In this document: in pieces, positions 1-64,000 of the stretch
Layout of the letters: every line of letters starts with the position of its first letter
Numbering within the stretch: position 1 is the first letter of the stretch
Assembly: GCF_014656375.1 (NCBI RefSeq)
Contig: NZ_BNCH01000001.1
Coordinates: forward strand, 868,001-932,000
DNA from: Aliiroseovarius zhejiangensis
Lineage (GTDB): Bacteria; Pseudomonadota; Alphaproteobacteria; Rhodobacterales; Rhodobacteraceae
Reading direction: 5' to 3'
Length of the DNA stretch: 64,000 nucleotides
Position numbers and translations under genes: made by a program
Notes under the pieces: model-generated
What the model was told of the DNA's origin: nothing
Databases searched by the model: none
What the model saw: the letters and a program-made list of their open reading frames with translations, nothing else

Positions 1-33
1 TGCCCGGTCTGATCGGCTATTGGAACAGAACAG

Positions 34-62
34 AAAGGCGCGCCTTCGGGCGCGCCTTTTTT
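34..62 (+). terminator. Rho-independent terminator of a gene left of the window
   Basis: An 8-bp perfect GC stem (37-44 with 49-56) closes on a TTCG tetraloop and is followed by six T residues (57-62). This is a textbook intrinsic terminator reading rightward. The gene it serves lies mostly outside the window; a TGA at 10-12 could be its stop codon, but no coding sequence can be assigned from so few bases. Confidence 0.85.
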
Positions 63-232
63 CGTGCACGCGACCAGCGTTTGGCTGCTCGGATGACCGG
101 TTAGGATCGAATTACTGCTACCCGTGAGTGTTGTCCGTCCCGCCTCACCTCGTCATATGTCTGATCTGTGCAAGCGAGAGCGCGACAGCACCGCCAATTG
201 AATTGCCACCCATCCTTTGGCAGGATGGCGCA

Positions 233-775
233 ATGACGCCAATGGACCTTGCCTTCATGCACGCACCGACCGGGCTTGCGCTGACCGAAAACCGGATCGT
301 GCGGCAATGCAATCTGCGCTTTGCGGAGATGTTTGGCGACCAGGTCGACGCCTTTACAGATATGCCACTGGAACGCCTTTACCCTTCGCTCAAGGATTAT
401 GAGAAGGTGGAACGTGTCGGCGGTGACCAATTGCGAAAAACGGGGCGTTATGAAGACGAACGCATTATGCGGCGCCTGGACGGAGAGCTGTTCTGGTGCC
501 GAGTGCGCGGCACCAGCCTGACGCCGGATACACCCTTCAAACAAGGGGTGTGGAGCTTTGCGGACCTGTCTGCCGAACGCCCGGTCGTGGCGCTGACTCC
601 GCGCGAACGGGACGTGGCGATCCTGACGTGCCAAGGGCGCACATCAAAGGAAATCGGCCTGATCCTGAACCTCAGCTATCGCACGGTCGAAGCCCATCGC
701 GCGCGGCTTTTGCAAAAATTCGGCGCGCGAAAACTGCCGGAACTTGTGGCGAAATTCTCGGGTATGCCGCTCTAG
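233..775 (+). CDS. PAS domain / LuxR-type HTH transcriptional regulator
   Basis: A 180-residue protein with an N-terminal PAS-like sensory region (about residues 1-115, with FAEMFGD and LFWCRVRG typical of PAS folds) and a C-terminal LuxR/FixJ helix-turn-helix (about 121-165, LTPRERDV...SKEIGLILNLSYRTVEAHR). It is probably a cytoplasmic DNA-binding regulator whose PAS domain senses a ligand or redox state; the signal cannot be read from sequence. I chose the ATG at 233 because the frame upstream of it (open from 128) has no domain resemblance and the PAS fold starts immediately after. It stands alone, with no obvious target gene. The family assignment is firm; the regulon is unknown. Confidence 0.8.
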   Translation: MTPMDLAFMHAPTGLALTENRIVRQCNLRFAEMFGDQVDAFTDMPLERLYPSLKDYEKVERVGGDQLRKTGRYEDERIMRRLDGELFWCRVRGTSLTPDTPFKQGVWSFADLSAERPVVALTPRERDVAILTCQGRTSKEIGLILNLSYRTVEAHRARLLQKFGARKLPELVAKFSGMPL

Positions 776-888
776 CGGTTAACCATTCCGTGCTTTTCCG
801 TGCTTTCTCCTGCTCCAATTAACGCTTTAGCAAGAATGATTAATTATTCTCAAACGCGGTCGGAAGCAAACCACAGAGGGAGCCAGAC

Positions 889-1296
889 ATGGAATTCACA
901 ATACCTGCCCCGCTTGGGGCGCAGGCCAGCTTACTGGCAAACATGCCGGTGCGAAAAATGCCGGACAGCACGAAGGTCGAAGCCGCGCCCAATGCCGGAA
1001 AGGCGCGCGCGGACATGCACAACTCGGCACGCCACGGCGCAGATCAGTCAAGACAGTCCGACGTCACGCCCCGGCCCTCTGACCTTCCGGTCGATCCCGA
1101 GACATTGGCCGGCCCACCCCCCAGCTTCCAACTGAACGTGCTGGAACTGGACCAGAAACTTCAGCAGCAACTGGCGCAGCTTGAAACCCATCGTGCCCAT
1201 GCGCAGCAGCCCGAAGGGCCCGACACGCCGCAGACGGGCGACCGAAAGGCTGATGCATCCCGGCCGTCTGAAAACATGGCTTCGAACGACGTCTGA
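889..1296 (+). CDS. Hypothetical protein, Gln/Pro-rich
   Basis: A 135-residue open frame with a good ribosome site (AGAGGGAG just before ATG 889). I do not recognise a family. The composition is low-complexity, rich in Ala, Pro, Gln and Asp. A short segment with coiled-coil character (about residues 85-105, LDQKLQQQLAQLETHRAHAQQ is its core) is the only visible structural feature; there is no signal peptide or membrane segment. It sits alone between a LuxR-type regulator and accB. It could be a lineage-restricted small protein, and the coding status rests mainly on the start context and the uninterrupted frame. Confidence 0.45.
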   Translation: MEFTIPAPLGAQASLLANMPVRKMPDSTKVEAAPNAGKARADMHNSARHGADQSRQSDVTPRPSDLPVDPETLAGPPPSFQLNVLELDQKLQQQLAQLETHRAHAQQPEGPDTPQTGDRKADASRPSENMASNDV

Positions 1297-1496
1297 CCTC
1301 ATCGAATTGAAGGCTTTTTTGCAATATTTCCACGACTCGCAACCGACCCCTGTTCCTGTGGTCTGTCCAAAAAAACTGTGGTTCCTCACCACCAGGAAAC
1401 CTTAATCGCTTTTCTCCCCTTACCTGGCGTCCTATAAGCGTTGCAATCATGCATTGCCCACGCATAGTTCGGGCAGATAAACAACGGTAAGGCCCC

Positions 1497-2003
1497 ATGA
1501 CGAAAAAACATCATGAGAATGACGTGTCCTTCATCGAGGCACTGGCGAAAATCCTTCAGGAAAACGATCTGTCCGAAGTCGAGGTCATGCGCGATTATGG
1601 CGAGAATGACAGCCTGAATGTCCGCGTGAGCCGCGCGAAAGAGGTCGTCCAGATGGCCGCCGCCGCCGCGCCAGCCATGGCGGCCGCCCCGGCCCCTGCA
1701 CCGTCCCCGGTTGTCACCGCAGCCGACACCAGCGCCCCGGCCCGCGCCTCGGAAGACCCCGCAAGCCACCCGGGCGCCGTGCCGTCGCCGATGGTCGGCA
1801 CCGTCTATCTTCAGGCCGAACCGGGCACACCCGCTTTTGTCAGCATTGGCGACAAGGTCGAAGAGGGGCAGACCCTTCTGATCGTCGAGGCGATGAAAAC
1901 CATGAACCAGATCCCCGCGCCGCGTGCTGGCACCGTCAAGCGTATTCTGGTCGAAGACGGCGCACCCGTTGAATTCGGCGCCCCCCTGATGATCATCGAA
2001 TAA
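1497..2003 (+). CDS. accB: Acetyl-CoA carboxylase biotin carboxyl carrier protein
   Basis: BCCP carries biotin between the carboxylase and transferase half-reactions that make malonyl-CoA, the first committed step of fatty-acid synthesis. The 168-residue product has the usual order: an N-terminal dimer-forming region (1-50), an Ala/Pro-rich flexible linker (about 52-90), and a biotinyl domain (95-168) with the EAMKTM biotinylation motif, biotin on Lys134. Length is normal for the family. It is followed after 10 bases by accC, so the two are one operon, as in most proteobacteria. The ATG is preceded by GGTAAGG. Confidence 0.97.
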
Positions 2004-2013
2004 GGGACGTCAC

Positions 2014-3366
2014 ATGGCCCATTTCGACAAAATCCTGATCGCCAACCGCGGAGAGATTGCCCTGCGCGTCATCCGAGGTGCGCGCGAGATGGGGATCAAG
2101 ACCGTGGCGGTGCATTCCACCGCGGACGTGGATGCCATGCATGTGCGCATGGCGGATGAAAGCGTTTGCATCGGCCCGCCCTCCAGCACCGACAGCTATC
2201 TGTCGATCCCTGCCATCATCGCGGCCTGCGAAATCACCGGCGCGCAAGCGGTGCATCCCGGCTATGGCTTTCTGTCCGAGAATGAACAATTCGTGCAGGT
2301 TCTAGAAGATCACGAGATTACGTTCATAGGCCCCTCGGCGGAACATATCCGCATGATGGGCGACAAGATCACCGCCAAGGAAACCGCGATCAAGCTGGGC
2401 ATCCCGGTGGTTCCCGGATCGGATGGGGGCGTGCCCGACCTGGCCACCGCCCGCAAACTGGCCGCCGAAATGGGCTATCCCGTGATCGTCAAGGCCACCG
2501 CCGGTGGGGGCGGGCGCGGCATGAAGGTTGCCCGGTCCGAGGCCGAGATTGACACCGCGTTTTCCACCGCCCGATCCGAGGCAAAAGCCGCCTTCGGCAA
2601 TTCCGAAGTCTATATGGAAAAATACCTGCAAAAGCCGCGTCACATCGAGGTGCAGGTATTTGGCGATGGCCAAGGCAACGGCGTGCATCTGGCCGAGCGT
2701 GATTGCTCGTTGCAACGGCGCCACCAGAAAGTGTTTGAAGAAGCCCCCGGCCCCAGCATCAGCCCCGAGGAACGCGCCCATATCGGCGGCATCTGCGCCA
2801 AGGCTGTGGCCGAGATGGGCTATCGCGGTGCCGGTACGATCGAATTCCTCTATGAAGACGGCGAGTTCTATTTCATCGAAATGAACACCCGCTTGCAGGT
2901 GGAACACCCGGTAACCGAAGCCATTTTCGGCGTCGATCTGGTGCGCGAACAGATCCGCGTAGCCGAAGGCATGCCGCTGTCCTTCGGGCAGGACGATCTT
3001 GAGGTCAATGGCCACGCGATCGAGATTCGCATCAACGCCGAACGCCTGCCGAACTTCGCCCCCTGCCCCGGCAAGATCACCCAATATCATGCGCCCGGCG
3101 GGCTGGGTGTGCGGATGGACAGCGCGCTTTACGATGGCTATTCGATCCCGCCCTATTACGACAGCCTGATCGGCAAGCTGATCGTGCATGGCCGCGATCG
3201 GCCCGAGGCACTGGCGCGGCTTCACCGTGCCCTTGGCGAGTTGATTGTTGACGGCGTCGAGACCACGGTGCCCATGTTCCACCAGTTGCTGGCCGAGGAA
3301 GACATCCAAACGGGTCGTTACAATATCCACTGGCTGGAACGCTGGTTGGAAGAAAACTTGGGCTAG
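2014..3366 (+). CDS. accC: Biotin carboxylase subunit of acetyl-CoA carboxylase
   Basis: Catalyses ATP- and bicarbonate-dependent carboxylation of the biotin on AccB. The 450-residue protein has the complete three-part architecture: an N-terminal biotin-carboxylase domain starting [11 protein letters not shown], a central ATP-grasp domain with the glycine-rich ATP loop ([12 protein letters not shown]) and the catalytic [14 protein letters not shown] segment, and the C-terminal domain. Length equals the standard single-function AccC rather than the longer propionyl- or methylcrotonyl-CoA carboxylase alpha subunits, which carry their own biotin domain. It is co-transcribed with accB and followed 5 bases later by aat. 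Confidence 0.97.
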
Positions 3367-3371
3367 GGCCA

Positions 3372-4028
3372 ATGGCCCCGCCCCTTGATCCACCGCCGCT
3401 GAGCGCCGATCTTCTGCTGCGTGCTTACGCCATGGGCGTGTTTCCCATGGCCGAAAGCCGCGACGATCCGCGTGTCTTCTGGGTGGACCCCGAGGCGCGC
3501 GGCATATTTCCACTCGACGGCTTCAATATCTCGCGCAGCCTTGCGCGCACAATCCGGCGCGCACCCTTTCAGATCGCCCTGAACCGTGATTTCACGGGAA
3601 CCGTCGCCGCCTGTGCGGACCGTGACGAAACCTGGATCAACACCACGATTTTCGGCCTGTACAACGACCTGCACCGCATGGGCCATGCGCATTCGCTGGA
3701 ACTGTGGGACGGTGATACGCTGGTCGGCGGTGTCTATGGCGTCACGCTGGGGCGGGCCTTTTTCGGGGAAAGCATGTTTTCGCGCCGGCGGGATGCCTCG
3801 AAGATAGCGCTGGCTTATCTGACCCGGCACCTGTCAGACACGGGGTTCACCCTGTTTGACACGCAGTTCCTGACGCCACATCTGGCCAGTCTGGGCGCGG
3901 TGGAAATCCCACGTGCGGCGTATCACGAGATGCTGGAGCAGGCGCTGTCGCACGGGGTCGCTGATATCACGTCCCGGCCCTTGCCCGATGCTCACTCCGT
4001 CGTGCAGCGCAAGACCCAGACGTCATAG
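3372..4028 (+). CDS. aat: Leucyl/phenylalanyl-tRNA--protein transferase
   Basis: Attaches Leu or Phe from aminoacyl-tRNA to proteins with N-terminal Arg or Lys, creating primary N-degrons for the ClpS/ClpAP pathway. The 218-residue protein shows the family signatures YAMGVFPM near the N terminus, the FWVDP-RGIFPLD block, [16 protein letters not shown] and the [14 protein letters not shown] segment of the GNAT-like fold. It starts 5 bases after accC and is probably translationally coupled to it. Its 3' end overlaps the convergent DUF2155 gene by 37 bases. The presence of ClpX/ClpP a little downstream is thematic but those proteins are not the N-degron adaptor system. Confidence 0.96.
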
Positions 4029-4354
4029 CGTTGATGGTCCAGCGCGTTCAGCGCCGGGGACGACGCGATCATCCAACCTTCGAATGTGGTCTGGTCATCG
4101 TTGCCATCGCGGATCACCAGCCAGGCATACGCATCCCCGGACGGGTTATCCGTGGGATAACGGCATTCCCCCAGCGTGACACGCAGTTTGCCCAATTCGA
4201 CCGTGTCCCCAACCTTCATCGAGAAATCGACGGGCATACCGGACACCTTGTCCAAACCGCGCAACAGCGCGCCGGTGGCCTTGCCGGTTTCGGCCGTGGC
4301 AGAAAGGGCCGACACGGCCAGCGCGGCGGCGGTCAATGCGACCCTGATGATCAC
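3992..4354 (-). CDS. DUF2155 domain-containing periplasmic protein
   Basis: A 120-residue protein with a clear Sec signal peptide (about 1-21, ending SATA-E) and a DUF2155 domain. The domain is recognised by the run LRGLDKVSG, the paired cysteines (Cys64 in LGECRYP and Cys117 in VLRC, likely a disulfide), and the [21 protein letters not shown] segment, which resembles a DsbA-independent secreted fold common in Alphaproteobacteria. The function is not known. Its start overlaps the stop of the MlaD gene by four bases (ATGA type), so the two are translated together, which hints at a cell-envelope role. Confidence 0.85.
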
Positions 4355-4806
4355 TGGCTATCCTCGCTTCCAGCAACATATTTCAGCAAAAGCTGCACAA
4401 GGCTGACCGACCCTTGCGTGTCCTCAATCTCGGCACCCGGTTCCAGGTTGAAGGGCGATCCACCGGGCAAAAGCTCCACATAAGACCCGCCCAGCAGGCC
4501 CTCGGACGAGATGATGATGGCGGTGTCATCCGGCAGGGCCACGTCGGATTGCACCGTGAAATCTGTGTCGGCGCGGAAGGTTTCCGGGTTCAGTTCGATC
4601 CCCGTCACACTGCCCACCTTGACGCCGCCCAACCGAACATCCGTCCCGACCGAGATCCCGTCGGCGGTGCGGAACGACGCGGTATAGCTGTGGCTGGCGC
4701 CAGTCCCGGACAAGCCAACGATCTGGCCGGCATACAGGAAGAACCCGACTGCCGCGGCCAGAACCACGCTGCCGGTGACGACTTCTGTTGTGTGGCTATC
4801 GCTCAT
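4351..4806 (-). CDS. mlaD: MlaD-type phospholipid transport protein
   Basis: A 151-residue MCE/MlaD family protein: one N-terminal membrane helix (about 10-33) anchoring a periplasmic MCE domain with the hallmark stretch GISVGTDVRLGGVKVG. MlaD hexamers bind phospholipid and form the inner-membrane side of the Mla pathway, which keeps outer-membrane lipid asymmetry. The rest of the system (MlaE, MlaF, MlaB) is not in the window, as is usual for this gene order in Rhodobacterales. I chose ATG 4806 rather than an in-frame TTG at 4821 because a GAGAGGGG ribosome site lies correctly upstream of the ATG. Confidence 0.9.
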   Translation of the reverse strand: MSDSHTTEVVTGSVVLAAAVGFFLYAGQIVGLSGTGASHSYTASFRTADGISVGTDVRLGGVKVGSVTGIELNPETFRADTDFTVQSDVALPDDTAIIISSEGLLGGSYVELLPGGSPFNLEPGAEIEDTQGSVSLVQLLLKYVAGSEDSQ

Positions 4807-4860
4807 GGCAGCCCCTCTCAAACAGTGAATACGGAATGCGGGTCTGACGGCGCTTGCGGC

Positions 4861-5235
4861 CTATTCTGGTTGCCAGGCTTCATAGTCGCGGCGATCCGCC
4901 GGTTCGGCCTGACGCAGCGATCCGGCAGGCGCATAAGCCAGCGGAGTGCCAGTCAGGTTGTCCTGATGCGGCTTTTCCCAAGGTTTACGGGCCAGCGGCG
5001 CCTCGGCCGGGCTGTTGTCGAACGTGTGGTGCAACCAGCCATGCCACTCGGGGCTGACGCGACTGGCTTCGGGTTCGCCGTTGTAGATGACCCAGCGGCG
5101 GCTGTCGTCACGGTTGCGATAAAAGGCATTGCCTTGCTCATCCTCACCCACCTTCACGCCTTTGCGCCAGGTAAACAGACGGGTGCCAATGGTTTCGCGG
5201 TGATACCAGGTCAGCAGGGACAGGATGAAACGCAT
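4861..5235 (-). CDS. NDUFA12-like NADH:ubiquinone oxidoreductase accessory subunit
   Basis: A 124-residue homologue of the mitochondrial complex I accessory subunit NDUFA12 (B17.2), which in Alphaproteobacteria is a supernumerary subunit bound near the N/Q module junction. Recognisable elements are the [17 protein letters not shown] start, [26 protein letters not shown], and PEWHGWLHH, followed by a Pro-rich tail containing KPHQ-NLTGT. No membrane segment is present, consistent with a peripheral cytoplasmic location. It is probably in one unit with mlaD and DUF2155, downstream of it, with a 54-base gap to mlaD. This gene is a marker for alphaproteobacterial origin. Confidence 0.93.
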
Positions 5236-5360
5236 GTCAGTCTCCGGTTTTATTCACACTTCATATGGCGCAAGCGGGCCGGAAGGTCCAGTGTTTTGCG
5301 CCGGAATGGGCGGGCTTTGCGCAAAATGCGGCGGCTTGGCGCAGTTGTGTCGTGCAAGTA

Positions 5361-5392
5361 AAAAGCCACCGCGCGGGCGGTGGCTTGATTTT
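5361..5392 (-). terminator. Intrinsic terminator downstream of clpX
   Basis: A 10-bp perfect stem (5363-5372 with 5377-5386) around a four-base loop. Read on the minus strand it ends in a T run (complement of the A tract at 5361-5364), so it terminates clpX, which stops at 5422. The flanking GATTTT at 5387-5392 gives some bidirectional character. Confidence 0.8.
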
Positions 5393-5421
5393 CGTTCAGG
5401 TGATGCCCCCTGCAGAGCAGG

Positions 5422-6690
5422 TCAGCTTGCGCTGACCTCTTCCTTCGCGGGTTCGCCATAGATGATCAGGGGCTTGGCGTCCGAGGTCACAGCCTCTTCA
5501 TTCACCACGACCTCGTCGACATTCTCAAGCCCCGGCAGATCGAACATGGTGTCCAGCAAGATGTCTTCCATGATCGAACGCAGGCCACGTGCGCCGGTCT
5601 TGCGTTCGATGGCGCGTTTGGCGATGGCCTTCAACGCATCATCAGTAAAGGTCAGTTGCGCGTCTTCCAGTTCGAACAGGCGTTGGTATTGCTTGACCAG
5701 CGCGTTCTTGGGCTTGGTCAGGATGGTGACCAGGGCTTCCGCGTCCAGATCTTCCAGCGTCGCAATGACGGGCAAGCGCCCGACAAATTCCGGGATCAGC
5801 CCGAACTTCAGCAGGTCTTCCGGCTCAAGTTCTTGAAACAGCTCGCCCACGCCACGATCGTCGTTTTCACGCACGTCCGCGCCAAAGCCCATGGCCGAGC
5901 CCTTGCCGCGCTGCGCGATGATCTTGTCCAGCCCCGCAAATGCCCCACCACAGATGAACAGGATATTGGTCGTGTCGACTTGCAGAAACTCCTGCTGCGG
6001 ATGCTTGCGCCCGCCCTGTGGCGGAACCGAGGCCACGGTGCCTTCCATGATTTTCAGAAGCGCCTGTTGAACCCCCTCGCCCGACACGTCGCGGGTGATC
6101 GAGGGATTGTCCGACTTGCGGGTGATCTTGTCGACCTCGTCGATATAGACGATGCCACGCTGGGCGCGTTCGACATTGTATTCCGACGCCTGAAGCAATT
6201 TCAGGATGATGTTTTCCACATCCTCGCCGACATAGCCGGCTTCGGTCAGCGTGGTCGCGTCCGCCATGGTGAAGGGGACGTCCAGAATGCGCGCCAGCGT
6301 TTGTGCCAGCAGGGTCTTGCCGCAGCCCGTAGGGCCGATCAGCATGATGTTGGATTTCGCAAGTTCGATCTCGTCCCCGGCCGCAGCGGCGTGGTTCAGG
6401 CGTTTGTAGTGGTTGTGAACCGCCACAGACAAGACGCGCTTGGCGTGGGCCTGACCGATCACATAGTCGTCCAGAACCTGACAAATCTCGATCGGGGTCG
6501 GCACGCCATCGGCGGCTTTCAGGCCCGTCGTCTTGGTTTCTTCGCGAATGATATCCATGCACAGTTCGACACATTCGTCGCAGATGAACACGGTCGGGCC
6601 CGCAATCAGCTTGCGCACTTCATGTTGGCTTTTGCCGCAGAACGAACAATACAGAGTGTTCTTGCTGTCGCCGGAAGAATTATTCGCCAT
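5422..6690 (-). CDS. clpX: ATP-dependent Clp protease ATP-binding subunit ClpX
   Basis: The AAA+ unfoldase that recognises tagged substrates and feeds them to ClpP. The 422-residue protein starts with the zinc-binding domain (CSFC...CDEC cysteine pairs within the first 41 residues), followed by the AAA+ module with Walker A GPTGCGKT, the pore-loop GYVG, Walker [10 protein letters not shown], and the IGF-type ClpP-docking region (here within SAMGFGADV). Two adjacent ATGs exist (6693 and 6690); the second gives the N terminus [10 protein letters not shown] usual in relatives and better spacing from AGGA. The order is clpP then clpX on the minus strand with 159 bases between, so they may be co-transcribed. 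Confidence 0.97.
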
Positions 6691-6778
6691 CATCTCGTCC
6701 TATAGGGTCCACGCCGGAACCCGGTTTGCGCCCGATCGAGCGGTCTTTGCTACCTTTCCTGCAAGTTTAGGGCAGTGT

Positions 6779-6823
6779 CCGGGCAGGCACAATCCGGTTT
6801 TTCCCGTGCCCTGCCCGGTGTGA
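6779..6823. repeat. Inverted repeat between clpP and clpX
   Basis: An imperfect 11-12 bp inverted repeat (CCGGGCAGGCA near 6782-6792 against TGCCCTGCCCGG near 6811-6822) with a 17-base loop lies just after the clpP stop codon. There is no T run, so it is more likely to stabilise the clpP message or modulate read-through into clpX than to terminate. Confidence 0.4.
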
Positions 6824-6849
6824 TTTGCCCTGTCAGGACGGGTCAGGCG

Positions 6850-7479
6850 CTATTCCTCGTCACCGCCCTTGCCGCGATTCTCGACGATCTCGTCGATATG
6901 ACCCCAGTCTTTGGCCTCTTGCGGCGACATGAAATTGTCGCGCTCCAACGCTTTTTCGACATCCTTCAAGGCGTTGCCCGTATGCTTCACATAGATCTGG
7001 TTCAGCGTGTCCTTGACCTTCTGGGTCTCGGCTGCGTGGATCATGATATCCGTTGCCTGCCCTTGGAAGCCGCCTGAAGGCTGGTGCACCATGATACGTG
7101 AATGCGGCAGCGAGAAGCGCATTCCCTTTTCCCCGGCCACGGACAGGACCGACCCCATCGACGCCGCCTGCCCGATGACCAGTGTCGACACCGCGGGCTT
7201 GATATACTGCATCGTGTCATAGATCGACAGACCCGACGTCACCACCCCACCAGGCGAGTTGATGTACATCGAGATTTCTTTCTTGGGGTTTTCAGCCTCG
7301 AGATGCAGAAGTTGTGCCACGACAAGGCTGGACATGCCGTCATGCACCGCGCCATTCACGAAAATGATCCGCTCTTTCAGCAGGCGCGAGAAGATGTCAT
7401 AGGCCCGTTCGCCCCGTGATGTCTGCTCCACCACCATGGGCACAAGAGTGTTGTTATAAATTTCAAGAGGATCGTGCAT
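6850..7479 (-). CDS. clpP: ATP-dependent Clp protease proteolytic subunit ClpP
   Basis: The serine peptidase of the ClpXP machine. The 209-residue protein has the catalytic triad in family positions: Ser107 (in GQAASMGS), His132 (IMVHQPSGG) and Asp181. The MYINSPGG oxyanion segment is also intact. The N-terminal propeptide is short, as usual. It lies upstream of clpX on the same strand, the common order. A terminator-like element is not obvious after it, only an inverted repeat, which is compatible with read-through into clpX. Confidence 0.97.
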
Positions 7480-7665
7480 TTCAGCCTGCTTTCATGTTCA
7501 CGCCAGCGCCGTTGGTTCGGCCCCTGACGCATGATGTTAGTGTCCGTGCAAAGGGGCTGCAAGGGGGGGTAATCCCCCGTTTGGACCCCGTTCGGCACAA
7601 TCGGGTCCGGGATGCCCGAAATTGGTTAACAATTTGCTGATCCAAGGGCGGTTGGATGTCCCAAA

Positions 7666-7693
7666 CAAAAAACGGCACCCGATAGGGGTGCCG
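7666..7693 (-). terminator. Intrinsic terminator of the creatinase/ABC transporter unit
   Basis: An 8-bp stem (CGGCACCC at 7673-7680 with its complement at 7686-7693) and five-base loop. On the minus strand it is followed by six T residues (complement of 7667-7672). It lies 26 bases past the stop of the last permease gene and closes the operon. Confidence 0.85.
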
Positions 7694-7719
7694 CTGTTTG
7701 ATGTACTGGCGTCCCGCCA

Positions 7720-8574
7720 TCAGCCGGGGCTCATCCCGCGCAAGCGCTCCGACCGTCGGCGCAGAAGCTCGACAATTGTCAGCAATACGATGGACACCGC
7801 CACAAGGATCGTGGCCACCGCAAGGATGGTCGGGCTGATCTGCTCGCGCAGGCCGGTGAACATCTGCCACGGCAGGGTCTGCTGCTTGGCCGAACCGACA
7901 AAGATCACCACGACCACCTCGTCAAACGAGGTGATGAAGGCAAAGAGCGCGCCCGAGATGACCCCCGGCAGGATCAGAGGCATCTGCACCCGGAAGAAGG
8001 TCGTCACCGGATCGGCTCCCATATTGGCTGCCGCCCGCGTCAAGGACCGGTCGAACCCAACCAGCGTTGCCGTCACCGTGATGATCACGAAGGGAATGCC
8101 CAGCGCCGCATGCGCCAGCACAACACCCCAGTAAGTGCCCGCCAGATTGATCTTGGAATAGAAGAAATACATGCCGGCGGCCGAGATGATCAGCGGCACG
8201 ATCATCGGTGAAATCAGGATCGCCATGATCGCCCGGCGCGCGGGCACGTGCGGCTGGCTCAGACCGATGGCAGCCAACGTGCCAAGTGACACGGACAAGA
8301 TGGTCGCCACCGGCGCGATCTTGATCGAATTCCACAACGCATTCTGCCAGTCGGGGTTCGAGAAGAAATCGCGGTAGTGCTTCAGCGAATACCCCTCCGG
8401 GTCCAGCCGCAGCATTTCAGGCGTGAAGGTAAAGAAGTTTTCGGCGTTGAAGCTGAGCGGGATCACCACCGCAATCGGCGCGATCAGGAAGAAGAAGATC
8501 AACCCGCAAATCACCAGGAACGTATAGTGCCAGATGCGCTGTCCGGTCGTCGCATAAGGAGGAAGTTTGGCCAT
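7720..8574 (-). CDS. ABC transporter permease, PotC type
   Basis: A 284-residue inner-membrane permease with about six hydrophobic helices, starting from a long first helix near residues 15-40 (FLVICGLIFFFLIAPIAVV). The cytoplasmic coupling loop is visible as RAAANMGADPVTTFFRVQMP (the EAA motif), which docks to the ATPase. It belongs to the spermidine/putrescine PotC class. It is the last gene of a unit comprising creatinase, ATPase, binding protein and permease B, and is separated from permease B by five bases. The substrate is inferred from context only: creatine or a related guanidino/methylated amine is the best guess, a polyamine or GABA the main alternative. Confidence 0.9.
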   Translation of the reverse strand: MAKLPPYATTGQRIWHYTFLVICGLIFFFLIAPIAVVIPLSFNAENFFTFTPEMLRLDPEGYSLKHYRDFFSNPDWQNALWNSIKIAPVATILSVSLGTLAAIGLSQPHVPARRAIMAILISPMIVPLIISAAGMYFFYSKINLAGTYWGVVLAHAALGIPFVIITVTATLVGFDRSLTRAAANMGADPVTTFFRVQMPLILPGVISGALFAFITSFDEVVVVIFVGSAKQQTLPWQMFTGLREQISPTILAVATILVAVSIVLLTIVELLRRRSERLRGMSPG

Positions 8575-8579
8575 GTCCG

Positions 8580-9854
8580 TTACCCCAGCTTCACGTTGTC
8601 GATACCGACGATCTTGTCATAGGCCCAATACAGGACCAGAACGACCGCCAGAAGGATCGCCCCAAGTGCCGAGGCCAGACCCCAGTTGAGCGATGTCGAG
8701 ATATGGAACGCAATCTGGTTCGAGATGAACGTCCCCTTCGTGCCACCCACCAACGCGGGCGTGATGTAGTAACCGATTGCCAGAATGAAAACGAGGATCG
8801 AACCCGCCCCGATACCCGGAATGGTCTGCGGGAAATAGACCCGCCAGAAGGCCGTCCAGTCCGTCGCGCCAAGGCTTTTCGCCGCCCGCAGATAGCTGGG
8901 CGGGATGGTCTGCATCACCGAATACATCGGCAGGATCATGAAGGGCAGCAGAATATGCGTCATCGCGACGATCGTGCCGAACTGGTTGTTGATGATGATC
9001 AGGCGGGCGTTGTCATCGACCAGCCCGATCCATACGAGGATGTCATTGATCACCCCCTGTTGTTGAAGCAGGATTTTCCAGGCCGATGTACGCACCAGAA
9101 GCGACGTCCAGAACGGCAGCAGGACCAGGATCATCAACAGATTGGCCTGTCGGGTCGGCAGGTTCGCAAGCAGCCATGCCACAGGATAGGCCAGCAGAAT
9201 GCACGAGAAGGTAATCAGCAGCGACATCCACAACGTGCGAACCAGAAGGTTCATGTAGATCCGCTCGGATTCCGGGCGCATTTCCGGCCCGTCAGCTCCC
9301 ACGCGCATGTCCACGGCATTCAGGAAGTAACCCGAGGTGACGCTGGGCGAATAGGTCTGGATGGTGCGCCAGATCCCCGGATCGGCCCAATCCTTGTCCA
9401 GATCAATCAGTTCCTCTTTCCAGGGTCCGCCATTCTCGATGTCGAATTTCTTGGCTTTTCGGCCGGTCTTTCGGAACACCGACGCGATGCCAGGATATTC
9501 ATAGTTCAGCCGGGAGCCCACCTTGGTATGGGTCTTGGCCTCTGACGCCTCTTTCAGATCGGCGGCCATCGCGGCAAACACCGCTTCGTCCGGCAACTCG
9601 CCCGAGTTCGCATCCCAAGACGACAAAGCCTCGACCGAGCGCGGCAGGGTCTGAACGACGATCTTGTTTTCCACCGAACGGTACAGCATGTCCGCAATCG
9701 GCAGGATAAAGCTGATCAGGATGAACAGCAAAAGGGGTGCGATCAGCAACAGCGCACGCAGCTTCTGCCGCCTGAGCGCCTTCGCCAGACTGCGTTTCAG
9801 CGGTGTTCCATCTGCGGCCAGTACGGGGCCGCTCGTGTTGGTCGTATCGCTCAT
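8580..9854 (-). CDS. ABC transporter permease, PotB type
   Basis: A 424-residue permease of the PotB/PotH class, longer than the typical 290 residues. After the first helix (about 35-55, LLLIAPLLLFILISFILPIADMLY begins it) there is a periplasmic insert of about 130 residues before the remaining helices. This insert, seen in a subgroup of alphaproteobacterial Pot-type permeases, is the reason for the extra length. The EAA-like loop reads LRAAKSLGATDWTAFWRVYFPQ. It pairs with the PotC-type permease immediately downstream and is separated from the binding-protein gene by a 24-base palindrome. Confidence 0.9.
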   Translation of the reverse strand: MSDTTNTSGPVLAADGTPLKRSLAKALRRQKLRALLLIAPLLLFILISFILPIADMLYRSVENKIVVQTLPRSVEALSSWDANSGELPDEAVFAAMAADLKEASEAKTHTKVGSRLNYEYPGIASVFRKTGRKAKKFDIENGGPWKEELIDLDKDWADPGIWRTIQTYSPSVTSGYFLNAVDMRVGADGPEMRPESERIYMNLLVRTLWMSLLITFSCILLAYPVAWLLANLPTRQANLLMILVLLPFWTSLLVRTSAWKILLQQQGVINDILVWIGLVDDNARLIIINNQFGTIVAMTHILLPFMILPMYSVMQTIPPSYLRAAKSLGATDWTAFWRVYFPQTIPGIGAGSILVFILAIGYYITPALVGGTKGTFISNQIAFHISTSLNWGLASALGAILLAVVLVLYWAYDKIVGIDNVKLG

Positions 9855-9894
9855 GTCATCCCTGTCAGCGTCAGCTTTTTGTTGGTTTTGGGGT

Positions 9895-9918
9895 GGGAGG
9901 GGCCGATCGGCCCCTCCC
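9895..9918 (-). repeat. Perfect 24-base palindrome between binding-protein and permease genes
   Basis: Bases 9895-9918 read identically on both strands (a 10-bp GC-rich arm on each side of GATC). It falls exactly in the gap between the solute-binding gene and permease B. With no T run after it on the minus strand, it is best explained as an RNA hairpin that protects the 3' end of the binding-protein message and lowers permease expression, as is known for other periplasmic-binding-protein operons. Confidence 0.6.
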
Positions 9919-9929
9919 GAAAGCCAGGA

Positions 9930-11036
9930 TTACTTGGCCAGCCAAGCCTCGAACTTGGCGTTCAGATCGTCGCGGTTGTCAGCCCACCATTCATAGTCAT
10001 AGATGTGAACGTTGCCGGCATTTGCGGGATCGGTCGGCATATGCGGCGCCATGTCGATGCCCAGCTCGGCATGTTTGCCAACCAGCGGAGCCGACGATTT
10101 ACGTGCCGGACCATACGAGATGTACGCGGCCTGATCGGCCAGACGCTGGGTGTCGGTGGCGAACTTCAGGAAGTCCATGACACGCGCCTTGCGATCTTCC
10201 GGCAGACCGGCGGGAACAACCCAACCGTCAAGGTCGAAGGACTGCATGTCCCACAGCATGCCGATCGGCTGGTTCTGTTCGGCAATGGCCGAGAACAGGC
10301 GACCGTTGAAGGTCGATCCCATCACAACTTCGCCGTCAGCCAGAAGCTGCGGAGTTTCGGCACCAGCCGTCCACCAGACGACCTGATCCTTGATAGTGTC
10401 CAGTTTTGCCAATGCCTGCGCGACACCTTCATCTGTGCCCAGCGTGTCATAGATGGCATCCTTTTCCACACCATCGCAGTACAGCGCCCATTCCATATTG
10501 TCGATCGGACGCTTTTGCAGCGCACGCTTGCCCGGATAGGTCTCAAGGTCGAACACATCGCAAACCGTGGTCGGCGGGGTGTCACCCACCAAATCGGTGC
10601 GATAGCCGAACGTGGTCGAATACACGATCTGCGGGACAAAGCAGTCCGACACCAGCAGATCGCCGAAGTCTTCCGAGGCCGAGGTGCCATCGGGCGCAGC
10701 CGCCAGAACTTCGTCGTGGTCCAGCTCTTCTGCCAGACCTTCGTCACACAGACGCATCGCGTCGGACGCCACGGCGTCGACCAGGTCCCAGGTTACGTTG
10801 CCGGCTTCATTCATCGCGCGCAGCTTGGCCACGGCTTCTGCCGAGCTTTCGTCCCAGGTCACGCTGACCTCGGGGTGCATTTCCAGATACGGCTCGACAT
10901 ATGCCTTCACCTGGCTTGCCTGATAGGCTCCACCCCAGGAAACGAGAGTCAGCTCGTTGGCCATGTCCTGTGCCGAAACCGCGCCAGCGGCGGCGGTCAG
11001 GGCTGAACTGGCCAAAAGAGTCTTCACAAGTTTCAT
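9930..11036 (-). CDS. Periplasmic solute-binding protein, PotD/PotF type
   Basis: A 368-residue extracellular solute-binding protein (family 1, polyamine type). A Sec signal peptide occupies residues 1-22 (KLVKTLLASSALTAAAGAVSA). Family features include LTLVSWGGAYQASQ at the mature N terminus, which opens the PotD fold, and the acidic DWDL-like segment (TWDLVDAVASDAMRLCDEG). Four cysteines (for example in MRLCDEG, LVSDCF, TTVCDVF, ALYCDG) could form disulfides in the periplasm. It captures the substrate and delivers it to the two permeases encoded downstream. Gene context with creatinase suggests creatine; the aromatic and acidic residues expected of a cationic-amine pocket are present but cannot fix the ligand. 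Confidence 0.9.
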   Translation of the reverse strand: MKLVKTLLASSALTAAAGAVSAQDMANELTLVSWGGAYQASQVKAYVEPYLEMHPEVSVTWDESSAEAVAKLRAMNEAGNVTWDLVDAVASDAMRLCDEGLAEELDHDEVLAAAPDGTSASEDFGDLLVSDCFVPQIVYSTTFGYRTDLVGDTPPTTVCDVFDLETYPGKRALQKRPIDNMEWALYCDGVEKDAIYDTLGTDEGVAQALAKLDTIKDQVVWWTAGAETPQLLADGEVVMGSTFNGRLFSAIAEQNQPIGMLWDMQSFDLDGWVVPAGLPEDRKARVMDFLKFATDTQRLADQAAYISYGPARKSSAPLVGKHAELGIDMAPHMPTDPANAGNVHIYDYEWWADNRDDLNAKFEAWLAK

Positions 11037-11116
11037 ACTTAATCTCCCTAGTTATCCCCGTTCGATTCGTCGGGTTCGCATGAACGGGAACATTGCGAAC
11101 CTCTGGCTAAAATGCC

Positions 11117-11137
11117 CGGCGCCCCTGACGGGCGCCG
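11117..11137 (-). repeat. Hairpin between ATPase and binding-protein genes
   Basis: An 8-bp perfect stem (11117-11124 with 11130-11137) with a five-base loop lies directly after the ATPase stop. On the minus strand it is followed by GGCATTTTA, so it could act as a weak terminator or as a 3' stabiliser that uncouples expression of the ATPase from the binding protein. Confidence 0.5.
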
Positions 11138-11149
11138 AAGCAAATCAAA

Positions 11150-12250
11150 TCAGGCGTCCAGCGCGCGGCAATCCGTGGGCAACCAGCCAATCTCGATCTG
11201 CTGACCGGGGGTCAGGCGTTCGACATCCGGCGCGTTCCGGGTCTTGATGATGAAATCGTCATTTCCCGCCACCCGAAGACGCGTGCGGAAGATGTCGCCC
11301 ATATAGATGAACTCCAGCACCTCGGCTTTCAGGGTGTGCACCCCTTCCTGCAAACGTTCCTTGTTGTATTCCACACGCTCGGGGCGGATCGACACGGTGG
11401 TCCGATCCCCGACCTTGGAGACGTTGATAGGTGTCGCATCAATGATCTCGCCATCATCCAGCTTGACGATGCAGGTATCACCTGTGATCTCGGTCACCAC
11501 ACCTTCCAAGGTGTTGTTTTCACCGATGAACTGGGCAACAAAGCTGTTCTCCGGCCGCTCGTAAAGCTGATCGGGCGGGGCAAGCTGCTGGATCCGGCCA
11601 TCGTCGAACACGGCGACATTGTCGGACATGGTCAGTGCTTCGGTCTGGTCGTGAGTCACGTAAACGGTAGTGATCCCCAACTGGTGCGCAAGGTGGGTGA
11701 TTTCGAACTGCATCTTTTCGCGCAACTGCTTGTCCAGCGCGCCCAGGGGTTCATCCATCAGCACAAGTTCAGGCTCAAACACCAGCGCCCGCGCCAGGGC
11801 AACGCGCTGCTGCTGTCCACCCGACAACTGGGCCGGGCGACGCCCACCGAAGTCACCCATTTCCACCATATCCAATGCGCGTTTGACTTTCGCCTCGCGG
11901 TCGGATTTGCCGATTTTGCGCACTTCCAACGGGAAGGACAGGTTTTCGGCAATCGTCATATGAGGGAACAGCGCGTAGTTCTGGAACACCATCCCGATGC
12001 CGCGCTTGTGAGGTGGGATATTGTTGATCGGCTTGCCACCAAGCCGGATGTCGCCGTGCGTCGCGGTTTCGAAACCGGCCAGCATCATCAGACATGTTGT
12101 TTTGCCAGACCCCGACGGCCCAAGCATGGTAAGGAATTCGCCCTTTGCCACTGACAGGTTCAGGTCTTTGACGACCAGCGTTTCCCCATCATAGCTTTTC
12201 TGGACACGATCAAAAACGACGAAGCCGTCGTTGGAAGCTGCATCAGCCAA
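11150..12250 (-). CDS. ABC transporter ATP-binding protein, PotA type
   Basis: A 366-residue ATPase of the PotA/MalK class. Walker A is GPSGSGKTT (44-52), the Q loop follows (MVFQNYALFPHMT), the signature is LSGGQQQRVALARAL (142-156), Walker B is LVLMDEP (163-169) and the H loop lies in YVTHDQTEAL. The C-terminal TOBE regulatory domain is present. The start appears to be TTG at 12250, preceded by a strong AGGGGGG ribosome site; no in-frame ATG lies near the domain start. It energises the two Pot-type permeases and belongs to the creatinase unit. Confidence 0.9.
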   Translation of the reverse strand: MADAASNDGFVVFDRVQKSYDGETLVVKDLNLSVAKGEFLTMLGPSGSGKTTCLMMLAGFETATHGDIRLGGKPINNIPPHKRGIGMVFQNYALFPHMTIAENLSFPLEVRKIGKSDREAKVKRALDMVEMGDFGGRRPAQLSGGQQQRVALARALVFEPELVLMDEPLGALDKQLREKMQFEITHLAHQLGITTVYVTHDQTEALTMSDNVAVFDDGRIQQLAPPDQLYERPENSFVAQFIGENNTLEGVVTEITGDTCIVKLDDGEIIDATPINVSKVGDRTTVSIRPERVEYNKERLQEGVHTLKAEVLEFIYMGDIFRTRLRVAGNDDFIIKTRNAPDVERLTPGQQIEIGWLPTDCRALDA

Positions 12251-12336
12251 GTGACCCCCCTGGTCTATGTTTTTCTTTTCGTTTGTTGGGCATAAGCCAA
12301 CACGAACCCAACGTGAATTTCAACAGCAAATCCGCA

Positions 12337-12368
12337 GGCTGTCGCGAAAGTTTGACCTCGCGACAGCC
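12337..12368 (-). repeat. 10-bp inverted repeat downstream of creatinase
   Basis: GGCTGTCGCG at 12337-12346 pairs with its complement at 12359-12368 around a 12-base loop. It sits between creatinase and the ATPase gene. No T run follows on the minus strand, so partial termination or message stabilisation is possible rather than a full stop. Confidence 0.5.
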
Positions 12369-12431
12369 ATAGCCTCTACCCAAATCTGCTGATTTCAGGG
12401 TTCGATCGCGACATGTTTTGCGAATTTCGCG

Positions 12432-13640
12432 TCATGCCTGCACGATGTTGTGCTCGGGCCCATACGGGAAGCCGGTAATGTTCTCGGCGTCCGTTTCGCC
12501 AACAACAAGAATATCGTGCTCCCGATAGCCACCGGCACCGGGTGTGCCCTCAGGCAGGAACAACATCGGCTCCATCGACACGACCATGCCGGGCTCCAGC
12601 ACCGTGTCGATGTCTTCGCGCAGCTCCAGCCCGGCTTCGCGGCCATAATAGTGCGACAGCACCCCGAAACTGTGCCCATAACCGAACGAGCGGTATTGCA
12701 GCAGACCTTCGCTTTCGAAGAATTTGTTGATCTCGGCAGTGATGCCCGAGCAGGTCGCGCCGGGTTTGATCAACGAAATGCCCAGTTCATGCGCGGCGAC
12801 ATTGGCCTCCCAGATGCGCAGGCTTTCCTTGTCCGGATCGCCGATGAACAGGGTACGCTCCAGCGCCGTGTAATAGCCCGAAATCATCGGGAAGGTGTTG
12901 AGCGACAGGATGTCGCCAGCTTCCAGCTTGCGCGTTGTCACCGGGTTATGGGCGCCATCGGTGTTGATGCCAGACTGGAACCAGACCCAGGTGTCGCGAA
13001 TCTCGCTGTCCGGGAAAGAGCGTGCGATCTCTTCTTCCATCGCATCGCGGCCGGCCATGGCGATATCAATCTCGCGCGCGCCGACCCGGATCGCATCACG
13101 AATGGCCGCGCCACCGTGGTCGGCAACACGCGCGCCCTCGCGGATCAGGGCAATCTCCTCAGCCGATTTCACCATGCGCGCCTGCATGGTGTCCGGGGCG
13201 ATGTCGGTGAAACTGGCACCTGCCAGGAACTCTTCGGCCAAGGCCCGCTGTGCCAAGGTCAGGTGATCGCCTTCGATCCCGATGGACTTGGCCCCACCCA
13301 TGACGTCTTTGACAGCACGCCAGTAGTTGTTGCGCTCCCAATCCGTATAGATGACGTTTTCACCAAAGCTGCGCCGCCAGGGCTGGCCCGCGTCGATATT
13401 GGCCGACACAGTGGTGCAGCGATCCGCCGTCACAACGCAGCCATAGGGCCGCCCGAACGAGCAATACAGAAAGCCCGAGTAATAGGCGATGTTGTGCATC
13501 GACGTGAACAGAACCGCATCAATCCCACGGTTGGCCATGATCCCGCGCAAGGTTTTCAACCGGCGCTCGTATTCCGCATTCGAGAAGGGCAGCGGGGCTT
13601 TTTCGCCATTTTCACAAACAAAAAACTGTGTGCGTGACAT
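12432..13640 (-). CDS. Creatinase (creatine amidinohydrolase)
   Basis: Hydrolyses creatine to sarcosine and urea in the cytoplasm. The 402-residue protein has the two-domain pita-bread fold of the M24 superfamily but matches creatinase rather than a prolidase along its whole length. Diagnostic stretches are YYSGFLYCSFGRPYG, NIDAGQPWRR, TWVWFQSGINTDGAHNPVTT, GYYTALERTL and GYGHSFGVLSHYYGREAGLE. His231 corresponds to the catalytic His232 of the Pseudomonas putida enzyme, and Glu261 (TALERT) also corresponds to an active-site residue; metal ligands of true M24 metallopeptidases are not all retained. It heads a minus-strand unit with a full ABC importer, which suggests creatine uptake followed by hydrolysis. 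Confidence 0.93.
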   Translation of the reverse strand: MSRTQFFVCENGEKAPLPFSNAEYERRLKTLRGIMANRGIDAVLFTSMHNIAYYSGFLYCSFGRPYGCVVTADRCTTVSANIDAGQPWRRSFGENVIYTDWERNNYWRAVKDVMGGAKSIGIEGDHLTLAQRALAEEFLAGASFTDIAPDTMQARMVKSAEEIALIREGARVADHGGAAIRDAIRVGAREIDIAMAGRDAMEEEIARSFPDSEIRDTWVWFQSGINTDGAHNPVTTRKLEAGDILSLNTFPMISGYYTALERTLFIGDPDKESLRIWEANVAAHELGISLIKPGATCSGITAEINKFFESEGLLQYRSFGYGHSFGVLSHYYGREAGLELREDIDTVLEPGMVVSMEPMLFLPEGTPGAGGYREHDILVVGETDAENITGFPYGPEHNIVQA

Positions 13641-13830
13641 ATCTCAGATCTCCGTATTCCGAGGCCGAGATGGATGTGCCCGGCCAACCAAACTCCCCGG
13701 CGTGCAGGGCAGTTGATCTCCGGACCTTGCGCGGGCTATGGAGCCGATGCGCAGGGCAGCGACGCCATCGCTGCGGATGGCGCGATTTTTGGCGAAGGAT
13801 CGGGATTCTGTCAATTTCAAAATTGCGGCG

Positions 13831-15045
13831 TCACAGCGTTGCGCGATCCACCACAAGAACGCCATCGGTGACCCGGTCGCCGGGATGGGTGACAACCTGC
13901 TCTCCTTCTGCAAGGCCGGACAGGACCACGGCTTCATCGCTGTTGCGATGGCCCAGCGTCACCTTGCGCTGCGTGACGTAATCGCCGTCGACCACGAACA
14001 CGGCCCAATCCACACCGTCGCGAAACAACGCCGACAGAGGCACGATCACGCCTTCGCCCTGCCATTCGACGATGCGCAAAAAGACGCGAAAGCCGTGACC
14101 CAGCGCCGTACGATCCTGCTTCGGCGTCAAAAGGTCCAGCACCACACGCACGCGTTGCTCTTCGATGCCCAGTGCCGAGACCTTGGTGAACCCGGCTGGC
14201 TCGATCACACGCACACGTGCCGACAGCGACCCACCACCGCCCCACCTGTCGACATAGGCCTGCGCGCCGGGCGTCAGGCGCACCGCATCGGTTGAAAGGA
14301 CTCCGGCCGTGATCTCAAGATCATCGGTTTCGCCGATGGAAAGGATCGGGGCTCCGGGCAACACCGGTCGCGCGCTTTCATTGGCAACGCTCAGCACCTT
14401 GCCCGAAACGGGGGCCTTCACATCTATGCAGCAGGCGTCGTCCGGTGCGGGGTCGTTGCGGTCGCGCGGCTCGATCAGGGTGGCCCGTTGCGCGGACAGT
14501 TCCGCCACCCGCATGTCATAGGCCGCATGGGCGCTGTCCAGTTTCGCGGCGGCCACATCGACGCCCAGTTCGGCATCCTCCAGCTGTGCCTGTGGGATGG
14601 TGCCGCGTGAATGTAGGTCGTGCAGCCGGTTCAGAATGGTCTGTGCATGGGCCAGATCCGCTTCGGCCATCAAGATCTGCGCCTCGGCCACCGACACCGC
14701 CGCCGTGGCCTGTGCCACCGCCGCTTCGGCCTGCGCCCGTGACCGTACATCCAGAAAAGCCGGGTCTCCGGGGGCGATCCGGGCGACGACGGTTTCGCCA
14801 GCCGTCACCATGTCGCCGATCGACACCGGGCTGCGCGCCAGGTGACCCGCCACGGGAGCAGACACGTCATAGACATCGCGCACCCGGGTGCGGCCTTCGA
14901 CGTTGACGGTCACCTCGATAGGGCCACGCGCGATGGTGGTGATGTCGACGGGCACCGGTTCGGGTTTGGTCGCGACATAGGCAAATCCTGCCACGGCCAC
15001 CACCGCGACCCCGGCCAGTATCGTCTTGCGCATGTTCCAGCTCAT
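13831..15045 (-). CDS. HlyD-family periplasmic adaptor of an ABC export system
   Basis: A 404-residue membrane-fusion protein. One N-terminal membrane helix (about 8-26) is followed by a lipoyl-like half-motif (VNVEGRTRVRDVYDVSAPVAGHL), a long alpha-hairpin (about 85-200, Ala/Glu-rich with AEAAVAQATAAVSVAEAQI), the second lipoyl half (DVKAPVSGKVLSV) and beta-barrel domains. Such adaptors bridge an inner-membrane exporter to an outer-membrane channel. It lies directly downstream of the FtsX-type permease (4-base gap), so the three-gene order ATPase-permease-adaptor defines a tripartite MacB/DevC-like exporter. The exported substrate is unknown. Confidence 0.88.
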   Translation of the reverse strand: MSWNMRKTILAGVAVVAVAGFAYVATKPEPVPVDITTIARGPIEVTVNVEGRTRVRDVYDVSAPVAGHLARSPVSIGDMVTAGETVVARIAPGDPAFLDVRSRAQAEAAVAQATAAVSVAEAQILMAEADLAHAQTILNRLHDLHSRGTIPQAQLEDAELGVDVAAAKLDSAHAAYDMRVAELSAQRATLIEPRDRNDPAPDDACCIDVKAPVSGKVLSVANESARPVLPGAPILSIGETDDLEITAGVLSTDAVRLTPGAQAYVDRWGGGGSLSARVRVIEPAGFTKVSALGIEEQRVRVVLDLLTPKQDRTALGHGFRVFLRIVEWQGEGVIVPLSALFRDGVDWAVFVVDGDYVTQRKVTLGHRNSDEAVVLSGLAEGEQVVTHPGDRVTDGVLVVDRATL

Positions 15046-15049
15046 CGGG

Positions 15050-17413
15050 TTACTCCCTTGTTTTCATCACGGCGACCAGGTCCATCCGGTCGATCCGCCG
15101 CCGCACGATCAATGCCGATACGACCGATGCCACCGCCACAACGCCTGCCGCCCAACCATAGGTTCCGCGCGACACGACCAAGGGGATGGAATACAGATCG
15201 CTGTCAAAACTTGCGACCATCGCCCCGGCCAGCAGCCGACCAATCACCAGACCAAGCGGGATCGCCGCGGCTGTCAGCAGGAAAAGCTCGCCCAGCAGGA
15301 TATAGCTGACCTCGCCACGGGTGAAACCCAGGATACGCAGGCTCGCCAGCTCGCGCGCGCGTTCGGAAAGCTGAATGCGGGCCGAGTTATAGACCACGCC
15401 GATCGCAATCAGCGCCGCCAGGAACGAATTGATCGTGGTCGTCATACCCGCGTTCTGGGCGATCGTATCGGTGAACGACTGCCGAACCTGCGCCAGCAAT
15501 GTCAGCCCCGCCACCGCCGGTGCCGTCTTGATCGACTGAAACAGATCGTGCTCGCGCGCAGGATCGATCAGCAGATTGGCCTGCGTGACCTGCACGGGCT
15601 GATCCAGCAGCCGCGCCAGAGCCTCGGCATTCATATAGGCACCCAGCCCGAAATACTGCCCGGCCAACCCCGTCACTTTCAGACGGTGCTGGCTGTCGGG
15701 AATGGTCAGAAACTCGACTGTCACCGTGTCGCCGACCGAAGCGTTGATGTGATCTGCCAGTCGCCGGGCCAGGACGATACCGTGTTCCGGTTGAACGAGG
15801 TTCCGGGTTTCGACATCAAACACCCGCGACAGTGTATCGTCGGGCCGCCGGCCCTCGACCGCAATGCGCCGGGTTAAATGACCGTTGGTCAGTCGGACAG
15901 GCATCGTCCACACCCCTTCTGCGGACAACACGCCGGGCAGGTTGGCGACATCTTCCAGAACACCTTCGGGCCGTTCCAGGGCAAATTGCACGATCGCATC
16001 CTGCCGGTTGATCTGCACAAAGCTCACGTCCAGCAACTCGTCCATCGCATCGAACATGAACAGGGCCGCGATCATGACCGACGCCGAGGTGGCAATGCCC
16101 AGCGTCGTCAAAGCAGCCCTCAGAGGCCAGCGTCCGATGGCGCGCAGGATCATCATCGTGGGCTGGCGCGGTTTCAGCCAGACAATCAGATGATCCAGCA
16201 AGCCGCGCCTGAACCGGGTGGGCGCCGGGGGGGCCATGGCCACCGCCGGGCTCAACCCGACCACCCGCCGCACCGCACTGATCGCGCCCAGCCCCGCCGC
16301 CAGAAGCCCCGCCGCAGCGGACACCGCATAGATCGACGGGTATTGCACGAAGACCAGATAGGGAAAATGAAAGAACTCGGAATACAGCCGCGCCATGCCC
16401 CGGCCCGCCAACATCCCGAAGCCCCAGCCAAGCGACACCCCAAGGCAGCCGATCACAAGTGCCAGCTTGATATAGTGCCAGCTGATCTCGACCTGCTGAT
16501 AACCAAGCGCCTTCAACAGCCCGATCTGCTCTCGCTCCAGTGCGATCAGTCGCCCCAGAACCATGTTCACCAGGAAGGCCGAGATGACCAGAAAGATTGG
16601 AGGCACCACCTGGGCCATGACGGCAAGCTGCGTCAGCTCGGCGTCAAGGAACGCGTTCGAGGTCTGGTCCTTGCGTGGATACGCCCCCGTACCGCCATAG
16701 GGCTTCAGCAGATCATCCAGCGCATCCGTCACCGCGTCGACGTCGGCATCGCGCGACAGTTGCACCGACACCGCGTTGAACGCACCGGTCAGGTTGAAGG
16801 CCGCGCCCAACACGTCCTCGGCCATCCACAGGATGCCGAAGCGTCGGTCATCCGGCATGATCGAGTTCGGGCCGATGGTATAAATGAACTCCGGGCTGAG
16901 GGCGGTGCCGGTGATCGTCAGATCGCGTTTCTGCCCGTTCAGGGTGACGCCGAACGTGTCGCCGGGTGTGAACCCATGCGCGTCCGCGAAGTTCTGGTTC
17001 ACCAACACCTCGCCGCGCTGCCCCGGTTCGGGCATGCGCCCCTTGGTGATTGTCGGAATATTCAACGCGGGCAAACCCGAGGCGGGAAAAGACAAAACCT
17101 GCCCCACGGCAGGTTCGGACATATCGGCAACATCCAGAATGGCGAAATCCGAGATCCGTGTGTCCACGCGCATGATCCCATCTATGGACAATATCTCGGC
17201 CGCCAGGGCATCAGGCGCGCGCGAGGCGGTGGCAAACAGATCGCCGAACCGGTTGCGCTCATAGAAGGTATCGCGGGTTTCGCGCAGGCTGCGTTCGGCA
17301 CCGTTGGACATGACCATGATCATCACGCCCACAGCCAGCACCGCCGAAATCGCCAGGCTCTGGGTCCAGAGCCGCCTGAGGTCACGCAGTAGCTTTCGAT
17401 CCAGAACCCGCAT
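15050..17413 (-). CDS. ABC exporter permease with two FtsX domains
   Basis: A 787-residue inner-membrane protein of the FtsX/MacB superfamily, with a first membrane helix near residues 18-40, a large periplasmic domain, a central helix cluster with an FtsX core (about 270-400), a second periplasmic domain, and a C-terminal FtsX core with RARELASLRILGFTRGEV. Two FtsX cores in one chain mean it may work as a monomeric transmembrane unit, as in LolC/E fusions. I chose ATG 17413, two bases after the upstream stop, over a GTG at 17422 that overlaps it. It works with the ATPase upstream and adaptor downstream; lipid, glycolipid or drug export is possible. Confidence 0.87.
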   Translation of the reverse strand: MRVLDRKLLRDLRRLWTQSLAISAVLAVGVMIMVMSNGAERSLRETRDTFYERNRFGDLFATASRAPDALAAEILSIDGIMRVDTRISDFAILDVADMSEPAVGQVLSFPASGLPALNIPTITKGRMPEPGQRGEVLVNQNFADAHGFTPGDTFGVTLNGQKRDLTITGTALSPEFIYTIGPNSIMPDDRRFGILWMAEDVLGAAFNLTGAFNAVSVQLSRDADVDAVTDALDDLLKPYGGTGAYPRKDQTSNAFLDAELTQLAVMAQVVPPIFLVISAFLVNMVLGRLIALEREQIGLLKALGYQQVEISWHYIKLALVIGCLGVSLGWGFGMLAGRGMARLYSEFFHFPYLVFVQYPSIYAVSAAAGLLAAGLGAISAVRRVVGLSPAVAMAPPAPTRFRRGLLDHLIVWLKPRQPTMMILRAIGRWPLRAALTTLGIATSASVMIAALFMFDAMDELLDVSFVQINRQDAIVQFALERPEGVLEDVANLPGVLSAEGVWTMPVRLTNGHLTRRIAVEGRRPDDTLSRVFDVETRNLVQPEHGIVLARRLADHINASVGDTVTVEFLTIPDSQHRLKVTGLAGQYFGLGAYMNAEALARLLDQPVQVTQANLLIDPAREHDLFQSIKTAPAVAGLTLLAQVRQSFTDTIAQNAGMTTTINSFLAALIAIGVVYNSARIQLSERARELASLRILGFTRGEVSYILLGELFLLTAAAIPLGLVIGRLLAGAMVASFDSDLYSIPLVVSRGTYGWAAGVVAVASVVSALIVRRRIDRMDLVAVMKTRE

Positions 17414-17415
17414 CG

Positions 17416-18147
17416 CTACCACACGATCTCGGTGGGTTCGATCCGCTTGGCGTTTTCCCGGATCTCGGAAATGTCGCCATCGGCAAAAAACACGACCCGG
17501 TGTGCCATGGCCTGAATGCCCGCGTTATGGGTGATCACAAGGGTCGATGTGCCAAGCTCGGCATTGATCTTGTGCAGGGCTTCCAGCACCTGAACCCCGG
17601 TCTTGCTGTCCAGCGCGCCGGTGGGTTCGTCGCAAAGCAGCACCTCGGGACGTTTGGCAATCGCGCGGGCGATGGCAACGCGCTGTTGTTCACCACCGGA
17701 CATTTCGGCTGGGAAATGATCCATGCGGTGGCCAAGTCCGACACGTTCCAATGCCTCTTCCGGGGTCATGGGGTCGGATGAGATTTCCGTCACCAACGCC
17801 ACGTTTTCACGCGCGGTCAGGGACGGAACAAGGTTGTAGAACTGGAACACGAAGCCCACGTGATCGCGGCGATAGCGCGTCAGATCGCGATCGGACTTCG
17901 CGGTCAGCTCTTCGTCGCGGAACCAGGCCTTGCCCGACGTTGCCGTATCCAGCCCGCCCAGAATGTTCAGAAGCGTCGATTTGCCCGAACCCGACGCCCC
18001 CAACAAGACGATGATCTCGCCTGCCGGCACTTCCGCTGTGACACCGCGCAGGGCGTGGACGTCAACGGCCTCGGTCCGATAGGTCTTGGTCAGGTCCTGC
18101 ATCCGGTAGATCGGAGTGCGGCTGGCATCGCTGTTGTCAGAGCCCAT
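17416..18147 (-). CDS. ABC exporter ATP-binding protein, LolD/MacB type
   Basis: A 243-residue ATPase of the LolD/MacB/DevA class: Walker [10 protein letters not shown], signature [15 protein letters not shown], Walker [17 protein letters not shown] (the D-loop form typical of the class) and switch histidine in LVITHN. It starts the three-gene exporter unit and its stop is two bases before the permease start. ATG 18147 is preferred over an in-frame GTG at 18156 because GGTGGA lies five bases upstream. It powers mechanotransmission by the FtsX-type permease rather than classical transmembrane transport. Confidence 0.9.
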
Positions 18148-18283
18148 GGTTTCCACCGCTCTTCTGCTTTGGCGCTATGTCCGTGTCGCGCCTCAACCGG
18201 ATGTTGTCATACCTGCCGGGCGTATCAACCCGTATTCGCCCCCGCCGTGTGGAAAAATCGTCGCAACCCACTGGACGCGCGGA

Positions 18284-19048
18284 CTAACCCAGCGGCCGAA
18301 CACCTTCGTTCGAAAGATGGACGGCCGACAACCGGCCAGTATGAAAGGCGCCGGTGTCGATTGCGACACGACCGTCCCGACACTCCACTTCGGGAACGAT
18401 GGTGTGCCCATGGACGACCCATTGCCCGTCGGTCCGGGCGTGGCGGCGAAAATCAGGGTGGCCCCAAAGCAGCGCCGTCCGGTCTTGCCGTGGCATGTTG
18501 ACAAACGGGTCCGCACCGGCATGCGTCACCCAGACATTGCCCGTGTTCCAGACCAGGGGCAGACCACGCAGCCAGGCCAACAGCTTCGGCCCCATGGCTT
18601 CTTGAAGCCCTCTGCGGATCCGCGCGACCTCGTCCGGTGTGGGGGAATTGGCGGACAGGCTGATCCCGAAGCTCTGCAAGGTCGCGACACCACCGTTGCG
18701 CAACCAGATCCGATGATCATGCAAGCTGCCATCAAGAAACGCCAACAGCATGTCTTCGTGGTTGCCCAGCAGGCAGGAAATCCGTTCCGGGTCGGTCGAC
18801 TGAAGCGCGCACAAATGGCGCAGAACCGCCGCGCTGTCAGGTCCGCGGTCGATATAGTCGCCCACGAACACCACCGGCAGATTCGGCCCGTCCAGCGCCA
18901 ATCTGCCCAGCACATCAGACAACAGGTCCATGCGGCCGTGAATGTCGCCGACCGCGCAAAACGGGCTGTCGGGCCGGATTGGCGCATCGAAACCGGGCAC
19001 GGCTTCCCGCGCGGGTCTGGCTTTGCTTCGAGCTGTGAACCAACGCAT
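18284..19048 (-). CDS. PPP-family metallophosphoesterase (serine/threonine phosphatase-like)
   Basis: A 254-residue protein carrying the complete PPP phosphatase signature: GDIHGRMD, GDYIDRGPDS, GNHEDM and, near the C terminus, VHGHTIV. These bind the two catalytic metals. Small bacterial members act as protein phosphatases, dinucleoside tetraphosphatases or RNA-cap pyrophosphatases; this one most resembles the PrpA/PrpB-like group. The frame stays open upstream, but the start at 19048 (MRWFTARSK) is preferred because AGAAGGGG precedes it and residues before it show no conserved pattern. It is divergent from the type I secretion genes and has no evident operon partner. Confidence 0.85.
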   Translation of the reverse strand: MRWFTARSKARPAREAVPGFDAPIRPDSPFCAVGDIHGRMDLLSDVLGRLALDGPNLPVVFVGDYIDRGPDSAAVLRHLCALQSTDPERISCLLGNHEDMLLAFLDGSLHDHRIWLRNGGVATLQSFGISLSANSPTPDEVARIRRGLQEAMGPKLLAWLRGLPLVWNTGNVWVTHAGADPFVNMPRQDRTALLWGHPDFRRHARTDGQWVVHGHTIVPEVECRDGRVAIDTGAFHTGRLSAVHLSNEGVRPLG

Positions 19049-19563
19049 GCGCCGCTGTGCCCCTTCTGATCTTCCCCGATACGACCTCTGTTCGCGGGGC
19101 TTCTGAGACCATAAGACGACCCGGGCACAGAACGCCAGTGTTGCTGCGACCGATCCGAAAGGTCGCGGCACCTCGGGGGCCCCTTGGGGCGACTCGCCTG
19201 TACAGTCCGTGCCCTGCACCGGATGCGCATGCCACGTCGGCGTTTTCACACCGTTTTCGGTCGCATCATTGGGCGAAAACCCGACCAGTCCCTGCCCCGG
19301 CTACCTTGATTGGCACAAGTCTGCCGATCGCGGACAGGTAAACAAGCATGGGATCGCCTATTCGCGCAGGGGTGGAGCAGACGACTCCACCTTTTTCGGT
19401 TTTCACCCTTTTTGGCCTGATCACTCACGGAGACCACCGGGCGAATTGGGGTGTGCTGTTTGGGCAATGCCGACAGCCCCCCATTCGTTTCCATTCCGGC
19501 CAAGGTGCATTGCCCAGTCGCGGCGTCGTGCCTGCTGCCCATCTCGTCCAAAACGGAGCGGAC
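19049..19563. other. 515-base divergent intergenic region with a leader terminator
   Basis: No gene is supported here. The only clear element is the terminator-like hairpin at 19371-19396 (annotated separately). Upstream extensions of both flanking frames run through it but lack domain content. It must hold the promoters of the phosphatase and of the secretion operon; I could not pick convincing -35/-10 boxes. Confidence 0.5.
19371..19396 (+). terminator. Terminator-like hairpin in the leader of the type I secretion operon
   Basis: A 7-bp perfect stem (GGTGGAG at 19371-19377 with CTCCACC at 19385-19391) and a seven-base loop is followed by TTTTT at 19392-19396. It reads toward the secretion genes and ends 167 bases before the ATG at 19564. 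No gene on the plus strand precedes it, so it either attenuates the leader transcript or ends a small RNA. Confidence 0.65.
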
Positions 19564-21303
19564 ATGACCGATCCTGACCAACAATCCCGCGAACTTGGCC
19601 AAAGGCTGGCCGGGTTTCGATCCGACCTTATCGGCGTTGCTGTCTTCAGTGCGGCGGTCAACCTTCTGATGCTGACCGGCCCACTATTCATGCTGCAAGT
19701 CTATGACCGGGTTCTGTCCAGCCGGTCGACAGCCACCTTGGTGGCCCTGTTTGGCCTGGTGGTTTTTCTGTACTCGTTGATGGGGTTTCTGGACCATGTA
19801 CGCGGGCGTGTTCTGGCGCGTGTTGGTGCGGGGTTTCAGGCGGCGCTGGACCGGCGGGTATTTGATGCCGTGCTGCGGCAGGCGGAAAATGTCGACCAGA
19901 GGGCGCGCCCGGCGACGGGGCTGCGCGATCTCAGCAGCATTCAGTCGCTGCTGGCCTCTCCGGCGCTTACCGCGCTGATCGACCTGCCCTGGGCACCAGC
20001 TTTCCTGGCCCTTCTGTTCATTTTCCACCCGATGATGGGGTGGTTCGCCCTGGCCGGAGGCACGGTTCTGTTCGTGCTGGCATTTGCCAGCCAACGCACT
20101 TCGAATACGGCCATGGCCGATGCCCGCCAGCACGCCGCCCGCGCCGACAGCCGCACCGCCGAGATGCGCAAATCCATCGAGACCATTCAGGGTCTTGGCA
20201 TGAAAGAGCCGCTGACCAATGACTGGAGCGAGGTGCGCACCAACGCGCTGCGCAGCCGCATCCTTGCCGCCGACAAGCGCGGACGGCTCGCGGCAACCAC
20301 CAAGGCGTTCCGGTTGCTGTTGCAATCCGGCATTCTGGCCCTTGGGGCCTGGCTGGTCCTGCGCGGTGAACTGACTGCGGGTGCAATGATTGCCGGCTCC
20401 ATCCTTCTGGGTCGGGCGCTGGCCCCGGTGGAACAGACCGTCGCACAATGGGGTGCGTTTCAGGCGGCCGCACAAGGCTGGCGGTCTTTGCGCAACATCC
20501 TGTCCACCACCCCGCCCCGCCCTTTGCCGATGCGCCTGCCCGCGCCGCAAAGCCGGATGGAGGTCAAGGGACTGGCCGTGGCCCCCGCAGGTGTGACCAA
20601 ACCGTTGCTGATGGGGGTCAGTTTCGATGTCCAGCCCGGCGAAGCTGTCGCAGTCATCGGGCCGAGCGCTGCGGGCAAATCAACCCTTGCCAAGGCGCTG
20701 ACCGGGGTCTGGCCGACGCGCGCCGGGGAAATCCGGCTGGGCGGGGCCGAGCTTCACCAATACGCCCCCGACCGGCTGGGACGCCTGTTGGGCTATCTGC
20801 CGCAGGACGTGGTTCTGTTCCCGGGGACGGTGGCCCAGAATGTCGCCAGGTTCGATCCCGACGCCGACCCGGACGACGTTGTCAAAGCTGCCCAGGCCGC
20901 CGGGGCGCATGACCTGATCCTGAGCCTTCCGAACGGCTATGACACGATGATCACCGACGCAGGCAGCCTTCTGTCCGGCGGTCAGCGTCAGCGTGTCGGG
21001 CTGGCACGCGCCTTGTTCGGCGATCCGGCGGTCCTGATCCTGGACGAACCGAACTCCAGCCTGGATGACAGCGGCGTCCGGTCACTGAACCGGGCGATTT
21101 CGGACGCCAAGGCCGCTGGCCGGGCGGTTCTGATCATCTCGCACCGGCCATCGGCGCTGGCGCAATGCGAACGTGTGTTGCTGATCGACAAGGGCAAGAT
21201 GCGCGCCTTCGGACCGCGTCAGGAAATCATGGACAAATTCGTCAGAAAAAGCCCGGCCGCCGTGCCGGTTCAACAGGAACGGAGGCTTGAACATGCCCAG
21301 TGA
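19564..21303 (+). CDS. Type I secretion ABC transporter (PrtD/HlyB-like permease-ATPase)
   Basis: A 579-residue fusion of a six-helix transmembrane domain (about 20-300) and an ABC ATPase domain (about 330-565). It lacks the N-terminal C39-like domain and so belongs to the PrtD/AprD group. Motifs are Walker A GPSAAGKST, signature LSGGQRQRVGLARAL, Walker B VLILDEPNSSLDD and H loop ISHRPSAL. The start at 19564 (MTDPDQQ) follows GGAG and removes about 70 non-conserved residues that stay open upstream. It exports unfolded RTX-type proteins with a C-terminal signal, together with the adaptor that overlaps its 3' end. No RTX substrate is next to it; the RTX protein at 58.4 kb is a candidate. Confidence 0.93.
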   Translation: MTDPDQQSRELGQRLAGFRSDLIGVAVFSAAVNLLMLTGPLFMLQVYDRVLSSRSTATLVALFGLVVFLYSLMGFLDHVRGRVLARVGAGFQAALDRRVFDAVLRQAENVDQRARPATGLRDLSSIQSLLASPALTALIDLPWAPAFLALLFIFHPMMGWFALAGGTVLFVLAFASQRTSNTAMADARQHAARADSRTAEMRKSIETIQGLGMKEPLTNDWSEVRTNALRSRILAADKRGRLAATTKAFRLLLQSGILALGAWLVLRGELTAGAMIAGSILLGRALAPVEQTVAQWGAFQAAAQGWRSLRNILSTTPPRPLPMRLPAPQSRMEVKGLAVAPAGVTKPLLMGVSFDVQPGEAVAVIGPSAAGKSTLAKALTGVWPTRAGEIRLGGAELHQYAPDRLGRLLGYLPQDVVLFPGTVAQNVARFDPDADPDDVVKAAQAAGAHDLILSLPNGYDTMITDAGSLLSGGQRQRVGLARALFGDPAVLILDEPNSSLDDSGVRSLNRAISDAKAAGRAVLIISHRPSALAQCERVLLIDKGKMRAFGPRQEIMDKFVRKSPAAVPVQQERRLEHAQ

Positions 21304-22588
21304 CTGGAACGCGAAACCCTATATCGCCCAAGGCATATGGGCATTGGTCATCGGATTGGGCGGCTTGATCGCCTGGGGAACCTATTCCACCATCAATGCA
21401 GCCGTCGTGGCGTCAGGCTATGTCGAGGTTGATCAGCGCAAGCAGGTGGTGCAACACCCCGATGGCGGTGTCGTCGCCGAGATCAACGTGCGCAACGGTG
21501 ATACAATCAAGGCGGGTGAAACGATCATCCTTCTAGATGACGCCGAGCTGCGGTCTGAACAGAACATCATCCGCCACGCCCTGTTTGAAGTGCAGGCCAA
21601 TATCGACCGTCTGTCTGCAGAAGCGGTTGAAGCCGCGCAGATCACCTTCCGCCCGGCGCTTGTGGCGGATGCAAAGGGCGAGCCGGACCTGCACGCCATC
21701 CTGGAGACTCAGCAGACACTGTTTGACACGCGCCGCAAGACACTGAGCCAGACAGACGACCAGTTGCGCGAACGGCGGGCGCAATCCGAAGCATCGATCG
21801 TGGGGCTGGAAAAACAACTGGCCGCCAACCGTGAGCAGGCCGAGTTGACCAAAAACAACCTGAAGACCTTTCAGGATCTGTTGAACAAGAACCTGACTGA
21901 ACGGTCGCAAGTGCTGGATCTTCAAAAGCAACTGGCCCAGATCAACGGCCTGACCGGCGAAACCGAGGCGCAAATCGCCGCCACGCGCAACGCGATCGCG
22001 GGATACGAGATCGAACGGCTGAAAGCGCGGTCAGAGCGGCAGGAAAGCGCACAGGAAGAGATCCGCAATCTGCAACCGCGCGAGGCAGAGTTGCAGGAGA
22101 AACTGCGGGCGGTCGAAACCCGCCTGTCCCGTCTGAACCTTACGGCCCCGGTCGACGGTGTGGTGTATGGCATGTCCGTCTTTACCGTCGGCTCTGTTGT
22201 CCCTGCCGGGGGCGAGGTAGCGGCGATCGTGCCAGACAACAGTCCCCTGATCGTGTCCGTGCAACTGGCCCCGACCGAAATTGACCGGATCACGGTCGGA
22301 CAGGACGCAGTGTTGAAGTTCCCGGCGTTCAACGCGCGCACGACACCCGAGGTTTCGGGACAGGTCAGCCTGATCTCGGCGGATGCGATCACCGATGAAA
22401 AGACCGGACAGAGGTATTTCGCAGGCGAAGTCGAGATTGACCCCGCGGCGTTTGACCTTCTGGGCGAGAACGAGATCATCCCCGGCATGCCGGTCGAGGC
22501 GTTCATCCAGACCGGTGCGCAAAGCCCGGCCTCCTATCTGTTGAAACCTTTCACGGATTATCTGGACCTGGCGTTCCGCGAGGAATGA
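21293..22588 (+). CDS. HlyD-family type I secretion adaptor
   Basis: A 431-residue membrane-fusion protein of the type I secretion class (PrtE/HlyD): a short cytoplasmic N terminus, one membrane helix (about 14-35, GIWALVIGLGGLIAWGTYSTI), a first lipoyl half, a long coiled coil (about 95-275, rich in Gln, Glu and Lys), the second lipoyl half (LNLTAPVDGVVYGMSVFTVG) and a C-terminal beta domain. ATG 21293 has GGAGG seven bases upstream and overlaps the ABC gene by 11 bases, so translation is coupled; a TTG at 21287 is less likely. It links the inner-membrane exporter to a TolC-like outer-membrane channel not encoded here. Confidence 0.92.
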   Translation: MPSDWNAKPYIAQGIWALVIGLGGLIAWGTYSTINAAVVASGYVEVDQRKQVVQHPDGGVVAEINVRNGDTIKAGETIILLDDAELRSEQNIIRHALFEVQANIDRLSAEAVEAAQITFRPALVADAKGEPDLHAILETQQTLFDTRRKTLSQTDDQLRERRAQSEASIVGLEKQLAANREQAELTKNNLKTFQDLLNKNLTERSQVLDLQKQLAQINGLTGETEAQIAATRNAIAGYEIERLKARSERQESAQEEIRNLQPREAELQEKLRAVETRLSRLNLTAPVDGVVYGMSVFTVGSVVPAGGEVAAIVPDNSPLIVSVQLAPTEIDRITVGQDAVLKFPAFNARTTPEVSGQVSLISADAITDEKTGQRYFAGEVEIDPAAFDLLGENEIIPGMPVEAFIQTGAQSPASYLLKPFTDYLDLAFREE

Positions 22589-22629
22589 AGGCGGGCGCGG
22601 ATGGGTGCAAACCCGCCGCACCTGCCCCG

Positions 22630-22659
22630 TTTGGCGACCGCTTGGTCGCGGTCGCCAAA
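22630..22659 (+). terminator. Strong hairpin after the type I secretion genes
   Basis: A 12-bp perfect stem (22630-22641 with 22648-22659) around a six-base loop lies 41 bases past the adaptor stop. The downstream bases are only moderately T-rich, so it may be a weak or Rho-assisted terminator, or may protect the message end. Confidence 0.6.
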
Positions 22660-22731
22660 TCTCAACTTCATCTAGACAGCCAAGTTCGGCCCGCCCTAAA
22701 GTCACAGGGCGCCTTCCAATTGGAGATTCCG

Positions 22732-23553
22732 ATGAAACCGATTTTCGCAACCGCCCTGATGTTCAGCTTGCTGGGGGCGACCTCCGCCCTTGCCGACAAC
22801 CATTGTGCCGATGGCAAGACCCTGACCCCTGATGTTCTGACCATCGCCACCGGCAATCCCGCCTATTATCCCTGGGTGATGGATGACGATCCTGCCAGCG
22901 GCGCCGGGTTCGAAGCAGCCGTGGCCTATGAGGTGGCCAAGCGCATGGGATTTGAAAAAGACGCCGTGGTCTGGACCCGCGCGACATTCGATCAGTCCAT
23001 CCAGCCGGGGGCGAAGGAATTTGACGTGAACCTGCAACAGTTCTCGATCACCGAAGATCGCGAAAAGGTGGTCGATTTCTCAGAGCCTTACTATTCCGCC
23101 GCCATGGCGGTTCTGGTGCGACAGCCAACGATTGACGGTGGCGCCACGGCCGACATCGAGTCGCTCAAGTCCCTGAAATGGGGTGTGATGGCAGGCACCA
23201 CGGCGCTGGAAACCGTGAACGCCGTGATCGCACCGCCCGACGCGCCGCTTCTTTATGATGACAATGTAAACGTGGTCGAGGCGATGAAAGCCAACCAGAT
23301 CGACGCGGCCTTGTTTGACCTTCCCACTGCGCTTTACCTTAGCGCCGTGACCTTGGATGATGGGGCGCTTCTGGGGCAATTCCCTGCCGATCGCAGTGAA
23401 AACCCGGACCAGTTCGGCATACTGATGGAAGAAGGCAGCCCGTTGAAAGCCTGTGTCGATGAGGCGCTGACCGCCATGAAAGAGGACGGCACCCTTGCCG
23501 CGATCGAAGCCGAGTGGCTGCAAGAAACCACCGGCGTTCCGCTGATCAAGTAA
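22732..23553 (+). CDS. Polar amino-acid ABC transporter, substrate-binding protein
   Basis: A 273-residue family 3 periplasmic binding protein. The signal peptide covers residues 1-22 (KPIFATALMFSLLGATSALA). The mature part shows the classical YPWVMDDDPASGAGFEAAVAYEVAKRMGF block, FDVNLQQFSITEDREKVVDFSEPYY, and GVMAGTT. These features indicate a polar amino acid or similar small ligand. The ATG at 22732 follows TGGAG and opens the signal peptide; the frame extends upstream but without signal-peptide character. It begins a three-gene importer operon. Confidence 0.92.
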   Translation: MKPIFATALMFSLLGATSALADNHCADGKTLTPDVLTIATGNPAYYPWVMDDDPASGAGFEAAVAYEVAKRMGFEKDAVVWTRATFDQSIQPGAKEFDVNLQQFSITEDREKVVDFSEPYYSAAMAVLVRQPTIDGGATADIESLKSLKWGVMAGTTALETVNAVIAPPDAPLLYDDNVNVVEAMKANQIDAALFDLPTALYLSAVTLDDGALLGQFPADRSENPDQFGILMEEGSPLKACVDEALTAMKEDGTLAAIEAEWLQETTGVPLIK

Positions 23554-23564
23554 CGACACGACCC

Positions 23565-24395
23565 ATGAAAACGGCAAGTGCGGGCCTTACGGCCCGCCAA
23601 ATCCATGAACGAAAGGCGCGACGCCGGTCGGTGATGATCGCAACGCTGTCCACAGTTGTCGTGGTCGGGCTGATCGTCATCTTCCTGCCGATGACACCGG
23701 GCTGGGACCGGGTGCGCAGCAGTTTCTTCGACGGCGAGATTCTGGCCAAGACCTTCCCGTCGCTTCTGTCTGCCTTTCGCTGGGATGTGGCCATTTTCCT
23801 GTGGTGTACTCCGGCCATTGCGATCCTTGGCCTGTTGATCGCGCTGTGTCGCGATGCCCGTGCACCCGCCCTGTTTCCCCTGCGCATCTTCGGGGTGCTC
23901 TACACCGACATTTTTCGCGGCGTGCCGGTGATCCTGATCGTTTTTCTGATCGGTTTCGGCGTGCCGGGCCTGGGCCTGCAACGCCCGTGGAACAGCCCCT
24001 ATATCTGGGGGTCTCTGGCGTTGATCCTGACCTATTCCGCCTATGTGGCCGAGATCTTTCGCGCAGGCATAGAAAGCATCCATGAAAGCCAGCGCGCCGC
24101 CGCCAAGTCACTGGGCCTGTCACATGCCGACATCATGCGCTATGTCGTGCTGCCGCAGGCCATCCGCCGGGTGGTGCCGGCCAATATGAACATGCTGGTT
24201 GCATTGCAAAAAGACGTCGCACTGCTGTCCTTCATTGGCCCGGTCGAACTCCTGCGGCAGGCTGGGGTGCACAAATCCCTTCTGGCAAACTTCACACCCT
24301 ATGTGGGGGCTGCAATCATCTTTCTGGCGGTCACGATCCCCGTGACCCGCTTTGCCGATTACCTGATCGCCAAACAGAACAAGGCGCGCAGCTGA
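23565..24395 (+). CDS. Polar amino-acid ABC transporter, permease
   Basis: A 276-residue His/Glu/Gln/Arg-type permease. A helix near residues 28-48 starts the membrane part; the EAA loop is seen as SQRAAAKSLGLSHADIMRYVVLPQAIRRVVP, whose core (AAAKSLGLS) docks to the ATPase. A single permease gene suggests a homodimeric pore. It follows the binding protein by 11 bases and its TGA overlaps the ATPase ATG (TGATG), so the last two genes are translationally coupled. Confidence 0.92.
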   Translation: MKTASAGLTARQIHERKARRRSVMIATLSTVVVVGLIVIFLPMTPGWDRVRSSFFDGEILAKTFPSLLSAFRWDVAIFLWCTPAIAILGLLIALCRDARAPALFPLRIFGVLYTDIFRGVPVILIVFLIGFGVPGLGLQRPWNSPYIWGSLALILTYSAYVAEIFRAGIESIHESQRAAAKSLGLSHADIMRYVVLPQAIRRVVPANMNMLVALQKDVALLSFIGPVELLRQAGVHKSLLANFTPYVGAAIIFLAVTIPVTRFADYLIAKQNKARS

Positions 24396-25123
24396 TGTCC
24401 GTGTTGCGCCTGTCAAATGTCACCAAGTCCTTCGGCGCGACCCAGGTGTTGCGCGGCATTGATCTTGAGGTCAACGAGGGTGAAATGATTTGCCTGATCG
24501 GCGCGTCAGGGTCCGGGAAATCCACCCTGCTGCGCACAATCAACCTGCTGGAGCCGATTGACGAAGGCGAAATCTGGTTCGATGGGCAGGACATTTCACT
24601 GCCCGATGTTGCCCCGCAACCCATCCGGCGCAAGATCGGACTGGTGTTTCAGAGCTTCAACCTGTTTCCACATATGACCGCCGTTGAAAACGTGCTGCTC
24701 GCGCCGTCGCGCGTGTTCAAACGGTCAAAGAAAGACCTGCTGCCCGAGGTGATGCAACTGTTTGAGCAGTTCAACCTGAAGGACCGGATGCAGGCCTATC
24801 CGGATCAGTTGTCAGGCGGCCAACAGCAACGCGTTGCCATCGTGCGCGCGCTGGCAATGCGGCCCCGCATCATGCTGTTTGACGAAGTGACATCGGCCTT
24901 GGACCCGGAACTGGTCAGTGAGGTGCTGGACACGCTCCTGAAGCTGAAGGCGCAGAACATGACAATGATCCTGGCCACCCATGAGATGGGGTTTGCCCGC
25001 GAAGCTGCCGACCGGGTCTGTGTGCTGGATGGGGGCAAGATCATCGAAACCGGCACCCCGGATCAGATCTTCAATGCCCCGCAAACGAAACGCGCGCAGG
25101 CATTCCTGGCCTCGGTTCTGTGA
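24395..25123 (+). CDS. Polar amino-acid ABC transporter, ATP-binding protein
   Basis: A 242-residue ATPase of the GlnQ/HisP class: Walker [11 protein letters not shown] loop FQSFNLFPHMTAVENV, signature LSGGQQQRVAIVRAL, Walker B IMLFDEVTSALDPELV and H loop LATHEMGFA. It overlaps the permease stop by one base. It drives uptake by the binding protein and permease encoded just upstream. A short GC hairpin (25127-25139) lies between its stop and the convergent gene. Confidence 0.94.
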   Translation: MSVLRLSNVTKSFGATQVLRGIDLEVNEGEMICLIGASGSGKSTLLRTINLLEPIDEGEIWFDGQDISLPDVAPQPIRRKIGLVFQSFNLFPHMTAVENVLLAPSRVFKRSKKDLLPEVMQLFEQFNLKDRMQAYPDQLSGGQQQRVAIVRALAMRPRIMLFDEVTSALDPELVSEVLDTLLKLKAQNMTMILATHEMGFAREAADRVCVLDGGKIIETGTPDQIFNAPQTKRAQAFLASVL

Positions 25124-25140
25124 CGAGCACCCACGGTGCG

Positions 25141-25761
25141 TTACCGTTCATTGGCGCCCTTTCCGGCCAGTATCTTGTTACGAAACCGGTCAATGCGGGC
25201 AAAACGCGTGGCTGACTTCTTCGCCGACGTCAGATTGATCACATAGCTCCTTTGCCGTCCGGGCGTCAGCGCGTCGAAGGCAGACGCCAGGTCGGGATCT
25301 GCCGCCAGAACCTCGACCAATTCGTCGGGCAGGTCAAAACTGGCTTCGGTTTTTCGGGGCAGAATGCCGGCTTCGGCATATGATGTCGCCTCGGCAAGAT
25401 AGGATCGGATCACCGGTGCCAAGGCCGTGACCTGTGTCGGATCGGTAAACCGGATCAGACAGGGGGTTTGGGTGTTCGGCCCCGGTTTTTCCAGAAGTTT
25501 CTCTGGGTCTTTCATCAACGCGGCGTTAAAGAATGTCAGGCGGAAATCACCGCGAAACGCGCCGATCAACGCGATGTTGCGATCCCCAAGCATATAGCAG
25601 GGATGCCCCCATTTCACGGTCTCGGACAGCCCGGCGCCCAGACATATGGCGCGCAGGTCGTGCAATCCGTCCGCCCAGATCCGGGTGGAGCAGTCAGGCG
25701 TGGCAAAACGCCCGCATCGCCCGCAGCCATCGACGAAATAGTCATCCACATCGGTGATCAT
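25141..25761 (-). CDS. YdeI/OmpD-associated-like protein with DUF1801 domain
   Basis: A 206-residue cytoplasmic protein. The N-terminal half (about 10-120) matches the DUF1801 fold (ETVKWGHPCYMLGDRNIALIGAF is its centre), and the C-terminal part (about 145-200) resembles the YdeI/OmpD-associated domain (FDALTPGRQRSYVINLTSAKK, with ATRFARIDRFRNKIL). YdeI homologues have been linked to stress tolerance but the biochemical role is unknown. The start at 25761 has AGGAGGGG upstream; a longer frame exists but its extra 28 residues look non-coding. It is convergent with the amino-acid transporter. Confidence 0.85.
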   Translation of the reverse strand: MITDVDDYFVDGCGRCGRFATPDCSTRIWADGLHDLRAICLGAGLSETVKWGHPCYMLGDRNIALIGAFRGDFRLTFFNAALMKDPEKLLEKPGPNTQTPCLIRFTDPTQVTALAPVIRSYLAEATSYAEAGILPRKTEASFDLPDELVEVLAADPDLASAFDALTPGRQRSYVINLTSAKKSATRFARIDRFRNKILAGKGANER

Positions 25762-25825
25762 CCCAGACCCCTCCTGGCCGACCCGCCCGGGTAAACGCTC
25801 ACGCTGCCGGCAAAAAACCTCCAGG

Positions 25826-26353
25826 CTACCCCAATTCCTTGACAATCGACTTGCGTGCCAGCGCGATCACGATCAGCGAAACACCGTTCGAAATCAACTC
25901 GATCGCCAGATAGACCCCCAGCACCACCGCCGCCGATTGCGGGAAGTTCGAGAAGATCATCAAGGCCAGAATGATGGACAGGGCGGCGGACGCAATCATG
26001 ATCCAGCGAAAGGGGCGAAATTCGGCCCGGAACGCCAGGATCAGCCGGAACAATCCGGCCATCATCAACATAATCGCTATTGTATAGGTCAGGGCCAGCA
26101 TACCTTGCAGCGGGTTCGCCAGCAGGCTGATCCCCAGCAGAAGAAACAGCACCCCGAGCAGAAGCAGCGACAGGCGCGCGCCCCAACCCTGATCGCGAAA
26201 CGCCGAAATCGCGACAATCAGACCGATCAGCACGAAAGACCAGCCGACAAGGATCTCGGCGGTCAACGACGCAGCCAGCGGATTGGCCAGTGCCAGAACC
26301 CCGCCGACAAGCGAAATGATCCCGGCGATCATCCAGAATATCCAATGTCGCAT
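25826..26353 (-). CDS. HdeD-family membrane protein
   Basis: A 175-residue integral membrane protein with about six hydrophobic helices and the DUF308 repeat pattern of HdeD, a protein linked to acid resistance at high cell density in Escherichia coli. Paired segments such as GVLALANPLAASLTAEILVGW and LLGISLLANPLQGMLALTY show the internal duplication. The start has AAAGGA upstream. It follows the phospholipase-D gene by 29 bases on the same strand and may be in one unit with it, which would point to an envelope-stress role. The function in this organism is inferred only from the family. Confidence 0.85.
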   Translation of the reverse strand: MRHWIFWMIAGIISLVGGVLALANPLAASLTAEILVGWSFVLIGLIVAISAFRDQGWGARLSLLLLGVLFLLLGISLLANPLQGMLALTYTIAIMLMMAGLFRLILAFRAEFRPFRWIMIASAALSIILALMIFSNFPQSAAVVLGVYLAIELISNGVSLIVIALARKSIVKELG

Positions 26354-26382
26354 AGCTTTATCCTTTCATGTTGAACTGATGG

Positions 26383-27933
26383 TCACAGAAGCCACTCGAT
26401 CGGCAGCACCCCCAAAACGAAGATCGCCATGCGCTGGAACAGCGTCGCGCCGGGTTCATCGTCGTGCAGGATCGTTTGCCCGTTTTCGGATGCCTCAACC
26501 CAGACCAGATCGCCATCCGCGGCAAGATCGGGCTGATAGCTGACAGCCCGCACCGGGCCATCGAACCCCGCACTGACTTGCCGCGCCAGGGTCGGGCTGT
26601 CGATCAGAAATCCCATTTCACAATTCAGAATGGCAGATCGTGGATCGAAGTTGAACGACCCGATGAAAACGCGCTGCTGGTCCAGCGCAAAGGTCTTGGC
26701 ATGCAGGCTGGCCCCTGACAAGCCGAAGGGCATGGTCTGCAGCGCCGCCTCCTGCGTCCCGCCGCCACGCAGCTTGAGCTCATAAAGCTCGACACCGGCC
26801 TGCAACAGCCTGGTCCGGTATTTCGTATAACCCGCATGAACCATCAGCACATCCGTGGTGTTCAGCGCATTTGTCAGAATGCGGACATCCTTGCCGTCGT
26901 TGGAAAGCCCGGTGAACCACTTGGTACCTTCGCGCCCCGGAACGAAATACGCCGATACAAGGTCAAGCCGGTCCTCGACCGTCCCCATGATGCTGCCCAG
27001 TCGCGTGATCATCAATTGCTCGCGCGTCGCCACACCCTGCCCCTTGACGGGATCATCCGCCACCAGTTGCACATCCGTCCATTCCAGTGCTGCGTTGCCT
27101 TGCGCAAACCTCTGGGCGCTGGCATCCGTCTGCGCCTGAAACACCTTTGCCTCATCACCACCTTGAACATCCGCAACTCGGGCGCTGAATGCCTCGATCT
27201 TGCCCGAACCGGCGATGATGGTCTCGACCCCGAAGACCGACGGGCTGTTCCAATAGGCGTCGAATACGCTGGCGGTATCGCCCACCACAGCTCCCACCGC
27301 CAGCACATCCATGTCGATATAGAAATTGTCGTCACCGACCTGAAAATACTCGTCCCCGATATTGCGGCCGCCGATAATCGCGGCAGACCCATCCACGATC
27401 AGCGATTTGTTGTGCATCCGTCGGTTCATGCGAAAAAAGTCAAAGGAATACCCCAGATGCTTCGGGTTTCGAATGGTGGACGGATTGAAAAGGCGAATCT
27501 GAAAATTGTCCTGGGCATTCAGCGCAGCCATGAACCCGTCCAGCCCCGGCACCCCGTTGTCATCCAGCAGCAACCGCACCCGGACCCCGCGCTGCGCGGC
27601 CTTGTGCAGCGCGTCGAGCATCAGAATACCGGACACGTCGTCATGCCAGATGTAGTATTGCGCATCAATCGACTGTTCGGCGGCGTTGATCAGGGCAAGC
27701 CGGCTGGCGATCGCGTCATGTCCGTTCTGAAGGGGCAGAACGCCGCTTTTGCCGGGATGAGCCGCACCGGCGCTGCTGACGCGCGCACCCAGCGCCGTAG
27801 ATGTATCGGGCGGCAAGGCGCGGCTGACAGGTCTGTCAGAGATATCCGGTAAAGGAAACACCAGCCGCGCAACGATGATGGCAATGCCCAGGACAAGGAC
27901 GATCTTGGCGGCACGAACTATGAAACGTTTCAT
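26383..27933 (-). CDS. Phospholipase D family protein (cardiolipin-synthase-like)
   Basis: A 516-residue protein with an N-terminal membrane helix or uncleaved signal (about 7-28) and two phospholipase-D catalytic motifs: MHNKSLIVDGSAAIIGGRN and LHAKTFALDQQRVFIGSFNFDPRS (HxKxxxxD with downstream GG/S residues). Two HKD motifs in one chain form a single active site that makes or hydrolyses phosphodiesters, as in ClsC/YmdC cardiolipin synthases. No upstream ribosome site is obvious, and the start at 27933 is chosen because it opens the membrane helix. It is followed by an HdeD-like gene on the same strand. Confidence 0.88.
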   Translation of the reverse strand: MKRFIVRAAKIVLVLGIAIIVARLVFPLPDISDRPVSRALPPDTSTALGARVSSAGAAHPGKSGVLPLQNGHDAIASRLALINAAEQSIDAQYYIWHDDVSGILMLDALHKAAQRGVRVRLLLDDNGVPGLDGFMAALNAQDNFQIRLFNPSTIRNPKHLGYSFDFFRMNRRMHNKSLIVDGSAAIIGGRNIGDEYFQVGDDNFYIDMDVLAVGAVVGDTASVFDAYWNSPSVFGVETIIAGSGKIEAFSARVADVQGGDEAKVFQAQTDASAQRFAQGNAALEWTDVQLVADDPVKGQGVATREQLMITRLGSIMGTVEDRLDLVSAYFVPGREGTKWFTGLSNDGKDVRILTNALNTTDVLMVHAGYTKYRTRLLQAGVELYELKLRGGGTQEAALQTMPFGLSGASLHAKTFALDQQRVFIGSFNFDPRSAILNCEMGFLIDSPTLARQVSAGFDGPVRAVSYQPDLAADGDLVWVEASENGQTILHDDEPGATLFQRMAIFVLGVLPIEWLL

Positions 27934-28332
27934 AGGGGAATGCTAGAAACACGGTTCGGGTCTGTATAGTCGAAATCTCGCGCAACCACCCACCCTTGAT
28001 CACGGATCTTGTTGCCGATGCTTTGCTTTTGTTCAGTCATCCGGGGCTCAAAAGGCGTGAAAAGCACGCGGGTTCAGAGGCCGCAATCGCCGTCACGAAA
28101 TGCGGACAACCTATGGCCGCAATGAAATCTTGTGGCCAGATCGGAGCGTTGATCACCAGCTTGGTGGCATGACCGCAGACAAAGGCGCATCTGCCCGGCT
28201 GTGAAGGTCGGTGTTTGGGTCAGGCTGCATGTCCGAAACATGAGCCCCCCGCGGCGTTCTGGACAAAGGGCTGACTCCAAAGCAATTCACGTCGATAAAG
28301 ATGCTCTGCCTGCCCCCATTTCGTTTTCCAGG
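27934..28332. other. 399-base intergenic region without recognised gene
   Basis: Short open frames occur on both strands but none has a ribosome site or recognisable sequence. It must contain the promoter of the phospholipase-D gene and the end of the flavoprotein transcript. No convincing terminator hairpin is visible. Confidence 0.4.
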
Positions 28333-30429
28333 TCATGGTATTTGCCCTACATCTTCCCGCATCGGTTCAGGTGGCACTTCAAACTCGATGTTTCGGGCGA
28401 ACGAATGGCCGGCGTAAACCGCCATTGCGATCAATGACGGCGCAAGGCAATCGCCGATCCGCGTCACGGTCTTGATACCCGCGTCGCGCCATTGTTCTTT
28501 CATCGCGATCAGGTCATTCCAGACGGCATCATTTGGCGTTCGCGAGGTCACCAGGACCAATGTCGCACACGCAATTTCCCGCGTTTCGCCGCTGTAAATG
28601 CAGGCGAGCGTTACGGCGTCGTCCGACATGCCCGTGAGTGTGAGCAGCGGCATGATCCGCACATTCTTTTCAATCAGGCGCCGCTGAATCCGGTCCTGTT
28701 CCAGCGTCCTTTCCGACCAAGGCGAGACAATGGGCGACGGTGTCACGAAGATCACCTCTTTCCCGGCATCGGCCAACATCTCGGCCAGGACACTGGCCAT
28801 ATAAAAACGGTCGTCGTCAAAGATGACCACCGGGCCGTCCGACGCCACGGCGCTGGCCCCGTTTGTCATCAGATCATCGGGTGTGAGCACCCGGTTCTGA
28901 TCCAGAAACAGCATGGGTTTGCGATGTGCGCGGCCCAGTCCATCGCGCCGCCATGTTGCACCGGTGGCAAGCGCGATATGCGGCATCTGATAGTCCAGCA
29001 GGTCTTGCGCCGTCAGGGCGCTTTCCAGATAGAGCTCGGCGTTCGGGACCTGTTGAAGCTGCCAAAGCCGCGTGTCGCGCACCCGCCCCCAGGCCGCCAG
29101 ACCCGGAAGCGCCGCCTCAAGGGTCACGCGCCCGCCCCAGCTATTGCCCGCCTCGGCCAGCATCACATCCGCGCCACGTTGGCTGAGCGCGCGGGCGGCC
29201 TCCAACCCGGCGGGGCCGCCCCCGACAATCAGCACAGGTTCGGGGTCAGCAAGCCGCGGGATGACTTCGGGATGCCAGCCGCGCCGCCATTCCTCGGCCG
29301 CGGTCGGGTTTTGCGTGCAGCGCATCGGGCTGCTGGTATTGTCGCCCATCACGCAGATATTGCAGCCGATGCATTCGCGGATCGTTTCAATATCGCCGGT
29401 CCTGATCTTGTTGGGCAGAAACGGATCCGCAATCGACGGTCGCGCGGCGCCGATCAGGTCCAGTTGCCCCTTTCTGATCAGACGTGCCATTGTATCCGGC
29501 GACGTATACCGCCCCACCCCCACCACGGGTTTGGAGGTGACCGATTTCACGAAGCCGGTATATTTCTCCTGAAACCCCTCGTCGGAAAACCGAGATGTCT
29601 GACTGTCGTTTGACCAATCGGACAGGTTCACATCCCACAGGTCAGGCTCTTCGGCCAAGGCTTCGACAATATCGCGCGCCTCTGCGTCATGCTGCATACC
29701 ATCAGCCCCGAGCAGTTCATCGACCGCCAGACGAACGGCGACGGCGCAGGTGTCGCCCACAGCCTCTTTGGTATCCTGAATGACCTCGCGAAACAGACGC
29801 AGGCGATTTTCCAGCGATCCGCCGTATTCGTCCGTCCGATGGTTGTGCCGGGCCAGCAGGAAATGGTGCAGCAAGGTCATATCGTGACCGGCATAAGCAT
29901 AGATGATGTCGAACCCGGCCTCTTTCGCACGCTTTGCGGCTGAGACATGCCACGCCCTGAAGGCTGCAATATCCGACTTGTCCATCTTCCGCGCCTGCAC
30001 AGGGTCGTCGCCGTCCACGATGGCGTCAGACGGCGCAAGCGGTGCGGCGCGCGAGTAGCGATTGGCCGAATGCAAGCCGTTATGGGCCAACTGGATTGCC
30101 GCAAGGCTGTCGTGTTCGTGAATGGCGTCGGTCACAAGGCGCAGGGCGGGAATGTCCTCTGCCCCCCATAACCGCGCCTGATTGGAAGGCGTCAGGTCCG
30201 AGGTTGGGTGGATTTCGGTTTCCTGCGTCGACACCACGCCCCAACCACCTTCGGCTTTGATGCCCCTCAGGCGTGCCTCGGACCGTGGATAGCGATGGCC
30301 CATGCCCGTGCAATGAGGCACCTGATAGAAACGATTTGGCGTGGTAACCGGTCCGATCTTCAGAGGTTCAAACAACAGATCGTATTGGGCACGGGTGTCT
30401 TTGGACTGGCTTCGCGATTTATCTGACAT
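28333..30429 (-). CDS. Trimethylamine/histamine dehydrogenase-family iron-sulfur flavoprotein
   Basis: A 698-residue protein with the three domains of this family: an FMN-binding TIM barrel (1-340), a [4Fe-4S] segment, and a C-terminal nucleotide-binding region (from VLIVGGGPAGLEAARAL, about 399). Cys40 in FYQVPHC matches the residue that links FMN covalently in trimethylamine dehydrogenase. Cluster cysteines are Cys353, 356, 359 and 371. The catalytic Tyr-His-Asp set is kept (Tyr179, His182, Asp275), as is one pocket Trp (Trp272). The other two pocket aromatics are replaced by Glu70 and Asp363, as if for a cationic substrate. Oxidative deamination or demethylation of an amine is likely. ATG 30429 replaces an upstream open extension of 20 residues. 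Confidence 0.88.
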   Translation of the reverse strand: MSDKSRSQSKDTRAQYDLLFEPLKIGPVTTPNRFYQVPHCTGMGHRYPRSEARLRGIKAEGGWGVVSTQETEIHPTSDLTPSNQARLWGAEDIPALRLVTDAIHEHDSLAAIQLAHNGLHSANRYSRAAPLAPSDAIVDGDDPVQARKMDKSDIAAFRAWHVSAAKRAKEAGFDIIYAYAGHDMTLLHHFLLARHNHRTDEYGGSLENRLRLFREVIQDTKEAVGDTCAVAVRLAVDELLGADGMQHDAEARDIVEALAEEPDLWDVNLSDWSNDSQTSRFSDEGFQEKYTGFVKSVTSKPVVGVGRYTSPDTMARLIRKGQLDLIGAARPSIADPFLPNKIRTGDIETIRECIGCNICVMGDNTSSPMRCTQNPTAAEEWRRGWHPEVIPRLADPEPVLIVGGGPAGLEAARALSQRGADVMLAEAGNSWGGRVTLEAALPGLAAWGRVRDTRLWQLQQVPNAELYLESALTAQDLLDYQMPHIALATGATWRRDGLGRAHRKPMLFLDQNRVLTPDDLMTNGASAVASDGPVVIFDDDRFYMASVLAEMLADAGKEVIFVTPSPIVSPWSERTLEQDRIQRRLIEKNVRIMPLLTLTGMSDDAVTLACIYSGETREIACATLVLVTSRTPNDAVWNDLIAMKEQWRDAGIKTVTRIGDCLAPSLIAMAVYAGHSFARNIEFEVPPEPMREDVGQIP

Positions 30430-30905
30430 CTGCTTCCACGCACTTGGTTTTACAGGCTCGGGAATAGTAGGCCCACAAGCGGCGGGCATTCAATTGGGAA
30501 CATCCGTGCATGTGGTAACCCGTCACGTAGCGAACGTGGCCGTCGTTCAATGCATAGGCATGTCCGCCAACCGAAACGATCCGGGCCGTGCCTGTCCAGC
30601 GACCCGACGCGTGTAGCGGTTACGGACTACACGGCGGTCGCTGCGGTTATGACCGCTGGAATTGGCACGATCCAGTCAGGCCCTGCCCCGTGTCGTTCCA
30701 GTACCTTGGCCACAACCGCCGCCCGAATAGCCGCCGCATGTGATGGCGGTTGCGGGCGCAACAAAGCACCGCCTCTGGCAGTTCCTTCCAGAAAGAAATC
30801 ATATGGCGCGCCCGGGTCATCCCGTTGACACCGCGATGAGCGGGCTTTGGTCGATCATCATTTCCGCTCGGCTTGAACATGGCCCAGCAAGACTTCCAGA
30901 TCCAC
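30430..30905. other. 476-base intergenic region without recognised gene
   Basis: A minus-strand frame from about 30600 to 30430 translates without stops into a short His/Tyr-rich peptide (GHAYALNDGHVRYVTGYHMHG is part of it), but it has no proper start and I do not recognise it. It could be a gene remnant. Nothing else is supported. Confidence 0.35.
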
Positions 30906-31763
30906 TTACACCGGCAGCATCTGGCGCAGAACACTGTCCAGAGGCGTTACCGCAAAGTCCGGTAGCAACTGAAGAAGTCGTGTGTCGGACAGGGCATGAT
31001 CCGTGGTCCACAGATATCGCATCTCGTTCATTTCACGGGCGAATTCCCACACGGGCGCTGTCAGCGTGAAAAGCCACCAGGGGAAGCGAGCAAATTTCAG
31101 CTTCTGTTCGAGGATGTGTTCCAGCCCGTCCCTGATGTCGCGCGCGGTGAGTGTGTGTCCCGCAAACGGCACGTCTTCGAACGCGCCAAGCTCGCCACGC
31201 ATCTCGGCCAATGCAACCGCGGCGCGGGCCCAATCAGGTAAGAAACACATCGCCTGCATTGTGTCGATTGCGCCGGGAACAGTCACCTTGTTGCGCTTTA
31301 TCCTGCGCAGGAACACCTGGGACATCGGACAGTCTTGGTGATCAGGATCCATGAAGTTTCCCGCACGCAAGACGATCGTCTGCACACCACTGGCCGCATA
31401 GTCCTGCTCCATTTGCAGACGGATGGCGCCCTTTCGGCTGACGGGGTTGGGTGGTATGGTTTCGGACCATAGCCCTGCCGTGTCACCGAAGTGATAAACA
31501 TTTCCCGGAAGGATCACCGTTGCATGTGCGCTTTTTGCGGCGGCAATCACCTGTTTTGTGATCCTGGGAAGTGTGCCCGCCCAGTTGTGATAATTTCGCG
31601 GGTTCATCCCGTTCACAATCACGTCGCACCCTCGCGCAGCTTGGCCCATATCGTCGCGGCCCCGATTGTACCGCCTGACATCCCAACCCGCCGCCTCGAA
31701 CGCACGCGCGCTGTGCCGCCCCACTTTTCCCGATGCTCCGAGGATCAATACACGTTTCGTCAT
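30906..31763 (-). CDS. NmrA/NAD-dependent epimerase-like Rossmann protein
   Basis: A 285-residue cytoplasmic protein of the atypical short-chain dehydrogenase group. The N terminus carries the dinucleotide-binding motif GASGKVGR. A YHNWAG-KQVIAAAK segment, a VILPGNVYHFGD stretch and LRAGNFMDP follow the NmrA/epimerase pattern; the usual YxxxK is not evident, so it may bind NAD(P) without oxidoreductase activity or act on an unknown substrate. AGGAGG precedes the ATG. It is divergent from a LysR regulator with 91 bases between, the usual sign that the regulator controls it. Confidence 0.82.
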   Translation of the reverse strand: MTKRVLILGASGKVGRHSARAFEAAGWDVRRYNRGRDDMGQAARGCDVIVNGMNPRNYHNWAGTLPRITKQVIAAAKSAHATVILPGNVYHFGDTAGLWSETIPPNPVSRKGAIRLQMEQDYAASGVQTIVLRAGNFMDPDHQDCPMSQVFLRRIKRNKVTVPGAIDTMQAMCFLPDWARAAVALAEMRGELGAFEDVPFAGHTLTARDIRDGLEHILEQKLKFARFPWWLFTLTAPVWEFAREMNEMRYLWTTDHALSDTRLLQLLPDFAVTPLDSVLRQMLPV

Positions 31764-31842
31764 CCTTACCTCCTGTAAGATACCGGGAGGAAGGTAGTAA
31801 ATTCAGAAATGGATTATAATTGTATATAAATTGGGGTTTGAT

Positions 31843-31856
31843 ATTCATTTTTGAAT
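31843..31856. promoter_or_regulatory. Palindrome at the LysR start codon
   Basis: ATTCA-N4-TGAAT spans the LysR start (ATG at 31855) within a very AT-rich divergent gap (31764-31854). A matching half, ATTCA, occurs at 31801. LysR proteins bind interrupted dyads of T-N11-A type in such gaps, so this is a reasonable candidate for an autoregulatory site. Confidence 0.3.
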
Positions 31857-32739
31857 GATCATAGGCGATCTTGACTGGACCTATATCCGATCCTTTTTGG
31901 CCGTTGCCGAAACAGGTTCTCTGACCGCGGCCGCCAAAAAGACGGGGCAGAGCCAACCGACACTCGGGCGCCATATCAAGGCGGCGGAAAGGGCGCTTGG
32001 CACGCAATTGTTTGTCCGGACCACAGGCGGACTGCACCTTACCGAAGCAGGGCTGAGCCTGCTGGGCCCGGCCCGGGACATGGGCAATGCATCTGCGCGT
32101 TTCGCAACCCTGGCAGCCGGTCGCGACGCGCGTCTGAGCGGAACCGTTCGTATCACAGCCAGTGTCGTCGTGTCCCATTATCTGCTGCCAGCCGTTATCG
32201 CTGATCTGCGCCAGATCGAGCCGGACATCGACATCGAACTGGTTCCCTCTGACACCTCAGAGAGCCTCGTGTTCCGCGAGGCCGATATCGCCGTCCGGAT
32301 GTATCGGCCAACCCAGCTGGACATTGTGACGCGGCAGATTTCTGACCACGCGCTGGCGTTATACGCGTCAAAAAAGCAGATCGCCCGGCAGGGGAATCCT
32401 CAGAGCTTTGAAGACCTGGCAGCGTTGGATTTTGTCGGCTTCGACAGGTCCGACATGATCATCCGGACGATGCGGACCCTTGGCTTTCCCGTGGATCGGA
32501 ACTTTTTCGCGGTGCGGTGCGATGATCAGGCCACCTATTGGGAGCTGGTGCGCAACGGGTGCGGCGTGGGGGCGATGCAAACCATTATTGGCGACACTGA
32601 TCCCTTGGTTGAACGGCTTGAATTTCAACCTGAGCTTCCCAGCCTGCCCGTCTGGCTTGCAGCACATTCGGCTTTGCACAAGACCCCGAGGGTCAAGCGC
32701 GTGTGGGACCATCTGGCCCATCACCTCGCGCAAAAGTAA
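31855..32739 (+). CDS. LysR-family transcriptional regulator
   Basis: A 294-residue LysR-type regulator. The N-terminal winged helix-turn-helix is clear (IRSFLAVAETGSLTAAAKKTGQSQPTLGRHIKAAE, core residues about 10-45), followed by the linker helix and a periplasmic-binding-like effector domain (about 90-290). It is transcribed away from the NmrA-like gene, and by the usual LysR logic regulates that gene and itself. No strong ribosome site is found before ATG 31855. The effector is unknown. Confidence 0.9.
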   Translation: MIIGDLDWTYIRSFLAVAETGSLTAAAKKTGQSQPTLGRHIKAAERALGTQLFVRTTGGLHLTEAGLSLLGPARDMGNASARFATLAAGRDARLSGTVRITASVVVSHYLLPAVIADLRQIEPDIDIELVPSDTSESLVFREADIAVRMYRPTQLDIVTRQISDHALALYASKKQIARQGNPQSFEDLAALDFVGFDRSDMIIRTMRTLGFPVDRNFFAVRCDDQATYWELVRNGCGVGAMQTIIGDTDPLVERLEFQPELPSLPVWLAAHSALHKTPRVKRVWDHLAHHLAQK

Positions 32740-32911
32740 CTGGGTTCACACGCAAAGGCCTGGGTTTCCCATAAAGCTATCGTTGCTCATTGTAGGTTTT
32801 TTATCGCCGGTGCCTCTTCGGAGGGACGATGCATTCCCGGAATGGGGAAGCAGCGGCCCAAAGCGGTACACTGTTGCTGGCACGCATTCTGCGTGGCGTG
32901 AAGCTGACACC

Positions 32912-33577
32912 CTAAAGCGGATCTGGTTTGAAGGCGATGTTCAGATGGATGCGGTAGGAACTTTCGATGTGGTCCTTCGCAGCCTTTTCGGCGCGTTCGG
33001 GATCACGGGCGCGGATGGCATCGACGATGGCTTTGTGCTCGCGATACAGCTCTTCGGGGCGACCTTCAGGGATATATCGCGCGCCCCGCAGCAAGGCGAG
33101 GTCATCGCTGATCGCGTTGAACGCCTTCAACAGATAGCGGTTCTTGGCGGCATAGAAGATCGCATGGTGCAGATCCCAGTTCACCTGGTTCAGCGTGCGA
33201 ATATCCGCATCTTCACCATGCACACGGTCAAGGATGACCTCCATCTGCTCGATTTCCATGTCTGACGCGTGCTGCGCGGCAAAGCGCGCGGCGATCCCCT
33301 CCAGTTGTTGGCGCAGCAGGTAAAGTTCGGATATTTCCATACGGTCCAGCTCGGCCACAACCGCGCCGCGCTGCGGTTCGATGGTGACGCGGCCTTCGGA
33401 CTGCAGCCGGCGAATTGCCTCGCGGACCGGGGTGCGACTGATGCCGAGTCGTTTCGCGATGGACGCTTCCTTGATTCGCTCACCAGGATGGAATTCTCCT
33501 TCACGGATATCTTCCAGAAGCTGGCGATACACCAGTTCGGCCAGCGGCACATCCCGGTTGTCGGCTACAATGGAAAT
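32912..33577 (-). CDS. GntR-family (FCD) transcriptional regulator, possible ATT start
   Basis: A GntR regulator of the FadR/FCD subfamily. The winged helix-turn-helix is near the N terminus (YRQLLEDIREGEFHPGERI, then RLGISRTPVREAIRRLQSEG) and an all-helical FCD effector domain follows, with metal-binding Asp/His positions visible in WDLHHAIFYAAKN and REHKAIVDAI. The first usable conventional start is GTG at 33550, which would give 212 residues but has no ribosome site. A strong GGAAGGA lies six bases before an in-frame ATT at 33577, giving 221 residues. It is divergent from tctC and is the likely repressor of the TctCBA operon. Confidence 0.88.
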   Translation of the reverse strand: MSIVADNRDVPLAELVYRQLLEDIREGEFHPGERIKEASIAKRLGISRTPVREAIRRLQSEGRVTIEPQRGAVVAELDRMEISELYLLRQQLEGIAARFAAQHASDMEIEQMEVILDRVHGEDADIRTLNQVNWDLHHAIFYAAKNRYLLKAFNAISDDLALLRGARYIPEGRPEELYREHKAIVDAIRARDPERAEKAAKDHIESSYRIHLNIAFKPDPL

Positions 33578-33660
33578 TCCGTGTCCTTCCAGTTTTCTAG
33601 GTCACATCAAAGAGCTGATGCAGTTCCGTCAGGAACCAGGGCTTGAACCAGTTAATACAA

Positions 33661-33720
33661 AAATATTGAATTCTCAAAATGTTTCTGATTGTATGCATTT
33701 AAGAACATTATATCAAAAAT
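33661..33720. promoter_or_regulatory. AT-rich divergent control region of gntR and tctC
   Basis: A markedly AT-rich stretch in a GC-rich genome. It includes the palindromic TTGA-ATTC-TCAA (33666-33677), TTGTATGCAT (33689-33698, close to the TTGTATACAA type of site seen for FCD-GntR proteins) and a possible -10 TATATC (33709-33714) for tctC. The positions fit repression of tctC by the adjacent GntR protein. Confidence 0.4.
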
Positions 33721-33744
33721 GTGCCTACCAACAGGAGGAAGCCG

Positions 33745-34710
33745 ATGTTTGCCGCAATGAAATCTATTGCTTTGGGGGCTGCGATCGCAGTTGCCAGCAC
33801 CACCCTTGCCATTGCACAGGATTATCCCAAGAAACCGGTCAGCATGATCGTGGCCTATTCGCCCGGCGGCGGCACCGATACCGCGGCCCGGATCATCGCG
33901 AATTACATGGAAAAGCACCTTGGCCAGCGGCTGGTTATCCGCAACAAGCCCGGTGCGGGCGGTCAGGTCGGGTTCTCGACGCTGGCACGGGCGAAGAATG
34001 ATGGTTACACCATCGGGTTCATCAACATCCCGTCGATCTTTCTGGTGAAGATGCTACGCGATGATGTGCCATTCGAGATGTCGGATTTCGAACCCATCGG
34101 CAACATCCAGTTGGACCCGGTCGTGCTGACCGTGCCTGCCGACAGCCCGTTCGAGACATTTGCGGATTTTGCGGAAGCCGCGAAGGCCAATCCCGGCGGT
34201 TTGACCGTTGGCGGTGACGGGCCGCAATCGAACAACCAGTTGCAGCTTGTCGTGGCCGAAGACGCGCTTGGCATTGACGTGAATTTCGTGCCCTTCAACG
34301 GGTCGGGTCCGGCGATTACCGCGACGCTTGGCAATCAAGTCGATGCTTCGGTGCCCTCTGCCAGCTCAGCCACCGGGCAGGTGAACGAAGGCCGCCTGCG
34401 CGCGCTCGCCGTGTTTGCAGATGCGCGGTACCCCTATCTTCCCGACGTGCCCACCATCGCCGAGGCTTCGGGGGCCGAGGTTCAGAATATCGGTGCCTCA
34501 ATGCGCGGTGTCGCGGTGCCCAAAGGTGTCGCGCCCGAGCAGAAAGCCGTTCTGGAAGAAGCCTTCAAGAACGTGGTCAACGACCCCGATTTCATCGCGC
34601 ATATCGAACGTCTGGGCCTGCCTCTGACTTACATGACCGCCGATGAGTTTGCCGACTATCTGGCTTCGGCTGAAGAAGGTATCGGCAAATATGTCGATCT
34701 GCTGAAATAA
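33745..34710 (+). CDS. tctC: Tripartite tricarboxylate transporter substrate-binding protein TctC
   Basis: A 321-residue Bug/TctC periplasmic receptor. The signal peptide covers about residues 1-26 (MKSIALGAAIAVASTTLAIAQ near its end). The mature protein starts DYPKKPVSMIVAYSPGGGTDTAARIIA, the classic Bug-family opening, and continues with the RNKPGAGG and PASSSATG-type loops that bind a carboxylate ligand. The start at 33745 has an AGGAGG ribosome site. It is followed by tctB and tctA, forming a complete tripartite system. Ligand (citrate, other di/tricarboxylates, or aromatic acids) cannot be read from sequence. Confidence 0.93.
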   Translation: MFAAMKSIALGAAIAVASTTLAIAQDYPKKPVSMIVAYSPGGGTDTAARIIANYMEKHLGQRLVIRNKPGAGGQVGFSTLARAKNDGYTIGFINIPSIFLVKMLRDDVPFEMSDFEPIGNIQLDPVVLTVPADSPFETFADFAEAAKANPGGLTVGGDGPQSNNQLQLVVAEDALGIDVNFVPFNGSGPAITATLGNQVDASVPSASSATGQVNEGRLRALAVFADARYPYLPDVPTIAEASGAEVQNIGASMRGVAVPKGVAPEQKAVLEEAFKNVVNDPDFIAHIERLGLPLTYMTADEFADYLASAEEGIGKYVDLLK

Positions 34711-34731
34711 ACCAGACCGGGGGCCGTGATC

Positions 34732-35172
34732 ATGATGACCGACCGCAACAAGGATCTTTTGTTTTGCGCTTTGGCGATAGTCGCGGCCCTTTCGGTACTG
34801 GTGGCCAGTTTCAGCTATCAATCCGCGTCGGCTTACTTTCCGCAGTTGCTGGCTGTGTTTATCGCGGTGCTCGCTGTTGTGTTGGGACTTCAAAGGCTGA
34901 AAGCCCCGGCTGAGCCGGTAGAGAAGCCTGACCACGCAGACCTTCTTGGTTTTGCAAAGGTGGTCATCAGCATTCTGGCCTATACCGGCGCGATGCTGGT
35001 GGTCGGGTTTCCAATTGCGACGGTGCTGTTTCTGACGCTGATGATGTTGACCCTGGGCGAACGCCGCCTGCACCTGATCCTGCCGGTCGCGCTTGGCCTG
35101 ACCGGCTTGCTCTATTTCCTGTTCTTCTGGTTCCTCGGCGTCTATCCGCCCGAGGCCATGATATCGTTCTGA
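34732..35172 (+). CDS. tctB: Tripartite tricarboxylate transporter small subunit TctB
   Basis: A 146-residue membrane protein with four predicted helices, the typical TctB size. Hydrophobic runs begin at LLFCALAIVAALSVLVASF and LLAVFIAVLAVVLGL; a charged loop (KAPAEPVEKPDHADLL) separates them from the last two helices. TctB is the small membrane partner of TctA. The start is either of the adjacent ATGs at 34732 or 34735; a GTG at 34726 is also in frame. It lies between tctC and tctA with short spacers. Confidence 0.88.
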   Translation: MMTDRNKDLLFCALAIVAALSVLVASFSYQSASAYFPQLLAVFIAVLAVVLGLQRLKAPAEPVEKPDHADLLGFAKVVISILAYTGAMLVVGFPIATVLFLTLMMLTLGERRLHLILPVALGLTGLLYFLFFWFLGVYPPEAMISF

Positions 35173-35193
35173 TCCCGTCGGCGAGATTTCCAC

Positions 35194-36699
35194 ATGCTTG
35201 AAAACCTGCTTCTTGGACTTGAGACGCTTTTGACGCCGATGGCCTTGTTCGCCGTAACCATCGGAGTAATCGGCGGGGTGGTGATCGGATCGCTGCCGGG
35301 CCTGACCAGCACGATGGGCGTAGCACTGCTGATCCCGCTGACATTCTCGATGCCGCCCGAGGCCGGGTTGGCGATGCTGGGCGGGATCTATCTTGCCTCG
35401 ACCTATAGCGGGGCGATCAGCGCGATCATTCTGAACATTCCCGGCACACCGGCTGCGGTGGCGACCCTGCTGGACGGCCACCCCATGTCACAACGGGGCG
35501 AGACGACGCGCGCGCTCGCCCTGGCCACGTTCGGGTCCAGCATTGGCGGTGTCCTGAGCGTCATTGCCTTGCTATTGCTGGCCCCACCCTTGGCCGAGTT
35601 TTCGCTGCGGTTCGGATCGCCCGAGTATTTCCTGTTGGCGGTGTTCGGCATTACCGTGATCGCATCGCTGTCGGCGGGCGCCATGTCCAAGGGGCTGATG
35701 GCGGGCGCGATGGGGCTGTTGCTTAGCACCATTGGCTCACACCCCCTGACGGGCGAGCTTCGTTTCACCTTCGGGCAACCGTCGCTTTATGACGGTATTC
35801 CCATGGTGGTGTCACTGATAGGGCTGTATTCGATCCCGGAAGTGATCTCGATGATCAGCAACCGCACAAATGTCATGCCGCAAGCTGATGTCGCGGGCAG
35901 CAAAGGGGCGCTGTCTTATCTGGGCGAGGTGATGGCGCGCAAATTCAACGTGCTGCGGTCGTCGCTGATCGGCATTATCGTGGGCATCATCCCCGGTGTC
36001 GGGTGCAGTGTTGGCGGGTTTCTGTCCTATGACGCCGCCAAACGTGCCTCGAAAACGAAAGAGGAATTCGGCAACGGCTCGCCCGACGGGGTGATCGCCA
36101 GTGAAACAGCCAACAACGCCGTTACCGGAGGCACGCTGATCCCATTGCTCACACTGGGCATTCCGGGCAATCCGGTCACGGCGGTTCTGCTGGGCGGGCT
36201 GATGATCCACGGCCTGCGTCCGGGGGCGGACCTGTTCACACTGAACGCCGATATCACCTATGGCTTCATCCTCAGCCTTTTGCTGGCCAATATCCTGTTC
36301 GTCCCGGTCGGCCTGATCTTCGCACGCTATTGCGCCAAGGTCATCATGGTGCCGCGCGAGATTCTGGCCCCCTGCATTCTGGCTTTTGCCGTGATCGGTG
36401 CCTATTCGATCCGCAGTTCGGTGGATGACATCCTGATCATGCTGGCCGTGGGCGTGATCGGCTTTGGCTTCAACTACTTCTCCGTGCCGCGTGCGCCGCT
36501 GGTGCTGGGACTGGTCCTTGGCACCTTGGCCGAGGGCGAGTTGGCCCGGTCGCTGGCGCTGGTCAGCGGCGATGTTCCGGCGTTCCTTCTGCAACTTGTG
36601 ACGCGCCCAATCTGCATCGTGCTTCTGATCCTGTGCGCCTTTGCGCTGTATCAGGGCGTGGTGCAGCACCGGCGCAATTCTCACATGCTCGACAGCTGA
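35194..36699 (+). CDS. tctA: Tripartite tricarboxylate transporter large membrane subunit TctA
   Basis: The 501-residue transport pore with about twelve hydrophobic helices. The family signature GSLPGLTSTMGVALLIPLTF and the second-half equivalent GIIPGVGCSVGGFLSYDAAKR are both present, reflecting the internal duplication of TctA. NNAVTGGTLIPLLTLGIPG is another conserved segment. It uses the ion gradient to import the ligand delivered by TctC. It follows tctB by 21 bases. Confidence 0.95.
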   Translation: MLENLLLGLETLLTPMALFAVTIGVIGGVVIGSLPGLTSTMGVALLIPLTFSMPPEAGLAMLGGIYLASTYSGAISAIILNIPGTPAAVATLLDGHPMSQRGETTRALALATFGSSIGGVLSVIALLLLAPPLAEFSLRFGSPEYFLLAVFGITVIASLSAGAMSKGLMAGAMGLLLSTIGSHPLTGELRFTFGQPSLYDGIPMVVSLIGLYSIPEVISMISNRTNVMPQADVAGSKGALSYLGEVMARKFNVLRSSLIGIIVGIIPGVGCSVGGFLSYDAAKRASKTKEEFGNGSPDGVIASETANNAVTGGTLIPLLTLGIPGNPVTAVLLGGLMIHGLRPGADLFTLNADITYGFILSLLLANILFVPVGLIFARYCAKVIMVPREILAPCILAFAVIGAYSIRSSVDDILIMLAVGVIGFGFNYFSVPRAPLVLGLVLGTLAEGELARSLALVSGDVPAFLLQLVTRPICIVLLILCAFALYQGVVQHRRNSHMLDS

Positions 36700-36723
36700 T
36701 AATAACCAAAGGGAGACTTCAAA

Positions 36724-37095
36724 ATGATCCGTAAACTGACCTGCACAGCCATCGCCGGCCTTCTCGCAATGTCATCGGCGCTGACCGCGCAGGAGCTGAC
36801 AATCCAAGGACCAGCAACCTTGGACAAAGAAGGTGTGGTCGAAATTTCCGGCGCGGGGTTCGAAGCTGACGCGCCTGTCCTGTTGCTGTTCACCACAGCA
36901 GATGGGGTGGCCGCAGAAATCGGCTATGCGCTTGACCCGCAACCCGTTGCGGATGCGGACGGCAACTGGACGACGACATGGTCTTATGGGCGCTTCGTCT
37001 CGAAAAAACTGGTGGCGCCGGGTGATTTCAACCTTGCCGCCACGGATGAAGACCTGAACGAGCTGGCGACCACCACAATCACTTTCACGGAATGA
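36724..37095 (+). CDS. Small secreted protein of unknown function
   Basis: A 123-residue protein with a signal peptide (about 1-22, ending LTAQ-E) and a mature domain that looks like a single beta-sandwich or Ig-like fold (LTIQGPATLDKEGVVEISGAGFEADAPVLLLF). No cysteine or catalytic motif is visible. It starts 24 bases after tctA with a GGGAG site, so it belongs to the TctCBA operon. Extracytoplasmic binding or structural function linked to the imported substrate is plausible but unproven. Confidence 0.7.
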   Translation: MIRKLTCTAIAGLLAMSSALTAQELTIQGPATLDKEGVVEISGAGFEADAPVLLLFTTADGVAAEIGYALDPQPVADADGNWTTTWSYGRFVSKKLVAPGDFNLAATDEDLNELATTTITFTE

Positions 37096-37163
37096 TCCGC
37101 CATACCTGACAACACCCTGTCCGCCCCGGCGGGCAGGCCCATCCGATTGAACACGAGATCACC

Positions 37164-38423
37164 ATGTCCATGTCTGCCCCCATCCGCCGCGTTGGCGACG
37201 CCAGCGCCCACCATTTCTTTGGCTATTACAACAAGTCGAACTTCGATCGCGACGACAAGCGGTTGTTGGGGCAGCGGGTGGATCGCTTCACGGGGGACAT
37301 CACTGGGCAAGAGACTGCGATCGTGGGCTATTTCGACCTGAGCGCCAGTGACCAATTTCACGAGGTCGGACAGACAACCACATGGAACTGGCAGATGGGC
37401 AGCCAGTTGCAATGGGTCGGCAAAGCGAACCAGATCATCCACAACGCCCGTTGGGATGGCCCGGCGCGCGATACGCCTTACCCGGATTTCTGTTCGAAAC
37501 TGGTAGATCTGGACAGCGGAACAACGCGCACCCTGCCCCTGCCGGTCTATGTGCTGGCCCCGAACGGGGACTATGCGCTTTGTGTGAACTATTCGCGCTT
37601 CATGGTGACTCATAAAACCATCGGCTACCCGGCAACGCAGACCGAGCCGGAACTGGACCTCGCCCCTGCGGATGATGGCATCTACCGTATGGACATGGCG
37701 ACCGGCGACTATCGTCTGATCCTCAGCCTTGCGCAGTTGAAGGCGCATCAGCCAAGACCGTCGATGGGCAAGGCCATTCATTGGATCACACATCTGGAGG
37801 CCAACCCATCCGGCTCGCGTTTCCTGTTCATCCACCGGTGGACCGAACGGGTCGAGGATGAGACTTGCTTCCTGCATCGGCTTTACACTGTGAACGGCGA
37901 CGGTACGGATTTGCGGCTGCTTGAATGCGCGGATCACCCGCTGCCGCAACTTGCCGACGATTTTGACCCGAACGCGGTGGGAACGTTCGATTATGAGAAG
38001 TCGGAATACCAGATCTCGCACCCGATGTGGAAATCAGACAGCGAGGTGATCGTCTGGGGGCCGCATGATGGGGCAATCCATTATCACCTTTATGATGACA
38101 CGACCGGCGCGGCGCGGGTCATCGGGCCGGGCATCCTGACCGAAAACGGGCACATGACCTATTCGCGCGACGGGCGTTGGATTTTGTCCGACACCTATCC
38201 CGATGCAAGCACGAACGAGCGTATCCTGTTTCTGTTCGATACGCAGACCGACACGCGACATGATCTTGGGTCATTCTACACGCCGCCGGATCTGGGCAAG
38301 CACAACCGCTGCGACCTTCATCCGCGCTGGAGCCACGATAACAAGACGGTCTGCATCGACTCTGTCCACGAAGGCACCCGGCAGATGTATCTGGTGGATG
38401 TAACAGATATCGTTTCGGAATAG
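37164..38423 (+). CDS. Beta-propeller protein, oligogalacturonate-lyase/TolB-like
   Basis: A 419-residue protein without a signal peptide. Its regularly spaced repeats (for example WDGPARDTPYPDFCSKLVDLDSG, IYRMDMATGDYRLIL, HMTYSRDGRWILSDTYPD and HPRWSHDNKTVCIDSVHEG) suggest a seven-bladed beta-propeller of the TolB or oligogalacturonate-lyase type. Conserved histidines in ASAHHFFGYYNK and NRCDLHPRW resemble the metal/substrate site of family 22 lyases, but assignment as a lyase is uncertain. Location at the end of the GntR-controlled Tct operon suggests it acts in the cytoplasm on the imported acid or an oligomeric precursor. Confidence 0.65.
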   Translation: MSMSAPIRRVGDASAHHFFGYYNKSNFDRDDKRLLGQRVDRFTGDITGQETAIVGYFDLSASDQFHEVGQTTTWNWQMGSQLQWVGKANQIIHNARWDGPARDTPYPDFCSKLVDLDSGTTRTLPLPVYVLAPNGDYALCVNYSRFMVTHKTIGYPATQTEPELDLAPADDGIYRMDMATGDYRLILSLAQLKAHQPRPSMGKAIHWITHLEANPSGSRFLFIHRWTERVEDETCFLHRLYTVNGDGTDLRLLECADHPLPQLADDFDPNAVGTFDYEKSEYQISHPMWKSDSEVIVWGPHDGAIHYHLYDDTTGAARVIGPGILTENGHMTYSRDGRWILSDTYPDASTNERILFLFDTQTDTRHDLGSFYTPPDLGKHNRCDLHPRWSHDNKTVCIDSVHEGTRQMYLVDVTDIVSE

Positions 38424-38690
38424 AGGCTCCTGCGGTGGAGTTTTCCATCGCAACAAGCCCATTCAAGTGAGCGAACTACGGGGGGTTGCACATGGCCTGC
38501 CGCCATGCTGATTGCTGCACTTCACCTTTTTTTGCGGCCAGATGCGCTTACGGCGCGCTATCTTCGGTGGCGCAGCACGGCGTCCCGGTCAGACCGCCCA
38601 ATCAGTGCAAGCCCGGTCTGTTCCGCACCGGGGTTTCAGCGTTGCGACATCACAGAATTCCTGACGCCGCATATTGTTCAAAACCGTCGA

Positions 38691-39008
38691 TCAGGACTGA
38701 TCCGTTACATCCGTGATCCACGTCCAGCTTGCGACCGCGCGCGGGAAGCCAAGTGGCCCGATGGCCAGAAACGCCGTCTGGTGCAGATCGTCGACCGGAA
38801 GATTTTCCTCCAATGCACGGCGCGCATGCGAATGCACGGCCCCTTCGGACCCGGCCCCGATGGCTAGCGCAAGCTTGACCAGCCGTTTTTCGCGCGCGCT
38901 CAGCCCACCGGTGTCGGCGATGGCGGAACCAAGGGCGGAATAGGCCGACCAGACATCGGGATGTTGTTTGGCAAGATCGCCAGCGGCACCGGGAAGATCA
39001 TCAGTCAT
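38691..39008 (-). CDS. Carboxymuconolactone-decarboxylase-like (AhpD fold) protein
   Basis: A 105-residue small helical protein with the AhpD/CMD fold: the KRLVKLALAIGAGSEGAVHSHARRALEENLP region corresponds to the active-site helix. The two redox cysteines of AhpD are missing (Gly and His occur instead around SEGAVHSH), while the Glu and the histidines remain, so peroxidase activity is unlikely. It starts 22 bases after the moaA stop and appears to be the last gene of the torA-moeA-DUF2478-moaA unit. The function is unknown; a link to molybdoenzyme maturation or to substrate chemistry is only suggested by position. Confidence 0.8.
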   Translation of the reverse strand: MTDDLPGAAGDLAKQHPDVWSAYSALGSAIADTGGLSAREKRLVKLALAIGAGSEGAVHSHARRALEENLPVDDLHQTAFLAIGPLGFPRAVASWTWITDVTDQS

Positions 39009-39030
39009 CGAAGGGTCCTTTCAGGTTTGG

Positions 39031-40047
39031 TTAGCCGCCCAGAGCAGACATGAAGCGTTTCACAGACGGGCGGCAGACGGTACGGGTATCAAAATCATGC
39101 CCTTTGGGTTTAGCCGAAATCGCCTGTCGCAGCAAAGCATCAAGTGCCTGTTCCCCTGCCCCAAGCGCGGGCCGAAGATCGACAGACCCTTCCTGGCCCA
39201 TACAGGTGTAAAGCCGCCCCGTGGCGCTGAGCCGTACGCGGTTGCACAGCGCGCAGAAATTACACGACATCGGCGAGATCAACCCAAGCCGACCGCCGGT
39301 TTCTGCGATACGCAGATAGCGCGCCGGACCTCCGGTGCTGTGGGCAACGGGTGACAGGGTCCACCGGTTTGCCAGCGATGCCTCCAGTACATCAAGTGGC
39401 AGCAGTGTGTCGGCGCGGTTCTGACCTGTCTCGCCCATCGGCATTTCCTCGATCAGGGTCAGATCCATGCCACGGCCATGAGCAAAGCGGATCATGTCGT
39501 CCAACTCGTGCTCGAAGGCGCCTCGGCTGGCAATCGCATTCAGCTTGATCTTCAGCCCGGCGGAGTGCGCCGCATCCAGCCCGGTCAGCACCTTATCCAG
39601 CGTGCCAAGCCGGGTGATCTGGCGATAGCGCGCGGGGTCGAGCGTATCAAGCGAGACATTGACCCGGCGCACACCGTTCTTGGCAAGCTCATCGGCATAT
39701 CGCGCCAACTGGGTGCCGTTGGTGGTCAGGGTCAGTTCGTCCAGCGCACCGGATGTCAGGTGGCGCGACAGATCTGCCAACAGATCCATGACCCCCTTGC
39801 GCACCAGGGGCTCGCCCCCGGTCAGGCGCAGTTTGCGTACGCCACGGCGGATGAACAGATCGGACAGGCGCGCCAGATCCTCGATGCTCAGCAGGTCGCG
39901 TTTGGGCAGGAACACCATGTTTTCGGCCATGCAATAGGTGCAGCGCAGATCGCAGCGGTCGGTCAGGGACAGGCGCAGATATGTCACGGCGCGGCCGAAA
40001 CTGTCAGTCAGCGCAGGCGGGGTGGCATGGGGGGTATCAAGCGGCAT
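39031..40047 (-). CDS. moaA: GTP 3',8-cyclase MoaA
   Basis: The radical-SAM enzyme that starts molybdenum-cofactor synthesis from GTP. The 338-residue protein has the N-terminal radical-SAM motif in RCDLRCTYCMAE (CxxxCxxC), and a C-terminal [4Fe-4S] site in CNFCALCNRVRLSATGRLYTC. It ends with the double glycine (ALGG) needed for catalysis. The start at ATG 40047 is favoured over an in-frame TTG at 40062 because AAAGGAA lies upstream. It overlaps the DUF2478 gene by 11 bases and so is coupled to it. Presence beside torA and moeA indicates a locus-specific Moco supply. Confidence 0.95.
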   Translation of the reverse strand: MPLDTPHATPPALTDSFGRAVTYLRLSLTDRCDLRCTYCMAENMVFLPKRDLLSIEDLARLSDLFIRRGVRKLRLTGGEPLVRKGVMDLLADLSRHLTSGALDELTLTTNGTQLARYADELAKNGVRRVNVSLDTLDPARYRQITRLGTLDKVLTGLDAAHSAGLKIKLNAIASRGAFEHELDDMIRFAHGRGMDLTLIEEMPMGETGQNRADTLLPLDVLEASLANRWTLSPVAHSTGGPARYLRIAETGGRLGLISPMSCNFCALCNRVRLSATGRLYTCMGQEGSVDLRPALGAGEQALDALLRQAISAKPKGHDFDTRTVCRPSVKRFMSALGG

Positions 40048-40564
40048 GACGGTTCCTTTCAATCCGGTCCAGCCAGGTCAGCACGGCGTCGGTGCGCATC
40101 GGAAGATCGCAGGCCATGTCGCCGCCGAACGCGGCCCAGCTTTCGGCATAGGTGGGTCGCACGGCGGTCAGCACCGGCACGTTCAGCGTGATTGCCGCTC
40201 CGATCAGATCACGAAACCCGCGCCCCTCGCTTTCGCCGCGCCCGAAGCGATTGAGGATCAGCAAATCTGCCCCTTGATGCAACTCAGCCTCGATGAAGGC
40301 AGCGCAATCCGCGAGCGCCCCGGGGTGCAGGCGGCAGCCATGCGACCCATTGCCGAGCGGCTGCGAGATGCGAAACACTTTGCCGGAGTTCAGCGTGGTC
40401 AGGTCCATGTCCGCGCAATGACATTCGCCGGTTGCGGACCTGCGGGTTTGCAGCGCACCGCGCACGGTTAACCCGCGTTCGGCGAGGGTTGCAGCGATCC
40501 GGGCAAGAAACCCGTCGATATCCCCGTGGTCAAAGCGGATTGCGGCCAGCGGTCGGTGTCTCAT
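40037..40564 (-). CDS. DUF2478 protein in a molybdenum-cofactor operon
   Basis: A 175-residue cytoplasmic protein of the DUF2478 family, often found beside molybdate or Moco genes and sometimes annotated as nucleotide-binding. Visible elements are AAIRFDHGDIDGFLARIA at the start, the cysteines of ECHCADMDL and SHGCRLHPGALAD, and DLLILNRFGRGESEGRGFRDL, the family's best-conserved segment. No Walker A of classical form is seen in the N terminus. It overlaps moeA by four bases (ATGA) and moaA by 11, so all three are translationally coupled. Its biochemical role is unknown. Confidence 0.85.
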   Translation of the reverse strand: MRHRPLAAIRFDHGDIDGFLARIAATLAERGLTVRGALQTRRSATGECHCADMDLTTLNSGKVFRISQPLGNGSHGCRLHPGALADCAAFIEAELHQGADLLILNRFGRGESEGRGFRDLIGAAITLNVPVLTAVRPTYAESWAAFGGDMACDLPMRTDAVLTWLDRIERNRHAA

Positions 40565-41832
40565 GCTAGCGCCCCCGTGGTGTGGAATGGGTGCCAATGC
40601 AGCCTGTCGCCATGCTTGACGGTCGAAATATTCGCCGCGACGGTTGCCAGGCCGTCGGCCCCGGCCAGCGGCAGAAGCGTGGCGGACACACCCGCGCCAA
40701 GCCGGTGCAGGATAGGCAGGCCCTGCGCGTCATAGCCCCCCAAACGCACCGGAAAGACCTCGGCCCGGCCCGGCTTGCGTTGCCAGTCGAACCCGGCGCA
40801 GGCCGGTGTGGTGGCAAAGGGCGCGGGCTCGGCTCCCGTCATGCGGGCAAGCTGTGCCGACACGAAAAGGTGAAAGCCGACATAGACGGCAAAGGGATTG
40901 CCCGGCAGCCCGGTAAAGGCCGCATTGCCCAATCTGCCGAACATGACGGGCTTGCCCGGTTTGATCGCCACGCGCCAGCCGCTGATGCGACCGCCCGCTG
41001 CAGTCAGCGCCTCGCGGATGTGATCCTTGCCGCCCATCGACACCGCACCTGACGTCACGATCAGATCAAACCGTGTGCCAAGTCCTGCGAAGTGCGCGGT
41101 CGAGGCGACGGGATCGTCCGGCAGTATGCCCAGATCGCTGATTTCGGCGCCATGCTGCGCCAGCAGGGCACAGAGCAGCGGTCGGTTGGCATCAGGAATC
41201 TGCCCCGGTCCACAGGGCCCGGTTGTCACCTCTTCGCCGGTGGAAAACACGGCAACGCGCGGGCGGCGCACGACCTCGATTTGGCGCAACCCGTTGGCCG
41301 CCAGAAGGCCGATATGCCGGGATGCCATGCGCACCCCCGTGCCGAGCAGCACCTCGCCCTTGGCCTGATCACTGCCCGCGCGGCGAATGTTGTCACCCAG
41401 CTTTGGCGGGGACGAGACATGAACCTTGCGGGACTTGTCGATGCATACCTCTCGCATGACGACAGTATCAGCCCCTTCGGGCAGCGGGGCGCCCGTATAA
41501 ATGCGCATCGCCGCACCATTGGGAAGCACACCGGGCGCATCACCCGCCGCCACGGTCCCGGCGACAGGCAGGCAGCAGCGTCCCTCAAGATCGGCAAGGC
41601 GCAGTGCAAAACCGTCCATCGCCGAATTGTCGAAATATGGCATGGCTCGGGCGGCACGAATGGTCGTGGCGGTGGTGCGGCCCAGCGCGTCGGCCAGCGG
41701 CACGGTGTCTTTATCGGTGATCGGGGTGACTTGCGCCAGGGCACGATGCAGCGCATCAGCTACGCTCATCATATCGGTGGTATCAGAGAGGCTTTCGCAG
41801 CTGCACCCACCAGTGACAGAAGCTATCAACAT
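40561..41832 (-). CDS. moeA: Molybdopterin molybdotransferase MoeA
   Basis: Inserts molybdate into adenylylated molybdopterin. The 423-residue protein has the MoeA domain order: domain with PYFDNSAMDGFALR, the IYTGAPLPEGADTVVMRE hinge, the MogA-like domain with VFSTGEEV, TSGAVSMGGKDHIREAL and FTGLPGNPFAVYVGFHLFV. It begins at ATG 41832, which has AGGAGAGG upstream; this gives about 20 residues before the conserved start (MMSVADAL) that include a CxC pair (GGCSCES), an unusual extension. A shorter start at MMSVADAL is possible. It follows torA by 76 bases and overlaps the DUF2478 gene. Confidence 0.93.
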   Translation of the reverse strand: MLIASVTGGCSCESLSDTTDMMSVADALHRALAQVTPITDKDTVPLADALGRTTATTIRAARAMPYFDNSAMDGFALRLADLEGRCCLPVAGTVAAGDAPGVLPNGAAMRIYTGAPLPEGADTVVMREVCIDKSRKVHVSSPPKLGDNIRRAGSDQAKGEVLLGTGVRMASRHIGLLAANGLRQIEVVRRPRVAVFSTGEEVTTGPCGPGQIPDANRPLLCALLAQHGAEISDLGILPDDPVASTAHFAGLGTRFDLIVTSGAVSMGGKDHIREALTAAGGRISGWRVAIKPGKPVMFGRLGNAAFTGLPGNPFAVYVGFHLFVSAQLARMTGAEPAPFATTPACAGFDWQRKPGRAEVFPVRLGGYDAQGLPILHRLGAGVSATLLPLAGADGLATVAANISTVKHGDRLHWHPFHTTGALA

Positions 41833-41908
41833 CGTCCTCTCCTGAATTTTTGTTGAGATCATCGTGGTCAGCGGGCCGGTCAACCGGCCCGCTGTGTTTT
41901 GCCTGCGT

Positions 41909-44578
41909 TCAGTTCGCGTCGGCGGCGTTCTTCATCAGGTAATCCATGACAAGCTCGCGTTCGCTTTCTTCAAGACCGGCACGTTCAAACATGGACGGCA
42001 CGATGCCTTTCCACTGCTGCCGCGTATAGTGCGTTACCTCACGCGGGGCATGACAGACGGTGCAGCGTTCGAAGAACATCTTTTCGCCCGGGGACATGTC
42101 GGCGTAAAGAGCTTCGGTCAGAGCTTCCAGCCGCTCGGCCCCGACCGCTTCATCGTCGATCGCTGCGATTTCCATGTCCTCGATGATGGCCGGTTTTTCA
42201 TATGCCATGTTCGGACCTTCGGGGTCTTCACATTTGCGCATCTCAACCAGCACGGTGTTGGCCGTGGTTGCCTGTGCCAGCCCCGATGATCGCTGCGTCG
42301 AGGTCAGAAAGTTCACCAGACCCGAGTTGCAACGCCCCTTGCTGTCCAGTGACGGCCATGCCCCTTCATAGAGCGAAACCACACCCGGCATGATGTCGTC
42401 GCTGACCACAGCCCCGACGATCACCGTGCCACGGTCGTTGTAGAGCTCGACCAGATCGCCATCTTCGATGCCACGAGATGCAGCGTCCTGCGTGTTGATC
42501 CGCACCGGTTCGCGGCCTTGCACCTTGTAAAGAGCGCGCAGCTTTTCGGACTGGTCCATCTGGCTGTGCAGGCGGAACCACGGGTGGGGCGACACGACAT
42601 GCAACTGACCTTCTTTGGCGTTGCCGAGGTATTCGTGTTTTTCCATCCAGACCGGCATGCCGGGGCAGTCGTCGATGTCCATGGCCGAAATGCTTTCCGA
42701 GAACATCTCGATCTTGCCCGAATCCGTGTGCAGCGGGCTGCCTTCGGGGTCGTTGTAGAATTCGCTGTGGCGGGTCCATTTGCGCGCCGCATCAGGCACC
42801 GGCATCCGGGCATAGCCCTTTTCCCAGAACTCTTTGAACGGTGTTTCCGCGGCAGCCCCCGAGGCTTCATAGGCGAGCTTGATGTGATACATCTTGTCCT
42901 CGCCGTCGGTGAATTGCGCCCACAGCCCCAGCTTGTCGGCCAGGCCTTCGAAGATTTCGTAGTCGGGCAGGCTTTCGCCCACCGGCTCGATCACCTTCTT
43001 CATCGCATAGACCTTGTCGTTCGAATAGGTCCCGCCCGAGGTGATGTCGTCCTGTTCCAGCGTCGAAGCGGCGGGCAGAACGATGTCGACCCAACGGGTT
43101 GCGGCCGTCCACCAAACGTCGACACAGACAATAGTCTCGACCTTCTCAAGCGCACGGATCAGGCGGTTGGTGTCCTGCTGGTGCGACATGAAGTTGTTGC
43201 CGGCGTTGAAGATCATCTTGATGTCGGGATAGGTGTTCGTGAACCCGTTATAGAAGAACTCTTTGCCCGGATTTTCCAGTGCCTCGGTGATGCGCGAGGC
43301 CGGAACAACCTTCTTGATGAAGTTGCGTCCCTGGCTCATGCCGACCGGTGTGCGTGCGCCGCTTTGCGGCATGCCGCCGTTGCCATAGTGCCACGAGAAG
43401 CCAACGCCCGAACCCGGTTTACCGATCTTGCCGGTCAGGGCCTGGAAGTTGACAAGCGACCAATAGGCCATTTCGCCGTGCTGCGCGCGCTGGATTGCCC
43501 ACGATCCGGCAACCTGCGTGTTCGACGTTGCAAGAAGTTCGGCCAGTTCCTTGATCTTCGCTTCGTCAATGCCGGTGATGGCGGACGCCCAGGCCGGCGT
43601 TTTCGGCGTGCCGTCGTCTTCGCCCTTCACATAAGCGATCCACTTATCGGCGCCGACGGTGTATTTGTCCATGTATTCACGGTCTTCCAGACCGTTTTCC
43701 AGAACGTGATAGGCCATGCCCAGGAACAGGGCGGTATCGGTGTTGGGGACGACCTTGACCCATTCTGCGCCAAGGTATTCGTCCGACGCCGTGCGTTGCG
43801 GGTTGATCGAGATGAACTTGACGCCTGCGTCGCGAATTTGTTCCCACGGGCCATACATGCCGTGGTCAGCCACGCGATATTCGATACGGTTGTTCTTGAT
43901 GGGGTCACATCCGACCAACACGAAAACCTCGGTGTTGTCGCGGATGACTTCCCAGGCCGTCTGACCGGAATAGACTTCCATGTCGCCGATCACGCGCGGC
44001 AGAAGCACCTGCCCGGCCCCGGCCGACCAGTCGCCAGCGGTATTGGTGCAGCCACCGATCAGGTTGATCAGGCGACCTTGCAGCACGTTGGGGCGGAACG
44101 AGCCAGCGTTCGACCAGCCGCCATAGGACGAGCTGAAGATCGCTTCGTTGCCGTGGTTGGTGGCAGTGTCCAACAGCGCCTTCGCGGTCAGGCTCCAGGC
44201 CGTGTCCCAATCGACGCGGACATATTCTTCCTTGCCGCGCAACTCGGGTTTGGTGTCGCCGGTTTCCCAGCCTTCCAGATAGGATTTGCGGACCATCGGA
44301 TAGTTGATGCGCGATTTGTCATAGGTGCGGTCCATGACGCCATAGGTCAGCATTTCTGTCGGACGGGCGTCCAGTTCCATGATCGCGTTGACGCCAACCA
44401 GCTTGCCATCGCGCACGACGGCTTCGAACGGGCCATAGTGGGTGGCGTGGAACGCGCGGTCCCGGAACGAGTTGGGGTCAAGTGCGGCAAGCGCGGTCGA
44501 TCCCATCAGATTGGCTGTTCCGAAGAAAGCAGCACCGCCCTGAAGGAAAGCGCGACGGGTGGGTGTGGTAAGTGACAT
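41909..44578 (-). CDS. torA: TorA-family molybdoenzyme with C-terminal haem c domain
   Basis: A periplasmic molybdenum oxidoreductase of the TMAO/DMSO/biotin-sulfoxide reductase group. The 889-residue protein has a Tat signal (PTRRAFLQGG, residues 6-15), then the bis-MGD fold. The Mo ligand is Ser185 in GGDWSAGAGQ. A Tyr-Gly-Gly-Trp element (152-155) in the active-site funnel resembles the Tyr-Gly-Trp of DMSO/biotin-sulfoxide reductases more than TorA. After the usual end of TorA, a domain with CTVCH (Cys839-His843) and HYTRQQWKGIVPSMF follows, matching the C-terminal mono-haem domain of TorC; Met863 may be the axial ligand. The start has AAGGAGG at correct spacing. It is first in a unit with moeA, DUF2478 and moaA, and divergent from torR. 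Confidence 0.9.
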   Translation of the reverse strand: MSLTTPTRRAFLQGGAAFFGTANLMGSTALAALDPNSFRDRAFHATHYGPFEAVVRDGKLVGVNAIMELDARPTEMLTYGVMDRTYDKSRINYPMVRKSYLEGWETGDTKPELRGKEEYVRVDWDTAWSLTAKALLDTATNHGNEAIFSSSYGGWSNAGSFRPNVLQGRLINLIGGCTNTAGDWSAGAGQVLLPRVIGDMEVYSGQTAWEVIRDNTEVFVLVGCDPIKNNRIEYRVADHGMYGPWEQIRDAGVKFISINPQRTASDEYLGAEWVKVVPNTDTALFLGMAYHVLENGLEDREYMDKYTVGADKWIAYVKGEDDGTPKTPAWASAITGIDEAKIKELAELLATSNTQVAGSWAIQRAQHGEMAYWSLVNFQALTGKIGKPGSGVGFSWHYGNGGMPQSGARTPVGMSQGRNFIKKVVPASRITEALENPGKEFFYNGFTNTYPDIKMIFNAGNNFMSHQQDTNRLIRALEKVETIVCVDVWWTAATRWVDIVLPAASTLEQDDITSGGTYSNDKVYAMKKVIEPVGESLPDYEIFEGLADKLGLWAQFTDGEDKMYHIKLAYEASGAAAETPFKEFWEKGYARMPVPDAARKWTRHSEFYNDPEGSPLHTDSGKIEMFSESISAMDIDDCPGMPVWMEKHEYLGNAKEGQLHVVSPHPWFRLHSQMDQSEKLRALYKVQGREPVRINTQDAASRGIEDGDLVELYNDRGTVIVGAVVSDDIMPGVVSLYEGAWPSLDSKGRCNSGLVNFLTSTQRSSGLAQATTANTVLVEMRKCEDPEGPNMAYEKPAIIEDMEIAAIDDEAVGAERLEALTEALYADMSPGEKMFFERCTVCHAPREVTHYTRQQWKGIVPSMFERAGLEESERELVMDYLMKNAADAN

Positions 44579-44658
44579 GATGAGCCTCCTTGGCTGAGAA
44601 ACTTGCCCCAGTCTTATTCCCCGGCCTTCGCACGGACCTTGATACGCCGCAAAAGAGC

Positions 44659-44688
44659 TTGTTCGAAATTGTAAAGAAATGTAACTTC
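44659..44688 (+). promoter_or_regulatory. Three 10-bp-phased repeats between torA and torR (candidate tor boxes)
   Basis: TTGTTCGAAA, TTGTAAAGAA and ATGTAACTTC follow each other head to tail at 44659, 44669 and 44679. All begin (A/T)TGT, one helical turn apart. E. coli TorR binds decameric direct repeats of CTGTTCATAT type, and the first repeat here agrees at six positions. The location, about 80-110 bases upstream of the torA start, suits an activator site; it is close to the torR start as well. Confidence 0.4.
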
Positions 44689-44693
44689 GCATA

Positions 44694-45407
44694 ATGTCTC
44701 AGCATATCCTCATCGTCGAAGATGATCGTGTCACCCGGATGCGCCTTGCCGCTTATCTGCGCGAACAGGGTCATCGCGTCAGCGAGGCCGAGGATGCCGA
44801 GGCGATGGAGCATATCATCGCCATGGACCCCCCCGAACTTCTGCTGGTGGATGTCAATCTGGACGGCAAGGACGGGCTGACCATCACCCGCGAACAGCGG
44901 GCCAATTCGCGGGTCGGGATCATCCTTCTGACCGCGCGTGACGATCAGGTCGACAAGATCGTGGGGCTTGAAATGGGGGCCGATGATTACGTTACCAAAC
45001 CCTTTGACAAGCGCGAGCTGGCCGCGCGGGTCAAGAACTTGCTAGCCCGGATCAACGATATCGGCCTGGCACCCGAAGGGCCGCCCCCGATCAGCGAATT
45101 CGGGCCATGGTGCTTTGATCGCATTCGCCGCCGACTGGTCAGCCAGGCACGGGTCGAACCGCTGACCAGTATTGAGTTCGGCATCCTGAAAGCCCTGATG
45201 GATTACCCCGGCGTTACGCTCAGCAGGGCGCGGATTGCTGACTTTCTGGGCCGGGGGCATCAGAATTCCAACACACGCACAATCGACGTGGTGGTCGGCC
45301 GTCTGCGCAAAAAGATCGAGGATGACCCCGCCTGCCCCGACTGGATCCTGACGGTGCATGGTGAAGGCTATCGCTTCGTTCAACCCTCGACCGCCGAGAC
45401 ATCCTGA
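44694..45407 (+). CDS. torR: Response regulator TorR
   Basis: A 237-residue OmpR-type response regulator that in the Tor system activates torA when TorS is phosphorylating. The receiver domain has Asp10-Asp11, phosphoacceptor Asp53 (LLVDVNLDGKDG) and Lys102 (ADDYVTKPF); the run VGIILLTARDDQVDKIVGLEMGADDYVTKPF closely follows E. coli TorR. A winged-helix DNA-binding domain fills 135-232. It is divergent from torA (115-base gap), and its last 28 bases overlap the end of torS on the other strand. Assignment as TorR, rather than a general OmpR, also rests on adjacent TorS and TorT. Confidence 0.93.
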   Translation: MSQHILIVEDDRVTRMRLAAYLREQGHRVSEAEDAEAMEHIIAMDPPELLLVDVNLDGKDGLTITREQRANSRVGIILLTARDDQVDKIVGLEMGADDYVTKPFDKRELAARVKNLLARINDIGLAPEGPPPISEFGPWCFDRIRRRLVSQARVEPLTSIEFGILKALMDYPGVTLSRARIADFLGRGHQNSNTRTIDVVVGRLRKKIEDDPACPDWILTVHGEGYRFVQPSTAETS

Positions 45408-48181
45408 AGCCCGGCCTGCGCAGCGGCATTTTCGAGCATCGCACAGGCGTCCTGCGCGGCCATCCGGGTGGCGTTTATGCGGGCGGGCGTCAAGGTGCCC
45501 GTGTCGCCTTCGATTTGCGCCAACTGGCTGCGCAACGCCTCCAGCCCATAATTCGACACCGCCCCTTTCAGCCGGTGAGCGAGCCTGCGCCGTGCGTCGG
45601 GATCGGCCCCTTCGATCTCGCGCAGTGCCGAAGGGATATCGCTCAGCAGATCGCGCAGCACATGCGCCGTGGATTCGGCGCCTAGATCGCGGATATCGCC
45701 CTGCACGCATTGAAGCACTGCTTCATAGCCCGGCGTTCCCATGCCCGGCCTGGACGCCTTCTGCGTCGTGTCGTGCATACCTTCCAGCAGTTCAACCAAC
45801 CGGCGCGGCGAGATCGGCTTGGCCAGTATACGGCTGACGCCAAGCCGGTCGCGTTGCGCCTGCGTATCGTCAATCGCGCGTGCGGTCAGCGCGGCCACCA
45901 CCGCATCGCCCCGAATGGGTGCCAGTTGCCGGATCACCTCTTCGCCGGACATATCCGGAAGGCCCAGATCAACGAGGATCAGGTCAAACACCTCTTCCTT
46001 CGCCGCCGCCAGCCCCGCAGCCCCGGTTTCGGCCTCGCGCACTGTGCATCCCAGCCGCTCAAGATAGCCCCGTGCCACCATCCGGTTCACCGCATGATCC
46101 TCGATCACCAGCACAGATTTGCCAATATCTTCGGGCAAGGCGACGTCATGCCGCTCGATCTGGTCCGGGTCGCCGATGGAGACGGGCACACTCAGGGTAA
46201 AGCGGCTGCCCATGCCGGGCTCGCTTTCCACCGTCAGACCGCCACCCATTGCTTCGGTCAGATTGCGCGAGATCGGCAAGCCCAGCCCGGCGCCTTCGGT
46301 CCAACTGCGTGCCACGTCATCTTCGCGGGAATAGGCGTCAAACGCTTGCATCAGGAAAGCCTGGCTCATCCCCACGCCGGTGTCTTGCACAACGAACGAC
46401 AAGACGGCCTGTTCTTCGCTTTGACCCATGGCAAAATCCACCGACAGGGTGACCGATCCCGCGTCAGTGTATTTCACCGCATTGGACAAAAGGTTGGTCA
46501 CGACCTGGCGGATCTTGACAACATCGCCAATCACCACGGGCGGCACGGTCGCCGCCAGATCAACATTGGCCTCAAGCCCCTTTTCCCGGGCCAGGGCCGA
46601 CAGGTAGTGGCCCAGCTGCCCGGTAAACTCGCGCGTGTCGAAATGCACCGGATTGGCCCGGACAGACAAAGGCTCGCTTCCGGAATAGACGATGATATCG
46701 TTGCTCAGCTCCAGCAACTCGCGGGCCGAGGTCAGCGCGGTTGCGATGCGTTTGCGGTGCGCATCGCTCGTTGCCTCGGCCTGCAACAGATCAAGCATCC
46801 CGATCACACCATTGAGCGGCGTGCGGATTTCGTGGCTCATACGGGCCAGAAACTCTGACTTGCCACGATTGGCGGCCTCGGCCTCGGCGCGGGCCTTGTC
46901 CGAGGCGCGCATTTCCTCGACCACCTCACCCGTGCGCGCCACAACCGCCTGCTCAAGGGATTCCTGCAATCGCGCCGCCTGCATCGCCCGCCGGCGCAGG
47001 ATGTTGAGCGCCTTTTCCATGCGCCCGATCTCATCGCGCCCGGAAATGGGCACCGACGTGCCAAACTGCCCCTGTGCCACGGCAATCACCCGGTTCGCCA
47101 CGTTACGCAGGCGCGCGACCAGTTCCTGCCGGGCATAGACCCAGGCCCAGGCGCCCAGCGCGCCTGACAACACCACCAGCGCCAGCAGCCCGTTGGCCAG
47201 ACGCGCCGTCAGGGTGTTGGCCCGGTCGATCTGCGCCAGGCTCGTCTGCTGCACCTGTTGGCGGACCGTTTCTGCATGTAGCGACAACGACTCCACCCGG
47301 CGTTGCAGCTCTGCGCTGTCGTCGGCAACGGCTTGTTTCAGCTCCAGCACGCGCGACGAAAGCGCAAGCAGACCCTCGGCTCCCAGCGCCTGCTCAAGCC
47401 TCGCGAGCAGCCTGAGCGCATCGTTGCGACCCGCCTCTGTCGGCAAGAAAGGCACGCGTCGCAAGAACAGGGCGTGACTGCGCTCAAACTGGCCGCGCGC
47501 CTCGGCAATCTGCTCGGGTCGGGTCAGTTGCGGCACCTGCTGCAATCCCAGGCGCAACGCCTCGGCGGCGCGCAACAGCTCTGTCAGCCGGTCAAAGGCA
47601 AAGAAATCCCGATCCGCCAGCCGATCCAGCCGGGGGCGTGTATCAACGCCCGGACTGGCGTGAATGTCGGCAATCCCGGCGGTGATCTTCAATCGCGCCA
47701 GATCAAGCTCTGCCTCGAGCAGCGCGCCCAGTTCCCGACCGATATCGTTGGCCACCCTTGTCTGTTCCCGCAATCGCGCATCAAGTTCCAGCGCCTCCTT
47801 GGCGTGGCGCGACATGGTGTCGACAATGGCCAGAATGTCGGATTGCATCGGGTTGGCGGGCGGTTTTTCACTGATCCCTTCCAGGGTCTGCACGCCGTCC
47901 TGAATGCCCGTGACGGTCTGTTTCAGCGCGGCGGACAGATCATCCTGGGCCGTGGCCGTGTCGGCCTGGGCGAAAGACACCGCAAGCGAACGGACCACAT
48001 TGGCCTCGACCGCGATCCGCCCCGACAGAGTCATCGCGGGGCTGTTCTGCTCGATCAGACGGCTGTTGGAGACGATCAGATAGCGGTTGACGCCTACCGC
48101 GGCCACGCCCACCATAACAGCCAGAAACCCCATCAGGGAGAACACGAGCATTAGCTTCTTGTCGAAAGACTGGCGTTGCAT
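45380..48181 (-). CDS. torS: Hybrid sensor histidine kinase TorS
   Basis: A 933-residue unorthodox kinase. Layout: first membrane helix (about 10-33), periplasmic helical sensor (34-327), second helix (about 328-350), HAMP (350-402), dimerisation domain with His450 (FLARMSHEIRTPLNGVIGM), ATPase domain (to about 668, with NAVKYTD, DTGVGM and GAGLGLPIS), receiver with Asp738 (ILVDLGLPDMSGEEV), and HPt domain with His869 (HRLKGAVSNYG). This His-Asp-His chain to TorR is the E. coli arrangement. It lies convergent with torR and head-to-head with torT. TorS works with the periplasmic TorT, which binds TMAO. Confidence 0.93.
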   Translation of the reverse strand: MQRQSFDKKLMLVFSLMGFLAVMVGVAAVGVNRYLIVSNSRLIEQNSPAMTLSGRIAVEANVVRSLAVSFAQADTATAQDDLSAALKQTVTGIQDGVQTLEGISEKPPANPMQSDILAIVDTMSRHAKEALELDARLREQTRVANDIGRELGALLEAELDLARLKITAGIADIHASPGVDTRPRLDRLADRDFFAFDRLTELLRAAEALRLGLQQVPQLTRPEQIAEARGQFERSHALFLRRVPFLPTEAGRNDALRLLARLEQALGAEGLLALSSRVLELKQAVADDSAELQRRVESLSLHAETVRQQVQQTSLAQIDRANTLTARLANGLLALVVLSGALGAWAWVYARQELVARLRNVANRVIAVAQGQFGTSVPISGRDEIGRMEKALNILRRRAMQAARLQESLEQAVVARTGEVVEEMRASDKARAEAEAANRGKSEFLARMSHEIRTPLNGVIGMLDLLQAEATSDAHRKRIATALTSARELLELSNDIIVYSGSEPLSVRANPVHFDTREFTGQLGHYLSALAREKGLEANVDLAATVPPVVIGDVVKIRQVVTNLLSNAVKYTDAGSVTLSVDFAMGQSEEQAVLSFVVQDTGVGMSQAFLMQAFDAYSREDDVARSWTEGAGLGLPISRNLTEAMGGGLTVESEPGMGSRFTLSVPVSIGDPDQIERHDVALPEDIGKSVLVIEDHAVNRMVARGYLERLGCTVREAETGAAGLAAAKEEVFDLILVDLGLPDMSGEEVIRQLAPIRGDAVVAALTARAIDDTQAQRDRLGVSRILAKPISPRRLVELLEGMHDTTQKASRPGMGTPGYEAVLQCVQGDIRDLGAESTAHVLRDLLSDIPSALREIEGADPDARRRLAHRLKGAVSNYGLEALRSQLAQIEGDTGTLTPARINATRMAAQDACAMLENAAAQAGLQDVSAVEG

Positions 48182-49172
48182 TCCCGCAACCTACGCAAGG
48201 CGTTGGACGACTGCAATCGTGGCCATTGTCTTCGCTCTGGTGCTGACGGGTCTGCGGGCAGAGCCGGTTTCTGCCAACATCCCCCGGCAGGTCTGCGTGC
48301 TGGTGCCACATTTCAAAGATGAATACTGGCTCAGCGTCGGATACGGGCTTGAGCAGGAAGCCCGGCACCATGACATCGACCTGCTCTTTTACGAGGCTGG
48401 CGGCTACCGCGCCCTCGCCACCCAGATCGCCCAGCTGAACGATTGTGCGGCCCGTGGGGTCGACGCGATCCTGATCGGTGCCGTCACCTCGGACCATGCC
48501 GAATTGCTGTCGGCCATTCGCGACGTGTCGTCCCGGGTGCCGGTTCTGGGATTGGTCAATGAGCTGCGCAGCCCCGACCTGTCGGGGCGCATCTGGGTCG
48601 ATTGGCGGCAAATGGGCCTGGTTCTTGGCAGCTATCTGGCAGATCTGCACCCGGCGGACACGGTCCCGCAGCGCGCGGTGCTCGTGTCTGGCCCCGAAGA
48701 GGCAGGGTGGACCGGCCCGCTGGAACAGGGCCTGCGCAAGGGGCTGGCGACAAGCAGCATAGAGATCATCGCCGTTTTCAGTGCCGATACCGGCCTGCGT
48801 CAGCAACTGGCGCTTGTGGAAGAGGCCTTTGCCACCATTCCGAAAATCGACCTTCTGATCGGCAGCGCGCCCGCCGTCGAGGCCGCAATCGGCCTGATCA
48901 GCAACACGGGCCAGAACAGTGATGTCAGGCTCGCCTCGACTTACATCAGCCACACGATCAAGCGCAGTTTGACGAATGGCCGGGTCCTCGCGGTTCCGTT
49001 TGATGACCCCAGACAACAAGGCATGCTGGCGATCCGCCAATTGCTGTCTGTTGCGGGAAAAAGGCAGCACGCCGCGATGGGCGGGCCGGAGATCGTGTTG
49101 GTCAGCGGTCAAGACGACGTGATCGACAAAGTTGTACTGTCCCCGGCCGACTACTTTCCCGTTATCCAGTAA
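48159..49172 (+). CDS. torT: Periplasmic TMAO-binding protein TorT
   Basis: The ligand detector of the Tor system, similar to type I periplasmic binding proteins. The mature part opens VCVLVPHFKDEYWLSVGYGLEQEA, matching the TorT hallmark (YWLSVxYG), followed by EAGGYRALATQIAQL, IWVDWRQMGLVLGSYL and LIGSAPAVEAAIGLI. The start is not certain: a TTG at 48159 gives a good basic n-region and hydrophobic signal (about 17-35) and overlaps the torS start by 23 bases; a GTG at 48219 gives a shorter signal. torS and torT 5' ends face each other with no room between, which makes a shared control region unlikely unless promoters lie inside the genes. Confidence 0.85.
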   Translation: MSKDWRCIPATYARRWTTAIVAIVFALVLTGLRAEPVSANIPRQVCVLVPHFKDEYWLSVGYGLEQEARHHDIDLLFYEAGGYRALATQIAQLNDCAARGVDAILIGAVTSDHAELLSAIRDVSSRVPVLGLVNELRSPDLSGRIWVDWRQMGLVLGSYLADLHPADTVPQRAVLVSGPEEAGWTGPLEQGLRKGLATSSIEIIAVFSADTGLRQQLALVEEAFATIPKIDLLIGSAPAVEAAIGLISNTGQNSDVRLASTYISHTIKRSLTNGRVLAVPFDDPRQQGMLAIRQLLSVAGKRQHAAMGGPEIVLVSGQDDVIDKVVLSPADYFPVIQ

Positions 49173-49319
49173 ATCAGCATTCTTGCCGATCTTCGAGGAT
49201 CAGGTCGATTACAGGTCACAATCCGGTTTGAACCGGCCTGCGAACGCATTGCAAACGGGTTTCATCAGCGCCTTGGGCTAGGGTCGTGTCGTCGGACAGT
49301 CCCCCACTCCCAGGCCATC

Positions 49320-49850
49320 ATCGCAGACACCTCACTTTAACGAACCAAACGAATGAACAGGCGACGACAACCCAAGCGACGACCGTGGGTTTGATCCGTT
49401 CTTAGGCGAGGTGCGCGATATAGCGAATCGACGCGGATTGCCTTCCCCGGTCGCTGTGATGAACGAGATCAGCAGACGGTCGCCGTTCACAGAGCGCCAG
49501 CTCAAGGTCATCCTGAACGAACCGGGCCTGCAGGGATTGTGACACGCGCCAGCCAATAAAGCGGTTTGCGAAGGTGTCGAACACGAAAGGGACGCAGACA
49601 CACACCCGTCAAGTCAAAACATAGGTGCAGTCACTGACCCAGAGCGTGTTCGGACCCGTGTCAACCTTTTCCTACTGAACCGAACGCCGCAACGTATCCC
49701 GGTCACAGCCGATTTTCGGCGCCATCGCTTTCATCGCCGCCGCCTAACTCTTGAAGGTGCCTTTATTGTCGAACACCATCCGCACGGCCCTTGCTCGTGT
49801 CCCTGTCGAATAGCGATTTACTCTGTTTTCTCTTTTCAAGGCTCCAATCT
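49320..49850 (-). pseudogene. Decayed IS3-family insertion sequence (orfA-orfB remnant)
   Basis: The minus strand holds pieces of an IS3-family transposase in order. Near 49830-49700 there is orfA-like sequence (NRYSTGTRARAVRMVFDNKG, then KAMAPKIGCDRDTLRR) interrupted by stops. From about 49660 there is orfB-like sequence (GPNTLWVSDCTYVLT, a TGA in place of the conserved Trp, then FVFDTFANRFIGWRVSQ and LVHHSDRGRQSASIRY). The DDE residues of VSDCTY and HSDRG survive, but the C-terminal third and much between orfA and orfB are gone. It has several stops and a deletion and cannot transpose. I cannot define its terminal repeats. Confidence 0.8.
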
Positions 49851-50178
49851 TTCCTTGATTTGGAGCATACGGAAAACGAGGTGCGGTTCAGTACGCTGTT
49901 TGGCCATATCTCGGCAAGCTTGGTTTCGCTTTGTTGCCACAGGTCATGGTCGGAAAAACATGATCGACCTTCGGGCCAATGACGGGTGCAGATCTCTGGA
50001 CTAAACCTCAATACAAGAGAAATTCAGAGTTTTCGCGATACGGGCTAGTGCCGGTTGCGCCCAATCCTCTATACGAAATGGTCAGGGAAATGCTTTCGGT
50101 GTGAGTTTCAGTCGCCCGTCGCCACGCCAGAGCAACTGCGGATAGCACAGAACCATGGCAAGGCCGGAGCACCAAAAC
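49851..50178. other. Intergenic region upstream of cydD
   Basis: 328 bases between the IS3 remnant and cydD. Short frames on both strands have no recognisable content. It should contain the cydDCABX promoter; I found no good FNR (TTGAT-N4-ATCAA) site. Confidence 0.4.
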
Positions 50179-51819
50179 ATGAAATCAAGTCGCAGGCTTG
50201 CTAGTGCGCGGATCATTGCGCCGGTGGCGCGTCAGTTGCGCGTTGCCGGTGTGTTGTCTGTTACGTCTGGTCTGATCTGGCCCGCGCAGGCGGGTGCGCT
50301 GGCATGGGCCATTTCGGGCTGGGTGACGGGTGAAATGACCCGAACCGGGATAGCAGCGGCGCTTTTCATTCTGGGCGGCGTCCTGAGCGCGCTCTTGACG
50401 CGGGCGGCCGGCGCCTGCCTTTTTGACGCCGCAGATCGGACCATTGCGCGTGAGCGTGCGGCGCTCATCTTGCGCGAGGCACGCGCGCGCGCCGATGTCA
50501 GTTCGGCCGAGGTCGCTGCGCTTGCCGTGCAGAAGCTACCGCTCCTGCAGCCGTGGATCACGCGGTATCATGTGGCCATGGTGCGCGTGGCGATCCTGCC
50601 TCTTGTCCTGCTGGCGGTGACATTCTGGTTCTCGTGGGTTGCAGGGCTCGTGTTGCTGGTCGCAGGACCGTTGATCCCCGTTTTCATGGCACTGATCGGT
50701 ATGGCAGCCGAGGAAGCATCGCGGCGACAGATGGTCGAAGTCGGCACGATGAATGCCATGCTTATGGATCGGCTTTCGGCGATGCTCGACATCCGCCTGT
50801 TGGGCGCGGTCGAGAACGCGTCGGCGGATTTTCAGGATCGGGCCGAGGCCTTGCGCGTCAAGACCATGAGAGTGCTGCGTGTGGCCTTTCTGTCATCGAC
50901 TGTGCTGGAGCTTTTCAGCGCCATCGGTGTCGCGATGGTGGCGGTTTTTGTGGGCTTCACGCTGTTGGGGGAAATCACGTTCGGAAGCTGGGGAACCCAG
51001 CTTGGGCTTGGGGAAGGCCTGTTTCTTTTACTGATCGCACCCGAGTTCTTTCAGCCCTTTCGCGATCTTGCAGCAGCGTGGCATGATCGCGCGGCGGGCT
51101 TGTCGGTGTTGGCCGAACTGGAAGAGCTTGATACGACCGGGCGCGTGGCGTTTCTGGGCACGGCGCGCGAAACCGCGCCTTTGCGCGGCCCGATCACACT
51201 CGCGCTCAGCGGAGCCGCTGTCGCGTATTCGGACCGGATATTGCCATTGCCGGACTTCAAGCTGAACACGGGTGAATCCCTCGCGCTTGTCGGCCCCAGC
51301 GGTGCCGGCAAAAGCACAACGCTTGAGGCCATTGCAGGTCTTGTGCCGCTCGCTCGGGGGCGCATAACCGTATGTGGCAAGACGTTGGACGAGGACACGG
51401 CAGACGCGTGGCGCGCACGTATCGCAATGGTGCCGCAAACCCCACATTTTGCCGATCAAACACTGCGCGACTGGCTTGACCCCGACGCGGATGAAGCCGC
51501 GCTCCGTATCGCCCTTGAGCTTGCAGAGGCAGACAGGATCGTCAGGCGGTTGCCCGATGGACTGGACACCCGTCTGGGTGAAACGGGTGGCGGCGTATCG
51601 GGTGGCGAAGCGCGTCGGTTGATGATTGCCCGCGCGGTGCTGAGCAGGCGCGAGCTCATCCTTGCGGACGAGCCGACGGCAGATCTTGACCCCGAAACGG
51701 CACAGCTTGTCATTGCATCGCTGAAACGACTGAAAGACGCAGGCCACAGTCTGATCGTCGCGACGCATGATCCGGCCGTCTTTGGCGCGATGGACCTCAC
51801 TGTAGAGGTGGGGTCATGA
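50179..51819 (+). CDS. cydD: Cytochrome bd assembly ABC exporter subunit CydD
   Basis: One half of the CydDC heterodimer, which exports glutathione/cysteine (or affects haem in the periplasm) and is required to assemble cytochrome bd. The 546-residue protein has six membrane helices (about 20-310) and an ATPase domain with Walker A GPSGAGKST, signature VSGGEARRLMIARAV and Walker B LILADEPTADLDPETA. I chose ATG 50179, which has CCGGAG upstream, rather than an ATG at 50155 with no ribosome site. Its stop overlaps the cydC start (ATGA). It leads the cyd operon. Confidence 0.93.
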   Translation: MKSSRRLASARIIAPVARQLRVAGVLSVTSGLIWPAQAGALAWAISGWVTGEMTRTGIAAALFILGGVLSALLTRAAGACLFDAADRTIARERAALILREARARADVSSAEVAALAVQKLPLLQPWITRYHVAMVRVAILPLVLLAVTFWFSWVAGLVLLVAGPLIPVFMALIGMAAEEASRRQMVEVGTMNAMLMDRLSAMLDIRLLGAVENASADFQDRAEALRVKTMRVLRVAFLSSTVLELFSAIGVAMVAVFVGFTLLGEITFGSWGTQLGLGEGLFLLLIAPEFFQPFRDLAAAWHDRAAGLSVLAELEELDTTGRVAFLGTARETAPLRGPITLALSGAAVAYSDRILPLPDFKLNTGESLALVGPSGAGKSTTLEAIAGLVPLARGRITVCGKTLDEDTADAWRARIAMVPQTPHFADQTLRDWLDPDADEAALRIALELAEADRIVRRLPDGLDTRLGETGGGVSGGEARRLMIARAVLSRRELILADEPTADLDPETAQLVIASLKRLKDAGHSLIVATHDPAVFGAMDLTVEVGS

Positions 51820-53423
51820 AGGCGCTTTTGCCCATCATCCGCTTGCTGCTGACGGCAGAGCCCAAATCCATGATCCGTGGCGCCGCCCTGTCGGTGATCG
51901 TTCTGTTGATGGGGGCGGCACTTCTGGGTCTGTCGGGCTGGTTCATCACCGCAACGGGGATCGCTGGCCTGGCGGGTATCGGCATTGCTTTTGACGTGTT
52001 TCGCCCCTCGGCAGGTGTCCGGTTTCTGGCACTGGGTCGCACGGCTGCACGGTATGGCGAACGGCTGCTGACCCATGATGCGACCCTGCGGGCGCTGGCG
52101 GCGCTGCGGGTGACATTGCTGCGCCGTCAGGTTGGCCTTGATGCAAGAGCACTGGCCCGCCTGCGCGGTGAGGCGGAACTCACCCGCATCATCTCGGACG
52201 TCGATGCGCTCGACGGTGTCATTCTGAGGTTTGTCCTGCCCGGGCTGGCCGCTCTGGTTACGCATCTGATCGTCTTTCTTGCGCTTGCATGGCTGGCCGG
52301 GTGGGCAGTTGCCGCTGCCGTCCTGCTTGGCTATGTGCCAGTCGCGGTTCTGGTGTTTTGGAGGCTGGCGCGTCAAAGCATCGTTCCCTCGGATCAGGTC
52401 GAAACACAATCGCAGGCCTTGCGGCGCGGCATGATCGACATGATCCGGGACCGTCAGGCGCTGATCTTGCGCGCCCGCATCACCGCGCGTGAGGCTGATC
52501 TGCTGGCGATTGATGCCTCGACGCGCAAAATGATGCGGGCGCTTGACCTTTCGGACCGGAATGCGATCGCCGCGCTATCAGTTCTGACCGCAGCGGTTAC
52601 GGGGCTGGCCCTTTTGGTGGGGGCAGCCTTTGTCGGGCAAGGCGCGCTCGACCCGGCAACCGGCGCAATTGGCGTCTTTGTTGCGCTGGCGCTGGCCGAA
52701 GCCCTGCCACCTTTTGCGCGCGGTGTGGCCGACTTCGGAAGGATGGCAGGTGCGGCAAAACGGATCGGGCAAGCCCCCGGACCGATACCCGCAACGGCGG
52801 TCAGGCCGGACGCCAAGCCCGATGAGCCGGTTCTATCGGTCGACACCCCGGAACTGGCGCTTCAACTTGAGGCAGGCAAGGCGGCGGTTCTGACCGGGCC
52901 AAGTGGTGGCGGCAAGACCAGCATGCTGATGCAGATTGCCGGTATGGCCGCCAGTGAAGGCGTCTTTATTCTCGGCACAAGGGTCACGGAATGGCCTGAC
53001 GCGGAATTGCGCAACATCGTCACGATGGTGCCGCAACGCAGTGCGTTGATCGCGGGGACGATCCGCGAGAACCTGTCACTCTCTGGCGAGACGAAGGATG
53101 AAGAGATGTGGCGCGCACTTGCGGCTGTTGCGCTTGATGATGTCGTGCGCGCGCGGGACGGGCTTGAAACACAGCTGGGCGAGGGCGGCACGGGTCTTTC
53201 AGGCGGTCAGGCGCGCCGACTGACACTTGCGCGGGCTTTGCTTCGGAAGCCGAAACTGCTACTTCTGGATGAACCGATTGAGGGACTTGACGATGCGACA
53301 GCTTCGCGCGTCCTGACAGGGATACGTGGGATGTTACCTGAAGCGGCGATCCTTGCGACACTGCACCGCAGCGCAGATCACCCCGTTTTTAATATATCTC
53401 AAAAAATAGATATAAGACGGTAG
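51816..53423 (+). CDS. cydC: Cytochrome bd assembly ABC exporter subunit CydC
   Basis: The partner of CydD. The 535-residue protein has six membrane helices and an ATPase domain with Walker A GPSGGGKTS, signature LSGGQARRLTLARAL, and Walker B LLLLDEPIEGLDDATA. The Gly-Lys-Thr form of Walker A and the somewhat shorter N-terminal helix set are typical of CydC. It overlaps cydD by four bases, so the heterodimer is made in equal amounts. It is followed by cydA after about 100 bases, in which an AT-rich segment (53390-53425) could hold a secondary promoter. Confidence 0.93.
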   Translation: MKALLPIIRLLLTAEPKSMIRGAALSVIVLLMGAALLGLSGWFITATGIAGLAGIGIAFDVFRPSAGVRFLALGRTAARYGERLLTHDATLRALAALRVTLLRRQVGLDARALARLRGEAELTRIISDVDALDGVILRFVLPGLAALVTHLIVFLALAWLAGWAVAAAVLLGYVPVAVLVFWRLARQSIVPSDQVETQSQALRRGMIDMIRDRQALILRARITAREADLLAIDASTRKMMRALDLSDRNAIAALSVLTAAVTGLALLVGAAFVGQGALDPATGAIGVFVALALAEALPPFARGVADFGRMAGAAKRIGQAPGPIPATAVRPDAKPDEPVLSVDTPELALQLEAGKAAVLTGPSGGGKTSMLMQIAGMAASEGVFILGTRVTEWPDAELRNIVTMVPQRSALIAGTIRENLSLSGETKDEEMWRALAAVALDDVVRARDGLETQLGEGGTGLSGGQARRLTLARALLRKPKLLLLDEPIEGLDDATASRVLTGIRGMLPEAAILATLHRSADHPVFNISQKIDIRR

Positions 53424-53525
53424 CGCCGATCATTATATTGTGACGACCGCCACTGCGCGGCCAGAACCCACTACCGGAAATTGCACCAACGGCATGACGT
53501 TGGGCAGAAATCTAGGAGACTGGAA

Positions 53526-55139
53526 ATGGAGTTCGATATTGTCGAGCTGTCACGCCTGCAGTTTGCAATGACAGCAATGTATCACTTCCTGTTTGTGCCG
53601 CTCACACTCGGCTTGGCCGTTCTCGTCGCGATCATGGAAACGGTTTACGTCATGACGGATCGCCCGATCTGGCGGCAAATGACAAAATTCTGGGGCATGC
53701 TTTTTGGCATCAACTTCGCGATCGGCGTGGCCACGGGTATCACCATGGAATTCCAGTTCGGGATGAACTGGTCTTATTTCAGCCACTATGTCGGCGACAT
53801 TTTTGGCGCGCCGCTCGCGCTTGAAGGCCTTATGGCGTTCTTCCTCGAGGCCACATTCGTCGGCCTGTTCTTCTTCGGCTGGGACAAGCTGAGCAAGGTC
53901 GGCCACCTCATCGTGACGTGGCTCGTCGCCATTGGCTCGAACTTCTCGGCGCTGTGGATCCTGATTGCAAACGGCTGGATGCAGAACCCAGTTGGAGCCG
54001 AGTTCAACCCCGACACGATGCGCATGGAGATGACGAGCTTCTTTGAGGTCATGTTCAACGAGGTCGCGCAGGCAAAGTTCGTCCACACGGTTTCGGCAGG
54101 GTATGTCACGGCCTCAGTTTTCGTCCTGGGCGTATCGGCGTGGTATCTGCTGAAGGGACGGCACGTCGAACTGGCGCGCCGCTCCATCACGGTCGCTGCC
54201 TCGTTCGGTCTGGCCTCGGCGCTTTCGGTCGTCGTTCTGGGCGATGAATCCGGTTACTCGGCAACGCACTCCCAGCGTATGAAGCTCGCTGCGATCGAAG
54301 GTATGTGGGAATCCGAACCGGCGCCGGCGTCGTTCACACTGATCGGCCTGCCTGATCAGGAAGCGCGAGAAACGAAATATGCGGTGCATATTCCCTATTT
54401 GATGGGGCTTATCGGAACACGCTCGCTTACAAGGGAGATCGCGGGCATCGACGAGTTGATTGCCGAGTCCGAAACCCGCATTCGGTCGGGCATCATCGCC
54501 TATGATGCGCTTATGACGATCCGCGAAGAACGCGACGCCACCAGCCCCGATGTGCGCAGCACGTTCGAGGCGCATAGTGGCGATCTTGGCTATGCCTTCC
54601 TGCTCAAACGTTATGTCGATGATCCGCGTGACGCCACCGAGGCACAGATCGTGCAAGCCTCCAACGACACGTTGCCAACGGTCTGGCCGCTGTTCTGGGC
54701 CTTCCGCATCATGGTCGGGCTGGGCTTCAGCTTTATCGCGATCATGGCCTACTTCTTCTGGCGCTCCAGTTTCCGTGGGCAGGACTATCCGCACTGGGCG
54801 CTGTGGGGGGCTGTGCTGATCATTCCGACACCATGGATCGCGGCCGAGCTTGGCTGGTTCGTTGCCGAATACGGCCGCCAGCCATGGACGGTGGACGGTG
54901 TCTTGCCAACCGCGCTTTCGGTCAGTCACCTGTCGGTCACCGACTTGCTGCTGACGCTGGCCGGTTTCATGATTTTCTACACGGTGCTGTTCGTCGTCGA
55001 GATGGGCCTGATGCTGAAATACATCCGCAAGGGGCCGTTCGAGGATGTCGAGGAAACCGAAGCCTGGACCGCGCGGCACGAACACCGCCTGCGCACCCAC
55101 GATGGCAAAGGCCCCTTTGCCGAAACCCCAGCGGAGTAA
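53526..55139 (+). CDS. cydA: Cytochrome bd quinol oxidase subunit I
   Basis: The haem-bearing subunit of the high-affinity quinol oxidase. The 537-residue protein starts SRLQFAMTAMYHFLFVPLTLG, where the His is the haem b595 ligand. The GWFVAEYGRQPW signature and the quinol-binding Q loop (about residues 250-385, KYAVHIPYLMGLI through DATEAQIVQASNDTLP) are intact. The Q loop is the long form of E. coli bd-I rather than the short cyanide-insensitive (CioA) form. The start at 53526 follows TAGGAG. It is followed by cydB and cydX, and preceded by its assembly genes. Confidence 0.97.
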   Translation: MEFDIVELSRLQFAMTAMYHFLFVPLTLGLAVLVAIMETVYVMTDRPIWRQMTKFWGMLFGINFAIGVATGITMEFQFGMNWSYFSHYVGDIFGAPLALEGLMAFFLEATFVGLFFFGWDKLSKVGHLIVTWLVAIGSNFSALWILIANGWMQNPVGAEFNPDTMRMEMTSFFEVMFNEVAQAKFVHTVSAGYVTASVFVLGVSAWYLLKGRHVELARRSITVAASFGLASALSVVVLGDESGYSATHSQRMKLAAIEGMWESEPAPASFTLIGLPDQEARETKYAVHIPYLMGLIGTRSLTREIAGIDELIAESETRIRSGIIAYDALMTIREERDATSPDVRSTFEAHSGDLGYAFLLKRYVDDPRDATEAQIVQASNDTLPTVWPLFWAFRIMVGLGFSFIAIMAYFFWRSSFRGQDYPHWALWGAVLIIPTPWIAAELGWFVAEYGRQPWTVDGVLPTALSVSHLSVTDLLLTLAGFMIFYTVLFVVEMGLMLKYIRKGPFEDVEETEAWTARHEHRLRTHDGKGPFAETPAE

Positions 55140-55144
55140 ACGCC

Positions 55145-56305
55145 ATGATCTTGCATGAATTTATCAGCTATGATGTCCTTCGCGTGATCTGGTGGGCGCT
55201 TTTGGGCGTGCTGCTGATCGGTTTCGCGCTGACCGACGGCTTCGACATGGGCGTTGGTGCGTTGCTGCCCTTCGTTGCCAAGACCGACATTGAACGTCGC
55301 GTGGTGATCAACACTGTCGGGCCGGTCTGGGAGGGAAACCAGGTGTGGTTCATTCTCGGAGGCGGTGCGATCTTCGCCGCATGGCCGCCGCTTTACGCGG
55401 TCAGCTTCTCGGGCTTCTACCTTGCAATGTTCGTCATTCTCGCCGCGCTGATCGTGCGCCCCGTCGCGTTCAAATACCGCTCCAAGCGCGAAAGCGCGCG
55501 TTGGCGCACGGCTTGGGACTGGGCCCTGTTTGCTGGTGGGGCCGTGCCCGCCCTGCTCTTTGGTGTTGCGGTGGGCAATGTGCTGCAAGGTGTCCCATTC
55601 GAACTGACGCCAGATCTTTTCGCCCGCTATGAAGGGGCCTTCTATGCGAAGTTCTTCGGGTTGCTGAACCCCTTCGCGATATTGGCAGGTGTTGTATCCC
55701 TTGCGATGCTCGTGACCCACGGCGCGGCCTGGCTGTCCTTCAAGGCCGAGGGGGTTGTTGCCACGCGCGCGCGATCTGTTGGCGCGGTCTCGGGCCTTGT
55801 GACGATCGTCGGCTATGTTCTGGCTGGCATCTGGCTCGCTTTCGGCATCGAAGGCTATGCCTTCGCATCGGACGTGGCCGCAAACGGTCCGTCCAACCCT
55901 CTTTACACCGAGGTCCTGCGGACGGACAGCTGGCTGTCGGCCTATGCTGCGCGGCCGTGGATCGCCCTTGCACCCGTTCTGGGGCTGTTGGGGATGGTCA
56001 TGACTGTACTGGGCATGCGCGCCGGGCGCGAAGGCAAAACGCTTCTGTGGTCCAAGCTGGGCATTTTTGGTGCAATCTCATCAGTTGGGCTGACAATGTT
56101 CCCGTTCATTCTGCCCTCCTCGATTGATCCAAGGTCATCCCTGACTGTTTGGGACAGTTCGTCTTCGCACCAAACCCTGTTCGTCATGCTTGTCGCGACG
56201 GTCATCTTCATGCCCATGATCCTTGTCTACACGGCGTGGGTTTACAAAGTGCTCTGGGGCAAAGTCACCGAAGCTGACGTGACAGAATCCAGTTCAGCCT
56301 ACTAG
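55145..56305 (+). CDS. cydB: Cytochrome bd quinol oxidase subunit II
   Basis: The second large subunit of cytochrome bd. The 386-residue protein has about eight membrane helices and starts with YDVLRVIWWALLGVLLIGFALTDGFDMGVG, the family's N-terminal signature; WEGNQVWFILGGGAIFAAWPPLYA and WDSSSSHQTL near the C terminus also match. It starts five bases after the cydA stop. A longer frame upstream of ATG 55145 is a read-through of cydA in another phase and is not used. It pairs with CydA and the small CydX. Confidence 0.96.
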   Translation: MILHEFISYDVLRVIWWALLGVLLIGFALTDGFDMGVGALLPFVAKTDIERRVVINTVGPVWEGNQVWFILGGGAIFAAWPPLYAVSFSGFYLAMFVILAALIVRPVAFKYRSKRESARWRTAWDWALFAGGAVPALLFGVAVGNVLQGVPFELTPDLFARYEGAFYAKFFGLLNPFAILAGVVSLAMLVTHGAAWLSFKAEGVVATRARSVGAVSGLVTIVGYVLAGIWLAFGIEGYAFASDVAANGPSNPLYTEVLRTDSWLSAYAARPWIALAPVLGLLGMVMTVLGMRAGREGKTLLWSKLGIFGAISSVGLTMFPFILPSSIDPRSSLTVWDSSSSHQTLFVMLVATVIFMPMILVYTAWVYKVLWGKVTEADVTESSSAY

Positions 56306-56330
56306 CTCGCTTAACCGGAAGGAAAACAGA

Positions 56331-56456
56331 ATGTGGTATTTTGCCTGGCTCCTTGGCCTGCCTCTGGCCGCGATGTTTGCGGTCGTGAACGCAATGTGGC
56401 TTGAAATGCGCCGTGATCGTGCGCTGTCGGAACAGCCGCATACGGAAAAGGGATAA
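56331..56456 (+). CDS. cydX: Cytochrome bd small subunit CydX
   Basis: A 41-codon gene 25 bases after cydB with a GGAAGGA ribosome site. The product begins MWYFAWLLGLPLAAMFAV, followed by NAMWLEMRRDRA; this single-helix peptide with the MWYFxW start and NAMWxE motif is diagnostic of CydX/YbgT, needed for stability and activity of the CydAB complex. The gene is short and easily missed by automated callers. It completes the cydDCABX order. Confidence 0.93.
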   Translation: MWYFAWLLGLPLAAMFAVVNAMWLEMRRDRALSEQPHTEKG

Positions 56457-57033
56457 CACACCTCGCAGCCAACGCAGCGCTTCGACGCCGGTCGCCCGCG
56501 ATTGAAACCGCAGTGACCGGCGTTGGCGCAACACCCAAATTTTGTGATACCGAATGACCGGAACTTGCAGCGCAAGGCGTTGTAAAGCGGCTATGATCGC
56601 ATCACGTCAACTGAACAAATCCTAGCCAACCGGTTTAACTGATGGGCAAGCGTGTTCAGCGGTTCGACACCTCATCAAACACACCAGAGACTGGCCGTTT
56701 GTGGAAACAAGTGCTTGCTGTGGCATGAAGCACTTTGGGCATTAAGGTGTCGTCAATCCGCACGGATTGTTTGCGACCGGGTCACGTCGATCAGCCGCGA
56801 GCCGATCGCATTCGGAACGGATGGGATGCGAAGGACAAAGGTAGATCAGACCTACAGGAAAACTGGGACGCTACCTCGTTTTTTGCTAGATCACCGCGCC
56901 ACACCAAGATGTACGCTGTTCGCCAAAACGGGTTTATTGTGATCCTTGTAGAGTAAAGTGAAGAACAAACGTTACTTTGCCATCCAACTGACCCTCGGAA
57001 AATGAACCGGAGTCCGGCTGCCAGCCAATCTTC
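56457..57033. other. 577-base intergenic region without recognised gene
   Basis: Lies between cydX and a convergent LuxR-type gene. Apart from the inverted repeat after cydX it holds open frames of 70-95 codons on the plus strand with no recognisable motif or proper ribosome site. It could hold remnant DNA, since the IS3 remnant lies at the other end of the cyd operon, but I cannot show it. Confidence 0.4.
56468..56527 (+). terminator. Large inverted repeat closing the cyd operon
   Basis: GCCAACGC (56468-56475) pairs with GCGTTGGC (56520-56527); nested within it ACGCCGGTC (56485-56493) pairs with GACCGGCGT (56515-56523). The overlapping arms permit two alternative stems. The downstream sequence has only a short TTTT (56538-56541), so termination may be partial or Rho-assisted. 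Confidence 0.5.
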
Positions 57034-58164
57034 TTAGATTGAAGTCAGCACCTTGCGAACCAATTCTGTTCGCCGAACGACATCCATCTTTGACATTGCA
57101 GATTTAAGCTGGTTGCGGATTGTGTGAATGCTGACCTTGCGAAATTCTGCGATCTCTCGGGTCGACCGGCCTTCTGCGATACTCTCTGCGACCTCTGCTT
57201 CACAGGGTGTCAACGAGAACAGCTCGACCAACATCCCTTTTGCATCCGTAGCATGCTGATCGCGCATCATGCACAGCATCAGAAGCGGCCTTCCGATCAG
57301 CCCGAGATCTGAAAACATTGTGGCGTCATCCCGAAGTGCAAGCCTAGCTGTTCGACACCTGAACTCTTGCCCGTTCCTCCGATCGACGGCTCTGAACGTG
57401 GTTTCAAGGGTTAGTTCATGCCGGGCAAGTCTGTCTGCCAACCTTTCAAGCAACCGCGTGAGCCGCGGGCTTCGAAAAAACAGTCTCTCTCGGAGGTCGC
57501 AGCAAAATACGGCACCCTCGTGAATCAATGTTTGAGCTTCTTCATTCGCGAAACGGACCCGGCGTTGACCATCAATTGCGACAACCGAAGGTGGGTGCCA
57601 AAGCCCGACCTTGACGGCCGTCTGTTCGACGACCTTGGCTGCGATCATCTGATTTATTTCAATTGCGTGTTGAATGCTGGGCACCAGTCGAGCGACGAGC
57701 GCCATCCATTGATCCTGCTTTGCCTCAATATCCCGTCGGCGAATGTTGCCCCCCAGCAGGAAGTTGCGCCGCCTGTCATTGAAAACAACCGCACCGCCAC
57801 CACCCAGAATGTCACCATTGGGCCGCACCCAATCATTGTAAAACTCGGTTCTAGCGAGGTCTTCCACAGGACACATTTCCTCGGCGTGCATGACTGATCC
57901 TGCTGCGCGTTTCATGAAAACGGGAACCCAGGCATTCATTGTTCCATAATATTCGGCATAGGAGCGGACTGCTTCTGGATCGTATCCAGAGCTTTTTATT
58001 CCGAACTGGGTGTTCGACCTGACATCTTGCCCGAACATATGGGTGCGCACACCGCCTGTTAGTTGGTGTAGGGCGTCTAGAAAATCTTGCCACTTCCTAG
58101 GATCAACCTCAGCTTTGAAAATCAGGTTTGTCAGCCGCGTAAAATCAGTTTGACTTACAGACAT
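57034..58164 (-). CDS. LuxR-type HTH transcriptional regulator
   Basis: A 376-residue regulator with a long N-terminal domain (1-300) of unknown fold and a C-terminal LuxR HTH (about 312-370, LTPCEAEVAESIAEGRSTREIAEFRKVSIHTIRNQLKSAMSK contains it). The N-terminal half has no autoinducer-binding signature; a segment resembling a PAS-type or FhlA-like module (VVAIDGQRRVRFANEEAQTL) lies about residues 195-225. It is divergent from the RTX gene (273 bases between) and is a likely controller of it. Family call is firm, ligand unknown. Confidence 0.83.
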   Translation of the reverse strand: MSVSQTDFTRLTNLIFKAEVDPRKWQDFLDALHQLTGGVRTHMFGQDVRSNTQFGIKSSGYDPEAVRSYAEYYGTMNAWVPVFMKRAAGSVMHAEEMCPVEDLARTEFYNDWVRPNGDILGGGGAVVFNDRRRNFLLGGNIRRRDIEAKQDQWMALVARLVPSIQHAIEINQMIAAKVVEQTAVKVGLWHPPSVVAIDGQRRVRFANEEAQTLIHEGAVFCCDLRERLFFRSPRLTRLLERLADRLARHELTLETTFRAVDRRNGQEFRCRTARLALRDDATMFSDLGLIGRPLLMLCMMRDQHATDAKGMLVELFSLTPCEAEVAESIAEGRSTREIAEFRKVSIHTIRNQLKSAMSKMDVVRRTELVRKVLTSI

Positions 58165-58360
58165 AGGAATTCTCTGTCGAAGGCAACAGCTCCACCAGAA
58201 ATTGATCTATCGGCGCAAATTATAACAGATTTACCGCTTTATGGCGAACCGGCTTGCCCAAAATCCAAGATCAGTACCGTCGGGAGTTCGTTTGCAGATG
58301 ACCCCGGGACAGCTTCAAACCATCATGAAATGACCGGCGATACCAAGGGAGCTTAGCCCA

Positions 58361-58381
58361 ATTGGTTCATGCCAGACCAAA
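58361..58381. promoter_or_regulatory. Inverted repeat upstream of the RTX gene
   Basis: TTGGT (58362-58366) and ACCAA (58376-58380) form a dyad with a nine-base spacer, 56 bases before the RTX start. The position is suitable for an operator of the divergent LuxR regulator. It is short, so chance occurrence cannot be excluded. Confidence 0.3.
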
Positions 58382-58436
58382 TCCGTTCATCTAATTTGGT
58401 GAGTCTTTTCGTCCGCTTTTCATTACGGAGGCTCCA

Positions 58437-61139
58437 ATGGCATTCATATTCAAAAGCTCTCGGAACGACATCGTCCGGGGCACAGACTCATCTGATTGGA
58501 TTTTTACATTTGGGGGCGATGACGAAGTTCATGCCCGCGCGGGGAACGACTTTGTTTTCGGCGGGCTTGGCAATGATTGGATCAGTGGTGGCGATGGTCG
58601 CGACTACATCTACGGTCAGCGCGGTGATGATTTTCTGATTGGCGGCGCAGGAGCAGACGTCCTGCGTGGCGGTCGCGGCAATGATACCGCTGTATTTGTC
58701 GCAGCGGACAATACTCGGAATGCATATCACAATGACGCATATTATGGCGGCAAGGGGCATGACACACTCAGGCTCGAGTTCACGGCGGATGAATGGGCAG
58801 AGTGCTCAGTGAAAGAGGATGTGGCGGGCTTTCTGAACTGGCTTTCGGACACATCTGCCGCGCGCTCATTCACATTCACTTCACTAAGTCTGACGGCGCG
58901 AAGCTTTGAATGCCTGAAGGTTTTTGTCGACGGTGTAGAGATCGACCCCACTGCCCCGCCGGACGTGACCGAGATAGACCTGTCAGATTCGACAGAAGAT
59001 GAAACGGTCACAATATCTGATGATTCTGACACCAATATCCAAACGGGCTCGGGCGATGATACGATCACGGCCGGCAATGGCACCAATGTAATCGACGCGG
59101 GTGACGGCAACAACGTCGTGACAACAGGCAGTGGCGACGATGACATTACCACGGGGTCCGGTGATGATACCGTCACGATAGGCGATGGGGACGATATCGT
59201 GCGCACCGGTGCCGGAAATGACACGATTATTGCCGGGGCCGGTTTGGGTGATGACATCATCGACGGTGGGCTAGGCAATGATACAGTGGCTTACCCATCT
59301 GTCACAAATGGGGTCACGATTGATCTCCGCCCCGAGGATCGGTCGGGCACGATGACAATAAACAACGGCACAATAGGGGATTATCTGTCGTCGAATGGAT
59401 ATGCGGCGACCACGCCGGTTGGCATTGCGACTGGTGATGTTTCCCCGACGGGACAGGACGAAGTCGAAGTTGATATCCTGATCAGCATTGAAAATGCCAC
59501 GGGTGGGACGGGCAGCGATCACATCACGGGCAACGACGACGACAATGTTTTGCGAGGCGGCGATGAATCGGACACGGGGAATGACACGCTTCTGGGTCTA
59601 GCGGGCAATGACCTTTTGATTGGGGGTGCCGGAAACGACAGCATTGATGGTGGTGCGGGTGACGATACGATCGAAGGCGGCGCCGGGAATGACACGATCG
59701 ATGGTGGCGAAGGGTTCAACCAGATCGTCCTGAGCGGGACCAACGACGACTATGACGTCGTCAGCAACGGCGACGGCACCTACACGGTCACGGATGTCGG
59801 GGGAAATGGCGACGGTGTCGACGTAATCACCAATATCGAAGACCTCGTGTTTTCCAACACGACGTTGGCTTTGTGGACGTTCGTGGATGGATTCGACATC
59901 TTCGGCACGTCAAACGCCGAAACCATCAACGGCACACCGGGGCGAGACAACATTTATGCTGGCGCAGGTGACGACCAGATTTTCGGACGCGGAGAAGAAG
60001 ACTGGATTACAGGAGGCGCTGGAAATGACTTGATTGATGGCGGCGATGGAGTGGTTGACGACGATTCTGGTTGGGACGCTGCGGACTATATGGAGGAAAC
60101 ATTTGAAGGAGGGTCTCAGGGCGTCACCGTCAACCTTGGCACCCAAACTGCGACGGACACGTTCGGCGACACGGATACTTTGGTTAACATCGAACGGATC
60201 AACGCCACGAATTTCGCGGACATCCTCATCGGATCCGACGATGACGACGCATTCGACCCTCATGGCGGTGATGACGAAATTCACGGCGGCGATGGTTGGG
60301 ACAATCTGATGTATCAACTATCCGCTGGTGAGGGTGGAGTTTCGGGGATCGTGGCAACATTTAGCCCGACAGTTGAGGGGTCAGGAACTGTGGAGGACCC
60401 GTTTGGAGATACTGACACTTTTTCCGGGATCGAAGCCCTTCGCGGCACCGAGTTCGATGACGACGTAACTGGCGGTTTTGGTTTTCAGTCCATTCGCACA
60501 TATGCGGGTGATGACATCGTCGACGGAACGATAGGGCAACAGATGCTGGGCTATCATGACGATGCGAATTACGGTGGTTTCGAAGGCATCTCGGTCGATA
60601 TGTCCGTGGTCGATGGAAACGGTTTTGCGACCGTGACTGACGGTTTCGGCGATAAAGACCTGATCAAGGATGTCGAGGAAATTCGCGGCACCGGCACCGA
60701 CGACTCCATCACTGGCAGCAACGCGGATAACTTCTTTCTTGGTGAAGCTGGCGATGACTTCATCGACGGACAAGACGGCAGCGATACGATCCAGGGCGGC
60801 TTGGGAAACGATACGATTCTGGGTGGGGTTGGCGACGACAATCTTGATGGCGGTGCGGATAACGACACCATCACTGGGGGAGCGGGTGTTGACGTCATGA
60901 TAGGTGGAGCCGGCGCTGACCAATTCATCTTCAGCCTCGGCGACGGCAATGACATCATCGAAGATTTCACGGTCGGAGAGGATCTTCTGGTCCTTGAGGG
61001 CGGCGTGACCATCACCGGATTGTCCGAGCTTGACGTCGGAGGTGATGCCAGTTTGGACACGGTCGTCGAGTTGTCGAGCGGCGAAGAGATTGCACTGTTG
61101 GATGTCTCTGGTCTCACCGACTGGAATGCGCTTCTGTGA
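58437..61139 (+). CDS. RTX calcium-binding repeat protein, probable type I secreted
   Basis: A 900-residue acidic protein made largely of RTX repeats (GGxGxDxLx). Repeat blocks are seen near residues 25-85, 190-290 (a variant rich in TGSGDDTITAGNGTN-type units), 370-430, 500-550, and 750-830. Intervening stretches are beta-rich and Asp/Gly-heavy. There is no N-terminal signal peptide and no cysteine-rich or enzymatic domain that I recognise. The C-terminal about 50 residues after the last repeat (FSLGDGNDIIEDFTVGEDLL and LSSGEEIALLDVSGL) look like a type I secretion signal. Calcium binding outside the cell would fold it. A surface-layer, adhesin or biofilm role is likely. GGAG precedes the ATG. 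Confidence 0.88.
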   Translation: MAFIFKSSRNDIVRGTDSSDWIFTFGGDDEVHARAGNDFVFGGLGNDWISGGDGRDYIYGQRGDDFLIGGAGADVLRGGRGNDTAVFVAADNTRNAYHNDAYYGGKGHDTLRLEFTADEWAECSVKEDVAGFLNWLSDTSAARSFTFTSLSLTARSFECLKVFVDGVEIDPTAPPDVTEIDLSDSTEDETVTISDDSDTNIQTGSGDDTITAGNGTNVIDAGDGNNVVTTGSGDDDITTGSGDDTVTIGDGDDIVRTGAGNDTIIAGAGLGDDIIDGGLGNDTVAYPSVTNGVTIDLRPEDRSGTMTINNGTIGDYLSSNGYAATTPVGIATGDVSPTGQDEVEVDILISIENATGGTGSDHITGNDDDNVLRGGDESDTGNDTLLGLAGNDLLIGGAGNDSIDGGAGDDTIEGGAGNDTIDGGEGFNQIVLSGTNDDYDVVSNGDGTYTVTDVGGNGDGVDVITNIEDLVFSNTTLALWTFVDGFDIFGTSNAETINGTPGRDNIYAGAGDDQIFGRGEEDWITGGAGNDLIDGGDGVVDDDSGWDAADYMEETFEGGSQGVTVNLGTQTATDTFGDTDTLVNIERINATNFADILIGSDDDDAFDPHGGDDEIHGGDGWDNLMYQLSAGEGGVSGIVATFSPTVEGSGTVEDPFGDTDTFSGIEALRGTEFDDDVTGGFGFQSIRTYAGDDIVDGTIGQQMLGYHDDANYGGFEGISVDMSVVDGNGFATVTDGFGDKDLIKDVEEIRGTGTDDSITGSNADNFFLGEAGDDFIDGQDGSDTIQGGLGNDTILGGVGDDNLDGGADNDTITGGAGVDVMIGGAGADQFIFSLGDGNDIIEDFTVGEDLLVLEGGVTITGLSELDVGGDASLDTVVELSSGEEIALLDVSGLTDWNALL

Positions 61140-61245
61140 GTGCCTGGCCCTTTGCGTCTGCGCCGCAGATTTTCGGGTTTCTCTGATCCGGTTTCAGGAG
61201 CTGGTGGGCGCAAAGGGGTTTTGTATAGGGTGACACCTGATCAGG

Positions 61246-61273
61246 ATTGATTGTCTCAAAAAACGAGATCAAT
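61246..61273 (+). repeat. Inverted repeat downstream of the RTX gene
   Basis: ATTGATTGTCTC and GAGATCAAT flank an A-rich loop (AAAAAAC); the arms pair apart from one insertion. A palindrome CCTGATCAGG lies just before it (61236-61245). It is about 107 bases after the RTX stop, and convergent with the Crp/Fnr gene, so it may be a weak bidirectional terminator; FNR-like half sites (TTGAT) also occur here, but they are at the 3' end of both genes. Confidence 0.4.
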
Positions 61274-61327
61274 GGGCCGAGCTAGCAAACAGGACGATTA
61301 ATGCGATGTCCCCACGGTCGCCTTGCC

Positions 61328-62011
61328 TTACCCGTCGTCGCGGGCGTAATCCCGCAATTGCTGCACATCGCTGATGATGGCGCTGGCCTTGTCAATCCGC
61401 ACCCCATACGCCCCCAGCCGCGAGAAAGCGCGTGACAGGCTTTCGGGTTTCATCCCCAGACGTCCTGCGATCAGGACCTTGTCGTATGGCAATTTGATCG
61501 CACAATCGTCGGGCGTGCCGTCGCACAGGCCAAGCAGAAACTCGGCCACACGCTGCGGTGCGGTCTTGGCCTTCAACTGCTCAAGCTGTGTCACCAGCCC
61601 GTGCAGATGTGTGAAGGTCGAGGACAGGATGGACAAGGCGACCTCGGGATCCTGTTTCACAAGCTGAACCATGACATTGGTCGGGATATGCATGACCTCG
61701 CAATTGGTGGCCGCTTCGCCCGACACCGGATAGGGCAGTTTTCGCAGGGCCACGGCCTCGCCGAAACTTTCGCCACGGGTAAAGACGCTCACCACCGCTT
61801 CGGTGCCGCCGCGCGTCATGCGGTAGAGCTTCACCCAGCCATCCAAGACAATGTGGATCGCATCGGCAGACTCCTCTTGCATGAACAGTGTTTCGCCACG
61901 CTCGTAATGCCGCCATGTCGCTTGTGACAGGATCGCGTCCACATGCACATCGGGTAGCGCGCGCATGAAAAGAGAATTGCGCGCAATCGTCTTATACTTT
62001 TCAAGTGGCAC
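61328..62011 (-). CDS. Crp/Fnr-family transcriptional regulator (Dnr-like)
   Basis: A 227-residue regulator with a cyclic-nucleotide-binding-like sensor domain (about 15-130, including GETLFMQEESADAIHIVLDGWVKLY and GESFGEAVAL) and a C-terminal Crp-type HTH (LIAGRLGMKPESLSRAFSRL). The N-terminal cysteines that bind the FNR iron-sulfur cluster are absent, so oxygen is not sensed in that way; the overall pattern is like the Dnr/NnrR group, often haem- or NO-linked. I choose GTG 62011 with an AGGGGAAA site over an ATG at 62053 with a poorly placed one. It lies downstream of the KefB/C gene on the same strand. Confidence 0.88.
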   Translation of the reverse strand: MPLEKYKTIARNSLFMRALPDVHVDAILSQATWRHYERGETLFMQEESADAIHIVLDGWVKLYRMTRGGTEAVVSVFTRGESFGEAVALRKLPYPVSGEAATNCEVMHIPTNVMVQLVKQDPEVALSILSSTFTHLHGLVTQLEQLKAKTAPQRVAEFLLGLCDGTPDDCAIKLPYDKVLIAGRLGMKPESLSRAFSRLGAYGVRIDKASAIISDVQQLRDYARDDG

Positions 62012-62126
62012 TGTGTTTCCCCTGTAAACGGCACTGTGCAAGCAGCGCGCCATCCTGTTTCGGCATCGTTTCTATCTGCGCAACCCGGCGGCGTCCACCA
62101 TCTGAATGCATCTGGTGCACCCGGGT

Positions 62127-63992
62127 TCAGTCGCCAGAGCGGGTTGCCCTGACAACCCGTCCGGCCAGCTGTTCTTCCCAGGATTTCATCATCTCATCGA
62201 CCCGCTTCATATAGGCTTCGTTTTCTACGGTTGGCGTGTCGATGTCATGCAGCTGGGCAAGGTCGAGCATCACTTCGCGATCCGACGCGTCGAACTCGGC
62301 CACCATACGTTCAGCCGTGGCGCGACCATGCCCAAGCGCCTCGAACGCCGAACGGGTCATGCGCAGCGAGCTGTCATACACTTCGCGGATCACGTCGCGG
62401 CACCCCACAGACCACAGGTCATAGACATGGTCGCGGTCAACCGCGCGGGCAATGACATGCACATGTGGATGATGCGCGCAGACATAGCGGGTCATTTCGG
62501 TGATCGCCTCTTTCCCGTCAATTGCGATGACAAGGATCTTCGCGTCTTCGATCCCTGCGGCGTGCAGCATATCGGGACGTGTGGCATCGCCGAAATGTAC
62601 GCTGATCCCGAACCGGCGCAGCATCTCAAGCTGTTCCGACGAATAGTCCAGCACCGTCGTGTCATACCCGGCGGCGCGCAGGCCACGGTTCACGATGCCG
62701 CCAAACCGGCCGTGGCCGGCGATGATGATCTGGGCCGGTGTCTCGATCGGATCAGCCTCGCGCCGGTCCTCGTGCGAGTATCGTGGTGCGATCACCCGGT
62801 CATAGAGGATGAACAGCACGGGTGTCAGCAGCATCGACAGCGCCACCACCAGCAGCAAGAGGTCGGCAATCTCCTTGGGGATCACGGCATTGGCAACCGA
62901 GAAGGACAAAAGGACAAACCCGAATTCACCCGCTTGGGCAAGGCCCAGACCGAACAACCACTTGTCACCGCCCGTCAGGTGAAAAGCTCTGCCCAGCACC
63001 ATCAATATGATGGATTTCAAGACGATCAACCCGACCGTCAACCCCAGAACCAGCGCGATGTTCTGACCCAGTAATTCAAAATCAATACTGGCCCCGACGG
63101 TGATGAAAAAGACGCCAAGAAAAATGCCCTTGAACGGGTCGATGTCGCTTTCCAACTCATGTCGGTAGGCGCTGCCACCCATCACGACCCCCGCCAGAAA
63201 AGTGCCCAGCGCCGGGGACAGGCCGACGAGCGTCATCAACAGCGCGATGCCCAAAACCATCATCAATGCCGCGGTGATGAACAGTTCGCGCAACTTGGCG
63301 CGGGCCACGAACCGAAATACGGGCGTTGTCAAATAGATGCCGATGAATACCACCGCCGCGATGGCGCCCAGCGTGACCAGCGCCGTCTGCCACCCGTTCA
63401 GACCGTCAACCAGGCTGAGGTTCAGATGGGATGCACCGGCACCGTGATCGCCCGCATCATCCGCCCCGTGCGACAGGGTGGTGGCCAGGTCCGGCTGCGC
63501 CAGCAAAGGGATCAGGGCCAGCATCGGAATGACCGCGATGTCCTGCATCAACAGCACCGAGAAGCTCGCCTGCCCCCCGTCAGATCGCAACAGCCCTTTT
63601 TCGCGCAGGGTTTGGTTGACGATGGCGGTCGATGACAGGGCCAGCACCAGCCCTATGGCCAATCCGATGGCGGGCGACAGGCCGAACGCCATCGCAATCA
63701 GCATGATCAGACCTGCTGTGACGACAACCTGCAACCCGCCCAGAACGAAGATCCGCGCTCGCATGTCCCAAAGGGCGCGCGGGTTCATCTCAAGCCCGAC
63801 AACGAACAGCATCATAACGACGCCAAACTCTGCGAAGTGCTGCAGCGCGACCACATCCGCGCCCATTGCGTGCAAGAACGGGCTGATGATGATCCCGGCC
63901 AGCAGGTATCCCAGCACCGACCCAAGCCCCAGGCGCGATGCGATCGGCACTGCCAGAACCCCGGCCAGAAACAGCGTGAAAGTAATCAGCAT
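62127..63992 (-). CDS. CPA2 monovalent cation:proton antiporter with TrkA-N domain (KefB/KefC-like)
   Basis: A 621-residue antiporter. The N-terminal 390 residues hold about 12 membrane helices of the Na+/H+ exchanger fold (EFGVVMMLFVVGLEMNP, LALSSTAIVNQTLREKG, GTFLAGVVMGGS are conserved). The C-terminal cytoplasmic part (about 415-540) is a Rossmann TrkA-N/RCK domain (IIIAGHGRFGGIVNRGLRAAGYDTTVLD). Such proteins exchange K+ for H+ and are often gated by glutathione adducts or NAD(H). It is complete in the window, starting eight bases from its right end. No KefF/KefG ancillary gene is seen next to it. A Crp/Fnr regulator follows. Confidence 0.92.
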   Translation of the reverse strand: MLITFTLFLAGVLAVPIASRLGLGSVLGYLLAGIIISPFLHAMGADVVALQHFAEFGVVMMLFVVGLEMNPRALWDMRARIFVLGGLQVVVTAGLIMLIAMAFGLSPAIGLAIGLVLALSSTAIVNQTLREKGLLRSDGGQASFSVLLMQDIAVIPMLALIPLLAQPDLATTLSHGADDAGDHGAGASHLNLSLVDGLNGWQTALVTLGAIAAVVFIGIYLTTPVFRFVARAKLRELFITAALMMVLGIALLMTLVGLSPALGTFLAGVVMGGSAYRHELESDIDPFKGIFLGVFFITVGASIDFELLGQNIALVLGLTVGLIVLKSIILMVLGRAFHLTGGDKWLFGLGLAQAGEFGFVLLSFSVANAVIPKEIADLLLLVVALSMLLTPVLFILYDRVIAPRYSHEDRREADPIETPAQIIIAGHGRFGGIVNRGLRAAGYDTTVLDYSSEQLEMLRRFGISVHFGDATRPDMLHAAGIEDAKILVIAIDGKEAITEMTRYVCAHHPHVHVIARAVDRDHVYDLWSVGCRDVIREVYDSSLRMTRSAFEALGHGRATAERMVAEFDASDREVMLDLAQLHDIDTPTVENEAYMKRVDEMMKSWEEQLAGRVVRATRSGD

Positions 63993-64000
63993 GAATTCGG

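Follow-up and report, generated by a model that had tools for sequence, protein, structure and literature searches.

Among the closest described relatives of the system considered here are the TorC-TorA (torCAD) and TorY-TorZ pairs of Escherichia coli, whose reductase bodies share 37–39% identity, and whose mono-haem domains share 26–36% identity, with the corresponding parts of a protein encoded in the window (the whole 64,000-nucleotide stretch of Aliiroseovarius zhejiangensis DNA that was analysed). In E. coli the haem domain resides on a separate, membrane-bound pentahaem protein, torD follows torA and the torTSR regulatory genes lie nearby; the window also shows torTSR-type neighbours, whereas its haem domain is fused to the reductase, and neither a pentahaem protein gene nor torD was found beside the gene. 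The C-terminal domain of E. coli TorC (TorC_C) has been proposed to donate electrons directly to TorA, with the N-terminal half (TorC_N) doing the binding, according to a 2024 study (PMC11727998). In that study, the TorC_C-TorA complex gave no diffracting crystals and models placed the haem 35 or 17 Å from the molybdenum; apo-TorC is also described as binding the periplasmic region of TorS and preventing TorR phosphorylation in E. coli (PMC11727998).

A second arrangement is found on plasmids of Cereibacter, Rhodovulum and Neorhizobium, where the gene of a DorA/TorA reductase stands beside that of a TorC_C-type haem protein. In these systems the reductase is unfused, and TorC_C and the hinge follow a dihaem half on the separate protein. 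The trihaem cytochromes encoded upstream of such unfused dorA/torA genes (L086:3251-4888, L125:645-2306 and L126:681-2306; 541–553 aa) possess this dihaem half instead of the NapC-like tetrahaem half, and then the TorC hinge and TorC_C (TIGR02162 positions 203–385). In sulfite dehydrogenase SorAB a Mo enzyme is likewise served by a small haem c protein of its own, and the haem domain studied here weakly matches SorB (4 of 25 members); SorAB belongs to another Mo family and, unlike the fused reductase, keeps its haem c on a separate subunit. Closer to the organism, Arata, Shimizu and Takamiya purified the TMAO reductase of Roseobacter denitrificans OCh114 (1992, J Biochem 112:470-475). The enzyme reportedly had two subunits of ~90 kDa, contained a Mo cofactor and a haem c with a potential of about +200 mV, and took its electrons directly from cytochrome c2.

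The gene in the window and the parts of its product are as follows.

41909..44578, minus strand: fused TMAO reductase gene (torA-type with a C-terminal haem c domain), 889 aa
44486..44578, minus strand: twin-arginine signal region, residues ~1–31, with RRAF at residue 8
42218..44449, minus strand: reductase body, residues 44–787, from end-to-end alignment with solved DMSO/TMAO reductases
44024..44026, minus strand: Ser185 (in GDWS), aligned with Ser147, the Mo ligand in the DMSO reductase of Rhodobacter (GDYS/GDWS)
42101..42217, minus strand: linker, residues 788–826, acidic (10 D/E, 2 K/R)
41912..42100, minus strand: TorC_C-like mono-haem domain, residues 827–889 (63 residues), from TIGR02162 and BLASTP
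42050..42064, minus strand: CTVCH haem c attachment motif, residues 839–843, from the sequence motif
41990..41992, minus strand: Met863, invariant in the alignments

One uninterrupted reading frame runs to a single stop at its end, and its plus-strand reading is meaningless; the initial annotation had given the interval correctly, and the coding strand is the minus strand. The twin-arginine signal that it had proposed is also borne out, RRxF being kept in 43 of the 44 relatives with a readable N-terminus (the remaining one has RRTV). The reductase body contains three Pfam domains above their curated cut-offs (PF00384, 162.7 bits; PF01568, 82.9 bits; PF18364, 47.2 bits), and the molybdopterin and dinucleotide-binding domains by which membership of the DMSO/TMAO reductase family (bis-MGD S/N-oxide reductases) is judged are both present. 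Against TIGR00509 the fused protein scores 850 bits (E 1.7e-255), below the NCBIfam cut-off of 1017.55, and on this score it is clear kin of the TIGR00509 S/N-oxide reductases while standing outside the curated subfamily. The TorA equivalog scores also fall below their curated cut-offs (TIGR02164, 661.7 vs 1465 bits; PRK15102, 699.5 vs 909), and across the NCBIfam S/N-oxide reductase and TorA models E-values run from 1e-255 to 1e-198 with scores under the curated cut-offs. Judged by these models the protein is a divergent, TorA-like relative of TorA, and TorA in the strict sense is excluded. Its substrate is most likely TMAO, for which the torTSR neighbourhood is only suggestive.

The serine at the molybdenum-ligand position, Ser185 here, is invariant in 30 of 30 aligned sequences; its ligand role and the number Ser147 in the Rhodobacter enzyme are presumably those known from solved structures. 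Loss of the Mo-ligand serine was considered and is refuted, the ligand being the conserved Ser185; MAFFT and BLAST had disagreed on the placement of Ser and Asn in the loop SYGGWSNAG (residues 151–159). The same loop was rejected as the Mo-ligand loop, since alignment to solved reductases equates it with Tyr114/Trp116. The fused enzymes exhibit YGGW or YGAW (residues 152–155, window 44114–44125) where most unfused relatives have YGW, which we take to be Tyr114/Trp116 in DMSO reductase numbering; a residue inserted in this way beside the active site might affect substrate choice.

Beyond the acidic linker, the initial annotation had recognised a TorC-like mono-haem domain fused to the TorA-type enzyme, and this architecture stands. 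The C-terminal stretch matches the last ~60 positions of the TIGR02162 torC model (positions 323–382 at E 5.6e-9 for the stretch alone, E 1.8e-7 in the whole protein, both scores far below the whole-protein cut-off of that model), the part of the model matched being confined to 323–384, and BLASTP against four E. coli proteins aligns it with the C-terminus of TorY (36% identity, E 8e-9) and with TorC (26%, E 8e-6; both small-database E-values). Additionally, the torC model matches 25 of 25 aligned C-termini. TIGR02162 returned no match to the TorC tetrahaem half and hinge in the fused protein, which is not a pentahaem protein of the TorC/DorC type, and nothing in the haem domain scored above a Pfam cut-off. 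The motifs previously read from the sequence lie where they had been placed, with CTVCH followed by the QW-G-x-M pattern (QWKGIVPSM, beginning at residue 855) and the YLMKNA ending (at 880); the chance expectation of one CxxCH in the fused protein is ~0.0014, on composition only. Both cysteines, the histidine, Trp856 and Met863 are invariant in a 13-sequence alignment that includes TorC and TorY, and CxxCH and the conserved Trp and Met stand at the TorC/TorY spacing that marks a TorC_C-type domain. Met863 is likely to be the second axial haem ligand. AlphaFold2 models, with helices around CxxCH, were of low confidence both for the full-length protein (30-row alignment, mean pLDDT 67.3) and for the C-terminal 116 residues (25-row alignment, mean pLDDT 68.7), and Foldseek on the low-confidence haem-domain model gave no credible match (two matches, both with E above 8).

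The fusion is real, conserved and coherent. Six peptide patterns, one of them inside the haem domain, defined 50 loci with relatives of the gene; all 50 hold at least one reductase-body pattern and none was found through the haem motif alone, and therefore the conservation of CxxCH is no product of the haem-domain search pattern. Where the C-terminus can be read, CxxCH is kept in 48 of 48 relatives; two loci stand outside the count, L037 because it is broken at that point and L052 because it ends earlier. With the window included, CxxCH-x12-W-x6-M occurs in 49 of 49 C-termini. Homologues of the same architecture, by which the initial annotation had proposed to check the fusion, are present in dozens of genomes.

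Among 295 genomes that represent each genus of the window's family by a single member, 29 match the last 89 residues of the fused protein. A fused-type C-terminus (identity of at least 44%, alignment starting at residue 7 or before) is found in 12 of the 295, 8 of them in frames of at least 700 aa and 4 in shorter frames; the other 17 of the 29 harbor TorC_C-like matches in frames of 119–637 aa. At the level of the phylum, at least 103 of 398 sampled genomes match the haem domain, many weakly; the domain lies in frames of at least 885 aa in at least four of them (G000, G023, G210 and G361), and at least 24 matches are in frames of 367–439 aa, the size of TorC. The six best whole-protein records in the plasmid collection come from Leisingera, Defluviimonas, Shinella, Paracoccus, Azospirillum and Photobacterium (55–85% identity), with alignments that reach residue 887 or 888, and the other 34 plasmid matches listed are all under 40% identity and end at residue 834 or before. 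The relative in Photobacterium sp. DA100 (L085:8992-11642) is divided between two frames that overlap, on a plasmid record of 2.1 Mb, which may be a broken gene or a sequencing error; this split record is the sole evidence here for the gene in a gammaproteobacterium. In a tree of the reductase bodies, built with the haem domain omitted, 20 fused and 12 unfused rows are split by one branch with a support of 100/100, which fits one origin of the fusion. G210 and G125 each possess a divergent fused reductase (~55% identical) plus a separate full-length TorC.

Around the gene, the window holds the following features.

44694..45407, plus strand: torR-type response regulator (TorR model 234.5 bits, below the cut-off of 275)
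45380..48181, minus strand: torS-type hybrid sensor kinase (TIGR02956, E 1.1e-124, 417.6 bits, below the cut-off of 676.5)
48087..49172, plus strand: torT-type periplasmic binding protein (PRK10936, 307 bits, above the cut-off of 200; start uncertain, the frame overlapping torS)
44660..44684, no strand: candidate operator for TorR, with TTACAT-type repeats at a 10-base interval and then GAACA, recognised by eye
40561..41883, minus strand: moeA, molybdenum insertion (Pfam; neighbour conserved)
40037..40597, minus strand: DUF2478 protein (Pfam; neighbour conserved)
39031..40062, minus strand: moaA-type protein, named from a relative annotated moaA in Leisingera
38691..39008, minus strand: carboxymuconolactone decarboxylase (CMD) family protein (Pfam; neighbour conserved)

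The order torT-torS-torR / torA-moeA-DUF2478-moaA-CMD recurs among the 50 loci, three of which span less than 6 kb: TorS and TorR are each present in 36, TorT in 34, and at least one of moeA, DUF2478 and moaA in 27. TTACAT-type repeats with GAACA or a similar sequence recur between torR and torA in most torS-bearing loci and are not apparent in the five inspected loci without torS; the element is proposed as a candidate TorR operator. The E. coli tor box differs from it.

The initial annotation had also remarked that the window has no torC, which is correct and extends to the whole genome searched, where the TorC model finds just a NapC-type protein, a NirT-type protein and the fused domain. 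A separate torC elsewhere, which it had named as an observation that would count against the proposal, is thus absent from this genome, two NapC-family proteins being found instead; their neighbourhoods are presumably nap and nir clusters (named by eye). No torC stands beside the fused gene in any of the 50 loci. Just two frames in these loci contain two or more CxxCH motifs, that of a NirT-type gene towards the far end of L003 and one of 820 aa in L043, both more than 6 kb from the fused gene. A neighbouring torD was sought with TorD-type queries from E. coli, Rhodovulum and Neorhizobium, which matched nothing in the 50 loci at E 1e-3; in this search E. coli and Rhodovulum TorD miss each other, and a very divergent chaperone could escape it. 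The genome has a single TorD/NarJ-family (PF02613) gene (G000:C8:6569-6934), situated close to the gene of another molybdoenzyme, so that maturation of the fused reductase may proceed with no TorD of its own.

We read the fused protein as a periplasmic S/N-oxide reductase, most likely for TMAO, that has the final haem of the TorC chain built in as its electron entry and is fed mainly through cytochrome bc1 and soluble carriers, and we give this reading a probability of roughly 0.7. The sequence itself shows the reductase body, a TorC_C-like domain whose CxxCH is accompanied by an invariant Met, the single clade and the TorC-free genome. Haem c would be attached after export; electrons would leave the quinol pool mainly via cytochrome bc1, be taken up by a soluble one-electron carrier, either of the cytochrome c2 type or a pseudoazurin where the cluster encodes one, and reach the Mo bis-MGD centre through the fused haem, the domain perhaps swinging on the acidic linker as proposed for E. 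coli TorC_C. With TorC_N proposed to do the binding in E. coli, the covalent fusion would stand in for the docking that TorC achieves through its membrane-bound tetrahaem half, making a binding half needless and leaving the haem free to accept electrons from a soluble carrier. The TMAO/TMA potential is ~ +130 mV, and with the haem reportedly at ~ +200 mV the last electron step would therefore be slightly uphill.

The donor is the point at which another explanation has to be weighed, namely that membrane NapC/NirT-family tetrahaem quinol dehydrogenases of the nap/nir pathway, instead of bc1 and soluble carriers, feed the fused haem. NapC-family donors serve several reductases, two such proteins are encoded in the genome itself, and a survey of 54 genomes with the fused gene (from 45 of the 50 loci and ten family-sample genomes; 52 distinct, two pairs having identical coordinates) found a NapC/TorC N-domain match, and so at least one candidate, in 20 of them, full-length TorC being present in 5 of the 54. 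On the other hand, the remaining 34 (32 of the 52 distinct genomes) gave no match to this domain at E 1e-4; some assemblies are incomplete and weak cases can escape, and in G325 and G336 not even the fused domain was matched at the threshold used, yet the NapC-type proteins of the other 20 exceed that threshold by a wide margin. We consider the NapC/NirT route rather unlikely. The bc1 Rieske protein was found in 30 of the 32 NapC/TorC-free genomes (the two misses are 78% complete) and in 34 of 36 genomes overall, a set that includes those of the window, R. denitrificans, R. litoralis and G361. As bc1 is widespread in these bacteria in any case, finding the Rieske protein says no more than that such a route is there. 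The Leisingera cluster contains an annotated pseudoazurin gene, with relatives in 6 of 50 other loci and none in the window. Given the NapC-family proteins in 20 of the 54 genomes and in the window's own, and full-length TorC in five, the donor may differ between species. L066 encodes a 612-aa NirT-type protein (L066:7018-8856) with a tetrahaem NapC-like half and a long C-terminal half that bears one more CxxCH; its gene lies in a nir-like cluster and adjoins a cupredoxin-like gene (names by eye).

The initial annotation had suggested a different function for the fusion, in which the haem domain is mainly a sensor: its unloaded form would bind TorS and damp the tor genes, which would let the enzyme signal how far it is loaded with haem. 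The behaviour of E. coli apo-TorC toward TorS and TorR, as described in PMC11727998, provides the precedent, and a TorS-type kinase is present in 36 of the 50 loci. This reading is nevertheless highly improbable, and the proposed feedback is not supported as the reason for the fusion: among 19 genomes with the fused gene, TorT scores above its curated cut-off in 9, while 7 show no match and 3 weak matches, and the fused proteins of all ten cases without TorT above cut-off (L028, L029, L030, L034, L038, L049, L119, L120, L121 and L080) keep the haem motif, which argues that the domain is not kept for TorS. The 19 were chosen to include loci without torTSR, and these counts give no rate. TorS feedback as the reason for keeping the domain is unlikely on these comparisons, and it is possible that the haem domain still talks to TorS where both are present. 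Finally, the idea that the tail carries no working haem, being vestigial or a product of faulty framing or assembly, is extremely improbable: although a Pfam call above cut-off is absent and the structure models are weak, the open frame and CxxCH-W-M in all 49 C-termini, with presence in many genera, speak against such a tail, and the frameshift or assembly error at the domain junction that the initial annotation had named as a ground for refutation is excluded by the same open frame and by conservation across dozens of genomes.

As to the proposed bc1-fed reductase with a built-in haem, the genome of R. denitrificans OCh114 holds the same fused gene as the window. R. denitrificans OCh114 and R. 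litoralis OCh149 each carry it (890 aa, 82% identical) as the only match at E 1e-60, and the predicted mature mass of their protein is ~95.5 kDa. The fused gene family is probably the gene behind the haem-containing TMAO reductase of R. denitrificans and would link that reportedly haem c-bearing enzyme to a gene family; if that enzyme is as reported, a close relative has in effect already supplied the main experimental test of the haem.

The initial annotation had pointed out that Tat exports folded protein whereas haem c is attached to an unfolded chain; this is sound general reasoning, and the fused protein is a Tat-type precursor that also needs haem c. Nothing on this conflict was found in the open-licence literature. 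No prior description of the fusion was recognised in the open-licence literature either, including the available parts of PMC11727998, PMC3141670 and PMC9391519, and one may well exist in print elsewhere.

TorC_C has been seen here on three carriers, the tetrahaem TorC/TorY proteins, the trihaem protein and the reductase itself, and its haem is constant across all three, which supports a role as the last haem before molybdenum. A broader interpretation, for which we consider the odds to be even, is that TorC_C is a plug-in last haem mounted on these three carriers, and that the fused clade performs a TorC- and TorD-free TMAO respiration via bc1 and soluble carriers that would conserve more energy for each electron than the route of E. 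coli does, with the transient TorC_C-TorA contact contained in one chain. The interest of the system lies in its clean architecture, in the lack of TorC and of any TorD found nearby, and in TorC_C-TorA electron transfer within a single chain; how electrons get from TorC_C to TorA's Mo centre is a matter that structural work has yet to settle, and the natural fusion offers a single-chain target for it. TMAO, the precursor of fish odour, is here presumably respired by a marine bacterium with an enzyme whose haem domain is on a separate partner protein in E. coli, and the fused family suggests a bc1-dependent, and hence more energy-conserving, TMAO respiration in marine Roseobacters.
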